Of a stretch of 63,589 nt of DNA, positions 1-63,589 are shown one piece after another. Position 1 is the stretch's first letter, and the number at the start of each line of letters is the position of its first letter. The notes under the pieces were generated by a model. That model was not told the origin of the DNA and did no database searches. It was given only the letters and a program-made list of their open reading frames with translations. Source of the stretch: an uncultured Phycisphaerae bacterium (lineage in GTDB: Bacteria > Planctomycetota > Phycisphaerae > UBA1845 > Fen-1342); contig CALGJV010000023.1 in assembly GCA_937928595.1 (NCBI GenBank), positions 1-63,589 of the forward strand, written 5' to 3'. Position numbers and translations under genes: made by a program.

Positions 1-46
1 CCCAGAAATCCGCCTGCTGCTCCGGCTTGCGACGCCCCAACGCCAT
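1..46 (-). mobile_element. Transposase, 5' end only (cut by window edge)
   Basis: Fifteen codons are visible, reading MALGRRKPEQQADFW, and the frame runs off the left edge. From memory, this opening resembles a transposase family common in Planctomycetota, possibly IS1182-like; the family assignment is tentative because so little is present. An AGGAG-type ribosome-binding site lies just upstream of the ATG at 46, and a good promoter (89-117) reads into it. It would place one end of an insertion sequence somewhere right of base 117, but I cannot define the terminal inverted repeat. Confidence 0.5.
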
Positions 47-88
47 ATCCGCATCCTCTCCTGCCCCAATCCTCTCAAACGGTCACGA

Positions 89-117
89 AGTCTAGCAACT
101 CTAGATGTCGCTGTCAA
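89..117 (-). promoter_or_regulatory. Sigma-70-like promoter for the left-edge transposase
   Basis: On the minus strand TTGACA (117-112) is followed after 17 bases by TAGACT (94-89). The predicted transcript would start near base 82, about 35 bases before the ATG at 46. Match and spacing are good; function is inferred. Confidence 0.55.
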
Positions 118-315
118 GGAGACTTTTGCGGCGGACTGTTATCTGGCCCAGAACAATGCCCTTCCGATAACCATTTCTACCCGCCGGCGCGCGTGCGAGT
201 CAAGGGAATACCGGACGTGGGGGCGTGGGGCGGGGGCGACTGGAGCGGGGCGCGGCGAGCGCCGCGTCGCCGGGGCGCTTGGTGACCTCGTCACCGCGCC
301 GCGCCCGCCCGGGCC
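118..315. other. Gene-free GC-rich stretch
   Basis: No supportable gene. It probably contains the end of the left-edge insertion sequence, but I see no clear terminal inverted repeat or target duplication. The rest is low-complexity G/C-rich sequence. Confidence 0.5.
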
Positions 316-445
316 CGTTCGGGGGCGGGAGCGAGTGACGCGTGGCGAGTTACGAATAGCGAGTGGCGAGTAGCGAGTTGCGGAGAACCCTGCGCAGTCT
401 TGCTCTCTCGATCTCTCGCTCTCTTGCTCTCTCGATCTCTCGCTC
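316..445. repeat. Compound intergenic repeat, copy A
   Basis: A block starting cgttcggg is followed by reiterations of gcgagtagcgagt, then ggag, a short variable spacer, gtcttg, and two copies of a roughly 24-base unit built on tctctcgatctctcgct. The same order of blocks recurs at 57473-57605, so this is a dispersed element and not just a local microsatellite. The tctcgatc part runs right up to the stop codon of the dockerin gene that ends at 444. Confidence 0.7.
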
Positions 446-3400
446 AAGTGCCGATGCGGGCCACGAACGGGTCGATGTCGTCGAAGTCCACCGTCCCGTC
501 CTCGTTGCAGTCGGCGCTCAGCCAGTCGCACGCGGGGAACTGCGCCTCGTACGCGGCTTGACCGCTCAGCGCCAGCACGAACGGATCGATGTCGTCGAAC
601 GTGACGGCGCCGTCGCAGTTCGTATCACCCGGCAGGACGCTCGGGCCGCCGGCCGGATCGGGTCCCGCGGCGAAGTTCTGTTCGACCTCGGCCAGGCTCA
701 GCGCCCGCCCGTAAATCGCGACCAGACGAAACTCGCCCAGCCACGGCCGCTCCACGTTGTTCTCGTTGCCCAGCGCGAGGTAGTAGCCCGGATTCCAGTT
801 GGTGAGCGTGCCGGACACGGTGCCTGTCACGCTGGGCGTCGCGTTCAGGTAGATGCGCTCGCTGCCGTCGGCCTGCCGAACGAACACGACGTGCTGCAAG
901 CTCTCCGCGGCCGAACCGGGCGGCGTGGAAATCGAGGGCAGGCCGTTGAGGTCCGTCGCCGTGGTCCGCACCCGCATCTCGTACCGGGCCGCGGCGATGC
1001 CGTTGCTCTGCCCGTGGCCGAGCGTGAAGTTGCGGGCGCTGGCCCCGTTGGACGCCGTCACGATCCGCGCCGGGCCGCCCTGGAACGCTGCGGCCGGCTC
1101 AATCCACGCTTCAAGCGTCAGTTCGCCGGTGGCCTGACACGCCGCCACCACCTTGTCCACGGTCGTCACGGACACCGCGGCATTGCTCGTGTCGAAGCGC
1201 AGTCCGCCCGTTGTCCAGACGGCGGTCGCGGGCTGCCGGAGGGTGAGGTTGAGCGGCGTGCCGACCCCCGAAACGTCGTACACCGTTGCGCCCGCGCCCT
1301 CCTCGAAGGTGTAGAGCGCGGCCAGGCCCGCCCAGACGCGCACGCCGTCGGGCAGCACAAACGTCACGGTCGTGCCCGGCGCGACGGGATTGCCCGCAAG
1401 GTCGGTCACGCCGCTGACCGCCAGCGTGTACAGCGTGTCCGCGCGGAGCCGACTGACGGTGAGCCGGACCGTGCGGCCGTCCGCCTCGAGCGCGGCGGCG
1501 GACACGGTGATGCCCTTATCGATCGCGTAGTGGGCTGGATTCGTCGCTGAAGCCTCCGCCACGGCTTCCGAGAACGTCACGCGCACCGCGCGCGGTCCGT
1601 CCGTCACGGCTCCGGTGATCGTCGGCGCCACGAGGTCCAGCGCCGGGACCGCGAAGATCTCGGTAGTGCGGCCGTTGGCCGTCGAAACGGCCTCGCCGTG
1701 CCAGGCCACCGGGCCGCCTGTCACGAGCGCCGGGGCCCGATCGTGGTATGTGTTGTCCGTAAGCTGGAAGATCTGGCCCCCGTCCAGTAGGTAAATCTCC
1801 CAGTCGTTGCCGTCGAAGCCCTGCCAGACCACGCGGCCGTTGTCGTCGAGTTGCGGGTACTGGTCGTGCGTGCTGTTCGACGTGAGGTACGTGACCGGCC
1901 CGCCGTCCACCGGGCTGCGGGCGATCTCCCAGTTGTACGCGCCGGCGCGCTGCATCCAGACGACCGTGCCGGCCGCGTTGACCTGCGGCCACCAGTCGAG
2001 CCGGGTGTTGCTCGTGAGCTGCCGGACGGTGCCGCCGGTCGCCGGCGCCGCGAAGATCTCGGCGTTGCTGTTGGAGATCCAGGCGTGCCAGACGACCTGC
2101 CCCGCGTCGCTGATCTGCGGGTACTCGTTGTTGTACGAATTCGAGCTGAGCTGCACGAGGCCGGTGCCGTCGGCGTTGGCGCTGAAGATCTGGAAGTTCG
2201 TACCGTCATGGCCCGACCAGACGACGCGGTTCGACGCGTTGATGCGCGGCCAGTCGTCATCGCGGGGCTTGCCGGTCGCCGCGCTGTTGTTGGTGATCTG
2301 CCGGACATCCGAACCGTCGGCGTTGGCGCTGAAAATCTCGTAATCGGTGCCGTCGAACGCCGCCCAGACGATGCGGCCGGTCGCGCTGATGGCGGGGTGC
2401 CAGTCCTGCACGGCGTTGTTGGTGATCTGCACCACGTTCGTGCCGTCGGCGTTGGCCGTGTAGATCTCGTAGTCAAAGCCGTCGAACGACTGCCAGACGA
2501 CCTTGCCGGCGGCGCTGACCTGCGGCAGCTCGTCGGCCGTCGTGTTGTTCGAGATCTTCACGAGGCCCGTGCCATCGCCCCAGGCGGACCAGATCTCGAG
2601 ATCGGTGCCGTCCGAGCCGGACCAGACGATCCGCCCGCCGGCGCTGACCTGCGGGCGCCAGTCGTCGCCGTTGCTCGTCGTCAGACGTGCGACGGAGCCG
2701 GTATAGGGGGTCGCAGCCGGGGCGGGCCCGCCCGCCACGTGGTCGCCACCGCTTTCGGGGTGCGCATTCAGATTCTGCGTGTACTCCCACCAGTTGTTCC
2801 GCCGCGTCATGCCGTACTCGGTCAGGCTGCCGGCCACGTGCGGGAAGCGCGTGAACCACCAGCGGTGGTGCGCGCGGATGTCCCCGCCGCCCCACTCCGT
2901 GCAGTTCACCCAGACCTTGGCGCCGGTCAGGTTCGGATAGTTGTTGAGCCAGTCGGTGCAGGTGCTCCAGACGTACCGGGGATTGCCCCAGTCGTAGTCG
3001 CTCTCGCTGTTCGGGGCGTAGTGCACGTTTCCGCAGGCCGCGTTGCCGGGGGCCACGTTCTCATGCAGCGTGAAGCGGTTCCACGCGTGCGTCGGCTGCG
3101 CTTCCCAGCTTCCGTAGACGTGCCAGAGGATCGACTCGCTGCGGTGCCCGTAGTCTTCCAGCATTTCGCCGATGTACCGCTCGTAGTTGAACCCCATCAT
3201 GATGAAGATCTTGGAGCTGGCCACCTGCTGCTGCGGCCCGGAGTTGCACCAGTAGCCGCCGTAGCCGGCCATCGTCGATTCCCAGTAGCCGAAGTAGGGG
3301 GCGCCCTGAACAAGCACTTCGTCGATCTCGCCGTAATCCACCCGCCGGGCCAAGTCGAAGCTGCGGACGATCGTGTTGTAGTCCACGCCGTCCGGCTGGT

Positions 3401-3740
3401 GCCAGTTGCCGCTCGACAGCCCCGCGAGGTAGCTCGCGTCCGTGTACCGGAAGCCGTCGGCCTTCAGCGGGAACTCGTCGATGTCGATCGAGGTCGTGAG
3501 CCGCCACTTCAGCAGCCCGTGGCTGCAAGTGTTCAGATCACTCAGGTAGAGCGGGTTGAGCGTCGTGGGGTTGTTCCACCCGGCTACCAGGTGCAGCCGC
3601 TTGGTGCGGCTCTCGATGTACGGGTTGTAGTTGATCGCGTAGGCCCGGGGGTACTGCACGACGAGGTCCTGGGCAGCCGCGGCGGCACAGAGCACGAGCA
3701 GCGTAGCGGCAGCGATCCCCGTGTGACGATTCGAGCGCAT
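444..3740 (-). CDS. Secreted multidomain protein: novel N-domain, beta-propeller, Ig-like, LamG, dockerin
   Basis: 1098 residues, exported. The ATG at 3740 follows an AGGAGG box and opens a signal peptide ending near AAAAAQ (residue 24). Residues 25 to about 345 form a Trp/Tyr-rich domain I do not recognise. About 360-703 hold eight TolB/WD-like blades of about 43 residues with the core DGTDYEIFSANADGT. About 704-803 resemble an SbsA Ig-like domain. About 804-1036 match a LamG/concanavalin-like fold. Residues 1037-1098 are two dockerin-like calcium loops (DTNCDG and DCNEDG, each followed by FDDIDPFV). Likely a cell-surface or matrix protein binding carbohydrate or protein. The function of the N-domain is unknown. 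The gene is monocistronic and divergent from rsmA. Confidence 0.85.
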   Translation of the reverse strand: MRSNRHTGIAAATLLVLCAAAAAQDLVVQYPRAYAINYNPYIESRTKRLHLVAGWNNPTTLNPLYLSDLNTCSHGLLKWRLTTSIDIDEFPLKADGFRYTDASYLAGLSSGNWHQPDGVDYNTIVRSFDLARRVDYGEIDEVLVQGAPYFGYWESTMAGYGGYWCNSGPQQQVASSKIFIMMGFNYERYIGEMLEDYGHRSESILWHVYGSWEAQPTHAWNRFTLHENVAPGNAACGNVHYAPNSESDYDWGNPRYVWSTCTDWLNNYPNLTGAKVWVNCTEWGGGDIRAHHRWWFTRFPHVAGSLTEYGMTRRNNWWEYTQNLNAHPESGGDHVAGGPAPAATPYTGSVARLTTSNGDDWRPQVSAGGRIVWSGSDGTDLEIWSAWGDGTGLVKISNNTTADELPQVSAAGKVVWQSFDGFDYEIYTANADGTNVVQITNNAVQDWHPAISATGRIVWAAFDGTDYEIFSANADGSDVRQITNNSAATGKPRDDDWPRINASNRVVWSGHDGTNFQIFSANADGTGLVQLSSNSYNNEYPQISDAGQVVWHAWISNSNAEIFAAPATGGTVRQLTSNTRLDWWPQVNAAGTVVWMQRAGAYNWEIARSPVDGGPVTYLTSNSTHDQYPQLDDNGRVVWQGFDGNDWEIYLLDGGQIFQLTDNTYHDRAPALVTGGPVAWHGEAVSTANGRTTEIFAVPALDLVAPTITGAVTDGPRAVRVTFSEAVAEASATNPAHYAIDKGITVSAAALEADGRTVRLTVSRLRADTLYTLAVSGVTDLAGNPVAPGTTVTFVLPDGVRVWAGLAALYTFEEGAGATVYDVSGVGTPLNLTLRQPATAVWTTGGLRFDTSNAAVSVTTVDKVVAACQATGELTLEAWIEPAAAFQGGPARIVTASNGASARNFTLGHGQSNGIAAARYEMRVRTTATDLNGLPSISTPPGSAAESLQHVVFVRQADGSERIYLNATPSVTGTVSGTLTNWNPGYYLALGNENNVERPWLGEFRLVAIYGRALSLAEVEQNFAAGPDPAGGPSVLPGDTNCDGAVTFDDIDPFVLALSGQAAYEAQFPACDWLSADCNEDGTVDFDDIDPFVARIGT

Positions 3741-4165
3741 CTCTCTGCCTCCTCGGCCGCCGCTCCCCCGAACGAAGCGGCCAGATGCATGAAGCCTTTC
3801 AGCAGTGTCGGCCGGAAGCGCGTGCGAATCAACTTGCCATCCCCGCATTTCTCGCCGTCGGGTGCACCGCCCACGCCTGCAGCGGCCGGAGCCTGTTGGT
3901 GGCGTGCTCGGATGCGATGGATCGGCCGACCGGCCCCGCGGGTCGCGTGCCGACCGCCCCCGCTCCGGGTCGTGTGCGGATCGCCCCCGCCCGGGGTCGT
4001 GTGCGGATCGCTGTCCGAACCCCGGCCGCGAGGCCGGGGCCAAAGCGCGGAGGACCCGGAGCTTGCGCTCCGGGCTCGGATGCGAAGCCCGAATGCGACG
4101 CCGTGCGCCGCGCGAGCGGTGCCGCCGGGCTTGCCGCCGCGGGCCCGTGCCGTCACCATCGGCGT
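3741..4165. other. Divergent intergenic region with tandem repeats
   Basis: This 425-base gap separates the minus-strand dockerin gene from rsmA and must hold both promoters, but no convincing -35/-10 pair is visible on either strand. Its main feature is the short tandem array at 3928-4017. Open frames across it lack ribosome-binding sites and family resemblance. Confidence 0.5.
3928..4017. repeat. 27-base direct tandem repeat, about three copies
   Basis: Two near-identical 27-base units (3952-3978 and 3979-4005) begin gaYcgcccccgc and end gggtcgtgtgcg. They are flanked by a diverged 24-base copy (3928-3951) and a partial copy from 4006. This is a short, imperfect minisatellite. Confidence 0.7.
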
Positions 4166-5038
4166 ATGCCCGGACAGACGCTTTCCGAAGTCCGCGGGAT
4201 TCTCGCGGCTGCCGGCCTCGCCCCGCAGCACCGCTTCGGCCAGAGTTTCCTGATCGATCTCAACCTGCTGCGGAAACTGGTCGCCGCCGCCGACCTGACG
4301 CCGGCCGACACCGTGCTCGAGGTCGGCCCCGGTACCGGTTCTCTGACCGAGTGCCTGCTCGCGGCGGGCGTGACCGTCATCGCGGTCGAGATCGACCGGG
4401 GCTTGCAGCGAGTTCTGGCCGAGCGTTTCGCTGGTGAAACGCGGTTCGAGCTTGTTCCGGGCGACGTGCTGGCCGGCAAGCACGCCGTGAACCCGGACGT
4501 ACGGGCGGCGCTGGCTCGGCGGCCGCCGGGGTCGGGCGGGGCGTACAAGCTGGTCGCGAACCTGCCCTACCAGGTCGCGACGCCGCTGCTGGTCGATCTG
4601 CTGCTCATCACGCCGGCCTTCGAGCGCCTCCTCTGCACCATCCAGCGGGAGTTGGGCGAGCGGCTGGCCGCGCCGGCCGGCGACGAGAACTACGGTCCGG
4701 TGTCGGTGATCACCCAATTTCTGACGGAGACGACCGTCCTCGCGCGCGTTCCGCCTGAGGCTTTCTGGCCGCGGCCGCAGGTGGATTCGGTGATGGTGAT
4801 GCTCCGCCCGCGACCGAACGAAGCCGGCGACGCGGCGGCGGCATTCGCGGCGTTCGTGCAACGGGGCTTCGGGCAGCGGCGGAAGATGCTGCGGCGGTTC
4901 CTGGGCAGGCTGGACGGGGTCGCGGTGGAGGCGGTGTGCGCGGCGGCGGGGATCAGTCCCCAAGCGCGGCCCGAGGATCTCCCGCCAGCTGCCTGGTGGC
5001 GTCTGTTTCAGGCGACGCGGCCGGCCCGGTCGGGCTGA
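4166..5038 (+). CDS. rsmA: 16S rRNA adenine dimethyltransferase
   Basis: 290 residues. Dimethylates the two adjacent adenines in the 3'-terminal hairpin of 16S rRNA during 30S maturation. The start at 4166 gives MPGQTLSEVRGIL, followed by the family hallmark HRFGQSFLID. S-adenosylmethionine motif I is EVGPGTGSLT and the catalytic motif is NLPYQVA. The C-terminal helical domain contains QRRKMLRRFL, as expected. The frame is open further upstream, but that extension has low-complexity composition and no family similarity. The 3' end overlaps the convergent lipoprotein gene by 86 bases. Confidence 0.95.
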   Translation: MPGQTLSEVRGILAAAGLAPQHRFGQSFLIDLNLLRKLVAAADLTPADTVLEVGPGTGSLTECLLAAGVTVIAVEIDRGLQRVLAERFAGETRFELVPGDVLAGKHAVNPDVRAALARRPPGSGGAYKLVANLPYQVATPLLVDLLLITPAFERLLCTIQRELGERLAAPAGDENYGPVSVITQFLTETTVLARVPPEAFWPRPQVDSVMVMLRPRPNEAGDAAAAFAAFVQRGFGQRRKMLRRFLGRLDGVAVEAVCAAAGISPQARPEDLPPAAWWRLFQATRPARSG

Positions 5039-5753
5039 CGATGTGGAGGGCGATATAGCGCCGCACGAAGGCGGGGCTGGTGCCGTCGATGTGGCCGCCG
5101 TAGTAGCCGTAGCGCTCGAACTCCGGCCGCCAGCGGACGTTGACGACACGATCGGCGCCGCGAGGGGGCTGGAGGCCGACTGCGCCGGCGCCGTCGTCGA
5201 ACAGCACGCCGTCGATCGTGCCGAAGACCTTCATCGGGCCCGTCAGCACCGCGTCCTGCGGCGAGTAGTAGCAGTAGATCTTGCCGCGGATGTGCGGCAG
5301 CGCCTTGCTGATGTCGTAGCGGTAATGCAGGCTCGACGCGATGAGGACGACGTTGTTGACCTTGTAGTTGGGCTTCAGGCGCTCCAGGGCGAAGATCGCA
5401 ACACCCGATCCGGCCGACAGGCCGATCAGGTTGACCTCGCGTCCGGGGTAGCGTGTGAGGTAGTCCTGGATCGCGTCGGCGAGGCGCGCCGCGCCGAGGC
5501 GCGCGATGGGACGTACGGTCTGATCCAGCGCGGGGTTGAAGGAGTAGGACCAATTGAAGCGGGCGACCTGCCCGCGGTAGCCGGCCCGCTCGAGCCCCTC
5601 GCGGATTCCGGCGTCGCCCCGGTCGAAGTTGCCCACGCCCGGCACGTAGAAGGTGATGCCGTACTTGGCCTTCGGGCCGAATTCGGGGCCGCAGCCGCCC
5701 GCCAGGGCGGCCAGCCCCGCCAGCAACGTCAGCCCGAGGACCCCACGCGCCAT
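4953..5753 (-). CDS. Lipoprotein with alpha/beta-hydrolase fold
   Basis: 266 residues. An N-terminal hydrophobic segment ends in LAALAGGC, a plausible lipobox with Cys as acylation site. The mature part has a nucleophile elbow GLSAGSG (Ser). Asp in YYSPQDAVLTG and His in GGHIDGTSP are candidates for the rest of a Ser-Asp-His triad. It resembles serine hydrolases or lipases of the alpha/beta fold; the substrate is unknown. It ends inside rsmA on the other strand (86 bases shared). Its upstream neighbour on the same strand is the 134-residue protein at 5790-6194, only 36 bases away, so the two may be cotranscribed. Confidence 0.75.
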   Translation of the reverse strand: MARGVLGLTLLAGLAALAGGCGPEFGPKAKYGITFYVPGVGNFDRGDAGIREGLERAGYRGQVARFNWSYSFNPALDQTVRPIARLGAARLADAIQDYLTRYPGREVNLIGLSAGSGVAIFALERLKPNYKVNNVVLIASSLHYRYDISKALPHIRGKIYCYYSPQDAVLTGPMKVFGTIDGVLFDDGAGAVGLQPPRGADRVVNVRWRPEFERYGYYGGHIDGTSPAFVRRYIALHIVSPTGPAASPETDATRQLAGDPRAALGD

Positions 5754-5789
5754 GTCCCTGCTCCGCCGCCACCGGTCGCGGCCCGCCGG

Positions 5790-6194
5790 CTAGTCCCGGC
5801 CGCGCCCTTCCGACTTGAATCCCGGGATTCGGAGATTCTCCTGCGGCTTCTCGTCGGGGTGGACGGCGAACACCTCGACGCGCGCGATGTCCTCGAACGG
5901 GACGACGACCACGTAGGCCCCGACCTGGTAGTTCTCGTCCACCGGCACGCATTCGAACGCCAGCGCACTGGCGGTGCCGATGTCGGCCATCTCGCGCATC
6001 TCGTAACTCAGGCCGTCCTTGAGGTACAGGACAATCCGAGTCTCGAGCTGGTTGAGATACTCGTCGTATTCGGTGTGACCGTTTCCGCGGCCGTTGGGTT
6101 TCACGTCGGGGAAGCGCTTCCGCGCGCAGCGGATCTTCGCTTCGCGGATCTGGCGTTGTAATCCCGGGCCGTGGAACCAGTCATAGTTGAACAT
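5790..6194 (-). CDS. Conserved hypothetical protein, 134 aa
   Basis: Reads MFNYDWFHGPGLQRQIREAK from an ATG at 6194. It is hydrophilic, with no signal peptide or membrane span. The N-terminal third is basic and helical; the C-terminal half alternates hydrophobic residues (YQVGAYVVVVPFEDIARV) and looks like a small beta-sheet domain. Codon use matches the neighbours and the frame is conserved to a proper stop, which supports a real gene. I do not recognise the family. It sits 36 bases upstream of the lipoprotein hydrolase and divergent from queG (83 bases between starts). Confidence 0.65.
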   Translation of the reverse strand: MFNYDWFHGPGLQRQIREAKIRCARKRFPDVKPNGRGNGHTEYDEYLNQLETRIVLYLKDGLSYEMREMADIGTASALAFECVPVDENYQVGAYVVVVPFEDIARVEVFAVHPDEKPQENLRIPGFKSEGRGRD

Positions 6195-6263
6195 GCAGTT
6201 GCTCCGCGGACCGCTGTAACGCGGCTCGCCGGGACATCGTGGCGGCGCGTGCCGCCCCTCGGC

Positions 6264-6269
6264 TATCAT
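6264..6269 (+). promoter_or_regulatory. -10 box (TATCAT) for queG
   Basis: TATCAT lies only 8 bases before the queG ATG. A transcript from it would begin within a few bases of the start codon, implying a nearly leaderless mRNA. No good -35 element is visible. Confidence 0.35.
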
Positions 6270-6277
6270 CGTCCCGG

Positions 6278-7363
6278 ATGACGCCGGCCCGCAAAACCGC
6301 GCGTGCAAAAGCGCTGGCCCACGCGATCGGCTTCGACCTCGTCGGCGTGGCCCCCGCGTGGCCGCTCGCGGGCGCGAAGTATTATAAGAAATGGCTGGCG
6401 CTCGGCTACGGGGGTTCGATGGACTACCTGGCGCGCGACGTGGAGACGCGGGCGGATCCCCGCCGTCTTCTGCCCGGAGCGCGCAGCATCCTCTGCGGTG
6501 CCGTGCGGTATCGCCGCGCGGACGGCTGGGAGCCGCGGCGACCGGGCTCGCTCCCGGATTCGGCCGTCGGTCCGAGTCCGCGGGGGCGGGTGGCGCAATA
6601 CGCGCGCGGCCGGGACTATCACCGCGTGCTGCGACGGCTGTTCGACGAGCTTTTGCGGCAGTTGCGCGCGGAATGGCCGGAGCCGTTCGAGGCTCGCGTA
6701 CTGGTGGACACGGGCCCGGTTCTGGAGCGCGAGCTGGCGGCACAGGCCGGCCTCGGCTGGATCGGGCGCAACACGTGTCTGCTGAACGCAACGCACGGGT
6801 CGTACCTGCTGTTGGGGGAGGCCGTCCTGACCGTCGAGCTGGAGCCGGACGCGCCGATCGCCGAGCGCTGCGGCCGCTGCACACGCTGCATCGAGGCGTG
6901 TCCGACGGGCGCGCTGCGGGGGCCGGGCGAACTGGACGCGCGACGATGCCTCGCGTACCTGACGATCGAGCACCGGGGGCCGATCTCGGAGGAGTTCCAT
7001 GCTGCACAAGGAAACTGGGTGTACGGGTGCGACATCTGTCAGCAGGTGTGCCCTTACAACTCCCGCGCGCCGCTGGGGACCCACCCGGACATCAATGCGG
7101 ACGTGCTGCCGGCGTGGTTGCCGCTGGTCGAGTTGTGCGGATTGCGGGCGGGCGGACACCGACGCCTGACGCGCGGCACGGCGGCCAGGCGCGCGGGCGC
7201 AGGGGCCTGGCGGCGCAACGCCGTGATCGCGCTGGCCAACGCGCCGGTGCGCGATGCCGCCGCGGAGGCGGCGCTGGCGGAGGCCGCGCGCGACCCCGAC
7301 GCCGGCGTGCGCGCTGCGGCGACGGCCGCGCGGATACGGCGTGCGCCCTCAGCCGGGGGGTGA
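6278..7363 (+). CDS. queG: Epoxyqueuosine reductase
   Basis: 361 residues, close to the family length. Cobalamin- and Fe-S-dependent enzyme that performs the last step of tRNA queuosine synthesis. The N-terminal half carries VDTGPVLER and GLGWIGRNTCLL, typical of the catalytic domain. Two 4Fe-4S motifs follow, CGRCTRCIEACP and CDICQQVCPYN. The C-terminus is Ala/Arg-rich and HEAT-like. The ATG at 6278 gives the family-like start MTPARKTARAKALAHAIGFD; a GTG at 6239 is possible but adds atypical sequence. It overlaps the 3' end of the convergent purF gene by 15 bases. Confidence 0.93.
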   Translation: MTPARKTARAKALAHAIGFDLVGVAPAWPLAGAKYYKKWLALGYGGSMDYLARDVETRADPRRLLPGARSILCGAVRYRRADGWEPRRPGSLPDSAVGPSPRGRVAQYARGRDYHRVLRRLFDELLRQLRAEWPEPFEARVLVDTGPVLERELAAQAGLGWIGRNTCLLNATHGSYLLLGEAVLTVELEPDAPIAERCGRCTRCIEACPTGALRGPGELDARRCLAYLTIEHRGPISEEFHAAQGNWVYGCDICQQVCPYNSRAPLGTHPDINADVLPAWLPLVELCGLRAGGHRRLTRGTAARRAGAGAWRRNAVIALANAPVRDAAAEAALAEAARDPDAGVRAAATAARIRRAPSAGG

Positions 7364-8797
7364 CGGCGTGGGGCGCGGGGGATCGAAAAGGCGAAGCTGG
7401 GACCGCTCGAACAGGTCCTTCTGGAACGTTGGATCGATCGGGATCGGGTAGTCGCCACTGAAGCAGGCGTGGCAGAAGTGCGTCTGCCCCTGCCGCAGCG
7501 CCCCGAGCATGCCCTCGAGCGAAAGATACGCGAGCGAGTCCACGCCGAGGAAACGCCGAATGTCCTCGACGCTGCGGCCGCTGGCGATGAGCTCCGAGTG
7601 GCTGGGGAAGTCGATGCCGTAGTAGCAGGGGTGGCGGATCGGCGGGCTGGCGACGCGCAGGTGGATTTCGCGGGCGCCGGCCCGGCGGAGCGACTGCATC
7701 TTGCCGCGGGTGGTCGTGCCGCGGACGACGGAGTCCTCGACCACGACGAGTCGCTTGCCCGCGACGCTGCCGCGGATCGGGTTGAGCTTGAGCTTGACCG
7801 TCAGGTCGCGGATGGTCTGCGTGGGCTGGATGAACGAGCGGCCGATGTAGTGGTTGGTGGTGAAGCCGCGGCCGATGGGGATGCCGGACGTTTCGTGGTA
7901 CCCCAGCGCGGCGCAGCGGGCGCAATTCGGCACGGCGATGACCAGGTCGGCGTCCGCGGGGGCCTCGCGCGCCAGCGCGCGGCCCATCGCCATGCGGACG
8001 AGGTGGACGTTCTCGCCGAAGACCTGGCTGGCCGGGTCGGCGAAGTACACGTGCTCGAAGACGCAGTGGGCACGGCGCGTCGCGCCGCGCTCGACGAAGA
8101 AGCGCGACTCGCTGCCGCGCGGCGTGAGCGTCACGATCTCGCCGGGTTCGACGTCGCGGACGTACGTGGCGTCGATCAGGTCGAGCGCGCACGTCTCCGA
8201 GGCCACCACCCAGCCGTCACCGACCCGGCCGAGGCATAGCGGGCGATTGCCCGAGGGGTCGCGGACGGCCTCGATCCGGTCGGGGTAGAGCAGCAGGAAG
8301 CAATACGAGCCGCGCAGCCGACGCAGCACGGCGGCGAGCGGGTCCGGCCGATCCGCGAACTTCGTGTCGGCCAGCATGTGCAGGACGACCTCGGTGTCCG
8401 ACGTGGTCACGAAGATGTGGCCGTGCCGCTCGTATTCCCTGCGAATCTCGCCGGCGTTCACGAGGTTGCCGTTGTGCGCGATCGCGATCTGGCCGATCGA
8501 ACAGCTCACCAGGAGCGGCTGTGTGTTGGATTCGCTGCACGAGCCGGTGGTCGAGTAGCGGACGTGCCCGACCGCCAGCGGCCCCTGGAGCTCGGCCAGG
8601 TCGCGCGGGCTGATCGCGTCGGTCACGAGCCCCAGGCCGCCGCGCCGCGTGATCGTGCGGCCGTCGGCGGCGCACAGCCCGGCGGACTCCTGGCCGCGGT
8701 GCTGCTGGGCGTAGAGCCCGAGGAAGGTGAGTTGCACGGCGTCGGCGTGACCGGCCACGCCGCACAAGCCGCAATAGTGGCGGACAGCCGAGAGCAT
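7349..8797 (-). CDS. purF: Amidophosphoribosyltransferase
   Basis: 482 residues. First committed step of purine synthesis: PRPP plus glutamine gives phosphoribosylamine. With the ATG at 8797 a short propeptide MLSAVRHY precedes the nucleophile Cys in CGLCGVAGH, as in the self-processed, Fe-S type of the family. LGLYAQQHRGQESAG and SDTEVVLHML belong to the glutaminase domain. VVVEDSVVRGTTTRGKM is the PRPP loop. C-terminal FCHACFSGDYP supplies cysteines expected of the Fe-S form. Upstream in-frame starts would add an atypical extension. Convergent with queG and divergent from the LptD-like gene. Confidence 0.95.
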   Translation of the reverse strand: MLSAVRHYCGLCGVAGHADAVQLTFLGLYAQQHRGQESAGLCAADGRTITRRGGLGLVTDAISPRDLAELQGPLAVGHVRYSTTGSCSESNTQPLLVSCSIGQIAIAHNGNLVNAGEIRREYERHGHIFVTTSDTEVVLHMLADTKFADRPDPLAAVLRRLRGSYCFLLLYPDRIEAVRDPSGNRPLCLGRVGDGWVVASETCALDLIDATYVRDVEPGEIVTLTPRGSESRFFVERGATRRAHCVFEHVYFADPASQVFGENVHLVRMAMGRALAREAPADADLVIAVPNCARCAALGYHETSGIPIGRGFTTNHYIGRSFIQPTQTIRDLTVKLKLNPIRGSVAGKRLVVVEDSVVRGTTTRGKMQSLRRAGAREIHLRVASPPIRHPCYYGIDFPSHSELIASGRSVEDIRRFLGVDSLAYLSLEGMLGALRQGQTHFCHACFSGDYPIPIDPTFQKDLFERSQLRLFDPPRPTPSPPG

Positions 8798-8932
8798 CGA
8801 GCAGGCTCGCAGGCCGCGCGGTGCGCGGCGGGGGCTTCGGGAAAACGCGTAGCATAGCACGCCGGAGCGGGCTGCCAACCCGCGCGGAACGGGCGGCGTC
8901 GCGCCGTCACACGCTTTCGCGCGCGCCGGGCA

Positions 8933-8960
8933 TTGACCCCCGCCCGCCGCTTCCGATAAT
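8933..8960 (+). promoter_or_regulatory. Sigma-70-like promoter for the LptD-like gene
   Basis: TTGACC (8933-8938), a 16-base spacer, then GATAAT (8955-8960). The predicted start is near 8967, about 30 bases upstream of the GTG at 8999. Confidence 0.6.
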
Positions 8961-8998
8961 GGCCGCGGTTACCGACCTCGTGGGTCTCGAGGCGAGCG

Positions 8999-11900
8999 GT
9001 GCGGTCTGAACTGCGGCAGAGGGTGACACGCGGGGTTGGTGCGCCGCTGCGCGCGGTGGGCGCGGCCGGGGTTCGCGGCGGGATCCGCCGCTGGGCTGCT
9101 GTCGCGCTGCTCCTGGTGCTGGCCGCCGGGCCGGCCGTCCCCCAGTACGACTTCGGCGACGAGCCGCTGCTGGCGTCCGCGATTCCCGATACGGACATCG
9201 CGCTCCGCGGCCGCTACGTCCAGCAGTGGAACACCGCCGACGGCGAGCTGGTGCTGCTGTACTCCGGTCGCTTCCGCCTGGAAATGGGGCGCCGCGCGCT
9301 CTCGGCCGACGACGCCGTCGTGTGGCTGCGCCCCGAGCGTGCCGAGCCCGAAGGGAAGAAGTACTACGCGCTGACCGTGTACCTGTCGGGCAACGCGGAG
9401 GTGCGCGAGCCGGGGGGGACGACGACCGTGGACGACGTGCTGCTGGTCCGGGGGCTCCGGACGCACGGCCGGATCGTCCGCTGGCAGGATGCCCATGCGG
9501 AGGAGAGCGCCGCGGGGTCGGAGTTGTACCAGCAAGCGCTGCTCGAGCGCCGGCGCGCCGAGTCCGGGGAACCGGCTCCGCGGCGGGTCCCCGTCCCCGG
9601 GCCGCCAATGACGGCGCCGGCGGTCGCCGCTCCGACGACTGCGCCGGCGGCGCCGCCGCCCGCCCCGGCACGTCCCCCGCGGGTGGTGCGTTACCGGTTG
9701 CCGAACATCGAGCCGGCCGAGACGGGCGCCGGCGAGCGCGTTTTCGTCGCCACGGGCGGCGTGTATTTCTCGCAGGCGGGTGGTCCGGATGCCGCGTTGC
9801 TTGAAATCCGCGCCGACACGTGCGTGGTCTTCCCGCTCACGGACGCGACGGGAGCCCTGTTCGGAGATGAGACCCCGGCCGGCGCGCCCGCCGCGCCGCC
9901 GGCGGAGGCGCTGACGGAGGAACCGCCGCCGGCTTCGCGGAGCGGACGGGCAGCGCTGTTTCCGCCGCCGCCGGAGGACGATGAGGCGCCGCCGGAAGCG
10001 GCCCCGCCGCGCGGGGTGGTTCCGCCGCCGCCCCAGGCGCCGCCGGCGCGGTCGGAGCTGGGCGGCTTGGGCGGTGACGGGGCGGGGGCGCGAATCCGCG
10101 CGGTGTACCTCGAGGGCGACGTCATCCTGTCGATGGGCACCCGGTTCGTGCGGGCCAGTCGGCTGTACTACGACTTCGAGCACGACCAGGCGCTGATTCT
10201 TGACGCGGTGTTCCGGGCGGACGTGCCGGGCCGCGAGATCCCGCTCTACATTCGGGCGGACCAGATCCGCCAGCTCTCGACGCGCGAGTTCGAGGCCCGC
10301 AACGCGCGGGTCACGACCAGCGAGTTCTACACGCCCAGCTATCATGTCGGCGCCGAGCGCGTGTACATCCGCGACACCACGCCGCGGGACGAGGCCGGCC
10401 GGGCGACGGGCGGACCGACCGGCTACTACCGGCTGAAGAACTCGACGCTCAATGTCTTCGGGCTGCCGATCGCCTGGTGGCCCGCCAGCGAGGGGCCGCT
10501 CGACGCCAGCGAGACGCTGTTGCGTTCGCTGCGCCTCGGCTACAGCAGTGACCGCGGAGCGGAATTCGAGTCGCGCTGGTACCTGTTCAACCTGCTGGGT
10601 GTGCAGGCCCCGCCGGGCTTCGACGCAACGTTGCGCTTGGACTATTTCTCCAAACGCGGGCCGGCCGTCGGGGTGAACGTGGACTACGCCCGCGAGGACT
10701 ATTACGGCCTGTTGCGCACGTACTATCTGCACGACGACGGGGAGGACTCGCTCGGGCCGCTGCGGAAGTACGAGGAGACGCCGAGCACGTCCGAGCGCGG
10801 GCGCGTGCTCTGGCGGCATCGGCACTACCTGCCGAACGACTGGGAGGCGACGCTCGAGCTGGCATACGTCAGCGATCCGAACTTCATGGAGGAGTGGGAG
10901 AAGTCGGAGTGGTTCGAGGGCAAGGAGCAGGAGACGGCCCTGTACCTCAAGCGCGCCCGCGACACGGAGGCCATCACGCTGCTGGCCAACTGGCGGACGC
11001 TGGACTTCGTCAACCAGACCGAGCACCTGCCGGAACTGGGCTATCGGCGAATCGGCGACACGTGGTTCGATCCGCTCGTGCTGTACAACGAGTCGCGGAT
11101 CGGAATGGTCCGGTACCGGCCGGACGACCGCCAGTTCTTTGACGAGGCGCGCTTCAACAACAACGGATTGACCGACGCGACGTTTCGGGCGGACACGCGC
11201 GAGGAAGCGGAACTGCCGATCAAGCTGGGCCCGGTGAGCCTGGTGCCGTTCGGCTCGGCCCGCGGGACGTACTGGGACGGGCAGCCGCTGGGCGACGGCG
11301 GGTTGTGGCGCGGGCTGGGTGTCGCCGGGGCACGCGGGGCCGTGAGCTTCAGTCGGGTGTACGACGAGCTGGAGTCGGAGCTGCTCGACGTTCACCGCAT
11401 CCGGCACGTGGTGAAGCCGGACTTCGCGGCGTGGTGGGCGGGCAGCAACGTCCGCAGCGAGCAGCTCACACCGTTCGACTACGGGATCGAGACGATCGAC
11501 CCGTTCTACGGCGCGACGTTCGGCCTGCGGCAGACCTGGCAGACCAAGCGGGGTGCGCCGGACCGCCGCCGCACGGTGGATCTGCTGACGGTCGGGCTGG
11601 AGGTCGGCGTCTTCGGCGACACCGGGCGCCGCCGCGACATCTCGAACGGCTACGCCAACCCGCTGCGTCCCGAGAACAGCCGCACGCGCAACTACTTCGC
11701 GGGCGACGTCGTGTACCGGCTCAGCGACACGACCAGCCTGCTGTACGACTTCAACGTCGACCTGAACGATCGCTCGTTCGACAGCCACAACGTCTCGTTC
11801 GCAGTGGAGCGGAACCCGCGCCTGGCCTACGTGTTCGGCGCGCGCTACGCGGGCGACATCAACCTCGCGGGCGTGGGCGGCGGCTGGAACTACCGGCTGA

Positions 11901-12142
11901 GCGAGAAGCACATCACCGCGGTGCGAAGCTGGTTCGACGTGGACACCGGCGAGCTGGGCGAGGTGGCCGTCGCCTACATCCGCAAGCTGCCCCGATGGTA
12001 CGTCGGCCTCAACGTCGAGTACGACAACGTCGAGGACGATCTGTCCGTGTCGCTATCGCTCTGGCCCGAGGGCATACCGGAGTGGACGCTCGGCTCCCGG
12101 CGGTTCACGGGCCTGGCGACGACAACGGGCATCAAACCTTAG
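8999..12142 (+). CDS. LptD/OstA-like outer-membrane protein
   Basis: 1047 residues. A long basic N-region and a hydrophobic segment (about residues 31-46, WAAVALLLVLAAGPAVPQ) form a signal peptide. An OstA-like portion comes in two parts (about residues 50-150 and 360-490). They are separated by a Pro/Ala-rich linker that includes GERVFVATGGVYF. From about residue 490 a long beta-rich stretch with alternating aromatic strands (LRLGYSSDRGAEFESRWYL onward) fits a C-terminal outer-membrane barrel of the LptD type. It would place lipopolysaccharide or another amphiphile at the cell surface. The start is a GTG with a weak ribosome-binding site; a slightly later start is possible. The architecture is clear, but identity as true LptD is inferred. 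Confidence 0.75.
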   Translation: MRSELRQRVTRGVGAPLRAVGAAGVRGGIRRWAAVALLLVLAAGPAVPQYDFGDEPLLASAIPDTDIALRGRYVQQWNTADGELVLLYSGRFRLEMGRRALSADDAVVWLRPERAEPEGKKYYALTVYLSGNAEVREPGGTTTVDDVLLVRGLRTHGRIVRWQDAHAEESAAGSELYQQALLERRRAESGEPAPRRVPVPGPPMTAPAVAAPTTAPAAPPPAPARPPRVVRYRLPNIEPAETGAGERVFVATGGVYFSQAGGPDAALLEIRADTCVVFPLTDATGALFGDETPAGAPAAPPAEALTEEPPPASRSGRAALFPPPPEDDEAPPEAAPPRGVVPPPPQAPPARSELGGLGGDGAGARIRAVYLEGDVILSMGTRFVRASRLYYDFEHDQALILDAVFRADVPGREIPLYIRADQIRQLSTREFEARNARVTTSEFYTPSYHVGAERVYIRDTTPRDEAGRATGGPTGYYRLKNSTLNVFGLPIAWWPASEGPLDASETLLRSLRLGYSSDRGAEFESRWYLFNLLGVQAPPGFDATLRLDYFSKRGPAVGVNVDYAREDYYGLLRTYYLHDDGEDSLGPLRKYEETPSTSERGRVLWRHRHYLPNDWEATLELAYVSDPNFMEEWEKSEWFEGKEQETALYLKRARDTEAITLLANWRTLDFVNQTEHLPELGYRRIGDTWFDPLVLYNESRIGMVRYRPDDRQFFDEARFNNNGLTDATFRADTREEAELPIKLGPVSLVPFGSARGTYWDGQPLGDGGLWRGLGVAGARGAVSFSRVYDELESELLDVHRIRHVVKPDFAAWWAGSNVRSEQLTPFDYGIETIDPFYGATFGLRQTWQTKRGAPDRRRTVDLLTVGLEVGVFGDTGRRRDISNGYANPLRPENSRTRNYFAGDVVYRLSDTTSLLYDFNVDLNDRSFDSHNVSFAVERNPRLAYVFGARYAGDINLAGVGGGWNYRLSEKHITAVRSWFDVDTGELGEVAVAYIRKLPRWYVGLNVEYDNVEDDLSVSLSLWPEGIPEWTLGSRRFTGLATTTGIKP

Positions 12143-12199
12143 GGCGGCCAAGGGCGCTCTTATCGGTCGCGGGGTCCGGGCGCGCCGCCCGCGGGCGGC

Positions 12200-12215
12200 T
12201 GGCATTCACCTTGCC
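12200..12215 (+). promoter_or_regulatory. Sigma-54-type promoter for fliD-fliS
   Basis: TGGCAT, five bases, then TTGCC. This matches the -24/-12 consensus TGGCAY-N5-TTGCW at all but the last base, with the required spacing between the invariant GG (12201-12202) and GC (12213-12214). The predicted start is near 12226, about 70 bases before fliD. Sigma-54 control of middle/late flagellar genes is common, which supports the call; no enhancer-binding site was identified. Confidence 0.65.
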
Positions 12216-12295
12216 ACACTTCCAGCCGATACGGCCGGATGGAGCGGCGGTCCGCCCTCCATCGGATCCGGTGCGCCGTCCCGAGGAGGACTGCC

Positions 12296-15200
12296 GTGGC
12301 ATCCATTACCACCGGCGTGGGCCTGATTTCGGGCCTGGACTACCAGTCGATCGTCGACAAGCTGATGCAGATCGAAGCCCGGCCGCGCGACCTCATCCTG
12401 ACGCGCATGGCCGGCCTGGATGCGCAACGCACGGCGTATCTGGACATTTCTGCGCGGCTCACGGCGCTGCTGACACGCATCGAAACGCTTGCCCGCCCGG
12501 CCTCCTTCAATACGGTGCGGGCGGTGTCGTCCAACGACGGTGCGCTGTCCGTCAGTGCCGCCGCGGGCGCGCAGCCCGGGAGCTACGCGTTCCTCGTGCA
12601 GGCACTGGCCATGGCCCACCAGTCGGTCAGCCGCGGTTTCCAGGCCCGCACGACACAGCTCAATCCCGGCACGCTCACCATCGAGTCGGCCCAGGCCCGC
12701 GTCGACCGCAGCACCACGCTCGATCAACTCAACGGGCACAGCGGCATCCAGCGCGGCCGGTTCAAGATCACCGACAGCACCGGCCGCTCGGCGGTCATTG
12801 ACACGACGGACGTGCTGACGGTGGGCGAGCTGGTGGACCGGATCAACGCCGCCGACATCGGGGTCGAGGCCGGCACGCGGGACGACCGGCTCGTGCTCCG
12901 CGACCTGGCGGGCGGCACGGGCACGCTGCGGGTCGATGAGCAGAGCGGTGGTGGTGCGGCCGCGGCGCTGGGGTTCGGGCCGACCCGCCGGGTGGACAGC
13001 GACCACGACGGCGAGATCGTCGGCACGAGCGTCCTGTACATCGCGGCCGGCACGCCGCTGGCGGCGCTCAACGACGGCCTGGGGGTCCGGCACTCGCGGG
13101 CCGGCGGCGATTTCGACATCAAGCTCGGCGAGCGCGGCTTCTCCGTGGATCTGGGGGAGACGCTCAAGCCCGCCACGCGGTTGGCGCGGCTGAACCGCGG
13201 CAACGGCGTGCGCCTTGGGCAAATCCGGGTCACCGCGCGCGACGGCACGATCGTCGATCTGGATCTGACCGGTGCCGAGACGGTGCAGGACGTGAAGACC
13301 GCGCTGGAGGGCGCGTTCGGCGGCGGCAAGATCGGCGTCGTGCTGAGCGGCGGCCGGCTGATCGTGAGCGACAGTTCCGGCATCGGGACCGGGCCGCTGA
13401 AGATCGAGGACGTGTCCGGGAACGCGGCGGCGGACCTGGGCATCGCCGCCAGCAGCGCGAGCGGCCGGGTCGAGGGCCGGGCCGTCCTGACCATGGACAC
13501 CGTGGCCGACGTGTTGGCGGCGATCAACTTCGCGGCGGGCAACGCGGGCGAGGACAAGCAGCCGCTGGTCGAGGCCGCGTTGCGCGACGACGGGCGTGGA
13601 CTGACGCTGCGAAGCCTGGTCCCGGGCGGCGGCGCGCTAACGCTGAGCGTGCCGACGGGCGGCTCGGACCGGGTCTTGCAGGACCTTGGTCTGACGGCGG
13701 GCGAGTACGGCGACAGCGGCGCGGGGGCGGTCATCCAGGGCCGCCGGCTGATCGGCGGCCTCGAGACCGTGCTGCTCAAGACGCTCGACGGCGGCGCAGG
13801 CCTGACCGGCGGGACGGTGCGGATGGCCGCGAACGGCCGGACGGCCGACGTCGACCTGTCGGGCGCGGAGACGCTGGCGGAGGTCGTGCAGCGCCTGCGA
13901 GACGCGGTGAGCGCCGGCGGCTTGGGAATCGAGGTGGGCTTCAACACCAACGGCACGGCCTTGCAGCTAATCAACACCACGAGCGACACGCCGATCACCG
14001 TGACGGACGTGGCGGGCGACTTCGCGGCGCGCACCGGCCTGGACCGGGCGGGGCCGGTCGTCCGGGGGCTCAATCTCCAACGCCGTTACATCAGTGAAAC
14101 CACGGCACTCAGCGCGCTTAACGGTGGCCGAGGCGTCAGTCTCGGGACGCTGCGAATTACAAACTCGCTCGGTGCAACCGCGACGGTCGATCTCACCCGC
14201 GGCACGCTGCGCACGCTGCAGGACCTGATCGACCGCCTCAACGAGACGAACGTGGGCGTCACGGCCCGCATCAATGCAACCGGCGACGGGCTGCTGCTGG
14301 AGGACACGGCCGGCGGCAGCGGCTCGCTGAAGGTCGAGGACGTCGTCGGCACGGCGGCGCGGGACCTGAACCTGGCCAGGACCGCGACCGACGGCCGGAT
14401 CGACGGCACATACGAGTACCGGCTCACGATCGCCGGCGGCGACACGCTCGAGTCGCTGGCGGCGCGCATCGGCACGGAGACGAACCTGGCGGTCGGCGCG
14501 GTGTTGAACGACGGCACCGGCACAACGCCCCACCGGCTGAGCATCGCCGCCCGGGTGGGCGGGGCACGGGGCGACCTGCTGATCGATGACGAAGACGGCG
14601 GGCTGGGCCTGGCGACGCTGACCCGCGCGCAGGATGCGCGGATGCTGTACGGCGGTGTCGGCGGCATCCTGATGACCAGCAGCGACGGGCGCTTCACGGA
14701 CGTGGTGCCGGGGTTGACGCTGACGGCCACGAGCGTGAGCGACCAGCCGATCACCGTGACGGTGTCGCGGGATCTGCAAAGCGTGCTGGATGCGCTCAGC
14801 GGATTCGCCAACGACTACAACAGCGCGGTCAAGCGGATCAAGGACGTCAGCGGCTATGACGCCAAGACCGAGAAGGGCGGCGTGCTGCTCGGTGAGAGCA
14901 CCGTGCGGACGGTGGAAGACCGGCTGTACCGGGCCGTGTCGAGCTCGCTCTCGGGCGCGGGGACCTTGACGCGGCTCTCGCAGATCGGGTTGACGTTCCG
15001 GCAGGGGGGCACGCTGACGTTCGACGCGAGCAAGTTCCAGGACGCGTACGCGGCCGATCCGGAGGCCGTGCTCCAGTTGTTCACGACGGAGACCGCCGGC
15101 GCCGCGGCCCGGCTCAAGGGCGAGATCGAGAAGATCACGGGCGACAAGGGGCTGATCCCGCGGCGCACCGATGGGCTGGTGGAGTCGAAGGAACTGATGC

Positions 15201-15367
15201 AGGGCCGCGTGGATGCGATGAACGCTCTGCTGGAGCGTAAGCGCGCCCGCCTGCTGAAGCAGTTTCAGGCGATGGAGTCCGCGATGTCGCTGATGCAGAC
15301 GCAGCAGGCCGCGCTCGCGTCGCTGAGCAACCTCGCGTTCAGCACGAAGACCACGAGCTCGAGTTGA
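12296..15367 (+). CDS. fliD: Flagellar filament cap protein, unusually long
   Basis: 1023 residues, roughly twice the usual size. Caps the growing flagellar filament and helps flagellin fold. The GTG at 12296 follows GAGGAGGA and gives MASITTGVGLISGLDYQSIV, a textbook FliD N-terminus. Residues about 1-110 are the FliD N-domain. About 130-790 hold five or six degenerate repeats of about 110 residues, each built on a pattern like LGTLRITNSLGATATVDL, resembling the flagellin hook IN motif. About 795-1020 are the FliD C-domain, with SGFANDYNSAVKRI and a final coiled coil (MNALLERKRARLLKQFQAME). fliS follows after 54 bases. Confidence 0.9.
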   Translation: MASITTGVGLISGLDYQSIVDKLMQIEARPRDLILTRMAGLDAQRTAYLDISARLTALLTRIETLARPASFNTVRAVSSNDGALSVSAAAGAQPGSYAFLVQALAMAHQSVSRGFQARTTQLNPGTLTIESAQARVDRSTTLDQLNGHSGIQRGRFKITDSTGRSAVIDTTDVLTVGELVDRINAADIGVEAGTRDDRLVLRDLAGGTGTLRVDEQSGGGAAAALGFGPTRRVDSDHDGEIVGTSVLYIAAGTPLAALNDGLGVRHSRAGGDFDIKLGERGFSVDLGETLKPATRLARLNRGNGVRLGQIRVTARDGTIVDLDLTGAETVQDVKTALEGAFGGGKIGVVLSGGRLIVSDSSGIGTGPLKIEDVSGNAAADLGIAASSASGRVEGRAVLTMDTVADVLAAINFAAGNAGEDKQPLVEAALRDDGRGLTLRSLVPGGGALTLSVPTGGSDRVLQDLGLTAGEYGDSGAGAVIQGRRLIGGLETVLLKTLDGGAGLTGGTVRMAANGRTADVDLSGAETLAEVVQRLRDAVSAGGLGIEVGFNTNGTALQLINTTSDTPITVTDVAGDFAARTGLDRAGPVVRGLNLQRRYISETTALSALNGGRGVSLGTLRITNSLGATATVDLTRGTLRTLQDLIDRLNETNVGVTARINATGDGLLLEDTAGGSGSLKVEDVVGTAARDLNLARTATDGRIDGTYEYRLTIAGGDTLESLAARIGTETNLAVGAVLNDGTGTTPHRLSIAARVGGARGDLLIDDEDGGLGLATLTRAQDARMLYGGVGGILMTSSDGRFTDVVPGLTLTATSVSDQPITVTVSRDLQSVLDALSGFANDYNSAVKRIKDVSGYDAKTEKGGVLLGESTVRTVEDRLYRAVSSSLSGAGTLTRLSQIGLTFRQGGTLTFDASKFQDAYAADPEAVLQLFTTETAGAAARLKGEIEKITGDKGLIPRRTDGLVESKELMQGRVDAMNALLERKRARLLKQFQAMESAMSLMQTQQAALASLSNLAFSTKTTSSS

Positions 15368-15421
15368 GGAGTGAACCGCGACCGGGCCGCACGACCCGGG
15401 CCAGGAGCTGCTGACGAACCC

Positions 15422-15883
15422 ATGAGCAAGCCGAATCCCGCCTCGCACGAATATCTGCGCAGCACCGTGCTCACCGCCACGCCCGAGCAGTTGCAGTTGA
15501 TGCTGTACGACGGGGCGGTGCGGTTCGCCACCCGCGGGCTCGAGGCGCTGCGCGCCCGGGACCGGGAGGCGGCTTTCGAGGCGCTCGACCGGGCGCAGCA
15601 GATCGTCCTCGAGCTGGACAACGGCATCCGGCGGGAAGTCAATCCGACCATCGCCGACCAGATGCGCGCCTTGTACCACTTCGTCTACCGCCGCCTCATC
15701 GACGCGAACATTCACCAGGACATCGTCGCGGTGGAGGAGGCGCTGCGCATCCTGCGGCACATGCGAGAAACATGGATCCTGCTGCTGGAGAAGCTGCAGC
15801 GGGAGCAGCGCGGACCGGCTTCGGTCGAACCCGACGCGTCGAATGCATCGTCGCCGACGGCGCCGTTTGTCGCGGAGGCCTGA
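15422..15883 (+). CDS. fliS: Flagellin export chaperone
   Basis: 153 residues. Binds the flagellin C-terminus in the cytoplasm and prevents premature polymerisation. Family features are the early Tyr (HEYLRSTVLTATPEQLQLML), YDGAVRFATRGLEALR, and the helical run ADQMRALYHFVYRRLIDANI. The ATG at 15422 is preferred over a GTG at 15371, whose only Shine-Dalgarno-like sequence directly abuts it; AGGAG lies 14 bases before the ATG. The last 25 residues are an Ala/Ser/Pro-rich tail beyond the chaperone core. Cotranscribed with fliD. Confidence 0.92.
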   Translation: MSKPNPASHEYLRSTVLTATPEQLQLMLYDGAVRFATRGLEALRARDREAAFEALDRAQQIVLELDNGIRREVNPTIADQMRALYHFVYRRLIDANIHQDIVAVEEALRILRHMRETWILLLEKLQREQRGPASVEPDASNASSPTAPFVAEA

Positions 15884-16019
15884 CGGCGCGGAAGGTGAGG
15901 GGGCTCCAGCGCACACGGTTTCGGAACCCCGATAAGCCGCGGTTGCCGCCCGCGGTCGGCGACCGGCCCGTGCCGGGGCGCTTTTTGCGTTGATTTCGAC
16001 GTCGCGGTGTCCGGTCCAG

Positions 16020-16048
16020 TCGACAGGCGCTAGCGCAGTTTATATATT
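16020..16048 (+). promoter_or_regulatory. Sigma-70-like promoter for the Gfo/Idh/MocA gene
   Basis: TCGACA (16020-16025), a 17-base spacer, and TATATT (16043-16048); each box is one mismatch from consensus. Predicted start near 16055, with a leader of about 37 bases carrying GGGAGGA before the ATG. Confidence 0.65.
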
Positions 16049-16091
16049 CCCGCCCCGACGCGCGGTCGCAGCGCCGCCGGGAGGACAGTAC

Positions 16092-17279
16092 ATGTCGGAC
16101 GTGTGCAACGTCGCACTGCTGGGTCAGAAGTTCATGGGGCGGGCGCACAGCAACGCCTACCTCAAGGCCGCTAAGTTCTTCAACCTGCCGAAGTTACCGG
16201 TCATGCACACCATCGTCGGCATGGACCTCATCGCGCTGGCGCCGTTCGCCGACCGTTGGGGCTGGAAGAACTACAGCACGACCTGGAAGGACGTCGTCAA
16301 GAACCCCGAGATCCACCTCGTCGACGTCAGCACGCCCAATTACATGCACGCCGAGCAGGCTCTGGCGGCTCTGGCCGCCGGCAAGCACGTCGCGTGCGAG
16401 AAGCCGATGGCCCACACGCTCAAGGACGCGCGGGCCATGCGGAACGCGGCCGTCAAGTCGCGGCGGTCCAGGACGTTCGTGTGGTACAACTATCGCCGCT
16501 GCCCGGCGGTGGCCCTGGCGCACAAGCTGGTCAAGGCGGGGCGGCTGGGGCGCATCTACCACGTCCGGGCGGCGTATCTCCAGAGCTGGGGTGGGCCGGA
16601 GACGCCGCTGGTCTGGCGCTTCCAGAAGAAGTACGCCGGGAGCGGGGCGCACGGCGACCTGAACGCCCACATCGTCGACATGGCCCGGTTCATCACCGGG
16701 CAGGAGATCGTCGAAGTCACCGGCGCGATCGCGGAGACGTTCGTGCCCGAGCGGCCGCTGCCGGGCGCCAGCGGGCGCGGCGGGATCGGGGCGGGCGGCC
16801 CGGCCCGCACGCGCAAGGGCAAGAGCGACGTCGATGACTGCGTGCTTTTTTTGGCGCGCTTCGCGGGCGGGGCGGTGGGCTCGTTCGAGGCGACGCGTTT
16901 GGCGACGGGCAATCAGAACCACAACACGATCGAGATCAACGGCGAGCACGGCGCGCTGAAGTTCGGGTTCGAGGACATGAACCTGCTGTGGTTTTACGAC
17001 GCGCGCGAGGAGCGGCAGACGGCCGGCTGGCGGCGGATCATGTGCACCTCCGCGGGCGAGCATCCGTACGCCGGGGCCTGGTGGCCCGACGCGCACATCC
17101 TCGGATACGAGCACACGTTCGTGAACATGGTGGCCGACATGATGGCCGTGCTGGCCGGTCAGGAGCCGATCGTTCCGCTGCCGGACTTCGCCGACGCGTA
17201 CGAGACGCAGCGCGTTCTGGAGGCGGCGCTCCTTGCGGCGCGGCATCGGGCGGCCGTGAAGCTCTCGGAGATCAAGTGA
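16092..17279 (+). CDS. Gfo/Idh/MocA-family NAD(P)-dependent oxidoreductase
   Basis: 395 residues. The ATG at 16092 follows GGGAGGA. The N-terminal Rossmann domain starts VALLGQKFMGRAHSNAYLKA and carries the family signature CEKPMAHT (about residue 101). The C-terminal alpha/beta dimerisation domain includes GDLNAHIVDMARFITG, whose His is the usual catalytic-site histidine. The substrate is likely a sugar, inositol or sugar acid, but cannot be told from the sequence. It is transcribed from its own promoter, with the DedA gene downstream after 129 bases. A GTG/ATG further upstream is less likely because the promoter lies inside that extension. Confidence 0.85.
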   Translation: MSDVCNVALLGQKFMGRAHSNAYLKAAKFFNLPKLPVMHTIVGMDLIALAPFADRWGWKNYSTTWKDVVKNPEIHLVDVSTPNYMHAEQALAALAAGKHVACEKPMAHTLKDARAMRNAAVKSRRSRTFVWYNYRRCPAVALAHKLVKAGRLGRIYHVRAAYLQSWGGPETPLVWRFQKKYAGSGAHGDLNAHIVDMARFITGQEIVEVTGAIAETFVPERPLPGASGRGGIGAGGPARTRKGKSDVDDCVLFLARFAGGAVGSFEATRLATGNQNHNTIEINGEHGALKFGFEDMNLLWFYDAREERQTAGWRRIMCTSAGEHPYAGAWWPDAHILGYEHTFVNMVADMMAVLAGQEPIVPLPDFADAYETQRVLEAALLAARHRAAVKLSEIK

Positions 17280-17408
17280 CCGCCCCCCGCCGCCGACCAC
17301 GGGTCGTTGCCCCAGCCCGGCCCGGGAGGGGACCTGGCCGAACTGCGGCATGCGCGGTATGCTGGCCGTATCGGGATTCGGGTAAACCCGCGACGCGAGG
17401 ATGCCGGC

Positions 17409-18110
17409 ATGGAGCTGCTCCAGGGGTTGATCGATCTTTTCCTGCACCTGGACCGTCACCTGGCCGCCATCTGCCGCGACTACGGCGCGTGGACCTACCT
17501 GATTCTCACCCTCGTCGTGTTCGCCGAAACCGGCCTGGTGGTGACGCCGTTTCTGCCCGGGGACTCGCTGATCTTCGCGGCCGGCGCGCTGGCGGGGCTC
17601 GGGGCGCTCGACCCGTGGCTGATCTTCTTCCTGCTGAGCGGGGCGGCAATCGCGGGGGACACGGTGAACTACTGGATCGGTCACTACCTCGGTCCGCGGG
17701 TCTTGAAGAGCGAGACCAGCCGGATCTTCCGGCGGGAGTACCTGGACCGGACGCACGCGTTCTTCGAGCGGTACGGCGGGAAGACGATCATCATCGCGCG
17801 TTTCGTGCCGATCGTTCGGACGTTTGCGCCGTTCGTGGCGGGTGTCGGCGCGATGCACTACGGGAAGTTCATCACGTACAACGTGGTGGGCGGGATCCTT
17901 TGGGTCGCGGTCTGCAACTTCGCCGGCTACTACTTCGGCAGCCTCGAACTTGTCAAGAACAACTTCTCGCTGGTGGTGCTGGCGATCATCGTCATCTCGG
18001 TGATGCCCGCCGTGGTGGAGGTCGTTCGGCACCGGCGCGAGCAGGCTCGCCGGAAAGGAGTCACCGAGGGGCTCGAAGCGGCGGCGCCGTCGCGCGAGGC
18101 GTCGAGCTGA
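17409..18110 (+). CDS. DedA-family inner-membrane protein
   Basis: 233 residues. DedA/DUF368-like proteins are implicated in scrambling or flipping undecaprenyl phosphate and other lipids. Seen here: the re-entrant signature ETGLVVTPFLPGDSLIFAAG (about residues 40-59), and RFVPIVRTFAPFVAGVGAM with the conserved arginines (about 136-154). Several hydrophobic spans are followed by a basic C-terminal tail. The start at 17409 is preceded by GAGG. A TATGCT box near 17356 may be the -10. The function is inferred from the family. Confidence 0.88.
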   Translation: MELLQGLIDLFLHLDRHLAAICRDYGAWTYLILTLVVFAETGLVVTPFLPGDSLIFAAGALAGLGALDPWLIFFLLSGAAIAGDTVNYWIGHYLGPRVLKSETSRIFRREYLDRTHAFFERYGGKTIIIARFVPIVRTFAPFVAGVGAMHYGKFITYNVVGGILWVAVCNFAGYYFGSLELVKNNFSLVVLAIIVISVMPAVVEVVRHRREQARRKGVTEGLEAAAPSREASS

Positions 18111-18658
18111 GAGCCCGGAGTTCCCGACAGCGGACCGATTCGAAACGGTTCAGCCGGGCCGACCGTCCGCCGCGGGTTTGCGACGCCGGCGCCAGCCAGG
18201 GGGCGTGTCAAGCGCTGCGTCACTTTTTCCTTGACACCCCGCAACGGTTTCGATAACAACAGGACAGTGGCCGGAGGGGCCTCGGAAGCGTTTTCTGCGC
18301 AGTCCGGGGGTTTTTCCGGCTCGCCAATGCCCGATGGAAAGAGCACGGGCGTGGCTGCGACAGGGCGCTGTGGCGGCCCTGTCGACTGCATCTCGTTCGC
18401 TCGGCTGCATCTGTAGGAGGGTGCGGCCATTGTTTGGGACATAGTCCGGGCGGTGGTCTCGGTCGTTGCCGAGTGCCGCCCGGGCGACCTCCGCGGAGTC
18501 TGGACCGGTTGCGGGCTGCGAGCGGCGGCCACGGTGTGGAACATCGGAGTCGCGCGTGTGCGACGCCCGGGGTACGGGCCGGTGCGTCATCGGCTGCCTT
18601 GGCATCGACACATCGGTCGAAGTGGAGTGGGACGCTCGTTTCAGGAAAGGAGAATCGG
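18111..18658 (+). other. 548-base intergenic region: inverted repeat, promoter and long leader
   Basis: An 8-base perfect inverted repeat GTGTCAAG/CTTGACAC (18205-18212 and 18230-18237) overlaps the -35 element of the promoter at 18231. About 390 bases of GC-rich leader follow before the dockerin gene, with several hairpin-forming stretches (for example CCGG-N8-CCGG around 18302-18319) and an isolated AGGAGG at 18416. Short frames in the leader overlap the following start codon and are not called. Confidence 0.5.
18231..18259 (+). promoter_or_regulatory. Promoter shared in design with the paralogue at 21302
   Basis: TTGACA (18231-18236), 17 bases, TAACAA (18254-18259). The paralogous gene downstream has the same context: ccTTGACAcc, 17 bases, TAAGAA. 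The inverted repeat around the -35 box could be an operator. Confidence 0.5.
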
Positions 18659-20995
18659 ATGGTTCGGAGAGCTGTGTTGGTTGGCGTCGTGATCGGGTTG
18701 TGTACCGGCGCCGCGCTCGCGCGCGACTACGCCGGCCACGCCCGGATGACCGCGAAGACGCCGGTCGTGGCGGGCTCGGGCGATGTGACGGCGGGCAGTG
18801 GTCCGGTGCTCGAGCGTGCTCCGCTGACCTGCCCCAACGGCGCGCTCTATTCGCAGCCGGCGGACAACGGCAGCGGGAGCTGGGTGGCCGGCGCCAGCGA
18901 AGTGGGGACGATCTGGGGAGACGTGGAGTACATCGAGAACGTCGTCGGGGTGCCGGCGACGGTCACCGGCCTGCGGTGGTGGGGCATCTTCGAGACGTAC
19001 AGCGGTACGGCGTGGAGCCCGTGCACGCCGGATCCGAGTCGCGACTTCACGTTCAAGATCCGCATTTACGCGGACGAGTTCTGCACCATCACGCCGGTGG
19101 CCGAGTACACCGTGCAGGTGCCGGGCATCAACACCGGCTACCTGTACAACACGGCGCCGCTGTACGAGTTCAACGCGACGCTGTCGCCGGCCGCCACGTT
19201 CAACGACAACGTGATCTGGGTCAGCATCCAGGGGCAGCAGAACCCGAACTGCTGGTTCCTGTGGGCGGGCACGCAGAACGTCGCGCCGGGCGACAACTAC
19301 TGCCTCGTGCGCGAGGCGGGCACGCTGTACTACAGCGACTACGATCCGAGCATCTGCGTGCTGGGCACGGCCGCGGCCGTGACGGGCTCGTGCTGCAACG
19401 AGTACCTCGGCACGTGCCAGGACAACGTGCTGCTGACGGACTGCGTGGGCGTTGATGACCGCTTCGACGCGACGAAGACCTGCGCGCAGCTCACGACGCC
19501 GTGCGGGCAGATCCCGGGCGCGTGCTGCGCCGAGGGCGGCGCTTGCACGGTCACGACGCGGGCGGCCTGCGCCGCGCCGGGGGATCGCTGGTACGGTTCC
19601 TGCACCGACTGCACGCCGCCGCCGTGCTGCGACATCAGCCTGCCGGGCTACACGCCCGAGGGTGAGCCGAACTGCGGCGACGGGTACGTGGACAACTTCA
19701 ACGGCGGGTGCAACAGCACACCGCCGGTGTTTTCGCTGATCAACTGCACCAGCACGATCCAGGGCACGTCGGGCACCTACCGGATCGGGACGACGCTGTA
19801 CCGCGACACCGACTGGTACAAGCTCGTGCTGTCCAGCGCCAGCACGGTCACGCTGACGGTCGTAGCCGAGTTCGAGGTGCAGGTGTCGATCGTGGTGCCG
19901 GGTGTCAACGGCTGCGCGGACTACGGCACGTTGTCCACGACGACGGGCGACTGCGCGTCGTTCGTCGACGTGAGCAAGTGCCTGCCGGCGGGCGAATACT
20001 ACATCGTCATCACCCCGGTCGCCTTCTCCGGCGTGCCGTGCGGCTCGCAGTACACGCTCGAGATGACGGGCTGCACGTCGTGCGTCCCGCCGGTCGGGGC
20101 GTGCTGCGTGAACGGGGCGTGCGTGGGCACCTACGACGAGGCCACCTGCGCCCGCTTCGGCGGGAGCTGGTGGGCCGGGCAGACCTGCCCCGGGTTCCCG
20201 TGCGAGTGCGGCGGTCCCACGACCATCTGGGACAACGGCGTCGATGACGGGCGGTGGTGGCTGCGGCACGTGCGTCGGACGGACGGCTCGTTCTTCCGCA
20301 CGTGCGCGGATGACATCGAGTTCACCGGCAACGCGACGATCACGAGCATCCAGTGGATCGGCGCGCAGTGTGCGGACTTCAGCACGTGGACCGGCAAGGT
20401 CGACTGGTACATCTACAACGCGGACGGCGCCGGCGGCATCCCGGGCACGGTCTTTGCTCAGGCGGAAAACGTGCCGGGCGGCCTCAAGTTCGAGCTCGGA
20501 CCGTCCGCCCTGTCCCCGATGATCGATTACTTCTTCGTGCTGCCCAACCTGAACATCCAGGTTCCGCCGGGCCGGTACTGGTTCGCGGCCCGGTGCGTCC
20601 AGGAGCCGCCTTTCGCGGGTTGCGGCACGACGTACCCGTGGCCGTACTCCAGAACCTCACAGCGCGACAACGGTTCCGAGGCCTACGTGTCCCAGACGGG
20701 CGCGGTGGCATGGCAGCCGCTCAGCGCGCTGCTCGGCGTGCAGGAGTACTACGACATCGTGTTCTGCCTGAAGGGCTCGGTGGCGCCGGCGGGTTGCGCC
20801 GGCGACATGAACTGTGACGGACAGGTCGACTTCGACGATATCGACCGGTTCGTCGAAGCCCTGAGCTACCCGGGCGGCGCGGGCTGGCCGTATCCGAACT
20901 GCCCGTGGACCAACGGTGACTGCAACGGCGACAACCAGGTGAACTTCGACGACATCGATCCGTTCGTGGCGCGCATCGGGGCCACCTGCCCGTAG
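18659..20995 (+). CDS. Secreted Cys-rich dockerin protein, paralogue 1
   Basis: 778 residues, exported. The ATG at 18659 follows GGAAAGGAG and opens the signal peptide MVRRAVLVGVVIGLCTGAAL. Next comes a beta-rich domain (about 50-235), then Cys-rich modules starting SCCNEYLGTC and GACCAEGGAC. A PPC-like beta-sandwich (about 355-475) with DTDWYKLVLSSASTVTLTV follows, then a third module GACCVNGACV, and a C-terminal beta-domain shared with the gene at 24325. It ends in two dockerin-like loops (DMNCDGQVDFDDIDRF and DCNGDNQVNFDDIDPF). Likely an extracellular structural or adhesive protein. Clearly paralogous to the next gene along its whole length. Confidence 0.85.
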   Translation: MVRRAVLVGVVIGLCTGAALARDYAGHARMTAKTPVVAGSGDVTAGSGPVLERAPLTCPNGALYSQPADNGSGSWVAGASEVGTIWGDVEYIENVVGVPATVTGLRWWGIFETYSGTAWSPCTPDPSRDFTFKIRIYADEFCTITPVAEYTVQVPGINTGYLYNTAPLYEFNATLSPAATFNDNVIWVSIQGQQNPNCWFLWAGTQNVAPGDNYCLVREAGTLYYSDYDPSICVLGTAAAVTGSCCNEYLGTCQDNVLLTDCVGVDDRFDATKTCAQLTTPCGQIPGACCAEGGACTVTTRAACAAPGDRWYGSCTDCTPPPCCDISLPGYTPEGEPNCGDGYVDNFNGGCNSTPPVFSLINCTSTIQGTSGTYRIGTTLYRDTDWYKLVLSSASTVTLTVVAEFEVQVSIVVPGVNGCADYGTLSTTTGDCASFVDVSKCLPAGEYYIVITPVAFSGVPCGSQYTLEMTGCTSCVPPVGACCVNGACVGTYDEATCARFGGSWWAGQTCPGFPCECGGPTTIWDNGVDDGRWWLRHVRRTDGSFFRTCADDIEFTGNATITSIQWIGAQCADFSTWTGKVDWYIYNADGAGGIPGTVFAQAENVPGGLKFELGPSALSPMIDYFFVLPNLNIQVPPGRYWFAARCVQEPPFAGCGTTYPWPYSRTSQRDNGSEAYVSQTGAVAWQPLSALLGVQEYYDIVFCLKGSVAPAGCAGDMNCDGQVDFDDIDRFVEALSYPGGAGWPYPNCPWTNGDCNGDNQVNFDDIDPFVARIGATCP

Positions 20996-21028
20996 TTCGC
21001 ATTGACGGAATAGTCGCGTTCCAAACCG

Positions 21029-21070
21029 CGCGAGCCGGAGGTGAACTGCCCCCGGCTCGCGTGCATTTTT
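21029..21070 (+). terminator. Rho-independent terminator after dockerin paralogue 1
   Basis: A perfect 10-base stem CGCGAGCCGG/CCGGCTCGCG (21029-21038 and 21052-21061) has a 13-base loop and is followed, after four bases, by five T (21066-21070). It lies 34 bases after the stop codon. Confidence 0.8.
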
Positions 21071-21301
21071 GCGCGGGTTGAGGAAGGAGGGCCGTATACA
21101 ACTTATGGGACCGAAACGTTTCAGGCGCCCGCCCGCGCCCGGGACACTTGGGTGTTTGGACACCACGCGTGTTTTGCCGATTGAACAATGCTTGTCCGCA
21201 CGGCGGCGGCAACCGGCGGCGGAAGCAGTTTTGCTGCTTGCGATCGGGCACTTGGCACCGCCGCGGGCCCGCGGGACCGGTACGGTGCCGGGTTCGCTGC
21301 C

Positions 21302-21330
21302 TTGACACCGACAGCCCGTTCAGGTAAGAA
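21302..21330 (+). promoter_or_regulatory. Promoter for dockerin paralogue 2
   Basis: TTGACA (21302-21307), 17 bases, TAAGAA (21325-21330). The box sequences, spacing and flanks match those of the promoter at 18231. The implied leader to the ATG at 21815 is about 480 bases. Confidence 0.5.
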
Positions 21331-21814
21331 GGTGGATTGGACGAAGCGTCCGAGTTCGATTATCGCGTCGCGGTGGCCGTATTGGAGGCGTTACCGGGAC
21401 CGTGTGCGGGCGTCGGCCCGCCGTTCGGGCGGTGTCGGAGGCTCTCCCGCAGCTCAACTCTTCTGCGGGCGGCAAGAAGCGTCGCTGGTATGGGCCGGGT
21501 GCAGGCAGCAGCGTCGGCAACGACGCCGGGAAAGACAGCATTGGATTCCCAGACGAACAGTCGATGGAGTCTTTGAGGTGTCGGAATCCGCGGGGCCGCG
21601 GCGGACGCGGCGTCGCGGTTGCGTTGTTCGGGCGGCGCGGCGAACCGCGCCGTTCGGGCTGTGGGTAGGTACGTAAAGAGTCCCCCCGCGGCGGCGCTCG
21701 GCCGCGGTCGGGGTACTGCGAGTTCCAACGTGCCGCTGGCCGGTGGTGGAACCGGCCGGGCGCAGTGGTGCGGAGCAGCGTCAAGGGTTGGAGCGCTTGA
21801 AAGGAGACACAGGC

Positions 21815-24160
21815 ATGGTTAGAAAGGTGTTGATTGTCGGCGCGGTGCTCGGGCTGTGTACGGCCGCCGCGCTGGCGGCGGGCGACCGGGACACGTACGG
21901 TAAGCTGACGGCGCGGAATTCGTCGGCGACGCTGTCTCGGGCGCCGGAGCTGGGTGCGGCACCGGACAAGACGAGCGATGTGCAGACGCGGGCGCTGCTG
22001 TCGTGCCCGACGGGGTCGCTGTACTCCCAGCCGGCCGAGGACGGCACGGGCAACTGGGGCGCGGCGACGAGCGAGCTGGCGCTGCCGAACGGCGATTCGT
22101 ACGAAGTCATCGAGAACGTGCCGGCCACGCCGGGCAGCGTGACGGGCTTGCGCTGGTGGGGCATCTATGCGTTCAACAACGGTACGAGCTGGAGCTCGTG
22201 CACGCCGACGACGGTGGACTTCAACTTCAAGATCCGCGTGTACGTGGACGAGGTCTGCGACATCTCGCAGGTGTGCGAGTACACCGCGAACGTGACGGGT
22301 ACGACGACGGGCAACAACTACGGCGGCTACCCGCTGTACGTGTTCAACTACACGTTCCCGACGGCGTGCGCGTTCAACGACAACACGATGTGGGTCAGCA
22401 TCCAGGCGCAGTCGAACCCGAACTGCTGGTTCCTGTGGGCGTACACCGAGGACCAGACGCCGGGCGACAACTACTCGCTGGTGCGCTACAACGGCGTCCT
22501 GTACTTCAACGAGTACGACCCGAGCATCTGCGTGCTGGGCACGGCGAACCCGAACCTCCGCGGCTCGTGCTGCAACGAGGCGCTGGGCCTGTGCGCCGAC
22601 AACGTGCTGCTGACGGACTGCGTGGGCGCGGACGACCGCTTCGACGCGACGAAGACCTGCGCGCAGCTGACGCCCGCGTGCGGCCAGATCCCGGGTGCGT
22701 GCTGCGCCGCGAACGGGAACTGCACCGAGAAGCCCAAGGGCCAGTGCAACGCGCCGGGCGATCGCTGGTTCGGCGTGTGCACGACCTGCACCCCGAATCC
22801 GTGCTGCAACGTCGACTGCCCGCCGGGCTACACGGCCGAGGGCGAGCCGAACTGCGCGGACGGCTACACGGACAACTACAACGGCGGCTGCAACAGCACG
22901 CCGGAAGTGTTCTCGACGATCACCTGCACCAGCACGATCTGCGGCAAGTCGGGCACGTACCTGGTGGGCACGAGCCAGCGCCGCGACACCGACTGGTACA
23001 AGCTGATCCTGACCACGGCGCAGACGGTCAACGCGACGCTGGTGGCGGAGTTCCCGGCCAACCTGCTGATCGCCACCAAGGGCCAGGCGGGTTGCAGCGA
23101 CGTGTTCGTGGTCGCCAGCGCGCAGGGTGACTGCGCGGCGTTCATCGACCTGTCGGCCTGCCTGCCGCCGGGCGAGTACTACGTGATCGTCACGCCGCGG
23201 GACTTCACCGGCGTGCCGTGCGGCTCCGAATACACGCTGGAGATGACGGGCTGCTCGCCCTGCACGCCGCCGACCGGCGCGTGCTGCGTGAACGGCGCGT
23301 GCGTGGCGACCAACACCGAGGTCGCGTGCACGAAGCTGGCCGGCGTGTGGATCCAGGGCCAGACGTGCCCGGCGTACTCCTGCGCCTGCGCGGCCAGCGG
23401 CAACGTGTGGATGAACGGTGAGCCGGAGTACATCACCGCCCTCTCGGCCGAGCGCCGCATGAACGGCACGACGGTCGAGCTCGATCGCTGGGTGGTGGAC
23501 GACGTGCCGCTCACGACCAACGCGACGCTCGACAGCTTCCAGTGGTGGACGGTCGAGCAGCCCAGCTTCAACTGGGCCAGCAAGGCCGACTTCATCATCC
23601 TGCGGAACGACGGCGCCGGCGGCGCGCCGAACACCGTCGTCAACCAGACGCTGGACGTCGCGACCGTCAATCGCGTGCAGGCCGGCACCTGGAACGCCAG
23701 CTACAACGTGTACCTGTACACGATCAGCGGACAGAACGTCGCGCTGACGCCGGGCACGTACTGGATGGGCCTGCGACCGGTTCAGAACCAGCCGATCAGC
23801 GGCCAGACGTTCTGGGCGACGGCCGCGGACAAGGGCTCGCAGGTCTACTGCAAGGGCACCGGCTTCGGCAACGGCACGAGCTGGGTGATCGGGCAGTCGA
23901 TCTTCAACGGCATCTACGACGTCGCGTTCTGCGCGCGTGGCACGACCACGCAGCCCGGCTGCAAGGGTGACATGGATTGCGACGGTGACGTCGACTTCGA
24001 CGACATCGGCCGGTTCGTTGAGGCCCTGAGCTATCCGGGCGGCAGCGGCTGGCCGTATGTTCCGTGCCCGTGGCTGAACGGCGACTGCAACAACGACGGT
24101 TCGGTGAACTTCGACGACATCGACCCGTTCGTGGCGCGGATCGGCGCGACCTGCCCGTAA
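21815..24160 (+). CDS. Secreted Cys-rich dockerin protein, paralogue 2
   Basis: 781 residues, exported. The ATG follows AAAGGAGACA; the signal peptide is MVRKVLIVGAVLGLCTAAALA. Domain order is the same as in the upstream gene: beta-rich N-domain, CCNEALGLC and GACCAANGNC modules, PPC-like domain with DTDWYKLILTTAQTVNATL, GACCVNGACV module, C-terminal beta-domain, and two dockerin-like loops. Whole motifs are shared, such as NVLLTDCVG-DDRFDATKTC. The C-terminal beta-domain (NVWMNGEPEYITALSAERRM onward) is closer to the downstream gene at 24325 than to paralogue 1. Its own promoter and a strong terminator suggest it is monocistronic. Confidence 0.85.
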   Translation: MVRKVLIVGAVLGLCTAAALAAGDRDTYGKLTARNSSATLSRAPELGAAPDKTSDVQTRALLSCPTGSLYSQPAEDGTGNWGAATSELALPNGDSYEVIENVPATPGSVTGLRWWGIYAFNNGTSWSSCTPTTVDFNFKIRVYVDEVCDISQVCEYTANVTGTTTGNNYGGYPLYVFNYTFPTACAFNDNTMWVSIQAQSNPNCWFLWAYTEDQTPGDNYSLVRYNGVLYFNEYDPSICVLGTANPNLRGSCCNEALGLCADNVLLTDCVGADDRFDATKTCAQLTPACGQIPGACCAANGNCTEKPKGQCNAPGDRWFGVCTTCTPNPCCNVDCPPGYTAEGEPNCADGYTDNYNGGCNSTPEVFSTITCTSTICGKSGTYLVGTSQRRDTDWYKLILTTAQTVNATLVAEFPANLLIATKGQAGCSDVFVVASAQGDCAAFIDLSACLPPGEYYVIVTPRDFTGVPCGSEYTLEMTGCSPCTPPTGACCVNGACVATNTEVACTKLAGVWIQGQTCPAYSCACAASGNVWMNGEPEYITALSAERRMNGTTVELDRWVVDDVPLTTNATLDSFQWWTVEQPSFNWASKADFIILRNDGAGGAPNTVVNQTLDVATVNRVQAGTWNASYNVYLYTISGQNVALTPGTYWMGLRPVQNQPISGQTFWATAADKGSQVYCKGTGFGNGTSWVIGQSIFNGIYDVAFCARGTTTQPGCKGDMDCDGDVDFDDIGRFVEALSYPGGSGWPYVPCPWLNGDCNNDGSVNFDDIDPFVARIGATCP

Positions 24161-24190
24161 GGTCACGGCGACCGCACGAGTGAGCTCGCC

Positions 24191-24229
24191 CGCAGGCCGG
24201 CGGAACACTCCGCCGGCCTGCGGCGTTTT
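24191..24229 (+). terminator. Rho-independent terminator after dockerin paralogue 2
   Basis: A perfect 14-base stem CGCAGGCCGGCGGA/TCCGCCGGCCTGCG (24191-24204 and 24209-24222) with loop ACAC is followed by GCG and four T (24226-24229). Confidence 0.85.
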
Positions 24230-24272
24230 CGGGGGCCGGCGCGGAGGGGCATCGGCTGCGGCTCCGCGGCGA

Positions 24273-24278
24273 TATACT
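24273..24278 (+). promoter_or_regulatory. -10 box (TATACT) for the short dockerin gene
   Basis: TATACT lies about 47 bases before the ATG at 24325 and just after the preceding terminator. No clear -35 box is seen. Confidence 0.45.
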
Positions 24279-24324
24279 GACGGCGCCGGGCCGGCCGCGC
24301 GACGGCCCTGTGGAGGGTGACACA

Positions 24325-25173
24325 ATGGCGTGGGGCGCTGGGGTCGTGGCGCGGCGGGCGGGGCTGGCGGCCGTATTGGCGCTGGCTGCGAACGCGCCGG
24401 CGGGCGACCGCGATCCGATACTTTGGTCCAACGGCGAGCCGGACTGGGTCTCGGGCATCCACGCCGAGCGGCGGCTGAGCGGCGTGACGCCGGTGCTCGA
24501 CCGGTGGGTCGTGGACGACGTCGTGCTGCCGGGCGGGGGGACCGTGACCGGCTTCGAGTGGTGGACGATCGAGCGGTCCGCGTTCGACTGGATCGGCCTG
24601 GTGGACCTCGGTATTCTGGCGGCGGACGGGGTCGGCGGGGGCCCGGGGACGATCCATTGGGAACACCTTGGCCGAAGCGGTGCCGCCCGAAGCACGGTCG
24701 GCGCATGGGGCTCGTACGGGGTCCAGCGTTACGCGGTCTCAGGACTGAATGTGAGGCTTCCAGCTGGAACCTGGTGGGTCGGGCTGCGGCCGGTGCAGCA
24801 GGAGTCGGGCGAGTCGAGCTACTGGGCGACGGCGGACGACCATGGTTCCCAGGTCTACCTGCGCGGGACGGGCTGGTTCGACGGCGTGACCTGGTACCGC
24901 GGCAGCCAGATCCTGGGGGGGCAGGTGTTCGACGTGGCGTTCACAGTGTTCGGCGTCGCGTCGGGCGGCCCGTGCCCGGGCGACGTGACGTGCGACGGGC
25001 GGGTGGACTTCGACGACATCGACCGGTTCGTGAGTGCCCTGGGTTACCCGGGCGGGGTGGGGTGGCCGCATGCGCCGTGCCCGTGGCTGCGGGCGGATTG
25101 CAACGGTGACGGAACCGTGAACTTCGACGACATCGATCCGTTCGTCGGCCGGATCGGGGCGGTGTGTCCGTAG
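24325..25173 (+). CDS. Short secreted dockerin protein
   Basis: 282 residues. The ATG at 24325 follows GGAGGGTGACACA; the signal peptide region is ARRAGLAAVLALAANAPAGD. The single beta-domain (about 30-210) begins WSNGEPDWVSGIHAERRLSG and includes DRWVVDDVVLPG and GTWWVGLRPVQQESGESSYW. It corresponds to the C-terminal domain of the 781-residue protein upstream. The last 60 residues are two dockerin-like loops (DVTCDGRVDFDDIDRF and DCNGDGTVNFDDIDPF). It is effectively a minimal version of its neighbours, suggesting duplication with domain loss. The function is probably extracellular and is not known. Confidence 0.8.
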   Translation: MAWGAGVVARRAGLAAVLALAANAPAGDRDPILWSNGEPDWVSGIHAERRLSGVTPVLDRWVVDDVVLPGGGTVTGFEWWTIERSAFDWIGLVDLGILAADGVGGGPGTIHWEHLGRSGAARSTVGAWGSYGVQRYAVSGLNVRLPAGTWWVGLRPVQQESGESSYWATADDHGSQVYLRGTGWFDGVTWYRGSQILGGQVFDVAFTVFGVASGGPCPGDVTCDGRVDFDDIDRFVSALGYPGGVGWPHAPCPWLRADCNGDGTVNFDDIDPFVGRIGAVCP

Positions 25174-25321
25174 CAGCCTGTCGACTCGCCCGGGGCACGG
25201 GGAGCTGGGCTACGGAGAGAGCGCCATCGGGTGCTGGAGAAACGTCCGGCGCGGGGCTCGGACGTGACGCGGGACGGCTTTGGCCGTTTCGCAACGGGCT
25301 GCCCGGTGATGGTTCGAGGCG

Positions 25322-26512
25322 TCAGGCGGAGCGCGGCGCGGCCCCGAGGCGACCGCGCAGGTGGTCGAGCACGTTCATGAAGTTGATGAACGCGTCATAG
25401 GGGGAGTCGTAGGGGTTGAAGTACTGGTGGACGGCGGCGTCGGCCAGGTGCTTGGTCGACATGTAGTAGAAGTGGTCGGAGCTCTGAAGCCGGCGCCAGT
25501 CCTCGAGCAGGGCGGGGTCCCCCGTCTGGAGCACGAGCGGCTCGAGGCGGTAGAGCTCGTGCAGCGCGTTGGACTGCATCGCGTTGCCGAGCCAGGCGGA
25601 CAGGTCGCGCTCGGTGTCGGCCCACGAGATCATGTGCGGAACGTCGTACTCGCCGCTGGCGGGATAGAGCGCGGCGCACTCGCTGGGCGTGCGGAAGTCA
25701 TCCTCGCGGAGGCGGAAAACCTCCTCCGGGAGGTGCCGCAGGAAGTCGAAGATGCCGGTCTGGGCGGCCTGGTGCTCCCCGAAAGTCTCGTAGTCCATGA
25801 ACAGGTTGACGACGTAGCCGTTGCCGTTGACCTGGTGGATCCAACGGGCGAACTTGGCGCTGGTGAGCGGCCACTCCGCCCAGGTGCGGTCGCTGAAGCG
25901 GAAGGCGATATCGTCGGACAGGCGGTAGTTCTTGAGCAGGAGCTTGACGCCGGCGAGGCCCGGCGGCGTGTAGAGATACGTCGGCGCGCGGTAGCCGAGG
26001 AGGTGGTCGGCGCCCTCGCACAGGACGGCTTGGAAGCCGAGGTCGGCGGCAGCGCGGGCCAGGGTGTTGTTGTAGATCAGCTCGGTGTTGCGGAACACCC
26101 GGGGCGTCCGGCCGAAGAGCGCGTGGATGCGGTCCGCGTGCTGCCGGACCTGCGCGGTGAATTCCTCGCGCGAGTAGAGGAACGCGAGCGAGTGGTAGTA
26201 CGTTTCGGCGAGGAACTCGACGGCCCCCGTCTCGGCCAGACGCTGGAAGGACGTGATGACCTCGGGGGCGTGCCGGGCGAGCTGGTCGAGCAGGACGCCG
26301 GTGATGCTGAAGGCGACGCGGAACCGCCCGCCGTGGCGGCGGATGAGTTCGTGGATCAGCGCGTTGGCGGGCAGGTAGCAGCGGTCGGCGACGCGCCGCA
26401 GGATGGTGCGGTTCGCGGCCTCGTCGAAGTAGTTCGGGGTGCGGTCGAAGATGGTGAAGTGCCGCAGGCGGCACGGCTGGTGCAGCTGGAAGTAGAAGCA
26501 GATCGAGGCCAT
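25322..26512 (-). CDS. GH57 alpha-amylase-family glycosidase
   Basis: 396 residues. The start MASICFYFQLHQPCRLRHF is the family 57 opening. The nucleophile is Glu144 in VFRNTELIYNN and the acid/base is Asp240 in FMDYETFGEH, both in the canonical family motifs. No signal peptide, so it acts in the cytoplasm on alpha-glucans such as glycogen or maltodextrin. It lies 8 bases downstream of the glycosyltransferase gene, with AAGGGA in between as ribosome-binding site, so the two are cotranscribed. This pairing is common in glycogen or maltodextrin loci. Confidence 0.9.
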   Translation of the reverse strand: MASICFYFQLHQPCRLRHFTIFDRTPNYFDEAANRTILRRVADRCYLPANALIHELIRRHGGRFRVAFSITGVLLDQLARHAPEVITSFQRLAETGAVEFLAETYYHSLAFLYSREEFTAQVRQHADRIHALFGRTPRVFRNTELIYNNTLARAAADLGFQAVLCEGADHLLGYRAPTYLYTPPGLAGVKLLLKNYRLSDDIAFRFSDRTWAEWPLTSAKFARWIHQVNGNGYVVNLFMDYETFGEHQAAQTGIFDFLRHLPEEVFRLREDDFRTPSECAALYPASGEYDVPHMISWADTERDLSAWLGNAMQSNALHELYRLEPLVLQTGDPALLEDWRRLQSSDHFYYMSTKHLADAAVHQYFNPYDSPYDAFINFMNVLDHLRGRLGAAPRSA

Positions 26513-26520
26513 CGAGTCCC

Positions 26521-27867
26521 TTAGCGCGCCGGGGCGAGGGCGGTCTCGTAGACCTTGAGGCAGTTGGCCGCCGCGTCGACCCAGCTGAACCGCCGGACCT
26601 CGAAGCTGCCGTGGTCGCGCAGCGTGGCCTGGAGCGGCGGGTGCCGCAGCACCGCGACGATCTTGTTGGCCATCTCGTCGACGTCCCAGAAGTCGACCTT
26701 AAGCGCATGCCGCAGCACTTCGGCCACCCCGCTCTGCTTGGAAATCAGCACGGGCACGTCGTTGGACAGCGCCTCCAGCGGCGCGATGCCGAACGGCTCG
26801 GACACCGAGGGCATGACGTAGAGGTCGGCCATCTGGAAGACGCGCCGTACGTCGTTGCCGCGGAGGAACCCGGTGAAGAGCACCTTGTGGCCGATGCCCA
26901 GTTCGGCGGCGAGCTCGATCATCCGGCGCGTCATGTCGCCGCTGCCGGCCATCACGAACCGGACGTTGTCCATCACCTCGAGCACCCGCTTGGCGGCGGC
27001 CAGGAAGTACTCCGGACCCTTTTGCATCGTGATGCGGCCCAGGAAGAGCACGATCTTCTCGTCGCGCGTGATCGGCGGCAGGGCCGAGCCCTCCGGCGGG
27101 CCGTCATCGTCGATCGCGTTGTACACGACGTCCACTTTCTCCGGCGCGACGCCGTAGTGCCGCAGGACGATGTTGCGCGTCAGGTGACTCACGCAGATGA
27201 CCCGCTTCGCGGCGTGCATGCCGGCCCGCTCGATATCGTAAATGCGCTGATTGACGTGCAGCCCGGAGCGGTCGAACTCGGTCGAGTGCACATGCACCAC
27301 CAGCGGGCGACCCGACTCCTCCGCCACGGCCATCCCCGCCAGATACGTCATCCAGTCGTGCGCATGAACCAGGTCGAACTGCTCATGCGTCGCGAGCACG
27401 CAGGCCAGGTTCGCGTAGCGCTCGATCTCCGCGAACAGGTCCCCGGCGTAGTGGTCGCCGCCGCCCAGAGTCGGGCCACTCGGGGCGACGCCAACCCCCG
27501 GCGGCGGAGCCGCCTGCCCCACGCCCCGTACCCCGCCGGTCCGCGTCCGGCCGCCGCTCGCGGCGGCCTCGCCACCTTGCGGCACCGGCCGGAGGTAGGG
27601 CTGTAGGGTCGCCGCCAGCGTCACGAAACGGGCGTGCCGGAACTCGGCGGCCGACCGGCCGAACGGGTGTTCGGCGGGACCCGCGGCGGTGGGACTGGCC
27701 GGCGATAGGATTTGAACGTGACTGGCGGCGTTCGCCACGGGACGGGGCAGGACGAACAGCACCTGCACACCCAGACGATCAAGCCCGCGCGTGAGTCCGA
27801 AGCACGCGGTTCCGAGCCCGCCGCTGATGAACGGGGGAAACTCCCAACCAAGCATGAAGATGCGCAT
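26521..27867 (-). CDS. Glycosyltransferase (GT4/GT5-type, glycogen-synthase-like)
   Basis: 448 residues. The N-terminus MRIFMLGWEFPPFISGGLGT carries the GGLG loop of starch/glycogen synthase and GT4 enzymes. DLVHAHDWMTYLAG and the nucleotide-sugar site SEPFGIAPLEAL follow. Its product is probably an alpha-glucan, given the GH57 gene next to it, but another acceptor is possible. Residues about 105-140 form a Gly/Pro/Ala-rich insert whose DNA contains two strong hairpins (27500-27514 and 27549-27568). The insert interrupts the N-domain without breaking the frame. Divergent from infB. Confidence 0.88.
   Translation of the reverse strand: MRIFMLGWEFPPFISGGLGTACFGLTRGLDRLGVQVLFVLPRPVANAASHVQILSPASPTAAGPAEHPFGRSAAEFRHARFVTLAATLQPYLRPVPQGGEAAASGGRTRTGGVRGVGQAAPPPGVGVAPSGPTLGGGDHYAGDLFAEIERYANLACVLATHEQFDLVHAHDWMTYLAGMAVAEESGRPLVVHVHSTEFDRSGLHVNQRIYDIERAGMHAAKRVICVSHLTRNIVLRHYGVAPEKVDVVYNAIDDDGPPEGSALPPITRDEKIVLFLGRITMQKGPEYFLAAAKRVLEVMDNVRFVMAGSGDMTRRMIELAAELGIGHKVLFTGFLRGNDVRRVFQMADLYVMPSVSEPFGIAPLEALSNDVPVLISKQSGVAEVLRHALKVDFWDVDEMANKIVAVLRHPPLQATLRDHGSFEVRRFSWVDAAANCLKVYETALAPAR
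27500..27568. repeat. Two palindromes inside an in-frame insert of the GT4 gene
   Basis: GGCGGC-GGA-GCCGCC (27500-27514) and GGCCGCCG-CTCG-CGGCGGCC (27549-27568) are perfect stems with 3- and 4-base loops. They encode the low-complexity part of the protein, where a glycosyltransferase fold normally has no such loop. They could be a palindromic repeat that inserted and was kept in frame. Confidence 0.5.
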
Positions 27868-28319
27868 CGTGTCCTCGCGCCGGACCCGGTCGGGCGCCGC
27901 GCCAGCCCGTCCGAGGAGTCACGGGCATGCTGACGTTAGTGCCCCGGTTCGGCACCGGCTCCGCCGATCCGAGCGAAGCCGATCGTGTTGCCAAGCAGGC
28001 AGTGGAGGGAGCCTACAAGAGACGGCCCAGTCCTGTCAACGACCGGAGGGCCTCTGTCGGGGCGCGGGCGGCAGAATTATTGCGCGGACGGCCCGGGGCC
28101 AGTGGCGTAACCGTCCGGCGCGCGATATCTTAGGCGAATCGCAAACGCCCCGGGGGGCCGCGCGCGATGCGCGGACGACCGGCGACGTGCGGCTGAGACG
28201 TGCGGCGGGCGACCGCCACGCGCACGGTCGCGGCGTGTCCCGGGGCGAGCGACTGAGCACCGGTGGGCGCGGCAAGGAAGAGGCGCGCGTCCCCGGGTGG
28301 AGTGTCTACGGAGAGCTTC
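27868..28319 (+). other. Divergent intergenic region between GT4 and infB
   Basis: 452 bases. A possible infB -10 is TATCTT (28126-28131); no clear -35 box. The remaining infB leader (about 180 bases) is GC-rich with stem-forming stretches. No gene, tRNA or known riboswitch is recognised. Confidence 0.4.
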
Positions 28320-31022
28320 GTGGCGACACCGTTGCGCGTACACACGCTGGCCAAAGAGCTCGGCGTCTCCAGCAAGGCGATCATCGACAAGTGCCATGCG
28401 GAGGGCATCGAGCTCAAGAACCACATGGCGACGATCTCGGTGGGCCTGGCCGAGTCGATTCGCGAATGGTTCAGCACCGGCGTGGACGTGACCTCGGTGG
28501 AAGACACGGCGCCGGTGGACCTCACGAAGGCCAAGCGCCCGTCCCGCAAGGCGGCCGCCCGCGTTGAAACCCCCGCGGATGACGCGGTGGCCGTGGCGGA
28601 GATGCCGACCGCGGCCGAGCCCGAAACCGGCGAGGCGGTGGCGGAAGCGCCGCCGCCGGCTGTGGCGCCGCCGGAGGTCGCGGTGGTGCCGGAGCAGCCG
28701 CCGGTCGTCGAGCCCGTGGCCGCGCCGGCGCCCGAAGAACCGGCTCCGCCGCCGGAAGATGTGCCGCCGCCGGAGGAGCCGGCGGCGCCGGCCATCGCGG
28801 CCGAAGCACCGCCCCCGCCCCCGCCTCCGCCGGCTGAGCCGGTGCGGCCGGCGGGGCCGAAGTTGGTGCCGAAGCCGGCGGAGTTGCAGGGGCCGCGCGT
28901 GGTGCGCATCGAGGCGCCGGAGCCGGACCGGCTGGTGCGGCCGCGCCCGCGTCCGGGGGTGGCGGTGGCCCGCGGGCCGGTGGAGACGACGACTGCGCCG
29001 GCGGGCCCGGCGCGCCGCGGGCGGGGCAAGGGCAAGAAGGGCGAGGAAGAGGGGGAGTCGCTGGCCGTCCGGTCGCGGAGCCCGCGGCGGCACGGCTCGA
29101 CGACGGACGTGGATCAGCGGCTGCGGGAGTGGCGGGACCAGGATCTGCTGGAGCGGAAAGAGCGTCTGGCCAGCGTTACGGGCCACGGGCTGCGTGAGCG
29201 GCGGGCGGCGGAGCGGCGCCGGCAGGCCACGACCCAGCCGGGCGGCGCGGCGGCGCCGCAGACGATCCAGATCACGACCCCGATCATGCTTCGGGAATTC
29301 TGCGCGGCCGTGGGCGTGCCGTTCACGGTTGTTTCAAAGAAGCTGATGGAGCAGACCGGGCAGCTGTGGATGATCAACCAGTCGGTGGACGCGGAGCAGG
29401 TGGAGCTGCTGGCGCTGGAGCTGGGCCTGACGATTTCGGTCGCCCGCGCGAAGACAGCCTACGAGAAACTGCAACAAGAGATGGCGGAGCGCGTGCGGAA
29501 GAACCTGCAACCCCGGCCGCCGGTGGTGGCGATGCTCGGGCACGTGGACCACGGGAAGACCTCGCTGCTGGACGCGATTCGCAAGACGCGTGTCGCGGCG
29601 GGCGAGGCGGGCGGCATCACGCAGCACATCGGCGCGTACCGGCTGGACCGGGGCGACTGGCACGTGACGTTCATCGACACCCCGGGCCACGAGGCGTTCA
29701 CGGCGATGCGTTCGCGGGGCGCCATGCTGACGGACGTGGTCGTGCTCGTGGTGGCGGCCGACGACGGCGTGATGCCGCAGACGGCCGAGGCCATCACGCA
29801 CGCCCGCGCGGCCAAGGTGCCGATCGTCGTGGCGCTCAACAAGATTGATCTGCCGGGGGCCGACGTGAACCGGGTGTACGCCCAGCTGAGCGAGCACGGG
29901 CTGGTGCCGTCGGAGTGGGGCGGCGACACGGACGTGATCAAGACCAGCGCGACGACCGGCCAGGGGATCGACGAGCTGGTGGCGCACCTCAGCACGCTGA
30001 GCGACCTGCTCGAGCTGCGGGCCGACCCGGACGTACCGGCGGTCGCGATGGTCATCGAAGCCCAGGTGCGCGAAGGCCAGGGCATCGTGGCCAACGTGCT
30101 GGTGCGCGAGGGGACGCTGCGGCCGCAGCAGATCATCGTGTGCGGGGCGGCGGCCGGGCGGGTGCGCGCGCTGCGGGACGACCGCGGGCGGACGGTGAAG
30201 GAGGCGACGCCGGGGACGCCGGTGGAGGTGTCGGGGCTCGACGCGTTGCCGGAGTCCGGCGACCTGCTGTTCGTGGTGGACCAGTTGGCGCGGGCCAAGG
30301 AGATCGCGGCGGAAGTGCGTGTGCGGCGGCGGGAGGAGGAGCTCAACGCGGCGCCGCGGGTGCGGACGCTCGAGTCGCTGATGGCGGGCGGCGGCGGGGA
30401 CGCGGTGCCGGAGCTGAACGTCATCGTGCGGGCGGACGTGCAGGGCTCGGTCGAGGTGCTGAAGAAGACGCTCGGGGCCTTCCCCGCCGAGAAGGCGCGG
30501 CTGCACTTGCTCCAGGTGGCGGTGGGGGCGGTGTCCGAGGCGGACGTGCAGCTCGCGAAGGCGTCGAACGCGATGATCATCGGGTTCAACGTCGTGCCGG
30601 AAGAGCGGGCGCGGCAGCTCGCGGACCAGCTGGGCGTCGAGATCCGCGTGTACCGCGTGATCTACGAGATTCTGGAGGACCTGAACAAGGCGCTGCTCGG
30701 GCTGCTCGCGCCGCTCCAGCGCGAGGAGCTGCGCGGGACGGCCGAGGTGCGGCAGGTGTTCCACGTGTCGCGGGTCGGGACCGTGGCGGGCTGCTACGTG
30801 ACGGACGGCGTGATCCAGCGGAGCCACAAGATTCGCCTGCTGCGCGACGGGCGGATCGTCGTCGACGGCGGCACGCTCGGCTCACTCAAACGGTTCAAGG
30901 ATGACGCGCGCGAAGTGCGCGCCGGTCTGGAGTGCGGCATCAAGCTCGAGGGCTTCGACGACGTGAAGCCCGGCGACGTCATCCAGGCGTTCGAGCTGGT
31001 CGAAGTCGCGCAGAAGCTGTAG
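28320..31022 (+). CDS. infB: Translation initiation factor IF-2
   Basis: 900 residues. GTPase that delivers initiator tRNA to the 30S subunit and drives subunit joining. The GTG at 28320 follows GGAGAG and gives LRVHTLAKELGVSSKAIID, the N-terminal IF2 domain. A long Pro/Ala/Glu-rich linker spans about residues 80-260. A second IF2-N-like domain (about 320-385) follows. The G-domain from about residue 407 has GHVDHGKTS, DTPGHEAF and NKID. C-terminal beta-barrel and IF2-C domains follow. It heads an operon with the DUF503 gene, rbfA and the HhH-GPD-like gene, the usual neighbourhood of ribosome assembly genes. nusA is not adjacent here. Confidence 0.96.
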   Translation: MATPLRVHTLAKELGVSSKAIIDKCHAEGIELKNHMATISVGLAESIREWFSTGVDVTSVEDTAPVDLTKAKRPSRKAAARVETPADDAVAVAEMPTAAEPETGEAVAEAPPPAVAPPEVAVVPEQPPVVEPVAAPAPEEPAPPPEDVPPPEEPAAPAIAAEAPPPPPPPPAEPVRPAGPKLVPKPAELQGPRVVRIEAPEPDRLVRPRPRPGVAVARGPVETTTAPAGPARRGRGKGKKGEEEGESLAVRSRSPRRHGSTTDVDQRLREWRDQDLLERKERLASVTGHGLRERRAAERRRQATTQPGGAAAPQTIQITTPIMLREFCAAVGVPFTVVSKKLMEQTGQLWMINQSVDAEQVELLALELGLTISVARAKTAYEKLQQEMAERVRKNLQPRPPVVAMLGHVDHGKTSLLDAIRKTRVAAGEAGGITQHIGAYRLDRGDWHVTFIDTPGHEAFTAMRSRGAMLTDVVVLVVAADDGVMPQTAEAITHARAAKVPIVVALNKIDLPGADVNRVYAQLSEHGLVPSEWGGDTDVIKTSATTGQGIDELVAHLSTLSDLLELRADPDVPAVAMVIEAQVREGQGIVANVLVREGTLRPQQIIVCGAAAGRVRALRDDRGRTVKEATPGTPVEVSGLDALPESGDLLFVVDQLARAKEIAAEVRVRRREEELNAAPRVRTLESLMAGGGGDAVPELNVIVRADVQGSVEVLKKTLGAFPAEKARLHLLQVAVGAVSEADVQLAKASNAMIIGFNVVPEERARQLADQLGVEIRVYRVIYEILEDLNKALLGLLAPLQREELRGTAEVRQVFHVSRVGTVAGCYVTDGVIQRSHKIRLLRDGRIVVDGGTLGSLKRFKDDAREVRAGLECGIKLEGFDDVKPGDVIQAFELVEVAQKL

Positions 31023-31040
31023 GCGGGCCGCGGGACCGGC

Positions 31041-31334
31041 GTGAGTGGCGTGATGGTGGTCGGCGTGCTGCGGTTCCGGCTGGCGATCTACGAGGCGCTG
31101 TCGCTGAAGGACAAGCGCCGCGTGGTCAAGAGCCTCAAGGATCGGCTGGCGGGCCGGCACAACGTGTCCATCGCCGAAGTCGACGACCTCGATCATTGGC
31201 AGGCGGCGACGCTCGGCGTGGCGCTGGTGGCCAACGAGGGCCGCTTCGTGCAGAGCGCCTTGGCGCGCATCGTCGACGAGGTGCGGGCGTATCCGCACGC
31301 GTCGCTGCTGGACTACGACATCGAGTTGCTGTGA
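31041..31334 (+). CDS. DUF503 family protein (YlxP-like)
   Basis: 97 residues from a GTG 18 bases after infB. It matches the small conserved family commonly found between infB and rbfA: VGVLRFRLAIYEALSLKDKR, then KSLKDRLAGRHNVSIAEVDD and WQAATLGVALVANEG. It is predicted to be a compact alpha/beta protein; the molecular role of the family is not settled, though the location points to translation or ribosome maturation. The ribosome-binding site is weak, suggesting translational coupling to infB. Confidence 0.88.
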   Translation: MSGVMVVGVLRFRLAIYEALSLKDKRRVVKSLKDRLAGRHNVSIAEVDDLDHWQAATLGVALVANEGRFVQSALARIVDEVRAYPHASLLDYDIELL

Positions 31335-31373
31335 GCACGCGGCCGGGAGCGCCGGCCGGGAGAAGAGCGCGTC

Positions 31374-31820
31374 GTGAGTCGCCGAACGGAACGCGTGGCC
31401 AGCCTCATCCGGCAGATCCTGGCGGACGCGATCCGGAGCCTGAACGATCCGCGGATTCCCACGGTCACGTCGATCACGCGGGTCGAGGTGAGCGAGGACT
31501 TCGCAACCGCGAAGGTGCACGTCAGCGCGCTGGCGCCCGACAAGCGGCGGGCCCTGTGCCTGACGGCCCTACGAAGCGCGGCCGGGCACCTGCGCTGGCT
31601 GCTCGGGCAGGAGTTGACGCTGCGTAAGCTGCCGCAGCTGGAGTTCCGGCTGGACGATTCGGTGCGACGCGGCATCGAGACGGTGGAGACGATCGAGCGC
31701 GTGATGCGGGAGCTGGGTGAAGTGCCCGAGTGGGAACGAGCGCCCGCCGCGGGCGAAGCGCCGGCGGCGGACGAGGTTCCCGGGCATCCGGACGGGGCGG
31801 GCGAGCAGGAGGACCGCTGA
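31374..31820 (+). CDS. rbfA: Ribosome-binding factor A
   Basis: 148 residues. Binds the 30S subunit during late 16S rRNA processing. The GTG at 31374 opens MSRRTERVASLIRQILADAI. The KH-like core includes DPRIPTVTSITRVEVSEDF, ATAKVHVSALA and LPQLEFRLDDSVRRGI. The last 30 residues are an acidic, Ala/Glu/Gly-rich tail outside the core. It is followed after three bases by the HhH-GPD-like gene, whose AGGAGG box lies inside the rbfA 3' end. Confidence 0.93.
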   Translation: MSRRTERVASLIRQILADAIRSLNDPRIPTVTSITRVEVSEDFATAKVHVSALAPDKRRALCLTALRSAAGHLRWLLGQELTLRKLPQLEFRLDDSVRRGIETVETIERVMRELGEVPEWERAPAAGEAPAADEVPGHPDGAGEQEDR

Positions 31821-31823
31821 GCA

Positions 31824-32828
31824 ATGAGGGGTGCGACCGAGTGCGCCAGGCGCCTGAAGCTGATGCTGAGTTCGCTGCGCTCGAAGCTGGGCAAACCGAC
31901 GCTGCCCGCGACCGGCGACCCGATCACCCAGCTCGTGCTGGGGGTGCTGTCGCGGGACGTGCCGGAGGCGAAGGCGCAGGAGGGGCTGGACCGGCTGCGG
32001 AGCATGGTCGTCGACTACAACGAGCTGCGGGTGATCCCGCCGCTCGAGATGTCGGAGGTGCTGCACGACCTGCCCGAGGCGCGACTGAAGTGCGAGGACA
32101 TCACGCGGGCCCTCAACAAGATTTTCGCGGTCGAGCACGTGGTGAGCCTCGAACGCGTCGCGGCGCTGCCGCGCAAGGAGGGGCTGGCCTACCTCGAGCG
32201 CATCGACGGCCTCGAGCCCTGGACGCGCGCGCGGATCCGGCTGCTGGGGTTCGGACAGCATGCGATGCCGCTGGATGAGGCGATGTGGGCCCTGCTGCGG
32301 CGCGAAGAGGTGGTCGCGCCGCGGGCCCCGCTGGCCGAGGCCCAGCAGTTCCTCGAGCGCCAGATCGCCGAGGAGGACGCCCTGGAGTTCTTCGCGCTCC
32401 TGCGGCGCCATGCCTGGGCGGAGATGGGGGCGGCCGTCCGCAAGGGCGAGGTCGAGCGCATCCGCAGCGTCCCGCCGGACCGCACCTCGCGCAACATGCT
32501 TCAGGCGCTGGTTGGCGGCGGCGCCGACAAGCCGGCCGAACTCCCGGACGACGACGAGGACCTCGAGCTCGACCTGGAGACCGCGGGAGTCGCCGGCGCG
32601 AGGCCCGGGAAGAGCGAGCCCGCTGCGGCGTCCCGTCCCGCCCGCGGCAAAGCCCAGGCCTCCGGCAAGCGGGCCGCGATCACCGTGGCTCCCACCGCTC
32701 AAGGCTCGCCCAAGGCCGCCGGTCGCAGCACGCGAACGCCGACGAACCCGCGCCGCGAGGCCAAGCCCGCCGCGAAGGCCGCCGCACGGCGGGACGGCAA
32801 GGCGGCCCGGCGGAAGGCCGGCCGCTAA
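31824..32828 (+). CDS. Degenerate HhH-GPD (endonuclease III-like) protein with basic tail
   Basis: 334 residues. Residues about 25-200 align with endonuclease III-type DNA glycosylases. ITQLVLGVLSRDVPEAKA corresponds to the early helices, and IDGLEPWTRARIRLLGFG to the helix-hairpin-helix. In that alignment the catalytic Lys of LPGVGRKTA is Trp, while the Asp of VDTH is kept (LDEAM). There are no C-terminal Fe-S cysteines. The last 100 residues are Lys/Ala/Arg/Pro-rich, like bacterial histone-H1 tails. A lyase is unlikely; DNA or RNA binding, or a glycosylase relying on Asp alone, is possible. It is the last gene of the infB-rbfA operon. Confidence 0.7.
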   Translation: MRGATECARRLKLMLSSLRSKLGKPTLPATGDPITQLVLGVLSRDVPEAKAQEGLDRLRSMVVDYNELRVIPPLEMSEVLHDLPEARLKCEDITRALNKIFAVEHVVSLERVAALPRKEGLAYLERIDGLEPWTRARIRLLGFGQHAMPLDEAMWALLRREEVVAPRAPLAEAQQFLERQIAEEDALEFFALLRRHAWAEMGAAVRKGEVERIRSVPPDRTSRNMLQALVGGGADKPAELPDDDEDLELDLETAGVAGARPGKSEPAAASRPARGKAQASGKRAAITVAPTAQGSPKAAGRSTRTPTNPRREAKPAAKAAARRDGKAARRKAGR

Positions 32829-32935
32829 CCGCTCCCACTGCGGCGTCCGGCCGCCTTGCGCGACCCCGCGTCGCCGTGATACCATCCCAACCCGGCACCC
32901 GACCGCCCGGGTCGTGGCTACTCAGGACGACACCC

Positions 32936-35900
32936 ATGCGACTCCGAGCGCTTGCGACCGCGGTGTTTCGCCATGGGCCGGCAATCGGCCCGCTCTCCGC
33001 CGTGGCCGTGGCGGCTCTCCTGCTCCCGGGGGCCGCGAGCAGCGCGGCCCAGGATGTGCCGACCACCGGGCCGCGGGCGGAATTGCCGCTGTCGGCGGTC
33101 TGCGGGGACCGTGCGGCAGCGATTCGACCGGTCCTGACGCCGGCGGAGTGGCCGTCGGAGGCGGTGGAGGCGTGGGCCGCCGCGCAGGCCGCGGCCGACG
33201 CTGGTCGCGCGGACGAGGCGCTGAAGTCCCTGAACGCAGCGCTGGCTTACGGCGTTAACGCCGATGCGCTGCTGCTCCTCGCCGAGGTACTCACGTGGGA
33301 GGGGCGGCTGGGCGAAGCGCGGAGTGCCGCGGAACATGCCCTGCTGTACGCGCCCGATTCGATCGACGGGCGGGTGAAGCTGGGGCAGATCCTGAGCAAG
33401 GCCGGGCAGTCGCAGGCCGCGCTGATCCAGCTCTGCGCGCTGGCGACGCTGCCGCAGACCGCGGACCCGCGCGTGACCGCCGCCTGGGCCCTGCTGGGCG
33501 ACGCGCTCGAGGAAGCGGGCTACCTGCGGGCCGCGTCGGAGGCGTACGGTGTCTTTGACCGGTTGATCTGGGAGGAGCGGCCGGAGCACCGGGCGACGCC
33601 GGTGGTGGCCGACCGACTGAAGGCCGCGCCGCGCGGGATGGCCGAGCGGCGCATCGATCTGCTCGCAAAACTGGGGGATTTCGCGGGCCGGGTGACGGTC
33701 GGCGAGGCGCTGGTCCGCGCGCGGCCCGACGATCTCGAGGCGGCCCGGCTGTACGTGCGGACGCTCGTTGACGCCGGGCGCGCGGCGGAGGCGCTGCGCT
33801 TCTGCCGGGAGCGCCTGGGCGCGGATTCGGCCACGCCGCTGGTTCGGCTGGCCGTCGAGGCGGCGCTGGCGACCGACGCCGCGGACGCGTGGGCACGCGA
33901 GCTGGCCGAGGGGATTCGCAGCGGCGCGAACCGGGTGCCCGCCGAGCGCATCGCGACGGTGCTGCTCGAAGCCGGGGCCCCGGCGGCGGCGGCCGAGGTC
34001 TGGGCAGCGCTCGCGGCGACCCGTCCGGACGACGCGGACACCGCCTGGGCGCTCGCGGCCGCGCAGCACCGGGCGGGGCGTGCGGGCACGGCGCTCGATA
34101 CACTGATCGACTTCGTGCGTCGGCATCCGGACGCGCCGGACTTGCCGCCCGTGCCGCAGGCTCTGTGGACCGACGGGGCGTCGGCGGCGGACGACTTCCT
34201 GAGGCAGGTCGCGGAACGGACCGCGGGGCCCGGCTGTGACTACGCGACCTACGCGGTGCTGGGGGCGGCGGCCGCGGGGGCGGAGCTGGTGGAGCTGGCG
34301 GAGTCGCTGCTTCAGTCGGCCGGAGCGGCGCGACCGGACGCGGTGTGGCCGCGGCTGGTGCGCGGGCGGCTGCTGCTCGCGCAATACCGCTGGAGCGAGG
34401 CGGGTGCGCAGGCGGACGAAGTGCTGCGCGTGCAACCCGGTGTTCCCGCGGCCCTGCGGCTGAAGGCCGAGGCCCTGAGCGGCCTGGACGAGCTGGCCGC
34501 GGCGGATGCCGCGTACAAGACGGCCGTGCAGGCGTCGCCGAGGGACGCGGAGCTGCTGCTGAGTGCCGGGCGACATTACCGGCGCGTGGGGAATCTGCTG
34601 GCGGCGCAGCGCTATCTTCAGGAGGCGTGGTCGGCGGCTCGTCGCGGGGAAGCGCTCGAGGAACTGGTCGAGGTGTACGTCGAGGGCGGGAAGCTCGAGG
34701 TGGCGCGCGCAACGCTGGCCGAGGGCGAGTCGGCGGACGTGTCGGCCGACAGTCTGCGACGGGCGCGGACCCTGCTGCGTTTCGCGACGGCGCCGCTGCG
34801 GACGGAGCACCTCGCCGAGTTGCAGCGGCAGTACCAGGCGGACCCGACGGACGTGCGGACAGCGCTGACGCTCGCGGCGGGCTGGTACTTGGAGCGGCGC
34901 TACGACGAGGCCGCAGCGCTGCTGGAGCCGCTGCGGGCCGCCGCGCCGCGGAACGACCGGGTGTTGCAGCTCTATGCGCACGTGCAGTTCCGCCGGCTGG
35001 AGTATGGCACCGCACGGAGCGTGCTGGAGGAACTGCTGCGACGCCACCCGCGGCGCGCGAGCGTGCTGAAGCTGCTGGCGGATGTGGAGTTGGCCGAGTT
35101 TCGCGTGGAGGAGGCGCGGGCCGCGCTCGAGCGCGTGCTGGCGCTGGAGCTTGCTCCCGACGAGCGCGACGAATACCGGGGGCGGTTGCTCAGCACGTAC
35201 GTGACCTTCACCGAGTACGATCCGGCTTTGGACCGCATCGAGGAATGGCGGGGCGCCGGCGACGCCGCCGCGGCGGACCGGTGGGGGACCGCCAAGCTGC
35301 AGGTGCTCGTGGTAGCGGAGCGGACCGGTGCGGCACTCGCCTGGGCGCGCGATTGGGTCGACGAGCTGGATGCGCCCTACCGGCGCGCGCTGGCGGCGTA
35401 CCGCGCCCTCGCAGAGGAGATTGCCGACGCGCCGGATGACCGGCAGCGGGAGGAGGCGCAGCGGCTGGAGCGAGAGCTGAGCGAGCTTCAACCGCGCGTC
35501 TTCGCCCGGCGCGCGGCATTTGTCCAGGCACACTTGCAGCTCGGCGAGTTCGCGCCGGCGGAGACGGCTCTGCGGGAGTGGCTGGCGGCCGAGCCGGACC
35601 AGTCGGCCGGACAGTCCCAGGTCCAGGACTGGCTGATCGAGACGCTGCTGGCGGCCCGAAAGCCCGAGGAGGCCGCGCGGGTGATGCTGGCATACCGGGC
35701 GTCGCCGAACGACGTGTTGAAAGTCTTCGGGTGGCGGGCGCGGGTGGCCGTGCTGACCGGGCGGGCCGGCGAGGCCGTGCGGGAACTCGAATCGCTGCTC
35801 GAGGAGCGGTTCATCCGGGACAATGCGGCGGCGCGGGCGCAGGTGCGGCGCGAGTTGGTCACGCTGCTGGTCGAAGCCCAGCGCTCGGAGGACGCGCTGG

Positions 35901-36496
35901 CGCGCGTGGCCGCGTGGCGGGACGGCGCGCGGGATCCGGCCGAGCGCGTGGAGGTGCTCCGCCTGCAGCGCGGGCTGTTGCTGGAGCTCGAGCGCGAGGA
36001 CGAGGCGCTGGCGGTGGGGGAGGAGCTGCTCGCGCGGCAACCGCAGGACCCCGGATTGGCGAACGACGTGGGGTACGGCTGGATCGATGCCGACCGACGA
36101 GCGGAGGAAGCTTTCACGTTGATCCGGCGGGCGGTGGCGGCGGAGCCGCTGAACCCCGCGTTCCTCGACAGCCTCGGCTGGGCGTATTACAAGCAGGGCG
36201 ACTTCGCCGCGGCGCACGAGTGGCTGAGCCGTGCCGTGCGGATCCGAGGTGGAAAGGACGCGGCCGTGCTGGACCACCTCGGAGACGCGGCCTGGCGGCT
36301 GGGCGACGCGCGCGCCGCGCGCGCCCACTGGGCAGCGGCCGCGGAGCGCGCGAGCGTGCCGGCCGGCGCCCGCGGATCCGCGCGGCTGGTCGCGCTGGCG
36401 GCGACCCTGCGGGCAAAGCTGACCGCGCTGGACGAGGGGGCGCCGCCGCCGGTCGCCCGGACGCTGGCCGAGGCGGGGCGCGAGGACGAACGATGA
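32936..36496 (+). CDS. Large secreted TPR protein
   Basis: 1186 residues. The ATG at 32936 follows AGGA. A signal peptide with hydrophobic core VAVAALLLPGAASSAAQ spans about residues 20-39. Nearly all the rest is helical tetratricopeptide-like repeats, for example EALKSLNAALAYGVNADALL and the C-terminal SLGWAYYKQGDFAAAHEWLS. It is likely a periplasmic scaffold for an envelope or export complex; partners are unknown. Its stop overlaps the kdsD start as ATGA, so the two are translationally coupled, linking it by inference to lipopolysaccharide or envelope synthesis. A possible promoter is TTGCGC-N17-ATACCA (32856-32884). Confidence 0.85.
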   Translation: MRLRALATAVFRHGPAIGPLSAVAVAALLLPGAASSAAQDVPTTGPRAELPLSAVCGDRAAAIRPVLTPAEWPSEAVEAWAAAQAAADAGRADEALKSLNAALAYGVNADALLLLAEVLTWEGRLGEARSAAEHALLYAPDSIDGRVKLGQILSKAGQSQAALIQLCALATLPQTADPRVTAAWALLGDALEEAGYLRAASEAYGVFDRLIWEERPEHRATPVVADRLKAAPRGMAERRIDLLAKLGDFAGRVTVGEALVRARPDDLEAARLYVRTLVDAGRAAEALRFCRERLGADSATPLVRLAVEAALATDAADAWARELAEGIRSGANRVPAERIATVLLEAGAPAAAAEVWAALAATRPDDADTAWALAAAQHRAGRAGTALDTLIDFVRRHPDAPDLPPVPQALWTDGASAADDFLRQVAERTAGPGCDYATYAVLGAAAAGAELVELAESLLQSAGAARPDAVWPRLVRGRLLLAQYRWSEAGAQADEVLRVQPGVPAALRLKAEALSGLDELAAADAAYKTAVQASPRDAELLLSAGRHYRRVGNLLAAQRYLQEAWSAARRGEALEELVEVYVEGGKLEVARATLAEGESADVSADSLRRARTLLRFATAPLRTEHLAELQRQYQADPTDVRTALTLAAGWYLERRYDEAAALLEPLRAAAPRNDRVLQLYAHVQFRRLEYGTARSVLEELLRRHPRRASVLKLLADVELAEFRVEEARAALERVLALELAPDERDEYRGRLLSTYVTFTEYDPALDRIEEWRGAGDAAAADRWGTAKLQVLVVAERTGAALAWARDWVDELDAPYRRALAAYRALAEEIADAPDDRQREEAQRLERELSELQPRVFARRAAFVQAHLQLGEFAPAETALREWLAAEPDQSAGQSQVQDWLIETLLAARKPEEAARVMLAYRASPNDVLKVFGWRARVAVLTGRAGEAVRELESLLEERFIRDNAAARAQVRRELVTLLVEAQRSEDALARVAAWRDGARDPAERVEVLRLQRGLLLELEREDEALAVGEELLARQPQDPGLANDVGYGWIDADRRAEEAFTLIRRAVAAEPLNPAFLDSLGWAYYKQGDFAAAHEWLSRAVRIRGGKDAAVLDHLGDAAWRLGDARAARAHWAAAAERASVPAGARGSARLVALAATLRAKLTALDEGAPPPVARTLAEAGREDER

Positions 36497-37488
36497 GCAG
36501 CGCACGGGAAATCGCGCGGCGCGTGATTGCCGACGAGGCGGCCGCCCTGGGACAACTGGCGGAGACGCTCGACGCGGGTTTCGACCAGATTCTCGACACG
36601 ATCCTCGGGGCCAGCGGGCAGGTCGTCGTGAGCGGTCTTGGCAAGAGCGGCAACATCGCGCAGAAGATCGCCGCTTCGCTGACGAGCACCGGCACGCCCG
36701 CGGTGTTCATGCACCCGGTCGAGGCGCTGCACGGTGATCTGGGCATCGTGACGGAGCGGCACTGCCTAATCGCGCTGTCGCGCAGCGGCAACACGGAGGA
36801 GGTCCTGCGCTTCGTCTCACATTTCCGTCGGCTGGGCGGCCCGGTGATCGGCCTCACGCAGCGTCGCGACTCGCGGCTGGCGGAGCTGGCGCGGCATGTG
36901 CTGCTGCTGCCCGACGTGCCCGAGGCGGGCCCGCACCAGCTCGCGCCCACGACGAGCTGCGTGCTGATGCTGGCCGCCGGCGACGCGCTGGCGATGGCCC
37001 TGCTGCACCGCCGGGGCTTCCGGCCGGAGGACTTCGCGCAGTATCACCCGGAAGGGACGCTGGGGCGGCGGCTGCTGCTGCGGGCGGAAGACCTGATGCA
37101 CGCGGGGGCGCAGCTTCCGCGCGTCCCGGCCGACGCGCCGTTTCAGCACATGCTGCTGGAGATGACGCGCAAGCAGCTCGGGTTGGCGCTGATCGTGGAG
37201 GGAGACGGGCGCCTCGTCGGCGTCTTCACCGACGGCGACCTGCGACGGGTGTTCGAGCGCGTTCCGGACCCGCGGGAACTGGACGCCCGGGCGGCGCACG
37301 CCCGCAGCCGGCGCGCGCCGGACGCCCCCCCGGTGCCGGTGTCGACGATCCCGCCCCACCTGCCGGCGGTGGAGTGCCTGCGGATCATGCAGGAGAGCCA
37401 GATCACGAGCCTGGTCGTGGCCGACGAGGGGGGGCGCCCGATCGGCCTGGTGCGGCTGATGGACCTGCTGAAAGCCGGACTGGGTTAG
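36493..37488 (+). CDS. kdsD: D-arabinose 5-phosphate isomerase
   Basis: 331 residues, the family length. Converts ribulose 5-phosphate to arabinose 5-phosphate, the precursor of KDO in lipopolysaccharide. The SIS domain contains VVVSGLGKSGNIAQKIAASL, STGTPAVFMHPVEALHGDLG and SRSGNTEE. QYHPEGTLGRRLLLRAEDLM leads into a pair of CBS domains, with TDGDLRR in the first. GutQ has the same architecture; KdsD is favoured by the envelope context. The start overlaps the stop of the TPR gene by four bases. Confidence 0.92.
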   Translation: MSSAREIARRVIADEAAALGQLAETLDAGFDQILDTILGASGQVVVSGLGKSGNIAQKIAASLTSTGTPAVFMHPVEALHGDLGIVTERHCLIALSRSGNTEEVLRFVSHFRRLGGPVIGLTQRRDSRLAELARHVLLLPDVPEAGPHQLAPTTSCVLMLAAGDALAMALLHRRGFRPEDFAQYHPEGTLGRRLLLRAEDLMHAGAQLPRVPADAPFQHMLLEMTRKQLGLALIVEGDGRLVGVFTDGDLRRVFERVPDPRELDARAAHARSRRAPDAPPVPVSTIPPHLPAVECLRIMQESQITSLVVADEGGRPIGLVRLMDLLKAGLG

Positions 37489-37819
37489 CCGCCCGTTGAA
37501 AAACGCCCGGCTGGGCGTTCAATCGGAGCGGCTGCTCCCGCACTCCGGCCCTGGCCGGCATGGCGCGGCGGCTGCGGCGGACCGGGGGGCCCGGCGCTGC
37601 GGCCTCGCAACGGGTGGGCGGGGCGTACGTCCGATAGCTCGCGTCGCCGCCGGGCACCGGGCGCGGGTTGATCTTACGCACGCCGAAGGGGGAATCGGTC
37701 GATGAACGGGGCGCGGGACCGCGCGCTGCACGCCTGCCCACGCATCGGGACGCGGCGAGCGCGCCAAAGCGGTTCCGGGAACCTCGAACCGGCCCCCTCC
37801 GGGGCAGCCGAGAATCGTC
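37489..37819. other. Intergenic region before fapA
   Basis: 331 bases. A 7-base stem AACGCCC-GGCT-GGGCGTT (37502-37519) lies 13 bases after kdsD, but the T-run is on the minus strand side, so it is a poor terminator for kdsD. No convincing promoter is seen for the fapA-che cluster. The frame covering the rest lacks similarity and is not called. Confidence 0.45.
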
Positions 37820-39358
37820 ATGGCGGCGTCGATCAGCTCCACCGGCCCGGTCAAGCTCATCATCGCGGAGGACCGGATGCAGGCCTGGGTGCAGCGGGCG
37901 GCGGGCACCACACCTGCGGCGGCGCTGATTCGCGCCGCGTTGGCGGCGCAGAACATTCCGATCGACCCGGACATCGACGCGCGCGTCGAGGCGATCGCGC
38001 AGCGCTGGGCCGCCGATGCCGACGCGGCACCGTCCGCGCCCGAGGGCGAGCTCGTGGCCGAGGGTGTGCGGCCGGTCGAAGCGCGCGACGGCTGGTTCGA
38101 ATGGGACGAAGCGCTGCGCCCGAAGACGGCAGCCGACGCGGACGATGGCGCGATCGACTACTTTGCCCTGTGCTCGGTCGTGACAGTGGCGGCGGGGACG
38201 GTCATCGGCCGCATCTGCCCGCCCGTGCCCGGTCAGCCCGGGACCGACATTCTGGGGCGGCCGCGGCCGCCGCTGCGGGAGCGGGGCACGCCATTGAAAG
38301 CGGGACCGGGGGTGCAGGTCGACGAAAAGAGCGGCACGGCGGTTGCGGCGACGGCGGGGCGCGTCGAGATTCGCGACGGTCGGGTGCGGCTGTTCGACAA
38401 CCTGGAAGTGCCGGGCGACGTGGATTTCGCCTCGGGCAGCATCGATGCCTGCGTGGACGTGCATGTGCACGGTTCGGTGCGCAGCAACTTCCGCGTCCAC
38501 ACGACCGGGCAGTTGACGGTTGAGAAGGCGATCGAAGCGGCGGACGTCCGCGTCGGGAGCGACTGCATTGTGCGGGGCGGGGTATTCGGGAAGGGCGGGA
38601 CCGGGCGCCTGGAATGCGCGGGCAACATCACGGCGCACCTGCTGAACGAGACGACGGTGGCGGCGGTCGGTGACGTGCGGTTCACGAAGGAGATCCTCAA
38701 CAGCCGCGTGGTGTGCCAGGGTTGGCTGGAGGGGCAGCGCGGTACGGTGATCGGCGGCGATGTGTACGCCCGGGAGGGAGTGCGGGTGCAAGTGCTGGGC
38801 AGCGAGGCGGGCGTGGAAACGCTCGTCGCCGTCGGCACGCATGTCGATGTGTACCGCCACGTGCGGCGGCTCGAGCGGCGCATCAGTAACGTGCAGCGGG
38901 CGGCGGAGCAGATTCGCACGGCGCTGGCGCCGCTGATGGCGAACCTCAAGCGGCTGACCCCCGCGCAGCGCGAGCGGGCGACGGAGCTGATGTCCCGGGC
39001 GGACGAGATGGAGCTCGAAACCGATGGCCTGCGGGCGGAAATCGAGCGTCGGCTGACCGAGGGGCGGCCGCGCGGCACGCCGCGGATCGAGGTGGGCGAC
39101 CGGGTGTACACGGGGGTGCGGCTGACACTGAACACGCGGGTCGTCGAGGTGCGCAAGCCGCTGGTGGGGCCGCTGAAGATCGAGCTGCGGAAGATCAAGA
39201 ATGTGACCGAGGTGGTCGCGGTCAATTCGCGCACGGGGTCGGTGACGATTCTGCCGAGCGTGGAGGCGGACCTCGACGCGCCCCCGTCCGACCTGAAGGA
39301 GGCCGAGCAATCTCATGACAGCCGTGACGAACAACCTCAATCGCCCGCCCGCGCCTGA
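37820..39358 (+). CDS. FapA-family protein (DUF342)
   Basis: 512 residues from an ATG with a weak ribosome-binding site. The N-terminal third is a FapA-type domain with IGRICPPVPGQPGTDILGRP and LFDNLEVPGDVDFASGSIDA. A right-handed beta-helix of hydrophobic repeats follows (VHVHGSVRSNFRVHTTGQLT, GVFGKGGTGRLECAGNITAH). A coiled coil (about 345-420) and a short C-terminal beta-domain complete it. The family fold is known, but its roles (cell-surface signalling, polar localisation, motility in some bacteria) are not settled. It overlaps cheX by 44 bases, so it is coupled to the chemotaxis genes. Confidence 0.85.
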   Translation: MAASISSTGPVKLIIAEDRMQAWVQRAAGTTPAAALIRAALAAQNIPIDPDIDARVEAIAQRWAADADAAPSAPEGELVAEGVRPVEARDGWFEWDEALRPKTAADADDGAIDYFALCSVVTVAAGTVIGRICPPVPGQPGTDILGRPRPPLRERGTPLKAGPGVQVDEKSGTAVAATAGRVEIRDGRVRLFDNLEVPGDVDFASGSIDACVDVHVHGSVRSNFRVHTTGQLTVEKAIEAADVRVGSDCIVRGGVFGKGGTGRLECAGNITAHLLNETTVAAVGDVRFTKEILNSRVVCQGWLEGQRGTVIGGDVYAREGVRVQVLGSEAGVETLVAVGTHVDVYRHVRRLERRISNVQRAAEQIRTALAPLMANLKRLTPAQRERATELMSRADEMELETDGLRAEIERRLTEGRPRGTPRIEVGDRVYTGVRLTLNTRVVEVRKPLVGPLKIELRKIKNVTEVVAVNSRTGSVTILPSVEADLDAPPSDLKEAEQSHDSRDEQPQSPARA

Positions 39359-39791
39359 CCTGGGCCGGCTGCTCTCCGACGTCCTGGGCGATCTGGCATT
39401 CATGATCGCGGACGATCCGCCGCCCGCTCCGTCGCCCGGCACGCTGTGGCTCCACGGGGCGATCCGTTTCGACGGCGGCGCGCACCACGGCACGGCGCGG
39501 GTCTGGTGTTCGCGCGTCTTTGCCCAGCGCCTGGCGGCGAACCTGCTGGGCCTCGAGCCCGGCGAGGGGACCGTACAGGTGGGGGCGGAGGATGCGCTGC
39601 GCGAGTTCCTGAACGTACTCTGCGGTCAGCTCGTGACCACCTGGTACGGCACGCAGGACGTTTTCAATCTCTCGATCCCGGAGGTGACCGAGGCCCTGGA
39701 TCCGCCGCCGCCCCCGGACCCGACGGCGGTCCACTGCCGGGTACAGGTCGACGGCGAGCCGGTAATCTGCACGGTCACTCGAGGAGGCTAG
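39315..39791 (+). CDS. cheX: CheX/CheC-type chemotaxis phosphatase
   Basis: 158 residues. The signature DALREFLNVLCG fits the DxxxExxNxxxG helix of CheC/CheX/FliY phosphatases, whose Glu and Asn hydrolyse CheY-phosphate. Only one such motif is present, as in CheX. An AAGGAGG box at 39296-39302 lies within the end of fapA, 12 bases before the ATG. The Pro-rich segments at residues 34-42 and 129-136 are linkers. The C-terminus RVQVDGEPVICTVTRGG ends one base before cheR. No CheY is present in the window. Confidence 0.72.
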   Translation: MTAVTNNLNRPPAPDLGRLLSDVLGDLAFMIADDPPPAPSPGTLWLHGAIRFDGGAHHGTARVWCSRVFAQRLAANLLGLEPGEGTVQVGAEDALREFLNVLCGQLVTTWYGTQDVFNLSIPEVTEALDPPPPPDPTAVHCRVQVDGEPVICTVTRGG

Positions 39792-39792
39792 C

Positions 39793-40668
39793 GTGGGCGC
39801 GAGGTCGCGTGAGAAGGTCGCTCTGGGCGACGAACTGCACGAACTCACCGCGGAAGAATACGAGCTGTTTCGACGGCTCGTCTACGAGCACAGCGGGATC
39901 AACCTCGGACCCCAGAAGCAACAGCTTCTGCGAGCTCGGCTGGGGAAGCTGTTGCGCGGGCAGGGGTTCCGGTCGTACCGCGCGTACTACGAGCACGTGC
40001 GCGCGGACGCGTCGGGCAGCGAGCTGTGTGCGCTGATTGACGCCATCTCGACCAACACCACGCACCTGTTCCGGGAGCGACAGCATTTCGATTTCCTGGC
40101 GGAGGTCCTGCGCACGCGCTGGGTCGAGGCGTCGCCCCGGGAACGGCCGCGCGACCTGCGGATCTGGAGCGCCGGGTGCTCGAGCGGCGAGGAGCCGTAC
40201 TCGATCGCGATGACGGTCGATGACACGCTCGCGCCGCTGGCGGGCTACGACTGGAAGCTGCTGGCCACCGACGTGTCCACGAAGGTGCTGGCGAAAGCCC
40301 GCGAGGGGCTGTTCGAGCCGCACCGGCTGGGGACGGTGCCCGAGACCTTCCGCCGGCGGTACTTCGTGCGGGCGGCGCGCGACGCGGCCTGCGTGCAGGT
40401 CCGCCCCGAGCTGCGGCAGCGCATCTGCTTCTCGCGCCTCAACCTGATGGACGAGCAGTTCCCGTTCCGGCACGGCTTCGACTTCATCTTCTGCCGGAAC
40501 GTGATGATCTACTTCGACCGCGAGACCCAGACGCGCCTGGTCGCGAAGTTCGCCCAGCACCTGCGGCCCCAGGGGCACCTGCTGATCGGTCACTCGGAGA
40601 GCCTCAACAACATCGACCATCCGCTCACGTATGTCCGGCCGACGATCTACCGACGAGGGCCGACATGA
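39793..40668 (+). CDS. cheR: Chemotaxis protein methyltransferase
   Basis: 291 residues. Methylates glutamates of chemoreceptors using S-adenosylmethionine. The GTG at 39793 follows GGAGG. The N-terminal helical domain contains ELFRRLVYEHSGINLGPQK and ISTNTTHLFRER. The catalytic domain has motif I IWSAGCSSGEEPYSIAM, and DFIFCRNVMIYFDRE followed by HLLIGHSESL. There is no C-terminal TPR or pentapeptide-binding extension. The stop overlaps the cheD start as ATGA. Confidence 0.95.
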   Translation: MGARSREKVALGDELHELTAEEYELFRRLVYEHSGINLGPQKQQLLRARLGKLLRGQGFRSYRAYYEHVRADASGSELCALIDAISTNTTHLFRERQHFDFLAEVLRTRWVEASPRERPRDLRIWSAGCSSGEEPYSIAMTVDDTLAPLAGYDWKLLATDVSTKVLAKAREGLFEPHRLGTVPETFRRRYFVRAARDAACVQVRPELRQRICFSRLNLMDEQFPFRHGFDFIFCRNVMIYFDRETQTRLVAKFAQHLRPQGHLLIGHSESLNNIDHPLTYVRPTIYRRGPT

Positions 40669-41150
40669 GCGGTCCGGCGGTCGATGTGTACCTGGCGCCG
40701 GGCGAGTTGCTGGTGAGTACGCGGGGTGTGCAAGTGCGCACGGTGCTCGGCAGTTGCGTGGCCGTGTGCCTGTGGGATCCGGCGCGGGGCATCGGCGGCC
40801 TGAACCACTTCCTGCTGCCCCGCCCGGGCGCGCGCGACGGGACGGACTTCCGGTTCGGGACCGTCTCGACGGCCGCGCTGGTGCAGCGCGTCTGCCGCGG
40901 CGGAAGCCGGCCGGCCGAGCTCACGGCGGCCGTGATCGGCGGCGGCCACCCGCACCGGGCCTTGAAGAGCACGGTGGGGGACGAGAACGTGGCGGCGGCG
41001 TTGGCGGTGCTGGGCGAGCACGGCGTGGCGGTGGCCCGGCAAGACACCGGCGGTCCGTACGGCCGCCGGTTGCTGTTTCACACGGGCACGGGTGTGCTCA
41101 CGGTCTGCCGACTGCGACGGTGGGGGGCGGTGGCGGGGGAGCCGGCATGA
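40665..41150 (+). CDS. cheD: Chemoreceptor glutamine deamidase
   Basis: 161 residues. Deamidates receptor glutamines and, in bacteria with CheC/CheX-type proteins, may bind them. Catalytic Cys31 lies in TVLGSCVAVCLWD and His48 in GLNHFLLP. GGGHPHRALKSTVGDENVA and DTGGPYGRRLLFHTGTG are family motifs. The start overlaps the cheR stop and the stop overlaps the cheB start, each by ATGA, so translation is coupled through all three. Confidence 0.93.
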   Translation: MSGPAVDVYLAPGELLVSTRGVQVRTVLGSCVAVCLWDPARGIGGLNHFLLPRPGARDGTDFRFGTVSTAALVQRVCRGGSRPAELTAAVIGGGHPHRALKSTVGDENVAAALAVLGEHGVAVARQDTGGPYGRRLLFHTGTGVLTVCRLRRWGAVAGEPA

Positions 41151-42217
41151 TGCGTGACGGACCGGTTCGCGTGCTGCTGATCGACGACCAGCCGCTCCAG
41201 CGCCAAGCGGTCGCGGCGGAGCTGGACCGGGTCGGCGATCTGCACGCGGTCGCGTGCTCCGGAGAGCAGGCCGAGATCCGTCAGCGGCTCACGCAGTTCC
41301 ATCCCGAGGTCGTGCTGCTTGCGCTGGATCTCCGTAGCCAGGACCCGTTGGCGCTGCTGCGCACGCTGCGCGAGCACTACCCGGTTCCCGTCATCGTGAC
41401 GACCGAAGCCCAGGGCTTGGCGGCCGACCGGGCGGTCCGGGCCGCGGCTGAGGGCGCGCTCGATGTCGTTCGACGCCCGGACGGCCGCGGTCGCGAAGCG
41501 CTGGCGGTCTATACCCGGGAGCTGGCTGAGCGGATCCACGGGGCCGTGCAACTGGCGCGGCCGGTGCGGCTGGCGCCGCCGGGGGCGCGCGCGCCGCGCG
41601 GCGTGGAAGGTTTCGACCCGCGGCAGTACCTGGTGGTCATTGGGGCATCGACCGGCGGGACGCAGGCGCTCGCGGCATTGCTCGAACAGGCCCCCGTGGA
41701 CTTCCCGGCGGTGGCGATCGTGCAGCACATGCCGCCCGGCTTCACGCGCTCCTTCGCCGAGCGGCTGAACCGGGGCTGTGCCCTGCGGGTGACGGAGGCG
41801 GCCGACGGCGATCCGCTGGGACCCGGCCGGGCGGTCGTGGCACGCGGGGACACACACCTGACCGTGTCCGGCAGTCCCGGCGCCTGGCGCGCCCGCTACA
41901 CCGACCAGACGCCCGTGAACCGGCATTGTCCGAGCGTCGACGTATTGTTCGAATCGGCGGCCGCATGGGGACGGCGGGTGGTCGGAGTGCTGCTGACCGG
42001 CATGGGGGCCGACGGGGCGCGCGGGCTCCTGCGACTCCGGCAGTGCGGGGCGCTGACCGTCGCGCAGGACGAGGCGTCCTGCGTGGTGTACGGGATGCCG
42101 CGAGAGGCCGTGCGCATGGGTGCGGCGGCGCTCGAGGCGAGTCCCGCCGACATCCCAGCCCTGATCTTGAAAACCCTAAGCGCCCGCGTGCGGCCCGCCG
42201 CCGCGCGGACCCCATGA
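41147..42217 (+). CDS. cheB: Protein-glutamate methylesterase with degenerate receiver domain
   Basis: 356 residues. Removes receptor methyl groups. The C-terminal esterase is intact: Ser in GASTGG, His in QHMPPGFT, Asp in GMGADGA. The N-terminal receiver is not. Acidic Asp13-Asp14 (LLIDDQP) and Thr86 are present, but the phospho-acceptor position in HPEVVLLALDL is Ala59 where Asp is expected, and the conserved Lys before Pro is Arg111. Phosphorylation by CheA is therefore unlikely; Asp61 is two residues off. The esterase may be constitutive or gated another way. An ATG at 41150 is an alternative start. Confidence 0.93.
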   Translation: MMRDGPVRVLLIDDQPLQRQAVAAELDRVGDLHAVACSGEQAEIRQRLTQFHPEVVLLALDLRSQDPLALLRTLREHYPVPVIVTTEAQGLAADRAVRAAAEGALDVVRRPDGRGREALAVYTRELAERIHGAVQLARPVRLAPPGARAPRGVEGFDPRQYLVVIGASTGGTQALAALLEQAPVDFPAVAIVQHMPPGFTRSFAERLNRGCALRVTEAADGDPLGPGRAVVARGDTHLTVSGSPGAWRARYTDQTPVNRHCPSVDVLFESAAAWGRRVVGVLLTGMGADGARGLLRLRQCGALTVAQDEASCVVYGMPREAVRMGAAALEASPADIPALILKTLSARVRPAAARTP

Positions 42218-42225
42218 CACCGCCG

Positions 42226-43476
42226 CTACCCCCGGGCTTCGCGCGCCACGCGCTCCAGAAACCGCGTCATTTCCGCGTACACGATCCGCCGGTCGAAGAC
42301 TTCCTCCGCCAGACGCCGCGCGGCCGCGCCCATCGCCCGGCGCTCATCGGCCGACTCGACGAGCCGCCGGACGGCGGCGAAGCACGCGTCCACGTCGCCC
42401 GCCGCGTAGTTCAACCCGCACCGATGCCGGTCGACGAGTTCCGCGCACTGGCCGGGAATCGTGTTGAGGACGGCCGCCCCGGCTGCGAGGTAGTAGAAGA
42501 TTTTGTTGGGGAAGTAGATCAGCGCCTCCGGGAAAGAAGCGTTGAAGCCGGCATCGGCCCGGGACAGGACGCAGGCCCACTCGTCGAAGTCGAGGAAGCC
42601 CGTCAGCGTGACGTTGCGCAGGCCATGTTGGCGCACGAGCGCGGCCGCGCGCGACGCGAGCTCGCCGGTTCCGGTGAGGACGAAGCGGACGCGGTCGCCG
42701 AAGGTCTTCTGCGCGGGAACGGCAGCGCGCACGATGGTCAGGAAGTCGTACGCGTGGCTGAGGCTGCCGGAGTAAAGCAGCCAGACCTGGTCCGGGGGCT
42801 TCGGCCAGCGGTCGCCGCAGCGCGCCGCGCCGCGCTGCATGGCCGCGGCCACGTCGGCCAGATCGACCCCCAGCGGAAACATGCCGGTCCAGCGCTTCGC
42901 CCCGCCCACCCGCAGGCTCCGCTGCACATAACCGTCCGCGACACCGATGAGAGCGTCGGCCCCGCGATAGGCGCGGCGCTCCCAGGCGTAGTACGGGCGG
43001 AACAGGAGGCGGCTCAGCGGCCGCAGGACGCGCGGCGTGACGCGGACGAAGTTGTCCGGCCATTGATCCTGGATATCGACGACGGTGGGCACGCCCCAGC
43101 CGCGTCCCCGCTCCACGGCGCGGGCGGCGAGCTCGAGGGGGGGAGAGCTGGCGAGGATGAGATCGGGGCGCGGGGCGGACGGGGCCGCGGCGGCGAACTC
43201 GGTCGCGAGGCGGCGATGGTTGCGCAGGCGGGCGAAGGACACGTTACGGGTGTACGGCGGGGCGGCCAGCAGGCGGACCTCCAGACCGGCGGCCCGGGCC
43301 GCTTGCGCGACCGGCTCCGGGTCGACCGGGCGTTTGAAGCGGTGGGAGAACGCGCTGGACCACCACACGACGTCGTGACCGGCCTGCCGCAGGCAGCGTG
43401 CCAGGAACCCGTAACGGCCAAGCTGCTCGCGCTCGCCGGGCAGGGGGTCGAAGGGGTTGACGATCCAGATCAGCAT
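42226..43476 (-). CDS. Glycosyltransferase family 4
   Basis: 416 residues, starting MLIWIVNPFDPLPGEREQLG. It is GT-B fold with an N-domain containing SSPPLELAARAVERGRGWGV and VDIQDQWPDNF. The C-domain has LLYSGSLSHAYDFLTIVRA and the donor-site region FNASFPEALIYFPNKIFYYL. It resembles WbuB-type enzymes of surface polysaccharide assembly; donor and acceptor are unknown. It overlaps the upstream glycosyltransferase by 7 bases, so the pair forms one operon. Its end lies 8 bases from the convergent end of cheB. Confidence 0.87.
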   Translation of the reverse strand: MLIWIVNPFDPLPGEREQLGRYGFLARCLRQAGHDVVWWSSAFSHRFKRPVDPEPVAQAARAAGLEVRLLAAPPYTRNVSFARLRNHRRLATEFAAAAPSAPRPDLILASSPPLELAARAVERGRGWGVPTVVDIQDQWPDNFVRVTPRVLRPLSRLLFRPYYAWERRAYRGADALIGVADGYVQRSLRVGGAKRWTGMFPLGVDLADVAAAMQRGAARCGDRWPKPPDQVWLLYSGSLSHAYDFLTIVRAAVPAQKTFGDRVRFVLTGTGELASRAAALVRQHGLRNVTLTGFLDFDEWACVLSRADAGFNASFPEALIYFPNKIFYYLAAGAAVLNTIPGQCAELVDRHRCGLNYAAGDVDACFAAVRRLVESADERRAMGAAARRLAEEVFDRRIVYAEMTRFLERVAREARG

Positions 43477-44654
43477 GGGGCGGCTCCGGCGCGGCGGGCG
43501 CGGATCAGCTCGTGCGCCTTGGCGGCCATGCGGGCGACGAAGACGTCGAGACCATGCGCGCGGGCGAAGGCGTAGCCGGCACGGATGCAGCGTCGGCGGA
43601 ATTCGCCGTCGTCCATCACGCGCCGCAGGCCGGCGGCGAGGGCGGCCGGGTCGCGCAGCGGCACGAGCACGCCGCGCTCGCCGTGGCCGAGCGACTCGGC
43701 GATGTTGCCGACCGGCGTGGCGACGACCGGGAGGCTGTGCCCCAGCGCCTCGGTGATGACGCGCGGGGAGCCCTCGCTGAGCGACGGCAGTGCGAAGATG
43801 TCGGCCGCGTTGTACCAGGCGTTCAGCTCGGGGCCGAGGCGGGCGTAGCCGCGAAAGTGCACGACGCCGCCGAGGCCGTGGCGCGCGACGTGGGCTTCGA
43901 GCGTCGGCCGCAGTTCGCCCTCGCCCACCAGGTCGAGCTCGACCGGGCGGCCCTCGCGGCGCAGGAGCGCGACGGCCTCGATGAGGTCGTCGAGGCCCTT
44001 GCCCTCCCGCAGGTAGCCCACGTACAGCACGCGGACGACCGGCCCGGTGCAGGTGTCGGCCCGCTCGTAGTAGTCGTCCGGCTGGAGCGTGGACAGCACG
44101 ATCGGTTCGACGTGCGGCGTGTAGCGGCGTAGGCGGTCCGCGATGGCGCTGCCGTCGGTGAAGGAGTAGTTGCGCCGCATGATGTACTTCTGAACGGCGA
44201 ACTCGCAGCCGTAGGCCGTGCGGGCGAAGACGCGATAAAGGCCGCGGTACTTGGGGCTGCGGGCGATCATCTCGAACGGGTCGGATGAGAAGTGATAGAT
44301 GAACGGAACACCCCGGCGGCGGGTCAGCCACCAGAGCACATAGCCCAGCGGGGCCGTGCCGCGGCAGTTGATCACGTCCAAACGGCGGGCATGGGCCCGG
44401 AACGCCCGCACGATGGCGCGGGCTCGCACATACGCCTGGATGTGCGTCGTGAAGAACGGCAGGGGGACGACCGTGACGTTGGGGGCCGCCAGGGGTACGC
44501 CGCTGAAGTAAGTCGGCGCGGTGGTGGTCGGTGCGAAGACGGTGACGCGGTCGAAGTGCCGGGCGAACTCCAGCACGTAGCGGGCGTAGCCGCCGTAGGT
44601 GTCGTACGTGCGGCCGTCGGTGTGCACGGGCTCGTGGTAGAGGCCGATGTGCAT
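43470..44654 (-). CDS. Glycosyltransferase family 4
   Basis: 394 residues from MHIGLYHEPVHTDGRTYDTY. DVINCRGTAPLGYVLWWL lies in the N-domain and VLYVGYLREGKGLDDLIEAV opens the C-domain. The nucleotide-sugar site is LPSLSEGSPRVITEALGHSL, with the second Glu of the EX7E pattern. It is likely a surface-glycan enzyme together with the downstream GT4 and the divergent wecA-like gene 164 bases away. Confidence 0.88.
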   Translation of the reverse strand: MHIGLYHEPVHTDGRTYDTYGGYARYVLEFARHFDRVTVFAPTTTAPTYFSGVPLAAPNVTVVPLPFFTTHIQAYVRARAIVRAFRAHARRLDVINCRGTAPLGYVLWWLTRRRGVPFIYHFSSDPFEMIARSPKYRGLYRVFARTAYGCEFAVQKYIMRRNYSFTDGSAIADRLRRYTPHVEPIVLSTLQPDDYYERADTCTGPVVRVLYVGYLREGKGLDDLIEAVALLRREGRPVELDLVGEGELRPTLEAHVARHGLGGVVHFRGYARLGPELNAWYNAADIFALPSLSEGSPRVITEALGHSLPVVATPVGNIAESLGHGERGVLVPLRDPAALAAGLRRVMDDGEFRRRCIRAGYAFARAHGLDVFVARMAAKAHELIRARRAGAAPC

Positions 44655-44779
44655 GCGGTTTCCGCGGGCACTGCTGCTTCTATCGGCACGGTCCGAGCGC
44701 GGCCGTCAGCCCGCCGGGGCCGCACCGGGTCGTGCGGTTCTTAGCTGCGCGGCCGGTCGGCCGCAAGCGGGCGCGCGGC

Positions 44780-44808
44780 TTTTGCGGGTTTCGGGCGGGC
44801 GGTATACT
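44780..44808 (+). promoter_or_regulatory. Promoter for the wecA/tagO-like gene
   Basis: TTTTGC (44780-44785), 17 bases, TATACT (44803-44808). The -10 box ends only 10 bases before the ATG, so transcripts would be almost leaderless, consistent with the absence of a Shine-Dalgarno sequence. Confidence 0.5.
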
Positions 44809-44818
44809 CGCCCGCCGC

Positions 44819-46024
44819 ATGGCTTCGCTGGCCGAGACGCTGCAACCTTATTGGCTGTACGGCCTGATCGCGTTCATCGCGGCCGTGTTCCTGACGCCGC
44901 TGGCGATGCGGATCGCGTTCCGGTACGGCGTGCTGGACATCCCCGATCAGAAACTCAAGCCGCACGCGCGGCCGATTCCGTACCTGGGCGGTGCCGCGAT
45001 CTGCGTCGCGTGGGCGCTGGCCCTGATCGTCGCGATGGTGCGCGGCACCTGCGACGCCGGTGTGCTGCTGCCGATGCTGCTGGGCGGCGTGGCGATGTCG
45101 GTGCTGGGGCTCATCGACGATGTGCGTTCGCTGTCGCCCAAGGTGCGACTCGCGATCGGCGGCGCGGTCATCCTGGTGACGGTGGTGGCGACGGGCGCGG
45201 GCACGCGCGCGGCGGCGTCGGCGCTGCTGGGGCTCAACGCCGTGTTCGGGACGACCTGGGCCCTGCCGGAACCGCTGGCGTGGCTGCTGTCCGTGGCGTT
45301 CGCGGTGCTGGTCGTGCTCGGGGCGTGCAACTCGACGAACCTGATTGACGGCCTGGACGGCCTGTGCAGCGGCGTCACGTCGATCATCTCGTTCGGGTTC
45401 TTCCTGCTGGCCGCGCACCTGGCGGTCTGGAACTACAGCCAGACGGGCGACCCCGTGCGGCTGGTGCTGGCGATCGCGATGGCCGGCGCGGCTCTGGGCT
45501 TCCTTCCGTGGAACTTCAACCCGGCCAAGATCTTCATGGGGGACGCGGGTAGCGTGCTGCTGGGCTACAACTGCGGGATGCTGATCCTGCTGTTCGCGGA
45601 GCGCGAGATTGTCCGCTGGGTGATCGGCGCGCTGGTGATTTTCGCGCTGCCTATTTTCGACACGGCCTTGGCCATGTTCCGCCGTTGGCGCGCCGGCCGT
45701 TCGATCTTCGAAGGTGACCGCAGCCACTTCTACGACCAGCTCGTGCAGCGCGGCCTGACCACGCGCCAAACGGTGCTGGTGTGCTACGGTCTGACGCTGC
45801 TGTACGCGGGCACCGGACTGCTGATGACGTGGGTGCGGCTGGGGGGGAGCCCCGACGGCGGCCCCGTGCCCGTGATCCGCACGCGCTGGGCGGTCCTGAT
45901 GTACGTCGGTCTGATCCTGGTGACGGCCCTTCTGGCGTGGCGGGCGGGGCTGCTGACGCCGGAGGAACGTCGCGCGAAACGCCCGCTCGCGCCCCCCGCG
46001 GCCGCTGACCCGCCGCAGATCTAG
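44819..46024 (+). CDS. Polyprenyl-phosphate GlcNAc-1-phosphate transferase (WecA/TagO-like)
   Basis: 401 residues, about ten membrane spans. Transfers a sugar phosphate from UDP-GlcNAc (or similar) to undecaprenyl phosphate to start surface-polymer synthesis. Family motifs: DIPDQKLKPHARPIPYLGG, LGLIDDVRSLSPKVRL (catalytic Asp pair), NSTNLIDGLDGL, FNPAKIFMGDAGSVLLGY, and the cytoplasmic His loop SIFEGDRSHFYDQLVQRGLT. The DRSHFYDQL form separates it from MraY. The divergent GT4 genes are probable partners. It is followed 9 bases later by the paaF-like gene. Confidence 0.9.
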   Translation: MASLAETLQPYWLYGLIAFIAAVFLTPLAMRIAFRYGVLDIPDQKLKPHARPIPYLGGAAICVAWALALIVAMVRGTCDAGVLLPMLLGGVAMSVLGLIDDVRSLSPKVRLAIGGAVILVTVVATGAGTRAAASALLGLNAVFGTTWALPEPLAWLLSVAFAVLVVLGACNSTNLIDGLDGLCSGVTSIISFGFFLLAAHLAVWNYSQTGDPVRLVLAIAMAGAALGFLPWNFNPAKIFMGDAGSVLLGYNCGMLILLFAEREIVRWVIGALVIFALPIFDTALAMFRRWRAGRSIFEGDRSHFYDQLVQRGLTTRQTVLVCYGLTLLYAGTGLLMTWVRLGGSPDGGPVPVIRTRWAVLMYVGLILVTALLAWRAGLLTPEERRAKRPLAPPAAADPPQI

Positions 46025-46033
46025 AGGCTGAAC

Positions 46034-46804
46034 ATGGCGAATGACCTGACGACCACCGTGCGCGGCGCCACCGGGATCGTCCGGATGGAGCGGGCCGACT
46101 CGCTCAACGCGCTGAGCGGCGAGTTCATGAACCGCCTGGTGGCCGCACTGCGGGCGCACGACGAGTCGCCCGATGTGCGCTGCCTGCTGCTGGTCGGGCA
46201 GGCGCGGGCGTTCGCGACCGGCACGGACATTGCCGAGGTGGCGGAGGCGTCGGCCGTGGACCTGCTGACGCGGGATCCGCTGGCCCGGTGGGACGAGGTC
46301 GCGGCCCTGCGCAAGCCGCTCGTGGCGTGCGTGTCGGGGTTCGCGCTGGGCAGCGGATTCGAGCTGGCGCTGACCTGCGATCTGATCATCGCGGCCGAGT
46401 CCGCCCGCTTCGCGCTGCCGCAGACGGGGCTGGGCATCATGCCGGGTGCCGGCGGGACGCAGCGGCTCGCCCGCCGGGTGGGCCCCGCCGTGACGATGGA
46501 CCTGGTGCTGACCGGCCGGGCCCTGAGCGCGCGCGAGGCGCTGGCGCTCGGGCTCGTCAGCCGCGTCGTGCCGGTGGAAAACTGCGAGGCCGAGGCGCTC
46601 GCGGTCTGCGACGAGATCGCGCGCCGCGCGCCGCTGGCGGTGCGGCTTGCGAAAGAGGCGGTCCGCCGCGCGGCGGAGATGCCGCTGCACGCGGGGCTGG
46701 CGCTGGAACGACAGGCGTACTACACGCTCTTCGCCACCGACGACCAGAAAGAGGGGATGCGGGCGTTTCTCGAGCGGCGCCCGCCCGTGTTCGTCGGACG
46801 CTGA
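46034..46804 (+). CDS. Enoyl-CoA hydratase family protein (PaaF-like)
   Basis: 256 residues. Crotonase fold with oxyanion-hole segments ATGTDIAEV and GSGFELALTCD. It resembles PaaF over its length, including ARFALP-TGLGIMPGAGGTQ and the C-terminus LERRPPVFVGR. Of the two catalytic glutamates of hydratases, the first is kept (Glu110) but the second is Gln130 (LPQTGLG where families have LPE). Hydratase activity may be altered. It sits 9 bases after the wecA-like gene and 24 bases before the paaG-like gene. Confidence 0.85.
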   Translation: MANDLTTTVRGATGIVRMERADSLNALSGEFMNRLVAALRAHDESPDVRCLLLVGQARAFATGTDIAEVAEASAVDLLTRDPLARWDEVAALRKPLVACVSGFALGSGFELALTCDLIIAAESARFALPQTGLGIMPGAGGTQRLARRVGPAVTMDLVLTGRALSAREALALGLVSRVVPVENCEAEALAVCDEIARRAPLAVRLAKEAVRRAAEMPLHAGLALERQAYYTLFATDDQKEGMRAFLERRPPVFVGR

Positions 46805-46828
46805 GACACGGTTCCTGGAGGATGCGGC

Positions 46829-47617
46829 GTGACCGGGACGTTCGCGACGCTGGAAGTCGAGAGCCGCGGCGGCATCCTGACCGTCGCGCTCAACCGGCCG
46901 GGGGCGCTCAACGCGTTCAATGCCGAGATGAGCGTCGAGCTCGCGGCCGCGCTGCGGCACGCCCAGCGCGATCCGGACGTCCGCTGCGTCGTCCTGACCG
47001 GGCGCGGTCGGGCGTTCTGCTCCGGGCAGGACCTGCGGGAGCTGGCGGACGGCCCGCCGCTCGACTTCGGCGCGCACCTGCGCGAGAAGTACAACCCGCT
47101 CGTCGCGCGGCTCCGCGCGCTGGAGAAGCCGGTCATCGCGGCCGTCAACGGCATCGCGGCCGGCGCGGGCGCGAGCCTGGCCCTGGCCGCGGACCTCCGC
47201 CTCATGGCCCGCAGCGCCGGGCTGCGGATGGCCTTCGTTCACCTGGGCCTCGTGCCGGACGCGGGCGCCACACTGACGCTCATGCAGCACGCCGGATACG
47301 GCCGGGCGGCCGAGTTGTGCTTGCTGGGCGACACGCTGTCGGCCGAGCAGGCGCTGGCCTACGGGCTGGCGAACCGGGTGGTGCCGGACGAGGACCTGCC
47401 GGCGACCGCACAGGCGTGGGCGGCGCGGCTGGCGGCGTTGCCGGCGACGGCGCTGGGCTTGACGAAGCGCGCGCTCCAGCGCGCGTGGCTGGCCACGCTG
47501 GAGGATCAGCTCGAGTACGAGGCGTACCTGCAGGCGACGGCCGGGGCCACGGCCGACCACCGCGAGGGGCTGGCCGCGTTTCTCGAGAAACGGCCGCCCC
47601 GGTTCGGCGGGCGCTGA
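46829..47617 (+). CDS. Enoyl-CoA hydratase/isomerase family protein (PaaG-like)
   Basis: 262 residues. The GTG follows GGAGG. Crotonase fold: FCSGQDLRELADG, AAGAGASLALAADLRLMARS and MAFVHLGLVPDAGATLTL. The Asp of LVPDAG fits PaaG-type isomerases, which use an Asp and lack the hydratase glutamates. The pairing with the paaF-like gene recalls phenylacetate degradation, but other paa genes are absent from the window, so another acyl-CoA route is possible. nadC follows after 34 bases. Confidence 0.85.
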   Translation: MTGTFATLEVESRGGILTVALNRPGALNAFNAEMSVELAAALRHAQRDPDVRCVVLTGRGRAFCSGQDLRELADGPPLDFGAHLREKYNPLVARLRALEKPVIAAVNGIAAGAGASLALAADLRLMARSAGLRMAFVHLGLVPDAGATLTLMQHAGYGRAAELCLLGDTLSAEQALAYGLANRVVPDEDLPATAQAWAARLAALPATALGLTKRALQRAWLATLEDQLEYEAYLQATAGATADHREGLAAFLEKRPPRFGGR

Positions 47618-47651
47618 GCCGGAGGCCGTTCCGCGAGGAGAGCAGGCGGCG

Positions 47652-48560
47652 ATGAACGCGTGGTCGGCCCTGACGCGACAGCTCGTGGCGGCGGCGTACG
47701 ACGAGGATGTCGGCGCGGGGGATCTCACCTCCGCGCTGCTGCCGCGGATGGACGCGCCCGTGACTGCGCGCGTCGTGCCGCGGAAGGCAGGCGTGATCGC
47801 CGGGCTGGCGCTCGGGCCGCTCGTTGCCGACGTCTTCGGCGGTCGGCTGGGTGCGCTGCTGCGGTTTGCGCCGGCCGCCGATCTGGCTGATGGCGTGAAC
47901 GTCGCCGCTGGGCAAGTGGTTGCCACCTTGGAGGGGCCGTGGGCGGCCGTGCTGGCGACCGAGCGCACGCTGCTGAACTTCCTGGGGCGGCTCAGCGGCA
48001 TCGCGACGCTGACCGCGCGGTATGTCGCGGCGGCGCGGGCGGCCGCGCCGGGGGTCCGCGTGCTCGATACGCGGAAGACGACGCCGGGGTGGCGCGAGCT
48101 CGAGAAGTACGCGGTCCGCTGTGGGGGCGGCGACAATCACCGCTGCGGACTGCATGACGCGGTGCTCATCAAGGACAACCATCTTGCGGGCGTGCCGCCG
48201 GAACAGCTCGCCGCCCACCTGCGAGCGCTGCTCGCGGGGCTCGCGACCGCGCACCGGCGGCCGGCGTTCGTCGAGGTTGAGGTGGACTCGCTGCTTCAAC
48301 TCGGCGCGGTGCTTACGGTGCCGGGTGTGGACATGGTCCTGCTCGACAATTTCACCCCGCAGGAGCTGCGCTCCGCGGTGGCATTGCGCGATCGGGCCGG
48401 TCTGCGGCCGGGGGCGGGCGCGCGGGCCGTGTTCCTGGAGGCGAGCGGGGGAGTGACGCTGGAGACGATCGCCGCGATCGCAGCGACCGGGGTGGACCGC
48501 ATCTCAGTGGGGGCGCTGACGCACGGGGCGGTCGCGCTGGACGTGGGCTTGGACCTGTAG
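47652..48560 (+). CDS. nadC: Nicotinate-nucleotide pyrophosphorylase (quinolinate PRTase)
   Basis: 302 residues. Converts quinolinate and PRPP to nicotinate mononucleotide in NAD synthesis. Motifs: DEDVGAGDLTSALLP at the N-terminus, ERTLLNFLGRLSGIATLT, the catalytic block DTRKTTPGWRELEKYAVRCG with GGGDNHRCGLHDAVLIKDNH, and EASGGVTLETI near the end. Length is typical. It is the last gene of the wecA-paaF-paaG-nadC run; two adjacent hairpins (48566-48621) follow the stop. nadA and nadB are not in the window. Confidence 0.95.
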   Translation: MNAWSALTRQLVAAAYDEDVGAGDLTSALLPRMDAPVTARVVPRKAGVIAGLALGPLVADVFGGRLGALLRFAPAADLADGVNVAAGQVVATLEGPWAAVLATERTLLNFLGRLSGIATLTARYVAAARAAAPGVRVLDTRKTTPGWRELEKYAVRCGGGDNHRCGLHDAVLIKDNHLAGVPPEQLAAHLRALLAGLATAHRRPAFVEVEVDSLLQLGAVLTVPGVDMVLLDNFTPQELRSAVALRDRAGLRPGAGARAVFLEASGGVTLETIAAIAATGVDRISVGALTHGAVALDVGLDL

Positions 48561-48565
48561 CGGCC

Positions 48566-48621
48566 ACACGCGCTTGACGGGCGCGCGTGTCTGTATTACA
48601 AAATAAGAAATCGTAATACAG
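48566..48621. promoter_or_regulatory. Two abutting inverted repeats downstream of nadC
   Basis: ACACGCGC/GCGCGTGT (48566-48573 and 48583-48590) is followed without a gap by CTGTATTAC/GTAATACAG (48591-48599 and 48613-48621). Neither stem is followed by a T-run, so they are poor intrinsic terminators. The second is strikingly AT-rich for this genome and lies 44 bases before the next ATG, like an operator. TTGACG (48574-48579) and TACAAA (48597-48602), 17 bases apart, could be a promoter overlapping it. Confidence 0.5.
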
Positions 48622-48664
48622 CCGCGCGGAACACGGTTGTGGCACAAGGGTGGAGGGAAGGCGT

Positions 48665-49768
48665 ATGCGTAGCTTGCTGACGGCAGCGGTTTTGTGGTCG
48701 GTGGCGTTCGCGCCGGCGGACGAGCCGGACTGGGCGGCGATGGAGTACACGCCGCACTTCGCGTATCAGGCCGTGGACGGCTCCGGCGCGGGCACGTTTC
48801 CGCTGAATGCTCCGGTCAAGCTGCGGGGGGTGCTGCTGAATCGGGGCGAAGATCTGCTGAATCCGACGCCGGATCTGCCCTCGTTTCTCGGCGGGCAGTG
48901 GCAGGTCTTTGTGCAGGCCGTCGGCGATGCGGATCAGGGCGGGACGGCGCTTTTCATGGCGCAGCGCTACAGCGATCTGCCGTTCGTGCCGCCCGGCCAC
49001 AGCTACACGGCCGAGGAGTGGCTGGCGGAGCTGCATCGGCTGACCCACGACCCGGTCAGCGGTCGGCCGTTCGCGCCGGGTGACCTGGTCGAGGTCCGGG
49101 CGCGGGCGCCGGGGCTCTTCTTCCGCGGCAAGACCAACGTCAACGAGGTGCACCGCAAGACGCCCGCGACCGACTTCGACATCGTCCTGCTCCAAGCCGA
49201 GTATGGTCGGTCGATCACGGAGGTTCCGTTGTCGTTCGTCAAGGATGCCGCCGACCAGTTCATCTTCGACCCGCAGCGCCTGACCGGCTGCGAGTGGTTG
49301 CAGGGGACGCTCGTGCGCTTCAGCGGTGTGACGTTCGTGAGCACGACCGGTTGGGCTCCGCATGCCACTCTCACGGTCCAGGACGGCAGCGGGCGCACCT
49401 TCCCGGTGCGCCTCGGTCGGGGCCAGGGCATCGCGACGTGCGGCGCGCCTCTGGGACCGGTCACGCTCGCCGGCATCTTCGATCAGGAGGACGACACCCC
49501 GGCGGATGGCTGGCAGGGCGGCTATCGCCTGTGGGTGCCCGACTACGCCGGCTACGTGGTTCCGGCCGCCAAGGCGCTGCCCGGCGACCTGAACTGCGAC
49601 GGGTTGGTGAACTTCGACGACATTGACCCGTTCGTCCTGGCGCTGGGCGGCGCGGAGGGCTATCACGCGGTGTATCCGTGCTGTTTGCACGACAACGCCG
49701 ACTGCAACGGCGACGGGGCCGTGGACTTCGACGACATCGACGCGTTCGTCGCGATCCTGGGGAGCTGA
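48665..49768 (+). CDS. Secreted dockerin protein, 367 aa
   Basis: The ATG at 48665 follows GGAGGGAAGG and opens the signal peptide MRSLLTAAVLWSVAFAPA. The body (about 25-300) is beta-rich, with YTPHFAYQAVDGSGAGTFPL and an OB-like portion LQGTLVRFSGVTFVSTTGWA near residue 215. I do not recognise a known enzyme family. The C-terminus carries two dockerin-like loops (DLNCDGLVNFDDIDPF and DCNGDGAVDFDDIDAF). The pseudopilin gene starts one base after the stop, so the two are cotranscribed. Confidence 0.82.
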   Translation: MRSLLTAAVLWSVAFAPADEPDWAAMEYTPHFAYQAVDGSGAGTFPLNAPVKLRGVLLNRGEDLLNPTPDLPSFLGGQWQVFVQAVGDADQGGTALFMAQRYSDLPFVPPGHSYTAEEWLAELHRLTHDPVSGRPFAPGDLVEVRARAPGLFFRGKTNVNEVHRKTPATDFDIVLLQAEYGRSITEVPLSFVKDAADQFIFDPQRLTGCEWLQGTLVRFSGVTFVSTTGWAPHATLTVQDGSGRTFPVRLGRGQGIATCGAPLGPVTLAGIFDQEDDTPADGWQGGYRLWVPDYAGYVVPAAKALPGDLNCDGLVNFDDIDPFVLALGGAEGYHAVYPCCLHDNADCNGDGAVDFDDIDAFVAILGS

Positions 49769-49769
49769 C

Positions 49770-50510
49770 ATGCGCGTGCGGCGGGGGAACCCGATCGGCA
49801 GAGCACCGCGCGCGGCGTGCCCGGTGCGCGGTGCGCGCGCCTTCTCACTGATCGAGCTGCTCGCCGTCGCGGCGATCCTTGCCTTGCTCGTCAGCCTCCT
49901 GTTGCCCGCGCTCGGGCGGGCGCGGCAGCAGGCCCGGATCGTGCGGGTGCATGCGGACCTGCGGCAGATCGGACAGGCTGTGGAGTCGTACGCCTTGACG
50001 CACCGCGACCAGTTCCCGCCGACCCGCGTCGCGTGCGGGACCGATACGCTCTGGCAACTGCCGGTGGAGCTGGCCGAGGAGCGATATTTTCCGCGGGCGC
50101 GCAATGGTGTGCCGCAGGCGGATTTCGCGGACGTGTTCGCTCCCGAACAGTCGTACAAGTACCGCGCGCCGGGCCCGGTGTGGCAGAACGGCCACTTCTA
50201 CGATGCCCCTGATATGGAGTGGAAGCCGCGGGCGCTCCTCTGGGTCCCGGACGACGCCCCGCGGTGCGCGGCGGAGACGGGGCGGTTCTATGCGGCGCTG
50301 CGGGGCGAGCCGCGCAGCCCGGTCAGCTACGCCCTGTGGAGCGTCGGTCCCGACCCGCGGGCCGCGAAGTTCCCGCGGATACCGGGGTTCGATCTGGTAG
50401 ACGAGAGCCGCTTCCCGCTGCCGCGCGCGTTCTGGCTGCAACGGGCGGGCGACGTGGGGCTGATCACGCACTTTCGCACCGCGACGGGGGCGACCTTCAC
50501 GAGTCCATAG
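49770..50510 (+). CDS. Type IV pilin-like (pseudopilin) protein
   Basis: 246 residues. The ATG follows GGGGAG. A basic leader is followed by the prepilin cleavage site A-FSLIELLAVAAILALLVS (Phe +1, Glu +5) and a 20-residue hydrophobic helix continuing into ARQQARIVRVHADLRQIGQA. This N-terminus is typical of the many pseudopilin-like proteins of Planctomycetota. The C-terminal domain (PPTRVACGTDTLWQLPVELA onward) is soluble and unassigned. Ala in place of Gly at -1 is tolerated in prepilins but less common. It is coupled to the dockerin gene and may be exported by or assembled in a type II/IV apparatus. Confidence 0.85.
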   Translation: MRVRRGNPIGRAPRAACPVRGARAFSLIELLAVAAILALLVSLLLPALGRARQQARIVRVHADLRQIGQAVESYALTHRDQFPPTRVACGTDTLWQLPVELAEERYFPRARNGVPQADFADVFAPEQSYKYRAPGPVWQNGHFYDAPDMEWKPRALLWVPDDAPRCAAETGRFYAALRGEPRSPVSYALWSVGPDPRAAKFPRIPGFDLVDESRFPLPRAFWLQRAGDVGLITHFRTATGATFTSP

Positions 50511-51037
50511 CGGAGACGGCGGCGCGGCGGCACTGTTGGGAAAGCCGCCCGCGGCACCCGGCGCGCCGCCTGCCTCCCGTTTTCCGGGTTGCGGGCGAGA
50601 CGCCCCCGCTCTCCGGCAACGGAGACACTGCTCAAGAGCAGTGGCACAAACGCGTCTCCGCAGTCGGCATCGCCGGGCTTGGACACTCCCGCTCGCTAGC
50701 GCCCGGGTTCGGACAGGGTGTTCGCGATCTCCCGTTTTCCCCGTTATCCGCGTTCTTGGCGCTCTTGGCGTCTCTGCGGTCGTCTTCGTCAGGCCCGGAT
50801 TGCGACCGGGCGCCCGTGCCTGGGCGGTTTTTGGGGGGTTCGGCCGGCAATCCCTGCCGATGCGCGGCGTTTTTTGCGCCGGGGGGGCGGGGGGCGGGTC
50901 AAGCCCACGTTTTGACCGCACCGATAAACACTGACGTCGACGGCCTCGCCGGGTACTCGACCGCCGGACGCGCGCACGGGCGCCGCAACCGGGCGGGCGG
51001 CCCGCCCCGCGACACGCAGCAGGGAAGACGGCACCCG
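50511..51037. other. 527-base intergenic region with an 18-base perfect palindrome
   Basis: The clearest feature is CACTGCTC-AA-GAGCAGTG (50626-50643). The surrounding 130 bases contain further short inverted repeats. A ttgaccgcaccgataaac segment near 50912 is a possible promoter start for the coiled-coil gene, but its spacing is poor. No gene is supportable. Confidence 0.45.
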
Positions 51038-52267
51038 ATGACTCGACCGAATACAACCGGACGGCGCAACGGTAACGGCGCGTCCCGCACCGCCGAGGCG
51101 GAGGCCCCTTCGATGAGCAGCGAAGCGAAGGTGAAGAGTCCGATCAGTCCGAACCTCATCCCAAGCGGCCGCCCGGCGACGCCGACAGGCGGAACGAGCG
51201 CGGCGGGGGCCGTTGGCACCGGCGAGCCGACGCGGATTCCGCCGCGGCTCCAGGACACGTTCGCCGACGAGCGGAACGACGTCCTGGCCGTGATCAACGA
51301 GCTGGAGGACCAGCTCGACCGCCACCAGGAGATTCGCGAAGCGTTGGAGCGCGAGCTGACCGGCTCGACCGAGAAGCTCCAGGCGGCCAACCAGCGGATC
51401 CAGGAACTGGAATGGCAGGTCGTCAGCCTCCAGACGCGCGTCGACTCCTTGGAGCAGGTGAAGCAGGAGATCGCGTCGCTGGAGGAGGAGCTGGCCGACG
51501 CGAACGCCCGCGCGCAGCGTCTCAACGAGCAATTCATCGCGGCGGACAAGGAGCGCGTGCGGCTCAAGAGCGAGCTGAAGTCCGCCAGCAAGCAGCTCGA
51601 CGAGCTGTGGGCCGTCCGCAAAGAGCGCGACGGCCTTCGCACGGACTGCAAGAACCTCTCGGCCCGGGTCGAGGAGCTCGAGCGTACGCACCGCGAGGCG
51701 CTCGAGGAGCGCGGCCACCTCCAGTCGCAGATGCACGAGCTCCAGATGGCGCTCGACGAGCTGCGCGACGAGCGCAATCGGCTCGACTTGGCCGCGCGCG
51801 AGGGCCAGGATCGCATCCGCGAGCTGACGCAGGTGCAGGAGTCGCTGATCGACAAGATCGAGGCCCTGCGCGTGGAAAAGAAGAACCTCCAGGCCCAGCT
51901 GGCGCACCTCGACCGCGAGAACGCCCGCCTCGTCGAGCAGCGGCAGTTCTACGAGTCCGAGGTCACGTCGCTGCGGAACCAGACCCGCACGGCCGAGGCG
52001 GCCCTGGCCAACGTCAAGAAAGCGTTCACCGAGGTCCGTGTGGCGTTGTCCGAGACCAAGACGCGGGCCCGCCGACGCACGCTCGACACCTGGCCGCGGG
52101 TCGGCACGGCCTTGTCGGGCAGCCCGGCGGCCGCGGTTGCGGGGCCGAAGTCGGCGGAGATCGCGGCCGCGATCGACGACGACCCGCTCGGGGCGCAGAC
52201 CACCGACGACCTCCCGACGGCCGCCGAAATCGGCGGCTACGGCGGCGACGCGGACGAGATGATCTAG
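51038..52267 (+). CDS. Coiled-coil protein
   Basis: 409 residues, no signal peptide or membrane span. The N-terminal 70 residues are Ser/Pro/Gly-rich and disordered. Residues about 75-335 form an almost unbroken coiled coil with heptads rich in Leu, Glu, Arg and Gln (LEDQLDRHQEIREALEREL, LRVEKKNLQAQLAHLDREN). The C-terminus is Ala/Asp-rich. Such composition fits a cytoskeletal or scaffold role, but nothing identifies a family. The ATG at 51038 is preceded by AGGGAAG. Confidence 0.75.
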   Translation: MTRPNTTGRRNGNGASRTAEAEAPSMSSEAKVKSPISPNLIPSGRPATPTGGTSAAGAVGTGEPTRIPPRLQDTFADERNDVLAVINELEDQLDRHQEIREALERELTGSTEKLQAANQRIQELEWQVVSLQTRVDSLEQVKQEIASLEEELADANARAQRLNEQFIAADKERVRLKSELKSASKQLDELWAVRKERDGLRTDCKNLSARVEELERTHREALEERGHLQSQMHELQMALDELRDERNRLDLAAREGQDRIRELTQVQESLIDKIEALRVEKKNLQAQLAHLDRENARLVEQRQFYESEVTSLRNQTRTAEAALANVKKAFTEVRVALSETKTRARRRTLDTWPRVGTALSGSPAAAVAGPKSAEIAAAIDDDPLGAQTTDDLPTAAEIGGYGGDADEMI

Positions 52268-52461
52268 CGGCACGGCGGCGCGGGTGTGCCGCCGAGACGG
52301 ACGTCCCGGCGGACCCGGCAGCCGTGCTACAGGCGAGACGTCGCACGCGGCGCGTGCGAGACGATGGGACGGCGTCGGGCCGAAGGGCTCGACGCCGTGG
52401 CCTTTGGCGGGAACGGGGCGGAAGTCCGGGCCGCGCCAGGGGTGGACACCCGCGGGCAACG

Positions 52462-52467
52462 TATAAT
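52462..52467 (+). promoter_or_regulatory. -10 box (TATAAT) for the PKD/LamG gene
   Basis: A perfect TATAAT 47 bases before the ATG at 52515. The -35 region does not match consensus. Confidence 0.5.
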
Positions 52468-52514
52468 GCCGGCGGGCGGCCCGGAGGGCGTCCCGACGCG
52501 GGAGAGCGGACGGC

Positions 52515-53765
52515 ATGGACACAGGCAAGCGATGGCTGCGTCGCGATTGGTTCGCCGGCGTTGCGTGGGCGGCGCTCGTGGGGGCGACGGGGTTGTGGCT
52601 GACCTGCGGCGGCTGTCCGACGCCGCCGGCCTCGGCGGTGAACGCCCGGATCACGGCGAGCAGCACCACGGGCGACGCGCCGCTGTCGGTCGTGTTCACC
52701 GCCTCGTCGTCGACCTCTTCCAACCCCGGGCCGCTGACGTACGCATGGGATCTGGGGGACGGCAGCGTGTCCGACGAGGTCAGTTTCACGCATACCTATG
52801 CCCGGCCCGGCCGGTACGTCGTGGTGCTGCGCGTGACGGACAGCGCCGGCCAGCGGGGCACCGCCAGCATCGACATCCGCGTCCGCGGCGTGGGTGTGAC
52901 GGCGGTGATCGTGGCCAATCCGACCAGCGGTCCGGCGCCGCTCGTCGTGCAGTTCGACGGGACGACGAGCTCGGCCCCCGACGACACGATCCTGGACTAC
53001 TACTGGGACTTCAATGACGGATCGACCTCGCGCTTCGCGAAGCCCAGCCACGCCTTCATGCAGCCGGGCACCTACGAGGTGAGCCTGCGGGTCGTGACCG
53101 CGGGCGGCCTGGAGGCGACGACGACCAAGCTCATCAGCGTCGGCGTCCGCACGGGCTCTCTGCTGTTCAACGGGTCCATGCTGGCGACGTTGCCGCTCGC
53201 GAGCTCGTCCTCCTACGCCGCGCTCACGTTTGAAACCTGGATCAAGCCCGACGCGGACGGCGGCACGGTGGCCAGCGTGGGGGGCGGTGCCGTCACGCTC
53301 GACGTGGTGCCCGGGACCAATACCCTGCGGGTGCAGATCAACGGCAGCCCGATCACATCGACGGTGACGGCCCTGTCCGGGAGCTGGCGGCATGTGGCCG
53401 TTGCATACTTGAGCGGCGCCGGCGGTACGTGCGTCGTTTACGTCGATGGCGCGCCGCTCGTGAGCACGGCCGCGAGCGGACCGCTATCGGTCGGCGGCGT
53501 CGTACTTGGCGTCGGGTATCGCGGGCGGATCGGCGAGGTGCGCCTGTGGAACACGGCCCGCACGGCGACCGAGATCAGCGCGGCGTATCGGCGCCGGATC
53601 GCGCCGACCCCGACGGGGCTGGTGGGGTACTGGCGGCTGGATGAAGGCAGCGGCCAGGTGCTCGACAACCGCGGAACGGATGGAACGGATGGCACGCTCG
53701 GCAGCTCGCCGGCCGCGGAGGGGGCCGACCCGGCCTGGAGCACGGAGGGCCCGCCGCTGACGTAG
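52515..53765 (+). CDS. PKD-LamG surface (lipo)protein
   Basis: 416 residues. The hydrophobic segment AWAALVGATGLWLTCGGC could be a lipoprotein signal, with Cys31 or Cys34 as lipidation site. Two PKD domains follow (about 42-125 and 128-215) with the hallmark YAWDLGDGSVSDEVSFTHTY and YYWDFNDGSTSRFAKPSHAF. A LamG/concanavalin-like domain (about 220-395) has FETWIKPDADGG, GSWRHVAVAYLSG and YWRLDEGSG. It probably binds glycans or proteins at the cell surface. It lacks a dockerin tail, unlike the other secreted proteins here. Confidence 0.85.
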   Translation: MDTGKRWLRRDWFAGVAWAALVGATGLWLTCGGCPTPPASAVNARITASSTTGDAPLSVVFTASSSTSSNPGPLTYAWDLGDGSVSDEVSFTHTYARPGRYVVVLRVTDSAGQRGTASIDIRVRGVGVTAVIVANPTSGPAPLVVQFDGTTSSAPDDTILDYYWDFNDGSTSRFAKPSHAFMQPGTYEVSLRVVTAGGLEATTTKLISVGVRTGSLLFNGSMLATLPLASSSSYAALTFETWIKPDADGGTVASVGGGAVTLDVVPGTNTLRVQINGSPITSTVTALSGSWRHVAVAYLSGAGGTCVVYVDGAPLVSTAASGPLSVGGVVLGVGYRGRIGEVRLWNTARTATEISAAYRRRIAPTPTGLVGYWRLDEGSGQVLDNRGTDGTDGTLGSSPAAEGADPAWSTEGPPLT

Positions 53766-53850
53766 CGCAGGGCGGCCGAGCGGGGGATCACGGCGCCGAC
53801 CGGGAGGGCGGGGGCGGGGGCGGGTGGTGTCCGCGGGGTGCGGACGGCGG

Positions 53851-53856
53851 TATAAT
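53851..53856 (+). promoter_or_regulatory. -10 box (TATAAT) for gyrA
   Basis: A perfect TATAAT 38 bases before the ATG at 53895. The predicted start near 53863 would leave a 32-base leader carrying GGAG at the right distance. Confidence 0.55.
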
Positions 53857-53894
53857 CCCCAGCGAATTACGGGTTTATGCCGCACGGAGCCCCG

Positions 53895-56594
53895 ATGAGC
53901 GACGCCCCGACGACGTCTCCCGCCGCCCGCCAGGACATCCCGACACCCATTGCGCAGGAGATGCAGGATTCGTACCTCACCTACGCGATGAGCGTGATCA
54001 TGGCCCGCGCGCTGCCGGACGTGCGCGACGGCCTGAAGCCCTCGCAGCGGCGGATCCTCGTGGCGATGCACGACCTGAACCTCACGCCGCGCGCCAAGCA
54101 CCGCAAGTGCGCGAAGATCTGCGGCGACACGAGCGGCAACTACCACCCGCACGGCGAGGGTGTGATCTACCCGACGCTCGTCCGCATGGGCCAGGAATGG
54201 ACCATGCGGCACCTGCTCGTGGACCCGCAAGGCAACTTCGGGAGCATCGACGGCGATCCGCCCGCGGCCATGCGCTACACGGAGGCCCGGCTCGCGGGCC
54301 CGGCCGAGGAGATGCTGGCGGACCTCGAGCGCGAGACGGTCGATTTCGAGGACAACTACGACGGGACGCGTCGGGAGCCGGTGGTTCTGCCGAGCAAGTT
54401 TCCGAACCTGCTGGTCAACGGGTCGGAAGGCATCGCGGTGGGCATGGCCACGCGCCTGCTGCCGCACAACCTGGGGGAGATCTGCGACGCCATCGTGGCC
54501 TGGATGGAGAACCCCGACATCACGACGGCGGAGCTGATGCGGATCGTGCCGGGGCCGGATTTTCCCACGGGCGGAGTGATCTGCGGCACCGACGGTGTGC
54601 GGGAGGCGTACGAGACGGGGCGCGGGGCGATCGTGGTGCGGGGGGTGATCCACACGGAGGAGAGCCGGAGCGGACGGCTGAGCCTGGTCGTGGACGAGAT
54701 TCCGTACGGCGTGCTGCTGCCGACGATCAAGGAGCGGCTGCTGGAGGCGATCCAGAGCGGGCAGATCAAGGGCATCGACGACGTGCGGGACGAATCCGGC
54801 CGCGACAAGCTGGTGCGGCTGGTGATCGAGCTGAAGAAGGACGCCAACGCGCAGGTGGTCGAGAACCAGCTCTGGCGCTACACGCCGCTCCAGAGCACGC
54901 TGCACGCGCTGAACATCGTGCTGGTGAATCGCGTCCCGAAGACGCTGAGCCTGCGGCAGCTCATCGAGCAGTTCGTGCGGCACCGCGTGGACGTGATCCG
55001 CCGGCGCACGGCGTTCTTGCTGCGCAAGGCGCGCCAGCGGGCGCACGTGCTCGAGGGTCTGATCCTCGCGGTCGCGGACATCGACGAGATCATCCGGCTG
55101 ATCCGGCAGTCGCCGGACGCCGACACGGCGCGGCAGCGCCTGATGGACAAGACCCTGCGGCTGAGCGAGCAGGCGACCGTCCGCCGGCTGCTGCCGGCAG
55201 TGTTCGTGGAGCGGGCGTCGAGCGGCGACCAGCACCTGACGCGCACGCAGGCGGACGCGATCCTGGCGATGCAGTTGCGGCGGCTGACGGGGCTCGAGAT
55301 CGAGCAGCTGGCGCGCGAGTACTCCGGCCTGGTGGAGGAGATCGCGGACTTCGAACGGATCCTGAGCGACGAGCGCCGCGTGCGCGACATCATCGCCGCG
55401 GACCTGCGCGAGCTCAAGGACAAGTACGGCGAGCCGCGGCGCACGCGGATCGCGGGGCCGGTCGGCGCGCTGGACATGGAGCAGCTCGTTGCCGACGAGG
55501 AGGTGGTCGTCACCCTCTCGCACGAGGGCTACATCAAGCGCGTCCCGATCGACACCTACCGCACGCAGGGGCGCGGCGGCAAGGGCATCCGCGGCACGGA
55601 CAACAAGGACGGCGACTTCATCGAGCACTTGCACGTGTGCTCGACGCACGACTACCTGCTGTTCTTCACGAACCGCGGCCGCGTGTACTGGCTGCGCGTG
55701 TTCGACGTGCCGGCGGCGTCGCGCGTCGCCCGCGGGCGGTCGCTGGCCAACCTGCTGACGATGCAGAGCGGCGAGCGGCACATGGCCGTGCTGCCCGTCA
55801 AGGTCTTCGAGGAGCGTTACGTGTTCTTCGCGACCGAGAAGGGCGTCGTCAAGAAGACGCCGCTGGTCGCGTTCTCCCACCCGCGGCCGAGCGGGATCAT
55901 CGCGATTACGCTGGACCTGGACGATTCGCTGATCGGCGTGGCGCTGACCTCCGGCGACGACCAGATCGTGCTCGGCACGCGGCAGGGAATGGCCTGCCGG
56001 TTCCACGAGGACAACGTGCGGCCCATGGGGCGCAGCGCCCGCGGCGTGCGCGGCATGACGCTGGAGCCGGACGACCGGGTGGTGGACATGGTCGTGACCC
56101 GGCCGGGGCAGAGCTTGCTGACGGTGTGCGAGAACGGCTTCGGCAAACGCACGCCGGTGGACGAGTACCGCCTGACGCGCCGCGGCGGGAAGGGCGTCAT
56201 CAACATCAAGACGACCGACCGCAACGGCGCCGTGGTGGCCCTCCGTGCGATCACCGACGACGACGCCCTGATCCTGATCACTGCCAGCGGCAACCTCATG
56301 CGCATGCCGCTGGATGGGCTGCGCGACATCGGGCGGGCGACGCAGGGCGTGCGGCTGATCCGCGCGGGCGAAGGCGACACGGTCGTGGCGGTCGCCCGTG
56401 TCGTCGGCGAGAAGGAGGAGCGGCACGCCGTCGGGTTGCCGCCGCTGGCGGAGGGTGCCGAGCCGGCCAACGGCGACGACGCCTCCGCGAACGGCGACGC
56501 GCCCGCGACGGATGAAGATGACGCCTCCGCGAGCGGCGAAACGCCGGGCCCCGCGGGCGATGACTCATCCGACACGCCGCCCGCGGCGTCCTAG
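53895..56594 (+). CDS. gyrA: DNA gyrase subunit A
   Basis: 899 residues. Cuts and passes duplex DNA to introduce negative supercoils together with GyrB. The ATG at 53895 has GGAG upstream; an ATG at 53877 would start closer to the transcript start and lacks one. Catalytic Tyr128 lies in AAMRYTEARL. The GyrA box QGRGGKGIRG is present, supporting GyrA rather than ParC, and six-bladed C-terminal repeats follow. In the quinolone-interaction loop (HPHGEGVIYPT) the positions equal to E. coli Ser83 and Asp87 are Gly89 and Pro93. The last 70 residues form an acidic, Ala/Asp-rich tail. rsmJ follows after 7 bases. Confidence 0.95.
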   Translation: MSDAPTTSPAARQDIPTPIAQEMQDSYLTYAMSVIMARALPDVRDGLKPSQRRILVAMHDLNLTPRAKHRKCAKICGDTSGNYHPHGEGVIYPTLVRMGQEWTMRHLLVDPQGNFGSIDGDPPAAMRYTEARLAGPAEEMLADLERETVDFEDNYDGTRREPVVLPSKFPNLLVNGSEGIAVGMATRLLPHNLGEICDAIVAWMENPDITTAELMRIVPGPDFPTGGVICGTDGVREAYETGRGAIVVRGVIHTEESRSGRLSLVVDEIPYGVLLPTIKERLLEAIQSGQIKGIDDVRDESGRDKLVRLVIELKKDANAQVVENQLWRYTPLQSTLHALNIVLVNRVPKTLSLRQLIEQFVRHRVDVIRRRTAFLLRKARQRAHVLEGLILAVADIDEIIRLIRQSPDADTARQRLMDKTLRLSEQATVRRLLPAVFVERASSGDQHLTRTQADAILAMQLRRLTGLEIEQLAREYSGLVEEIADFERILSDERRVRDIIAADLRELKDKYGEPRRTRIAGPVGALDMEQLVADEEVVVTLSHEGYIKRVPIDTYRTQGRGGKGIRGTDNKDGDFIEHLHVCSTHDYLLFFTNRGRVYWLRVFDVPAASRVARGRSLANLLTMQSGERHMAVLPVKVFEERYVFFATEKGVVKKTPLVAFSHPRPSGIIAITLDLDDSLIGVALTSGDDQIVLGTRQGMACRFHEDNVRPMGRSARGVRGMTLEPDDRVVDMVVTRPGQSLLTVCENGFGKRTPVDEYRLTRRGGKGVINIKTTDRNGAVVALRAITDDDALILITASGNLMRMPLDGLRDIGRATQGVRLIRAGEGDTVVAVARVVGEKEERHAVGLPPLAEGAEPANGDDASANGDAPATDEDDASASGETPGPAGDDSSDTPPAAS

Positions 56595-56601
56595 CGCAGC
56601 C

Positions 56602-57378
56602 ATGGGTCCCCAACGATCCGACGTGCCGGTGCGGATCGACGCGACGGATGACGCCGGTGCGGCCGCGGCGGCCGTTCTGGCCGCGGAGCTGGGGCTTACG
56701 CCGCAGACCGGGATGCTCGACCCGCTGCAGCCGTTCCTGGCCGTGACTCCGGACCGGGTGGAGTTGCGGTCGGCGGGGCTGCGGCCGATTCGGGTGGATT
56801 TTGTGGGGGGCAAGCTAGGGTACACGCGGCGGAGGAACCGCTTCGGTGAGCTCTTCCGGGCGGTGGGCACACCGCCGGGAACCGGAACCGTGCTCGATGC
56901 GACGGCCGGTTTCGGGCAGGACGCCTTCCTGTTGGCGCTCGCGGGCTGCGTCGTGACGGCGGTCGAGCGGTCGTGGGTTGTGGCCAAGTTACTGCGGGAC
57001 GGACTGCGGCGGGCGTGGGCGGACGCGGCCGTGGCGGCGGCGCTCGGCGGGCGGCTGCGAGTGGTGGAGGCGGATGCGCGTCACGTGCTGCGGGAGATGG
57101 TGTCCGGCGGCGGGCCGCGGCCCGACGTCGTTTACCTTGACCCGATGTATCCGCCGCGGCGCAAGTCGGCGGAGGTGAGGAAAGAGATGCGTGTGCTGCG
57201 CGCGGTGGTGGGGGACGACTCGGACGCGGGGGAGCTGCTGGGGGCGGCGCGGCGGGCGGCGCGGCGACACGTGGTTGTCAAACGGATGCGGCTGGCCCCG
57301 GAGCTCGCGCCGGGCGTTCTGCGGAGCTACGTGGGCCGGACAACGCGGTACGACGTGTACGCGGTGCTGGATGCGTAG
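56602..57378 (+). CDS. rsmJ: 16S rRNA (guanine-N2)-methyltransferase RsmJ
   Basis: 258 residues. Methylates G1516 (E. coli numbering) of 16S rRNA. S-adenosylmethionine motif DATAGFGQDAFLLALAGC and the catalytic-site block VYLDPMYPPRRKSAEVRKEM match the family closely, followed by DAGELLGAARRAARRHVVVK. The start MGPQRSDVPVRIDATDD is 7 bases after gyrA, so the two are likely cotranscribed. The compound repeat copy B follows about 95 bases downstream. Confidence 0.9.
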   Translation: MGPQRSDVPVRIDATDDAGAAAAAVLAAELGLTPQTGMLDPLQPFLAVTPDRVELRSAGLRPIRVDFVGGKLGYTRRRNRFGELFRAVGTPPGTGTVLDATAGFGQDAFLLALAGCVVTAVERSWVVAKLLRDGLRRAWADAAVAAALGGRLRVVEADARHVLREMVSGGGPRPDVVYLDPMYPPRRKSAEVRKEMRVLRAVVGDDSDAGELLGAARRAARRHVVVKRMRLAPELAPGVLRSYVGRTTRYDVYAVLDA

Positions 57379-57709
57379 CACGTGGCGCCGCGCCGAGTCG
57401 TGGGCAGGTGGGAACGTGAGCAAGTGAGCAGGTGGGCGGGTGGGCAGGTGGGCGAGCGGGGCGCACTCGGGGCGTTCGGGTCGGAAGGGGAGCGGCGAGT
57501 AGCGAGTTTCGAGCAGCGAGTAGCGAGTGACGGAGCACGCGTCCGGGGGGCGTCTTGATCTCTCGTTCTCATGATCTCTCGATCTCTTGATCTCTCGTTC
57601 TCTTTCGTGGGCCCCTTGCTGCCGCTCGGGCTCGGATGGGCCCGTGGCGTGCGCTGCGCTAGAATCTCGCCAAACACGCCGGCCGGGTCGGCCGGACCTC
57701 TTGCTTGGG
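57379..57709. other. Repeat-rich intergenic region
   Basis: 331 bases. 57394-57460 is a purine-biased run of a roughly 8-base unit (ggtgggca), then copy B of the compound repeat (57473-57605). TAGAAT (57660-57665) may be the -10 of the DUF2237 gene. No gene is present. Confidence 0.6.
57473..57605. repeat. Compound intergenic repeat, copy B
   Basis: Same order of blocks as copy A at 316-445: cgttcggg, reiterated gcgagtagcgagt, cggag, a variable spacer, gtcttg, then a doubled unit around ttgatctctcgttctc. The copies share the design and many identical stretches but differ in the spacer and in single bases, so they are old. It lies between rsmJ and the DUF2237 gene. Confidence 0.7.
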
Positions 57710-58105
57710 ATGGCGTCAATGCGCACCGCGAAGAACGTTCTCGGCACCGACCTCGAACCCTGCTCGCTCCGGCCGCTGACCGGCTTCTACCGCAACGGTT
57801 GCTGCGACACCGGCCCCGGCGATGTCGGTTTGCACACCGTTTGCGCCCAGGTCACGGCCGAGTTTCTGGCGTTCTCGCGGGCGGTCGGCAACGACTTGTC
57901 CACGCCCGTGCCCGAATATGCCTTCCCCGGATTGAAACCCGGCGACCGCTGGTGCCTCTGCGTTGAGCGCTGGAAGCAGGCGTACGCAGCGGGCGTCGCG
58001 CCGCCGGTCGTCCTCCGGTCGACGCACATCTCCGCGCTCGAGTTCGTGTCGCTCGAGGAGCTTCAGGAATACGCGCTCGACGCCGAGCCGCGGCCGCGAG
58101 AGTAG
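57710..58105 (+). CDS. DUF2237 family protein
   Basis: 131 residues. The conserved core is unmistakable: NVLGTDLEPCSLRPLTGFYR, GCCDTGPGDVGLHTVCAQVT, NDLSTPVPEYAFPGLKPGDR and LEFVSLEELQEYA. The family is small, cytosolic and of unknown function, with several invariant cysteines and acidic residues that may bind a metal. The ATG at 57719 (MRTAKNVLG) is an equally good start; neither has a strong ribosome-binding site. Confidence 0.88.
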   Translation: MASMRTAKNVLGTDLEPCSLRPLTGFYRNGCCDTGPGDVGLHTVCAQVTAEFLAFSRAVGNDLSTPVPEYAFPGLKPGDRWCLCVERWKQAYAAGVAPPVVLRSTHISALEFVSLEELQEYALDAEPRPRE

Positions 58106-58300
58106 GCCGCGTTGGTCGCCCGGAGGACGAAGCGGGCCGCGTCGGCCGCCGGCGGCGGCGTGTCGGCGCTCTCACCGGCCATTGGCCGGTGCCGCACCGC
58201 GCGGCCCTGTCAGTCGGGCGCCGCGGCACGCTCGCTTTTCCACAGCGAACCGCAAGATTCGGGTCGCGGGAGGCGGGCGGCGCGACCTACACTGCCGCGC

Positions 58301-59179
58301 ATGAACACCGCCGCGCTCAGCCGAGACTGCGTCGCCGACTACCAGCGGATCGGGGCAGCCCTCCGGTTTCTCCAGCAGCATCGCCGGCGCCCGGTCCCGT
58401 TGGCCGAGGTCGCGGCCGCGGTCGCCCTCAGCCCGTTCCACTTCCAACGCCTGTTCACGCGCTGGACCGGCATCAGTCCGAAGCGCTTCGCCCAGTACCT
58501 CACGCTTGACGACGCCCGCGCGCTGCTGCGGACCGACGCTTCGCTGCTCGAGGCTGCCTGCCGGCTCGGTCTGTCCGGCCCCAATCGCCTGCACGACCTG
58601 TTCGTCACGTTCGAGGCCGTCACACCCGGCGAGTACAAGTCCGGCGGGGCCGGCATCGCCATCGCGGTGGGTGAGCACGACACGCCGTTCGGCCGCTGCC
58701 TGCTGGGCCTGACGCCCCGGGGCGTGTGCTGGCTGTCGTTCGTTGATGCGTGCGGTCCGGCCGGGCCGGAAGCCGACCTGCGGGCCGCCTGGCCGGCGGC
58801 GACGCTCCGGACGGACCGCGCCGCGACGGCCGCGGTGGCCACGCGGATCTTCGCCCCGGCGGGAGCGGGCCGCGACCGGGCGGTGCGCGTGCTCGTGCGC
58901 GGAACCAACTTCCAGGTCAAGGTCTGGGAGGCGCTCCTGCGGATTCCGCCCGGAGGGCTGGCGACGTACCGCGACGTGGCCGCGGGCATCGGCCGGCCGA
59001 CCGCCGCGCGGGCGGTCGGAAACGCGGTCGGGCGGAACCCGGTGGCGTTCGTGATTCCCTGCCACCGCGTGATCCGGAGCCTGGGCATTCTGGGGAACTA
59101 CGGCGGCGGCGTGGAGCGCAAGCAGGCGATGATCGCGTGGGAGGCGGCGCGGTACGCGGACCGCGACCGGTCGTCGTGA
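58301..59179 (+). CDS. AraC-type regulator fused to O6-alkylguanine-DNA alkyltransferase (Ada-like)
   Basis: 292 residues. Residues about 10-115 are an AraC-type double helix-turn-helix (VALSPFHFQRLFTRWTGISPKRFAQ). Residues about 200-285 are the suicide alkyltransferase, with FQVKVWEALLRIPPGGLATY and the active-site Cys in FVIPCHRVIRSLG. The N-terminal zinc/methyl-phosphotriester domain of classical Ada is absent, so it cannot sense alkylation through that Cys. It likely repairs O6-methylguanine and may regulate DNA-repair genes by another cue. The ATG at 58301 has no strong ribosome-binding site; longer in-frame starts exist but add low-complexity sequence. Confidence 0.9.
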   Translation: MNTAALSRDCVADYQRIGAALRFLQQHRRRPVPLAEVAAAVALSPFHFQRLFTRWTGISPKRFAQYLTLDDARALLRTDASLLEAACRLGLSGPNRLHDLFVTFEAVTPGEYKSGGAGIAIAVGEHDTPFGRCLLGLTPRGVCWLSFVDACGPAGPEADLRAAWPAATLRTDRAATAAVATRIFAPAGAGRDRAVRVLVRGTNFQVKVWEALLRIPPGGLATYRDVAAGIGRPTAARAVGNAVGRNPVAFVIPCHRVIRSLGILGNYGGGVERKQAMIAWEAARYADRDRSS

Positions 59180-59294
59180 CCACCCGCTACGAGCGGACCG
59201 CGGATCATTGGCAGCCCGATCGGGAGCCTTGGCGGGCGCGGTCGTTTTACGCGACGTCGCGTCGCCCGGCGCGTTGGCACCGGCCGGCGGGCGG

Positions 59295-60032
59295 CTAGCC
59301 CGTGCGTCCGGCGGGCACGACCTCGGCCTGCTCGCGGACGGTGGGCACGAAGATCTTCTCGCGCAGGCCGTGTCCGACGACGTAGTCGTACATCTCCGGC
59401 AGCGTCTTCAGCACGCTCAGGTCGTCGTGCGTGTCGGTGCCGAGAGACACCTGCACGCGGTGGTTCGGAAGAACCTTGAACCAGCGGTCGTGCGCCGAGA
59501 GCGGCATCAGCTTCGTGTTGACCTCGTAGATGATGCGCGCGTTGGCCAGCGTGCGCACGATCTGGTCGAGCGACGTGTTGGGGAACGACACCGACACGTC
59601 GGTGTGCGCGAGGATCACGGGGCAGGGGAAGCGCCGCGCCTGGTTCGCCAGCGTGGTCAGCCCGGCCCAATCGACGTACTCGAAGAAGACGTAATCGACG
59701 GCCGCCAGCATCGGCCGGATCGTGTCGAGCATCGTCTTGTTCAGGGGCCAATTCACCTCGGCGCCGCAATAGATCGGGACCTTGCCGGCCCAGCGTTGGC
59801 GGGCGGCGCGCACCTCGGCGATGTAGTTGCGGGCTTCCTTGCCGAAGATGCGGTCGAAGTCCTTCTCGTTCTTCACCTCGCGCGAGGACGGGGTGCAGAA
59901 GAGATGGTCGCTGATTCCGATCCCGCCAAGCTCAATCTTCAACTTGAGGTGCTCTTCCACCAGCTCGTCGATCGTGTACGCGCCGTCGGAAAACGGTGTG
60001 TGATTGTGCAGGTTCACAATCCCCTGGCTCAT
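59295..60032 (-). CDS. PHP-domain phosphoesterase-like protein
   Basis: 245 residues. The ATG at 60032 follows GGGAGGAATC. Metal-binding motifs of the PHP fold are in order: NLHNHTPFSDG, GIGISDHLF, IYCGAEVNWP, VILAHTDVSVSF, and a C-terminal GTDTHDD. Members include histidinol-phosphate phosphatase and other phosphoesterases; the substrate here is not determined. No signal peptide. The next upstream gene on the strand is the flavin-reductase-like one, 169 bases away. Confidence 0.85.
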   Translation of the reverse strand: MSQGIVNLHNHTPFSDGAYTIDELVEEHLKLKIELGGIGISDHLFCTPSSREVKNEKDFDRIFGKEARNYIAEVRAARQRWAGKVPIYCGAEVNWPLNKTMLDTIRPMLAAVDYVFFEYVDWAGLTTLANQARRFPCPVILAHTDVSVSFPNTSLDQIVRTLANARIIYEVNTKLMPLSAHDRWFKVLPNHRVQVSLGTDTHDDLSVLKTLPEMYDYVVGHGLREKIFVPTVREQAEVVPAGRTG

Positions 60033-60201
60033 GATTCCTCCCGGACGCTTCGGTCCGGCGGGGGACACCCGGGCAAGCGCGCTGCCGACGTCGGGAGCGA
60101 CGCAGCGACCGGCCTGCCGGGCCCGCTCCTGCCCGCGACCGACCTCTGTGCCGGTGGCCCCACTCCGCTGCGATCCGTGCCGGCCCGCCCTTCCACGGAC
60201 G

Positions 60202-60687
60202 TCAATAGCTCAGACCGCTGCGGCGTGCGTGCACGAACGGAGCACGACCACTCACGGCCGCCCCGTCGCGCGCATCCGCAATATACAACCAATGGTCGCC
60301 GATGTCTATCCGCTGCGCAACCCCACAGACGAGGTGCGCCGCCGCCGGTTCGAGCACCAGGCCTGGCCCGACCTCGCGGGCCCCGACCGCCCGTAGCGCC
60401 GCCGCCGGCGTCACAGCGGGATCCGCGAACTTCGTCCGCAGCAGCGTATCGCCCTGCGCGCACACGTTCAGCACAAATGCCCCGGCCCGGTCGAGCGCGG
60501 GCACGACCGACCGCTCCTTGTGAATCGCGATGGCGATCCGCGGCGGCGTCAGGCCCACCTGCTGCACGAAAGACAGCAGGATCGCCTGCGGTCCGGCCTG
60601 CAGGTCCTTGACCGTCAGCACGTAACAACCGCTGACGATGTGAGCCAGGGCCTGCGAGAGGCTCTCTTGACCGTGCGGCGTGCTCAT
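60202..60687 (-). CDS. Flavin-reductase-like (FMN-binding split-barrel) protein
   Basis: 161 residues. The start MSTPHGQESLSQALAHIVSG leads into the split barrel: CYVLTVKD, ILLSFVQQVGLTPPRIAIAI, KERSVVPALDRAGAFVLNVC, and a C-terminal GDHWLYIADARDGA. It fits short-chain flavin reductases or FMN-binding proteins that serve a partner oxygenase or electron carrier; no partner is visible. The ATG at 60687 is preferred over 60726 because the extra residues are not family-like. Confidence 0.8.
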   Translation of the reverse strand: MSTPHGQESLSQALAHIVSGCYVLTVKDLQAGPQAILLSFVQQVGLTPPRIAIAIHKERSVVPALDRAGAFVLNVCAQGDTLLRTKFADPAVTPAAALRAVGAREVGPGLVLEPAAAHLVCGVAQRIDIGDHWLYIADARDGAAVSGRAPFVHARRSGLSY

Positions 60688-61119
60688 GATTCTCACTGGC
60701 CGATGCTCTCGGCCGACGTTCGCCACTCACGAACGCGCCGAGCGCAACACGCGTCATCGCAGATCGGAACCCGTCGAGCCGCAAAACCCGCCACGAAAGC
60801 GGCCGGCAGCGGTCTCCGGGCGCGGGGAGTATACCCGGCTGGTCGCGAGCGTCTACCGGCCGCGACGCCCGTCCGAAAAAAGTCGTCCACGCTCGTCCCC
60901 GCCCGGCCGCCGGCACCACAGCCGCGAGCCCCGGTGATTCCGCCCCGCGTGGCGAACCCGGCCGACGCCACGGCGTACTGCTGGGTGAGAGACCTCCCAA
61001 CGAACGCTTCTCCTCCTCCGAACCCCCGAGGTGGCCGTCTCCGACGGTCGCCTCGGGGCGTTTCGTGCGCCGGCGCCGCCGCTGGCGATTCGGCGGGGCT
61101 GTCAGTACGATCCGCGGAC
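60688..61119 (+). other. Divergent intergenic region with a terminator-like hairpin
   Basis: 432 bases between the flavin-reductase-like gene and the gene at 61120. The frame of the downstream gene stays open through it, but there is no family similarity or ribosome-binding site, and the strong hairpin at 61024-61058 argues for untranslated leader. Confidence 0.45.
61024..61063 (+). terminator. Terminator-like hairpin in the leader of the gene at 61120
   Basis: A 14-base stem (61024-61037 with 61045-61058, two G-T wobbles, 7-base loop) is followed by CG and three T (61061-61063). No plus-strand gene ends just upstream, so if real it would attenuate the downstream gene. Confidence 0.45.
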
Positions 61120-62679
61120 GTGGCACCCCATGAACGTCGGCAACCGGGCCACCGAGAGGCGCCCGAAGAACGCCGGGCGCTCCGGCGGCCGCGCCGCGCG
61201 GCAGGCCTCGCGCGATTGGCGGCCATACTGGCTGTCGCGCTCCCGGCAGCCGTACCCGTTTGGTCACAACTGATTACAGCCACGGAGCTTACGTCGTGCG
61301 AGCTCCGGCCGAACCGGATCGAGGCCAAGGTCTCCAGTCCCGGACCGCACGGCGCAATGCTCCTGGTGATGAATGGGGCGCGCCCGCTGGCCTGGGCGAG
61401 CCCCGTCGACGGCGAACCGCCCGCGACGGTGTATCGGTACTCCGGGCCCATCGATCTGCCCGACAGCCGACCGCGCCTGTCCGCGTGGTTCGTCCCGGCC
61501 GATCTGAAAGCCTGCCTGATCGATCAGTGGCCGCGGGACCTGACGCTCGCGGCGGAGGTCGACTCCTTCGGGCCGGGGGGGCGATCCGCGTGGGTTCGGG
61601 CCGGGTCGAACGACGGGGTCGGCGTAGGCGATACGTGGTGGCTGCGAATCGGCGGCCAACCGGTCGCACGCCTCGAGACGCGGTTGGTCGATTCCGCGGT
61701 GAGTTTCTGCACGGTGGTGCCGCTTGTGTCTGGCCCACCGCTGCGACCGGCCGCCCGCGTCACGCTGTGGCCCTCGCCGGGCGCGGCCCGGCTCGGGATG
61801 GCCGTCACGGCGGTCGTGTACATCGAGTCCGGGACGTCGGATCCGCTGGTGTGGGTCGCGGCGCCGCCGCCGATCGACACGCCGCCCGAGCCGCATCTCG
61901 ACTTCTTCCGCGAGGGGCGCTTCGTCGCACACGGCATCGTGGAGCATCAGGACGACCGCTTCTGGTATGTCCGGCTCGTGCGGCCGGGGCCTGAGGCTCC
62001 CGTGTCGCCGACCACGACGCGGCCGGCGGAGGCGGGCACCGCGGTGCTTCCCGTGGTGCCGACGCCCGCGCCGACGGCGCCGACGGACAGCGCGCCGCCG
62101 GACGGCTTGCCGGTGCGAGTGGGCGACGATGCCCGCATCCGCACCCAGGCGGATGTAGACGCGCTGCGGTTCATCGCGCGTGTGTTTGAAGTGACGAGCG
62201 GCTGGGCGCTGATCAACGCGGGCGAGACGGACGGAATCACGGTGGACCGACCGGCCGTCGCGTACCGCGGTGCGGCACCGCTGGGGTCGGCGCGGGTCAC
62301 GCGCGTACAGCGCAGCTATAGCGTGGTGACGCTGGAATCATCGGCGGCAGGGCACGCGGAGCGGGGCCGGGAGGCTGCGGCCTTGCAGGTCGGCGATTAC
62401 CTCCGGTTCGTGCCGCCGCCGCCGGCCGCGGCGCCGGTCGCGACGGTGGACGCGGTCATCGGCGGCGACTTGTTCACCGCGACGGTCACGGGGCCGAGCG
62501 TGCCGCTTCAGACGCCGCTGCTGGTGCAGTCGGGCGGCCGCACGGTGGGGCTGGCGATCGCGGTGGTGCGGGAAGGGGGGCAGGTCGGCGGTTTCGCGGT
62601 TCGGGCGTCACTGGCCGTCCCGCTCGCGCCGGGCCTGGTGCTCGCGCGTCCCGGCGAGAGCGACCCCGCGCCGCGTTGA
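61120..62679 (+). CDS. Secreted protein with repeated beta-modules (FlgT/MreC-like pattern)
   Basis: About 519 residues if translation starts at the GTG at 61120; the start is uncertain. A basic stretch precedes the hydrophobic core RLAAILAVALPAAVPVWSQ, a probable signal peptide. Three modules share a pattern in which a Gly-Asp pair follows Asn/Ser-Asp-Gly: SNDGVGVGDTWWLRIGGQPV, GETDGITVDRPAVAYRGAAP and ALQVGDYLRFVPPPPAAAPV, each continuing into short beta-strands. This recalls the small barrels of FlgT or MreC, but that is only a resemblance. Pro/Ala-rich linkers separate the modules. Ends 74 bases before tRNA-Lys. Confidence 0.6.
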   Translation: MAPHERRQPGHREAPEERRALRRPRRAAGLARLAAILAVALPAAVPVWSQLITATELTSCELRPNRIEAKVSSPGPHGAMLLVMNGARPLAWASPVDGEPPATVYRYSGPIDLPDSRPRLSAWFVPADLKACLIDQWPRDLTLAAEVDSFGPGGRSAWVRAGSNDGVGVGDTWWLRIGGQPVARLETRLVDSAVSFCTVVPLVSGPPLRPAARVTLWPSPGAARLGMAVTAVVYIESGTSDPLVWVAAPPPIDTPPEPHLDFFREGRFVAHGIVEHQDDRFWYVRLVRPGPEAPVSPTTTRPAEAGTAVLPVVPTPAPTAPTDSAPPDGLPVRVGDDARIRTQADVDALRFIARVFEVTSGWALINAGETDGITVDRPAVAYRGAAPLGSARVTRVQRSYSVVTLESSAAGHAERGREAAALQVGDYLRFVPPPPAAAPVATVDAVIGGDLFTATVTGPSVPLQTPLLVQSGGRTVGLAIAVVREGGQVGGFAVRASLAVPLAPGLVLARPGESDPAPR

Positions 62680-62726
62680 GCGCGCGGGCGTGCCGGCGAC
62701 CGCGTGTCTCGCTCGTGCCGGACTGG

Positions 62727-62732
62727 TATAAT
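62727..62732 (+). promoter_or_regulatory. -10 box (TATAAT) for tRNA-Lys
   Basis: A perfect TATAAT 21 bases before the tRNA 5' end. The -35 region is not recognisable. Confidence 0.55.
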
Positions 62733-62753
62733 TCGGATGTTTTCGATCGGAAC

Positions 62754-62826
62754 GAGGGCGTAGCTCAGTCGGTAGAGCAACGGCCTTTTAAGCCGTGGGT
62801 CCTGGGTTCGAGTCCCAGCGCCCTCA
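62754..62826 (+). tRNA. tRNA-Lys (anticodon TTT)
   Basis: 73 bases. Acceptor stem GAGGGCG/CGCCCTC, D-arm GCTC/GAGC, anticodon stem ACGGC/GCCGT with loop CTTTTAA (anticodon 62787-62789), T-arm CTGGG-TTCGAGT-CCCAG, discriminator A. All stems are perfectly paired. CCA is not encoded. Confidence 0.97.
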
Positions 62827-63185
62827 TTTGATCCACGCTGGACGCGGATGCACAACGCTTGCGCGGCGTGTCACTTGGGAGGGTTTCGGCCAGAGCGTGA
62901 TTCCGGGCGAGTTTGTCAGGAATGTCGTCCCGCGTACCGGATTCGTCACGCGGAGAATAAACCGGACGACAAACCGTGAAGCGGGCCCCGGGGTCCGTTG
63001 AGCCGTCGGTGCCGGTCGCCGCCAGGGGCACGCGACCCGGCCGGACCGCGGGCAGCGGCAGGGGGGGCAGCTGCTCGAGCGCCCCGCGGAGATCGATCAG
63101 CGTCCGGTCGGTGTAGCGGGCGTCGCCCGTTATTCCGTCTGGAGCGCGTTGGTAGACTGAGGGTATCCACATGCGAGGGTCAGCC
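62827..63185 (+). other. Intergenic region after tRNA-Lys
   Basis: About 360 bases. TAGACT at 63153-63158 may be a -10 box for the broken gene at 63186. No duplicate of the tRNA 3' end is seen that would mark an integration site. A minus-strand frame crossing this region runs antisense through the tRNA and is not called. Confidence 0.45.
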
Positions 63186-63335
63186 ATGCGCTCCTGGCCG
63201 CTTCAACTTACAACGTACCGCGCGACGCTTGCGTCCCTTATCGCCGCTGCTGCCGGTTCGATGACGTTGGCGCAGAACCTGGAGTGGCAAACGAGGCCTC
63301 TGAAAATCCTTGATTCCCGCGCGCCTTTTGATTGA
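63186..63335 (+). pseudogene. Secreted-protein gene broken by an insertion sequence
   Basis: The ATG at 63186 (or 63171, same frame) opens MRSWPLQLTTYRATLASLIA, continuing to GSMTLAQN, a complete signal peptide with cleavage near residue 33. The frame stops at 63333-63335 after 49 codons. The last 15 or so codons appear to come from the end of the IS5-like element: the sequence changes character near 63284, where gaggcctctgaaaatcctt looks like an IS end. The remainder of the gene would lie beyond the element, outside the window. Confidence 0.55.
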
Positions 63336-63589
63336 GTTTGTGGCATACTTCTTCTCGTGGAACGCACACCTTCTCACCCAACGTTGGTGGATGGCGTGGC
63401 GGCCGACCTTGCCGGGCCGCGGACGATGGCTTTTCTGGACAAGTGCGAGCGGCTGATCCCGTGGGACGATCTGGCCCGCAGCGTGGCCGACGTGTTTCCG
63501 TCGACGGTGCGTGAGCGTGCGCGCGGCGGGGAGCCTTCGCGGGGCGGCCGGCCGCACTGGCCGGTGAAGCTGTATGTGAAGTGCCTGAT
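63284..63589 (+). mobile_element. IS5-like insertion sequence, left part
   Basis: The element probably begins near 63284-63290 with gaggcctctgaaaatcctt as its terminal repeat; the other end is outside the window, so the repeat cannot be confirmed. It contains the 5' part of a transposase (63357 to the window edge). Confidence 0.6.
63357..63589 (+). CDS. IS5-family transposase, N-terminal part (cut by window edge)
   Basis: 77 complete codons without a stop, from the GTG at 63357. MAFLDKCERLIPWDDLARSV and GRPHWPVKLYVKCL match the start of IS5-group transposases, where they precede the DDE catalytic domain, which is not in view. An ATG at residue 24 is an alternative start. It differs from the fragment at the left edge, so the two edges carry different elements. 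Confidence 0.8.
   Translation, partial: MERTPSHPTLVDGVAADLAGPRTMAFLDKCERLIPWDDLARSVADVFPSTVRERARGGEPSRGGRPHWPVKLYVKCL

Follow-up and report, generated by a model that had tools for sequence, protein, structure and literature searches.

A fapA-headed cheX-cheR-cheD-cheB cassette in a Phycisphaerae-like planctomycete: a probable remnant of a broken-up che operon, with a decayed CheB receiver

The window analyzed here, a stretch of 63,589 nucleotides, is one whole contig of a 3.69-Mb genome (97.9% complete, 46 contigs). It carries five adjoining genes in the order fapA-cheX-cheR-cheD-cheB (Table 1), and all five proteins scored above the curated Pfam cutoffs for their families (FapA_N and FapA, CheX, CheR_N and CheR, CheD, and Response_reg and CheB_methylest). 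The N-terminal region and β-solenoid of FapA scored 162 and 86 bits, respectively, against cutoffs of 31 and 27, and the CheX domain scored 33.5 bits against 27; CheR comprises both CheR_N and the SAM-binding domain. Read from the sequence, fapA and cheX overlap by 44 bases (39315 to 39358), a single base (39792) separates cheX from cheR, and ATGA overlaps join cheR to cheD (40665 to 40668) and cheD to cheB (41147 to 41150). Matches and junctions agree exactly with the preliminary description of five genes that overlap or nearly touch. The borders are equally clear: because the codirectional kpsF-like gene ends 331 bp 5′ of fapA and a convergent glycosyltransferase-like open reading frame (ORF) starts 8 bp past cheB, the unit consists of exactly these five genes. 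An overlap of fapA with cheX and the cheR/cheD overlap recur in relatives, indicating that the tight packing is not due to chance. The cassette may well be read as one mRNA, of which gene adjacency is no proof.

Table 1. Features of the cassette and its borders (positions in the window)
Feature	Position	Strand	Description	Evidence
kpsF-like SIS-CBS gene	36508..37488 (start approximate)	+	Upstream syntenic marker	Pfam SIS and CBS, synteny
kpsF-fapA intergenic region	37489..37819	+	331 bp	Sequence
fapA	37820..39358	+	512 aa	Pfam PF20250 and PF03961
cheX	39315..39791	+	158 aa; CheX/CheC-type phosphatase	Pfam PF13690, alignment with relatives
cheR	39793..40668	+	291 aa; sole genomic CheR	Pfam PF01739, whole-genome search
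cheD	40665..41150	+	161 aa; CheD2, second divergent CheD	Pfam PF03975, PDB 2f9z alignment
cheB	41147..42217	+	356 aa; decayed receiver pocket, intact methylesterase domain	Pfam, 1a2o alignment, CheB comparison
Codon GCG, Ala59 of CheB	41321..41323	+	Position of receiver phosphoacceptor Asp (Asp56, Salmonella CheB)	1a2o alignment, CheB comparison
Codon CGC, Arg110 of CheB	41474..41476	+	Position of conserved receiver Lys	1a2o alignment, CheB comparison
Glycosyltransferase-like ORF, convergent	42226..43422 (extent approximate)	-		ORF list; weak homologue in L187

A scan of the region upstream of fapA in the window revealed no sigma-54 site, no full sigma-28 site, and no exact sigma-28-like -10 element; GCCGAAG, near position -138 relative to fapA, is similar to such a -10 element. 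Across the family, the sigma-28 -10-like motif GCCGATW was present in 4/9 of the corresponding intergenic regions (those 5′ of fapA, or 5′ of cheX in genomes without fapA) against 0.35 expected, a post hoc enrichment that offers only a hint of a sigma-28 link.

CheX and CheD retain catalytic residues. The DxxxExxN motif of CheX is kept (DALREFLN in the window), with ExxN aligned in all family members, suggesting that phosphatase activity is likely; a search of the PDB with the CheX sequence found no relative. The window CheD, a CheD2, retains the catalytic Cys and His in alignments with PDB 2f9z and between CheD1 and CheD2. The Thr that lies six residues before the Cys in CheD1 is replaced by Arg or Lys in 8/8 CheD2 proteins, in which a Thr stands one place later.

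The cassette CheB (CheB1) departs from this pattern in its receiver. Aligned to Salmonella CheB (1a2o), the window receiver retains the DD acidic pair and the Thr, and the phosphoacceptor Asp and the Lys are replaced by Ala59 and Arg110, so that the full receiver set (DD, phosphoacceptor Asp, Thr/Ser, and Lys) is incomplete. The methylesterase domain has the Ser-His-Asp triad and the GASTGG, QHM, and GMGAD motifs. By this domain and its architecture the protein is a CheB, although its sequence predicts that it is not phosphorylation competent. The same trend was observed in its relatives: 11/13 family CheB1 proteins have lost one or more of the five receiver residues, the combination differing among them (one, that of L265, counted as decayed by Asp to Glu alone), and two (L102 and L109) retain all five. 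The three CheB1 proteins from other genomes of the same order are complete (0/3 decayed), as are 17/17 fully scored copies of the second family CheB (CheB2; P = 1.4 × 10−6 versus CheB1), a count that omits one copy cut by a contig end. The window CheB itself (row L144) is uncounted among CheB2, yet is included in the printed mean of 0.556. Family CheB1 proteins share a mean identity of 0.36 in the receiver and 0.61 in the methylesterase domain, compared to 0.72 and 0.74, respectively, in the same order, and the GASTGG, QHM, and GMGxD motifs are present in all but one of the 13 family proteins. The loss of residues and the low receiver identity, set against the conserved methylesterase domain, indicate that the CheB1 receiver was released from constraint while the enzyme domain was kept. 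The window CheB would then no longer be phosphorylated, and CheA is probably disconnected from feedback through this enzyme. A tree built from CheB catalytic domains was poorly resolved and does not fix the number of independent receiver losses. Our literature search found no published case of a full-length CheB with a mutated receiver.

The preliminary description had emphasized that the cassette lacks CheA, CheW, and a receptor. None of these adjoins it, but all are present on other contigs of the genome. A whole-genome search placed the sole CheA (with a CheW domain) and the sole CheW side by side on contig C12 (L007), a locus defined by ORF and HMM evidence. Three receptors each stand alone on contigs C3, C13, and C26 (L008 to L010); inspected by eye, none ends in an NWETF-type C-terminal pentapeptide. 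The only CheR is that of the window. The genome encodes two CheD and two CheB proteins; outside the window, cheD1 on C4 precedes an HDOD gene and cheY (L139), and C10 has the order cheB2-cheX2-cheY2 (L171). It carries flagellar genes as well (fliD and fliS, both within the window, together with FliF and FliG). Genome-wide, therefore, the flagellar chemosensory system is complete, with CheA, CheW, three receptors, and cheY on both C4 and C10. Given a single CheA, the cassette would serve that one system. Because cheA-cheW (C12), cheD1-HDOD-cheY (C4), and cheB2-cheX2-cheY2 (C10) all lie in contig interiors, their separation does not stem from assembly breaks.

HMMs built from the cassette proteins were run over the loci around FapA genes. 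Nearly all genomes compared are metagenome-assembled genomes (MAGs), in which absences can be gaps; the key deletions described below sit inside contigs with flanking genes. The order fapA-cheX-cheR was found in 11/14 FapA-bearing family genomes, mostly with cheB next and often with cheD, some of these loci being ended by contig ends (fapA-cheX-cheR-[cheD2]-cheB in L102, L103, and L105 to L110; L113 and L114 cut). cheD2 is missing from the cassettes of some relatives. The order is thus shared by other Planctomycetota and is not an accident of the source genome; the outcome that the preliminary description named as refuting, an order confined to this one genome, did not occur. A second family locus, cheA-cheW-cheD1-HDOD, mostly with cheY, was found in nine cases (L173 to L179, L181, and L180, which runs off its contig); in the source genome this locus is broken once more, between cheW and cheD1. 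Other genomes of the same order carry both sets in one joined operon, cheA-cheW-fapA-cheD-HDOD-cheY-cheX-cheR-cheB (L118, L130, and L135; partial in L132), as do two named records (L208, JAAYCU010000124.1; L209, JACQXM010000068.1). The closest named records are MAGs of Phycisphaerae, Phycisphaerales, or Planctomycetota. Since fapA is also found in an unbroken che cluster outside the class (L091), we take the joined state to be older: the joined arrangement would be ancestral and the split derived. We conclude that the cassette is probably a fragment left when such an operon was split.

FapA is a β-solenoid protein of many flagellated bacteria. In the family, the cassette occupies a syntenic site (infB, a TPR gene, kpsF, cassette, an mraY-like gene, two enoyl-CoA hydratases, and nadC) at which natural deletions separate FapA from the che genes. 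One genome (G293, 94% complete; L188) kept fapA between kpsF and nadC and lacks cheX-cheR-cheD-cheB there; genome-wide, it has FliF, no match to CheR, CheB, CheD, or CheA, and only a lone CheW domain. A second genome (G309, L111), just 62% complete, is probably similar. Conversely, in G295 (95% complete; L265) cheX-cheR-cheB directly follows kpsF, CheA and CheW are present, and FapA was not found genome-wide. These reciprocal deletions indicate that neither FapA nor the che genes at this site require the other. Among 292 genomes of the phylum, FliG was present in 63/66 with FapA compared to 110/226 without (Fisher P = 2 × 10−13, uncorrected for relatedness); FapA is tied to the flagellum. The preliminary suggestion that FapA acts in modifying receptors or terminating signals is weakened by the deletions and not supported. 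Within the family, the presence of FapA is weakly associated with that of CheR (P = 0.04), an association compatible with some functional link.

We also counted che genes within 5 kb of FapA on the same strand, excluding CheY. Such genes occur at 12/15 family, 12/21 order, and 15/21 class loci, at 2/39 loci in the rest of the phylum, and at 27/43 loci in other phyla, the last being the best-scoring loci of one scan rather than an even draw. The latter are mostly from Bacillota, with the order cheB-cheA-cheW-cheD-...-fapA. Hence, the arrangement is unusual, as had been proposed, in that a fapA-headed order is specific to this lineage, but a fapA gene next to che genes is a common finding. In other class members the order is cheX2-cheY-fapA, which places FapA beside a cheX of another type, hinting at a recurrent tie of FapA to CheX/CheY.

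The FapA sequence comprises an N-terminal domain, a β-solenoid, and a long helical hairpin (residues 342 to 415). Its AlphaFold2 model (mean pLDDT, 92.9) shows the solenoid with the hairpin, and by the look of this model FapA may be a scaffold. Searches of the PDB with the sequence, as a single sequence or as a profile, returned no meaningful match, and searches with the model (Foldseek, VIA-align) returned nothing specific, the matches being generic solenoids and helical hairpins; a MinC-like solenoid was not among the listed matches, which excludes nothing. In Vibrio, HubP recruits FapA to the flagellated pole (PMC12918733), as also reported in works cited by PMC6877527; cited Vibrio work describes FapA as polar and needed for flagellar assembly. 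In Borrelia, fapA sits in a flagellar superoperon (PMC11607428).

Taken together, these data suggest that the cassette is probably a split-off unit of a che operon that serves flagellar chemotaxis, in which FapA is flagellum linked but separable and the CheB switch has been lost. In this family of uncultured Planctomycetota, the ancestral operon would have broken up such that fapA came to precede cheX-cheR-(cheD2)-cheB, and cheA-cheW-cheD1-HDOD-cheY remained elsewhere. The cassette would then form one of the transcription units of the sole CheA system for flagellar chemotaxis in this Phycisphaerae-like planctomycete. The three receptors, whose genes lie elsewhere, would have their methylation level set by CheR and CheB and would be deamidated by CheD, and CheX would remove phosphate from CheY-P. 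FapA would act as a cytoplasmic β-solenoid/coiled-coil scaffold tied to the flagellum, coexpressed with the adaptation proteins yet dispensable to them. Having lost the phosphoacceptor Asp and the Lys but kept the catalytic triad, CheB should not respond to phosphate from CheA.

Other readings account for parts of these observations. The absence of cheA, cheW, cheY, and a receptor from the cassette, and the second CheB-CheX-CheY set on C10, could point to a separate, nonflagellar chemosensory pathway with another output; however, with one CheA, one CheW, and one CheR (that of the window) in the genome, the same genes sharing an operon with cheA in relatives of the order, and flagellar genes present, such a pathway is highly improbable and largely excluded. 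A direct partnership of FapA with CheX, CheD, or CheB, making the cassette a dedicated functional module, would fit the translational overlap of fapA and cheX conserved in the family, the adjacency of FapA and cheX in two arrangements (fapA-cheX1, and cheX2-cheY-fapA in other Phycisphaerae), and the che genes near FapA at most loci of the family, order, class, and sampled other phyla. Yet cheX-cheR-cheB, CheA, and CheW persist without FapA in G295, FapA and FliF persist without CheA, CheR, CheB, and CheD in G293, 37/39 FapA loci in the rest of the phylum have no che gene other than CheY within 5 kb, and FapA follows FliG. We therefore regard a direct partnership as improbable, though less so than a nonflagellar pathway.

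Neutral operon decay, which is compatible with a split-off flagellar unit, is somewhat less improbable again but still unlikely. Here the gene order would be due to chance and the CheB1 receiver would be drifting while CheB2 does the regulated methylesterase work, as the intact CheB2 receiver in every scored family genome, the different residues lost among CheB1 proteins, and the absence of CheD2 from some relatives might suggest. Against this, the gene overlaps in the operon are conserved, as is the methylesterase domain of CheB1 in both identity and motifs, which argues that this enzyme is still under selection. It is possible, albeit doubtful, that the family adapts its receptors with a CheB1 that CheA cannot phosphorylate and that is now under the control of CheD2, CheX, or FapA, with the intact CheB2 serving CheA feedback.

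Among known systems, the joined operon of the same order shares with the cassette its gene families, the relative order cheX-cheR-cheB, and an included fapA; it differs in being unsplit, in having CheD1 after fapA, and in its intact CheB receiver pocket. The Bacillota operon, cheB-cheA-cheW-(cheC)-cheD-...-fapA (L218, Anaerospora; L235, Syntrophomonas), likewise combines fapA with chemotaxis genes, but fapA comes last rather than first, cheA and cheW are included, and, by our reading, CheC takes the place of CheX. The FapA proteins of Vibrio and Borrelia (BB0267) resemble that of the window in family name and in being tied to the flagellum (PMC6877527, PMC12918733, and PMC11607428); unlike in those systems, nothing in the present data points to EIIAGlc or HubP as partners in this organism. 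The analysis makes a curiosity of gene order testable, and the natural deletions that part FapA from receptor adaptation bear on its unsettled role. A CheB receiver that decayed inside an otherwise conserved unit, with an intact paralogue in the same genomes as internal control, suggests how phosphorylation feedback can be dismantled while the enzyme is retained. A CheB without a receiver has precedent in the Campylobacterota F3 class, which is partly defined by it (PMC9321776). That auxiliary CheB is, like the window CheB, a methylesterase without a working receiver, a likeness drawn on CheB alone; there the receiver is absent, whereas here it is present with a mutated pocket, and this decayed receiver of the cassette CheB is the new element.

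Two CheD paralogues were found in the genome, and in that of the cassette, CheD2, the predicted catalytic threonine is displaced by one position, as it is in 8/8 relatives. Each of the three genome receptors (loci L008 to L010) stands alone, and no NWETF-like pentapeptide was seen by eye at their ends.

The receiver of the second CheB (contig C10) is intact, and the CheB-cheX2-cheY trio was also found in same-family members (loci L182 and L183). Some family genomes carry CheB and CheR matches within single long open frames (1032 to 1387 aa), which by their sequence are putative CheB-CheR fusion proteins; unlike these genomes, the window's genome contains no such frame.

Chemosensory features in the window's genome (G000) and family genomes
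Feature	Genome	Location
CheD2 (cassette)	G000	window:40665-41150
CheD1	G000	C4, L139:6797-7231
Second CheB, then cheX2, then cheY	G000	C10, L171:7992-10143
CheB + CheR frame	G301	C139
CheB + CheR frame	G305	C197
CheB + CheR frame	G307	C149
CheB + CheR frame	G295	C65
CheB + CheR frame	G311	C234

Some Planctomycetota (genomes G004, G155, G144, G111, and others) have three to six FapA genes each; elsewhere, several FapA genes are in frames of 800 to 950 aa, distant from che genes. At the kpsF-nadC site, where the cassette lies in the family, natural deletions are reciprocal: fapA persists without che genes at L188 and probably at L111 (genome 62% complete), and cheX-cheR-cheB without fapA at L265.
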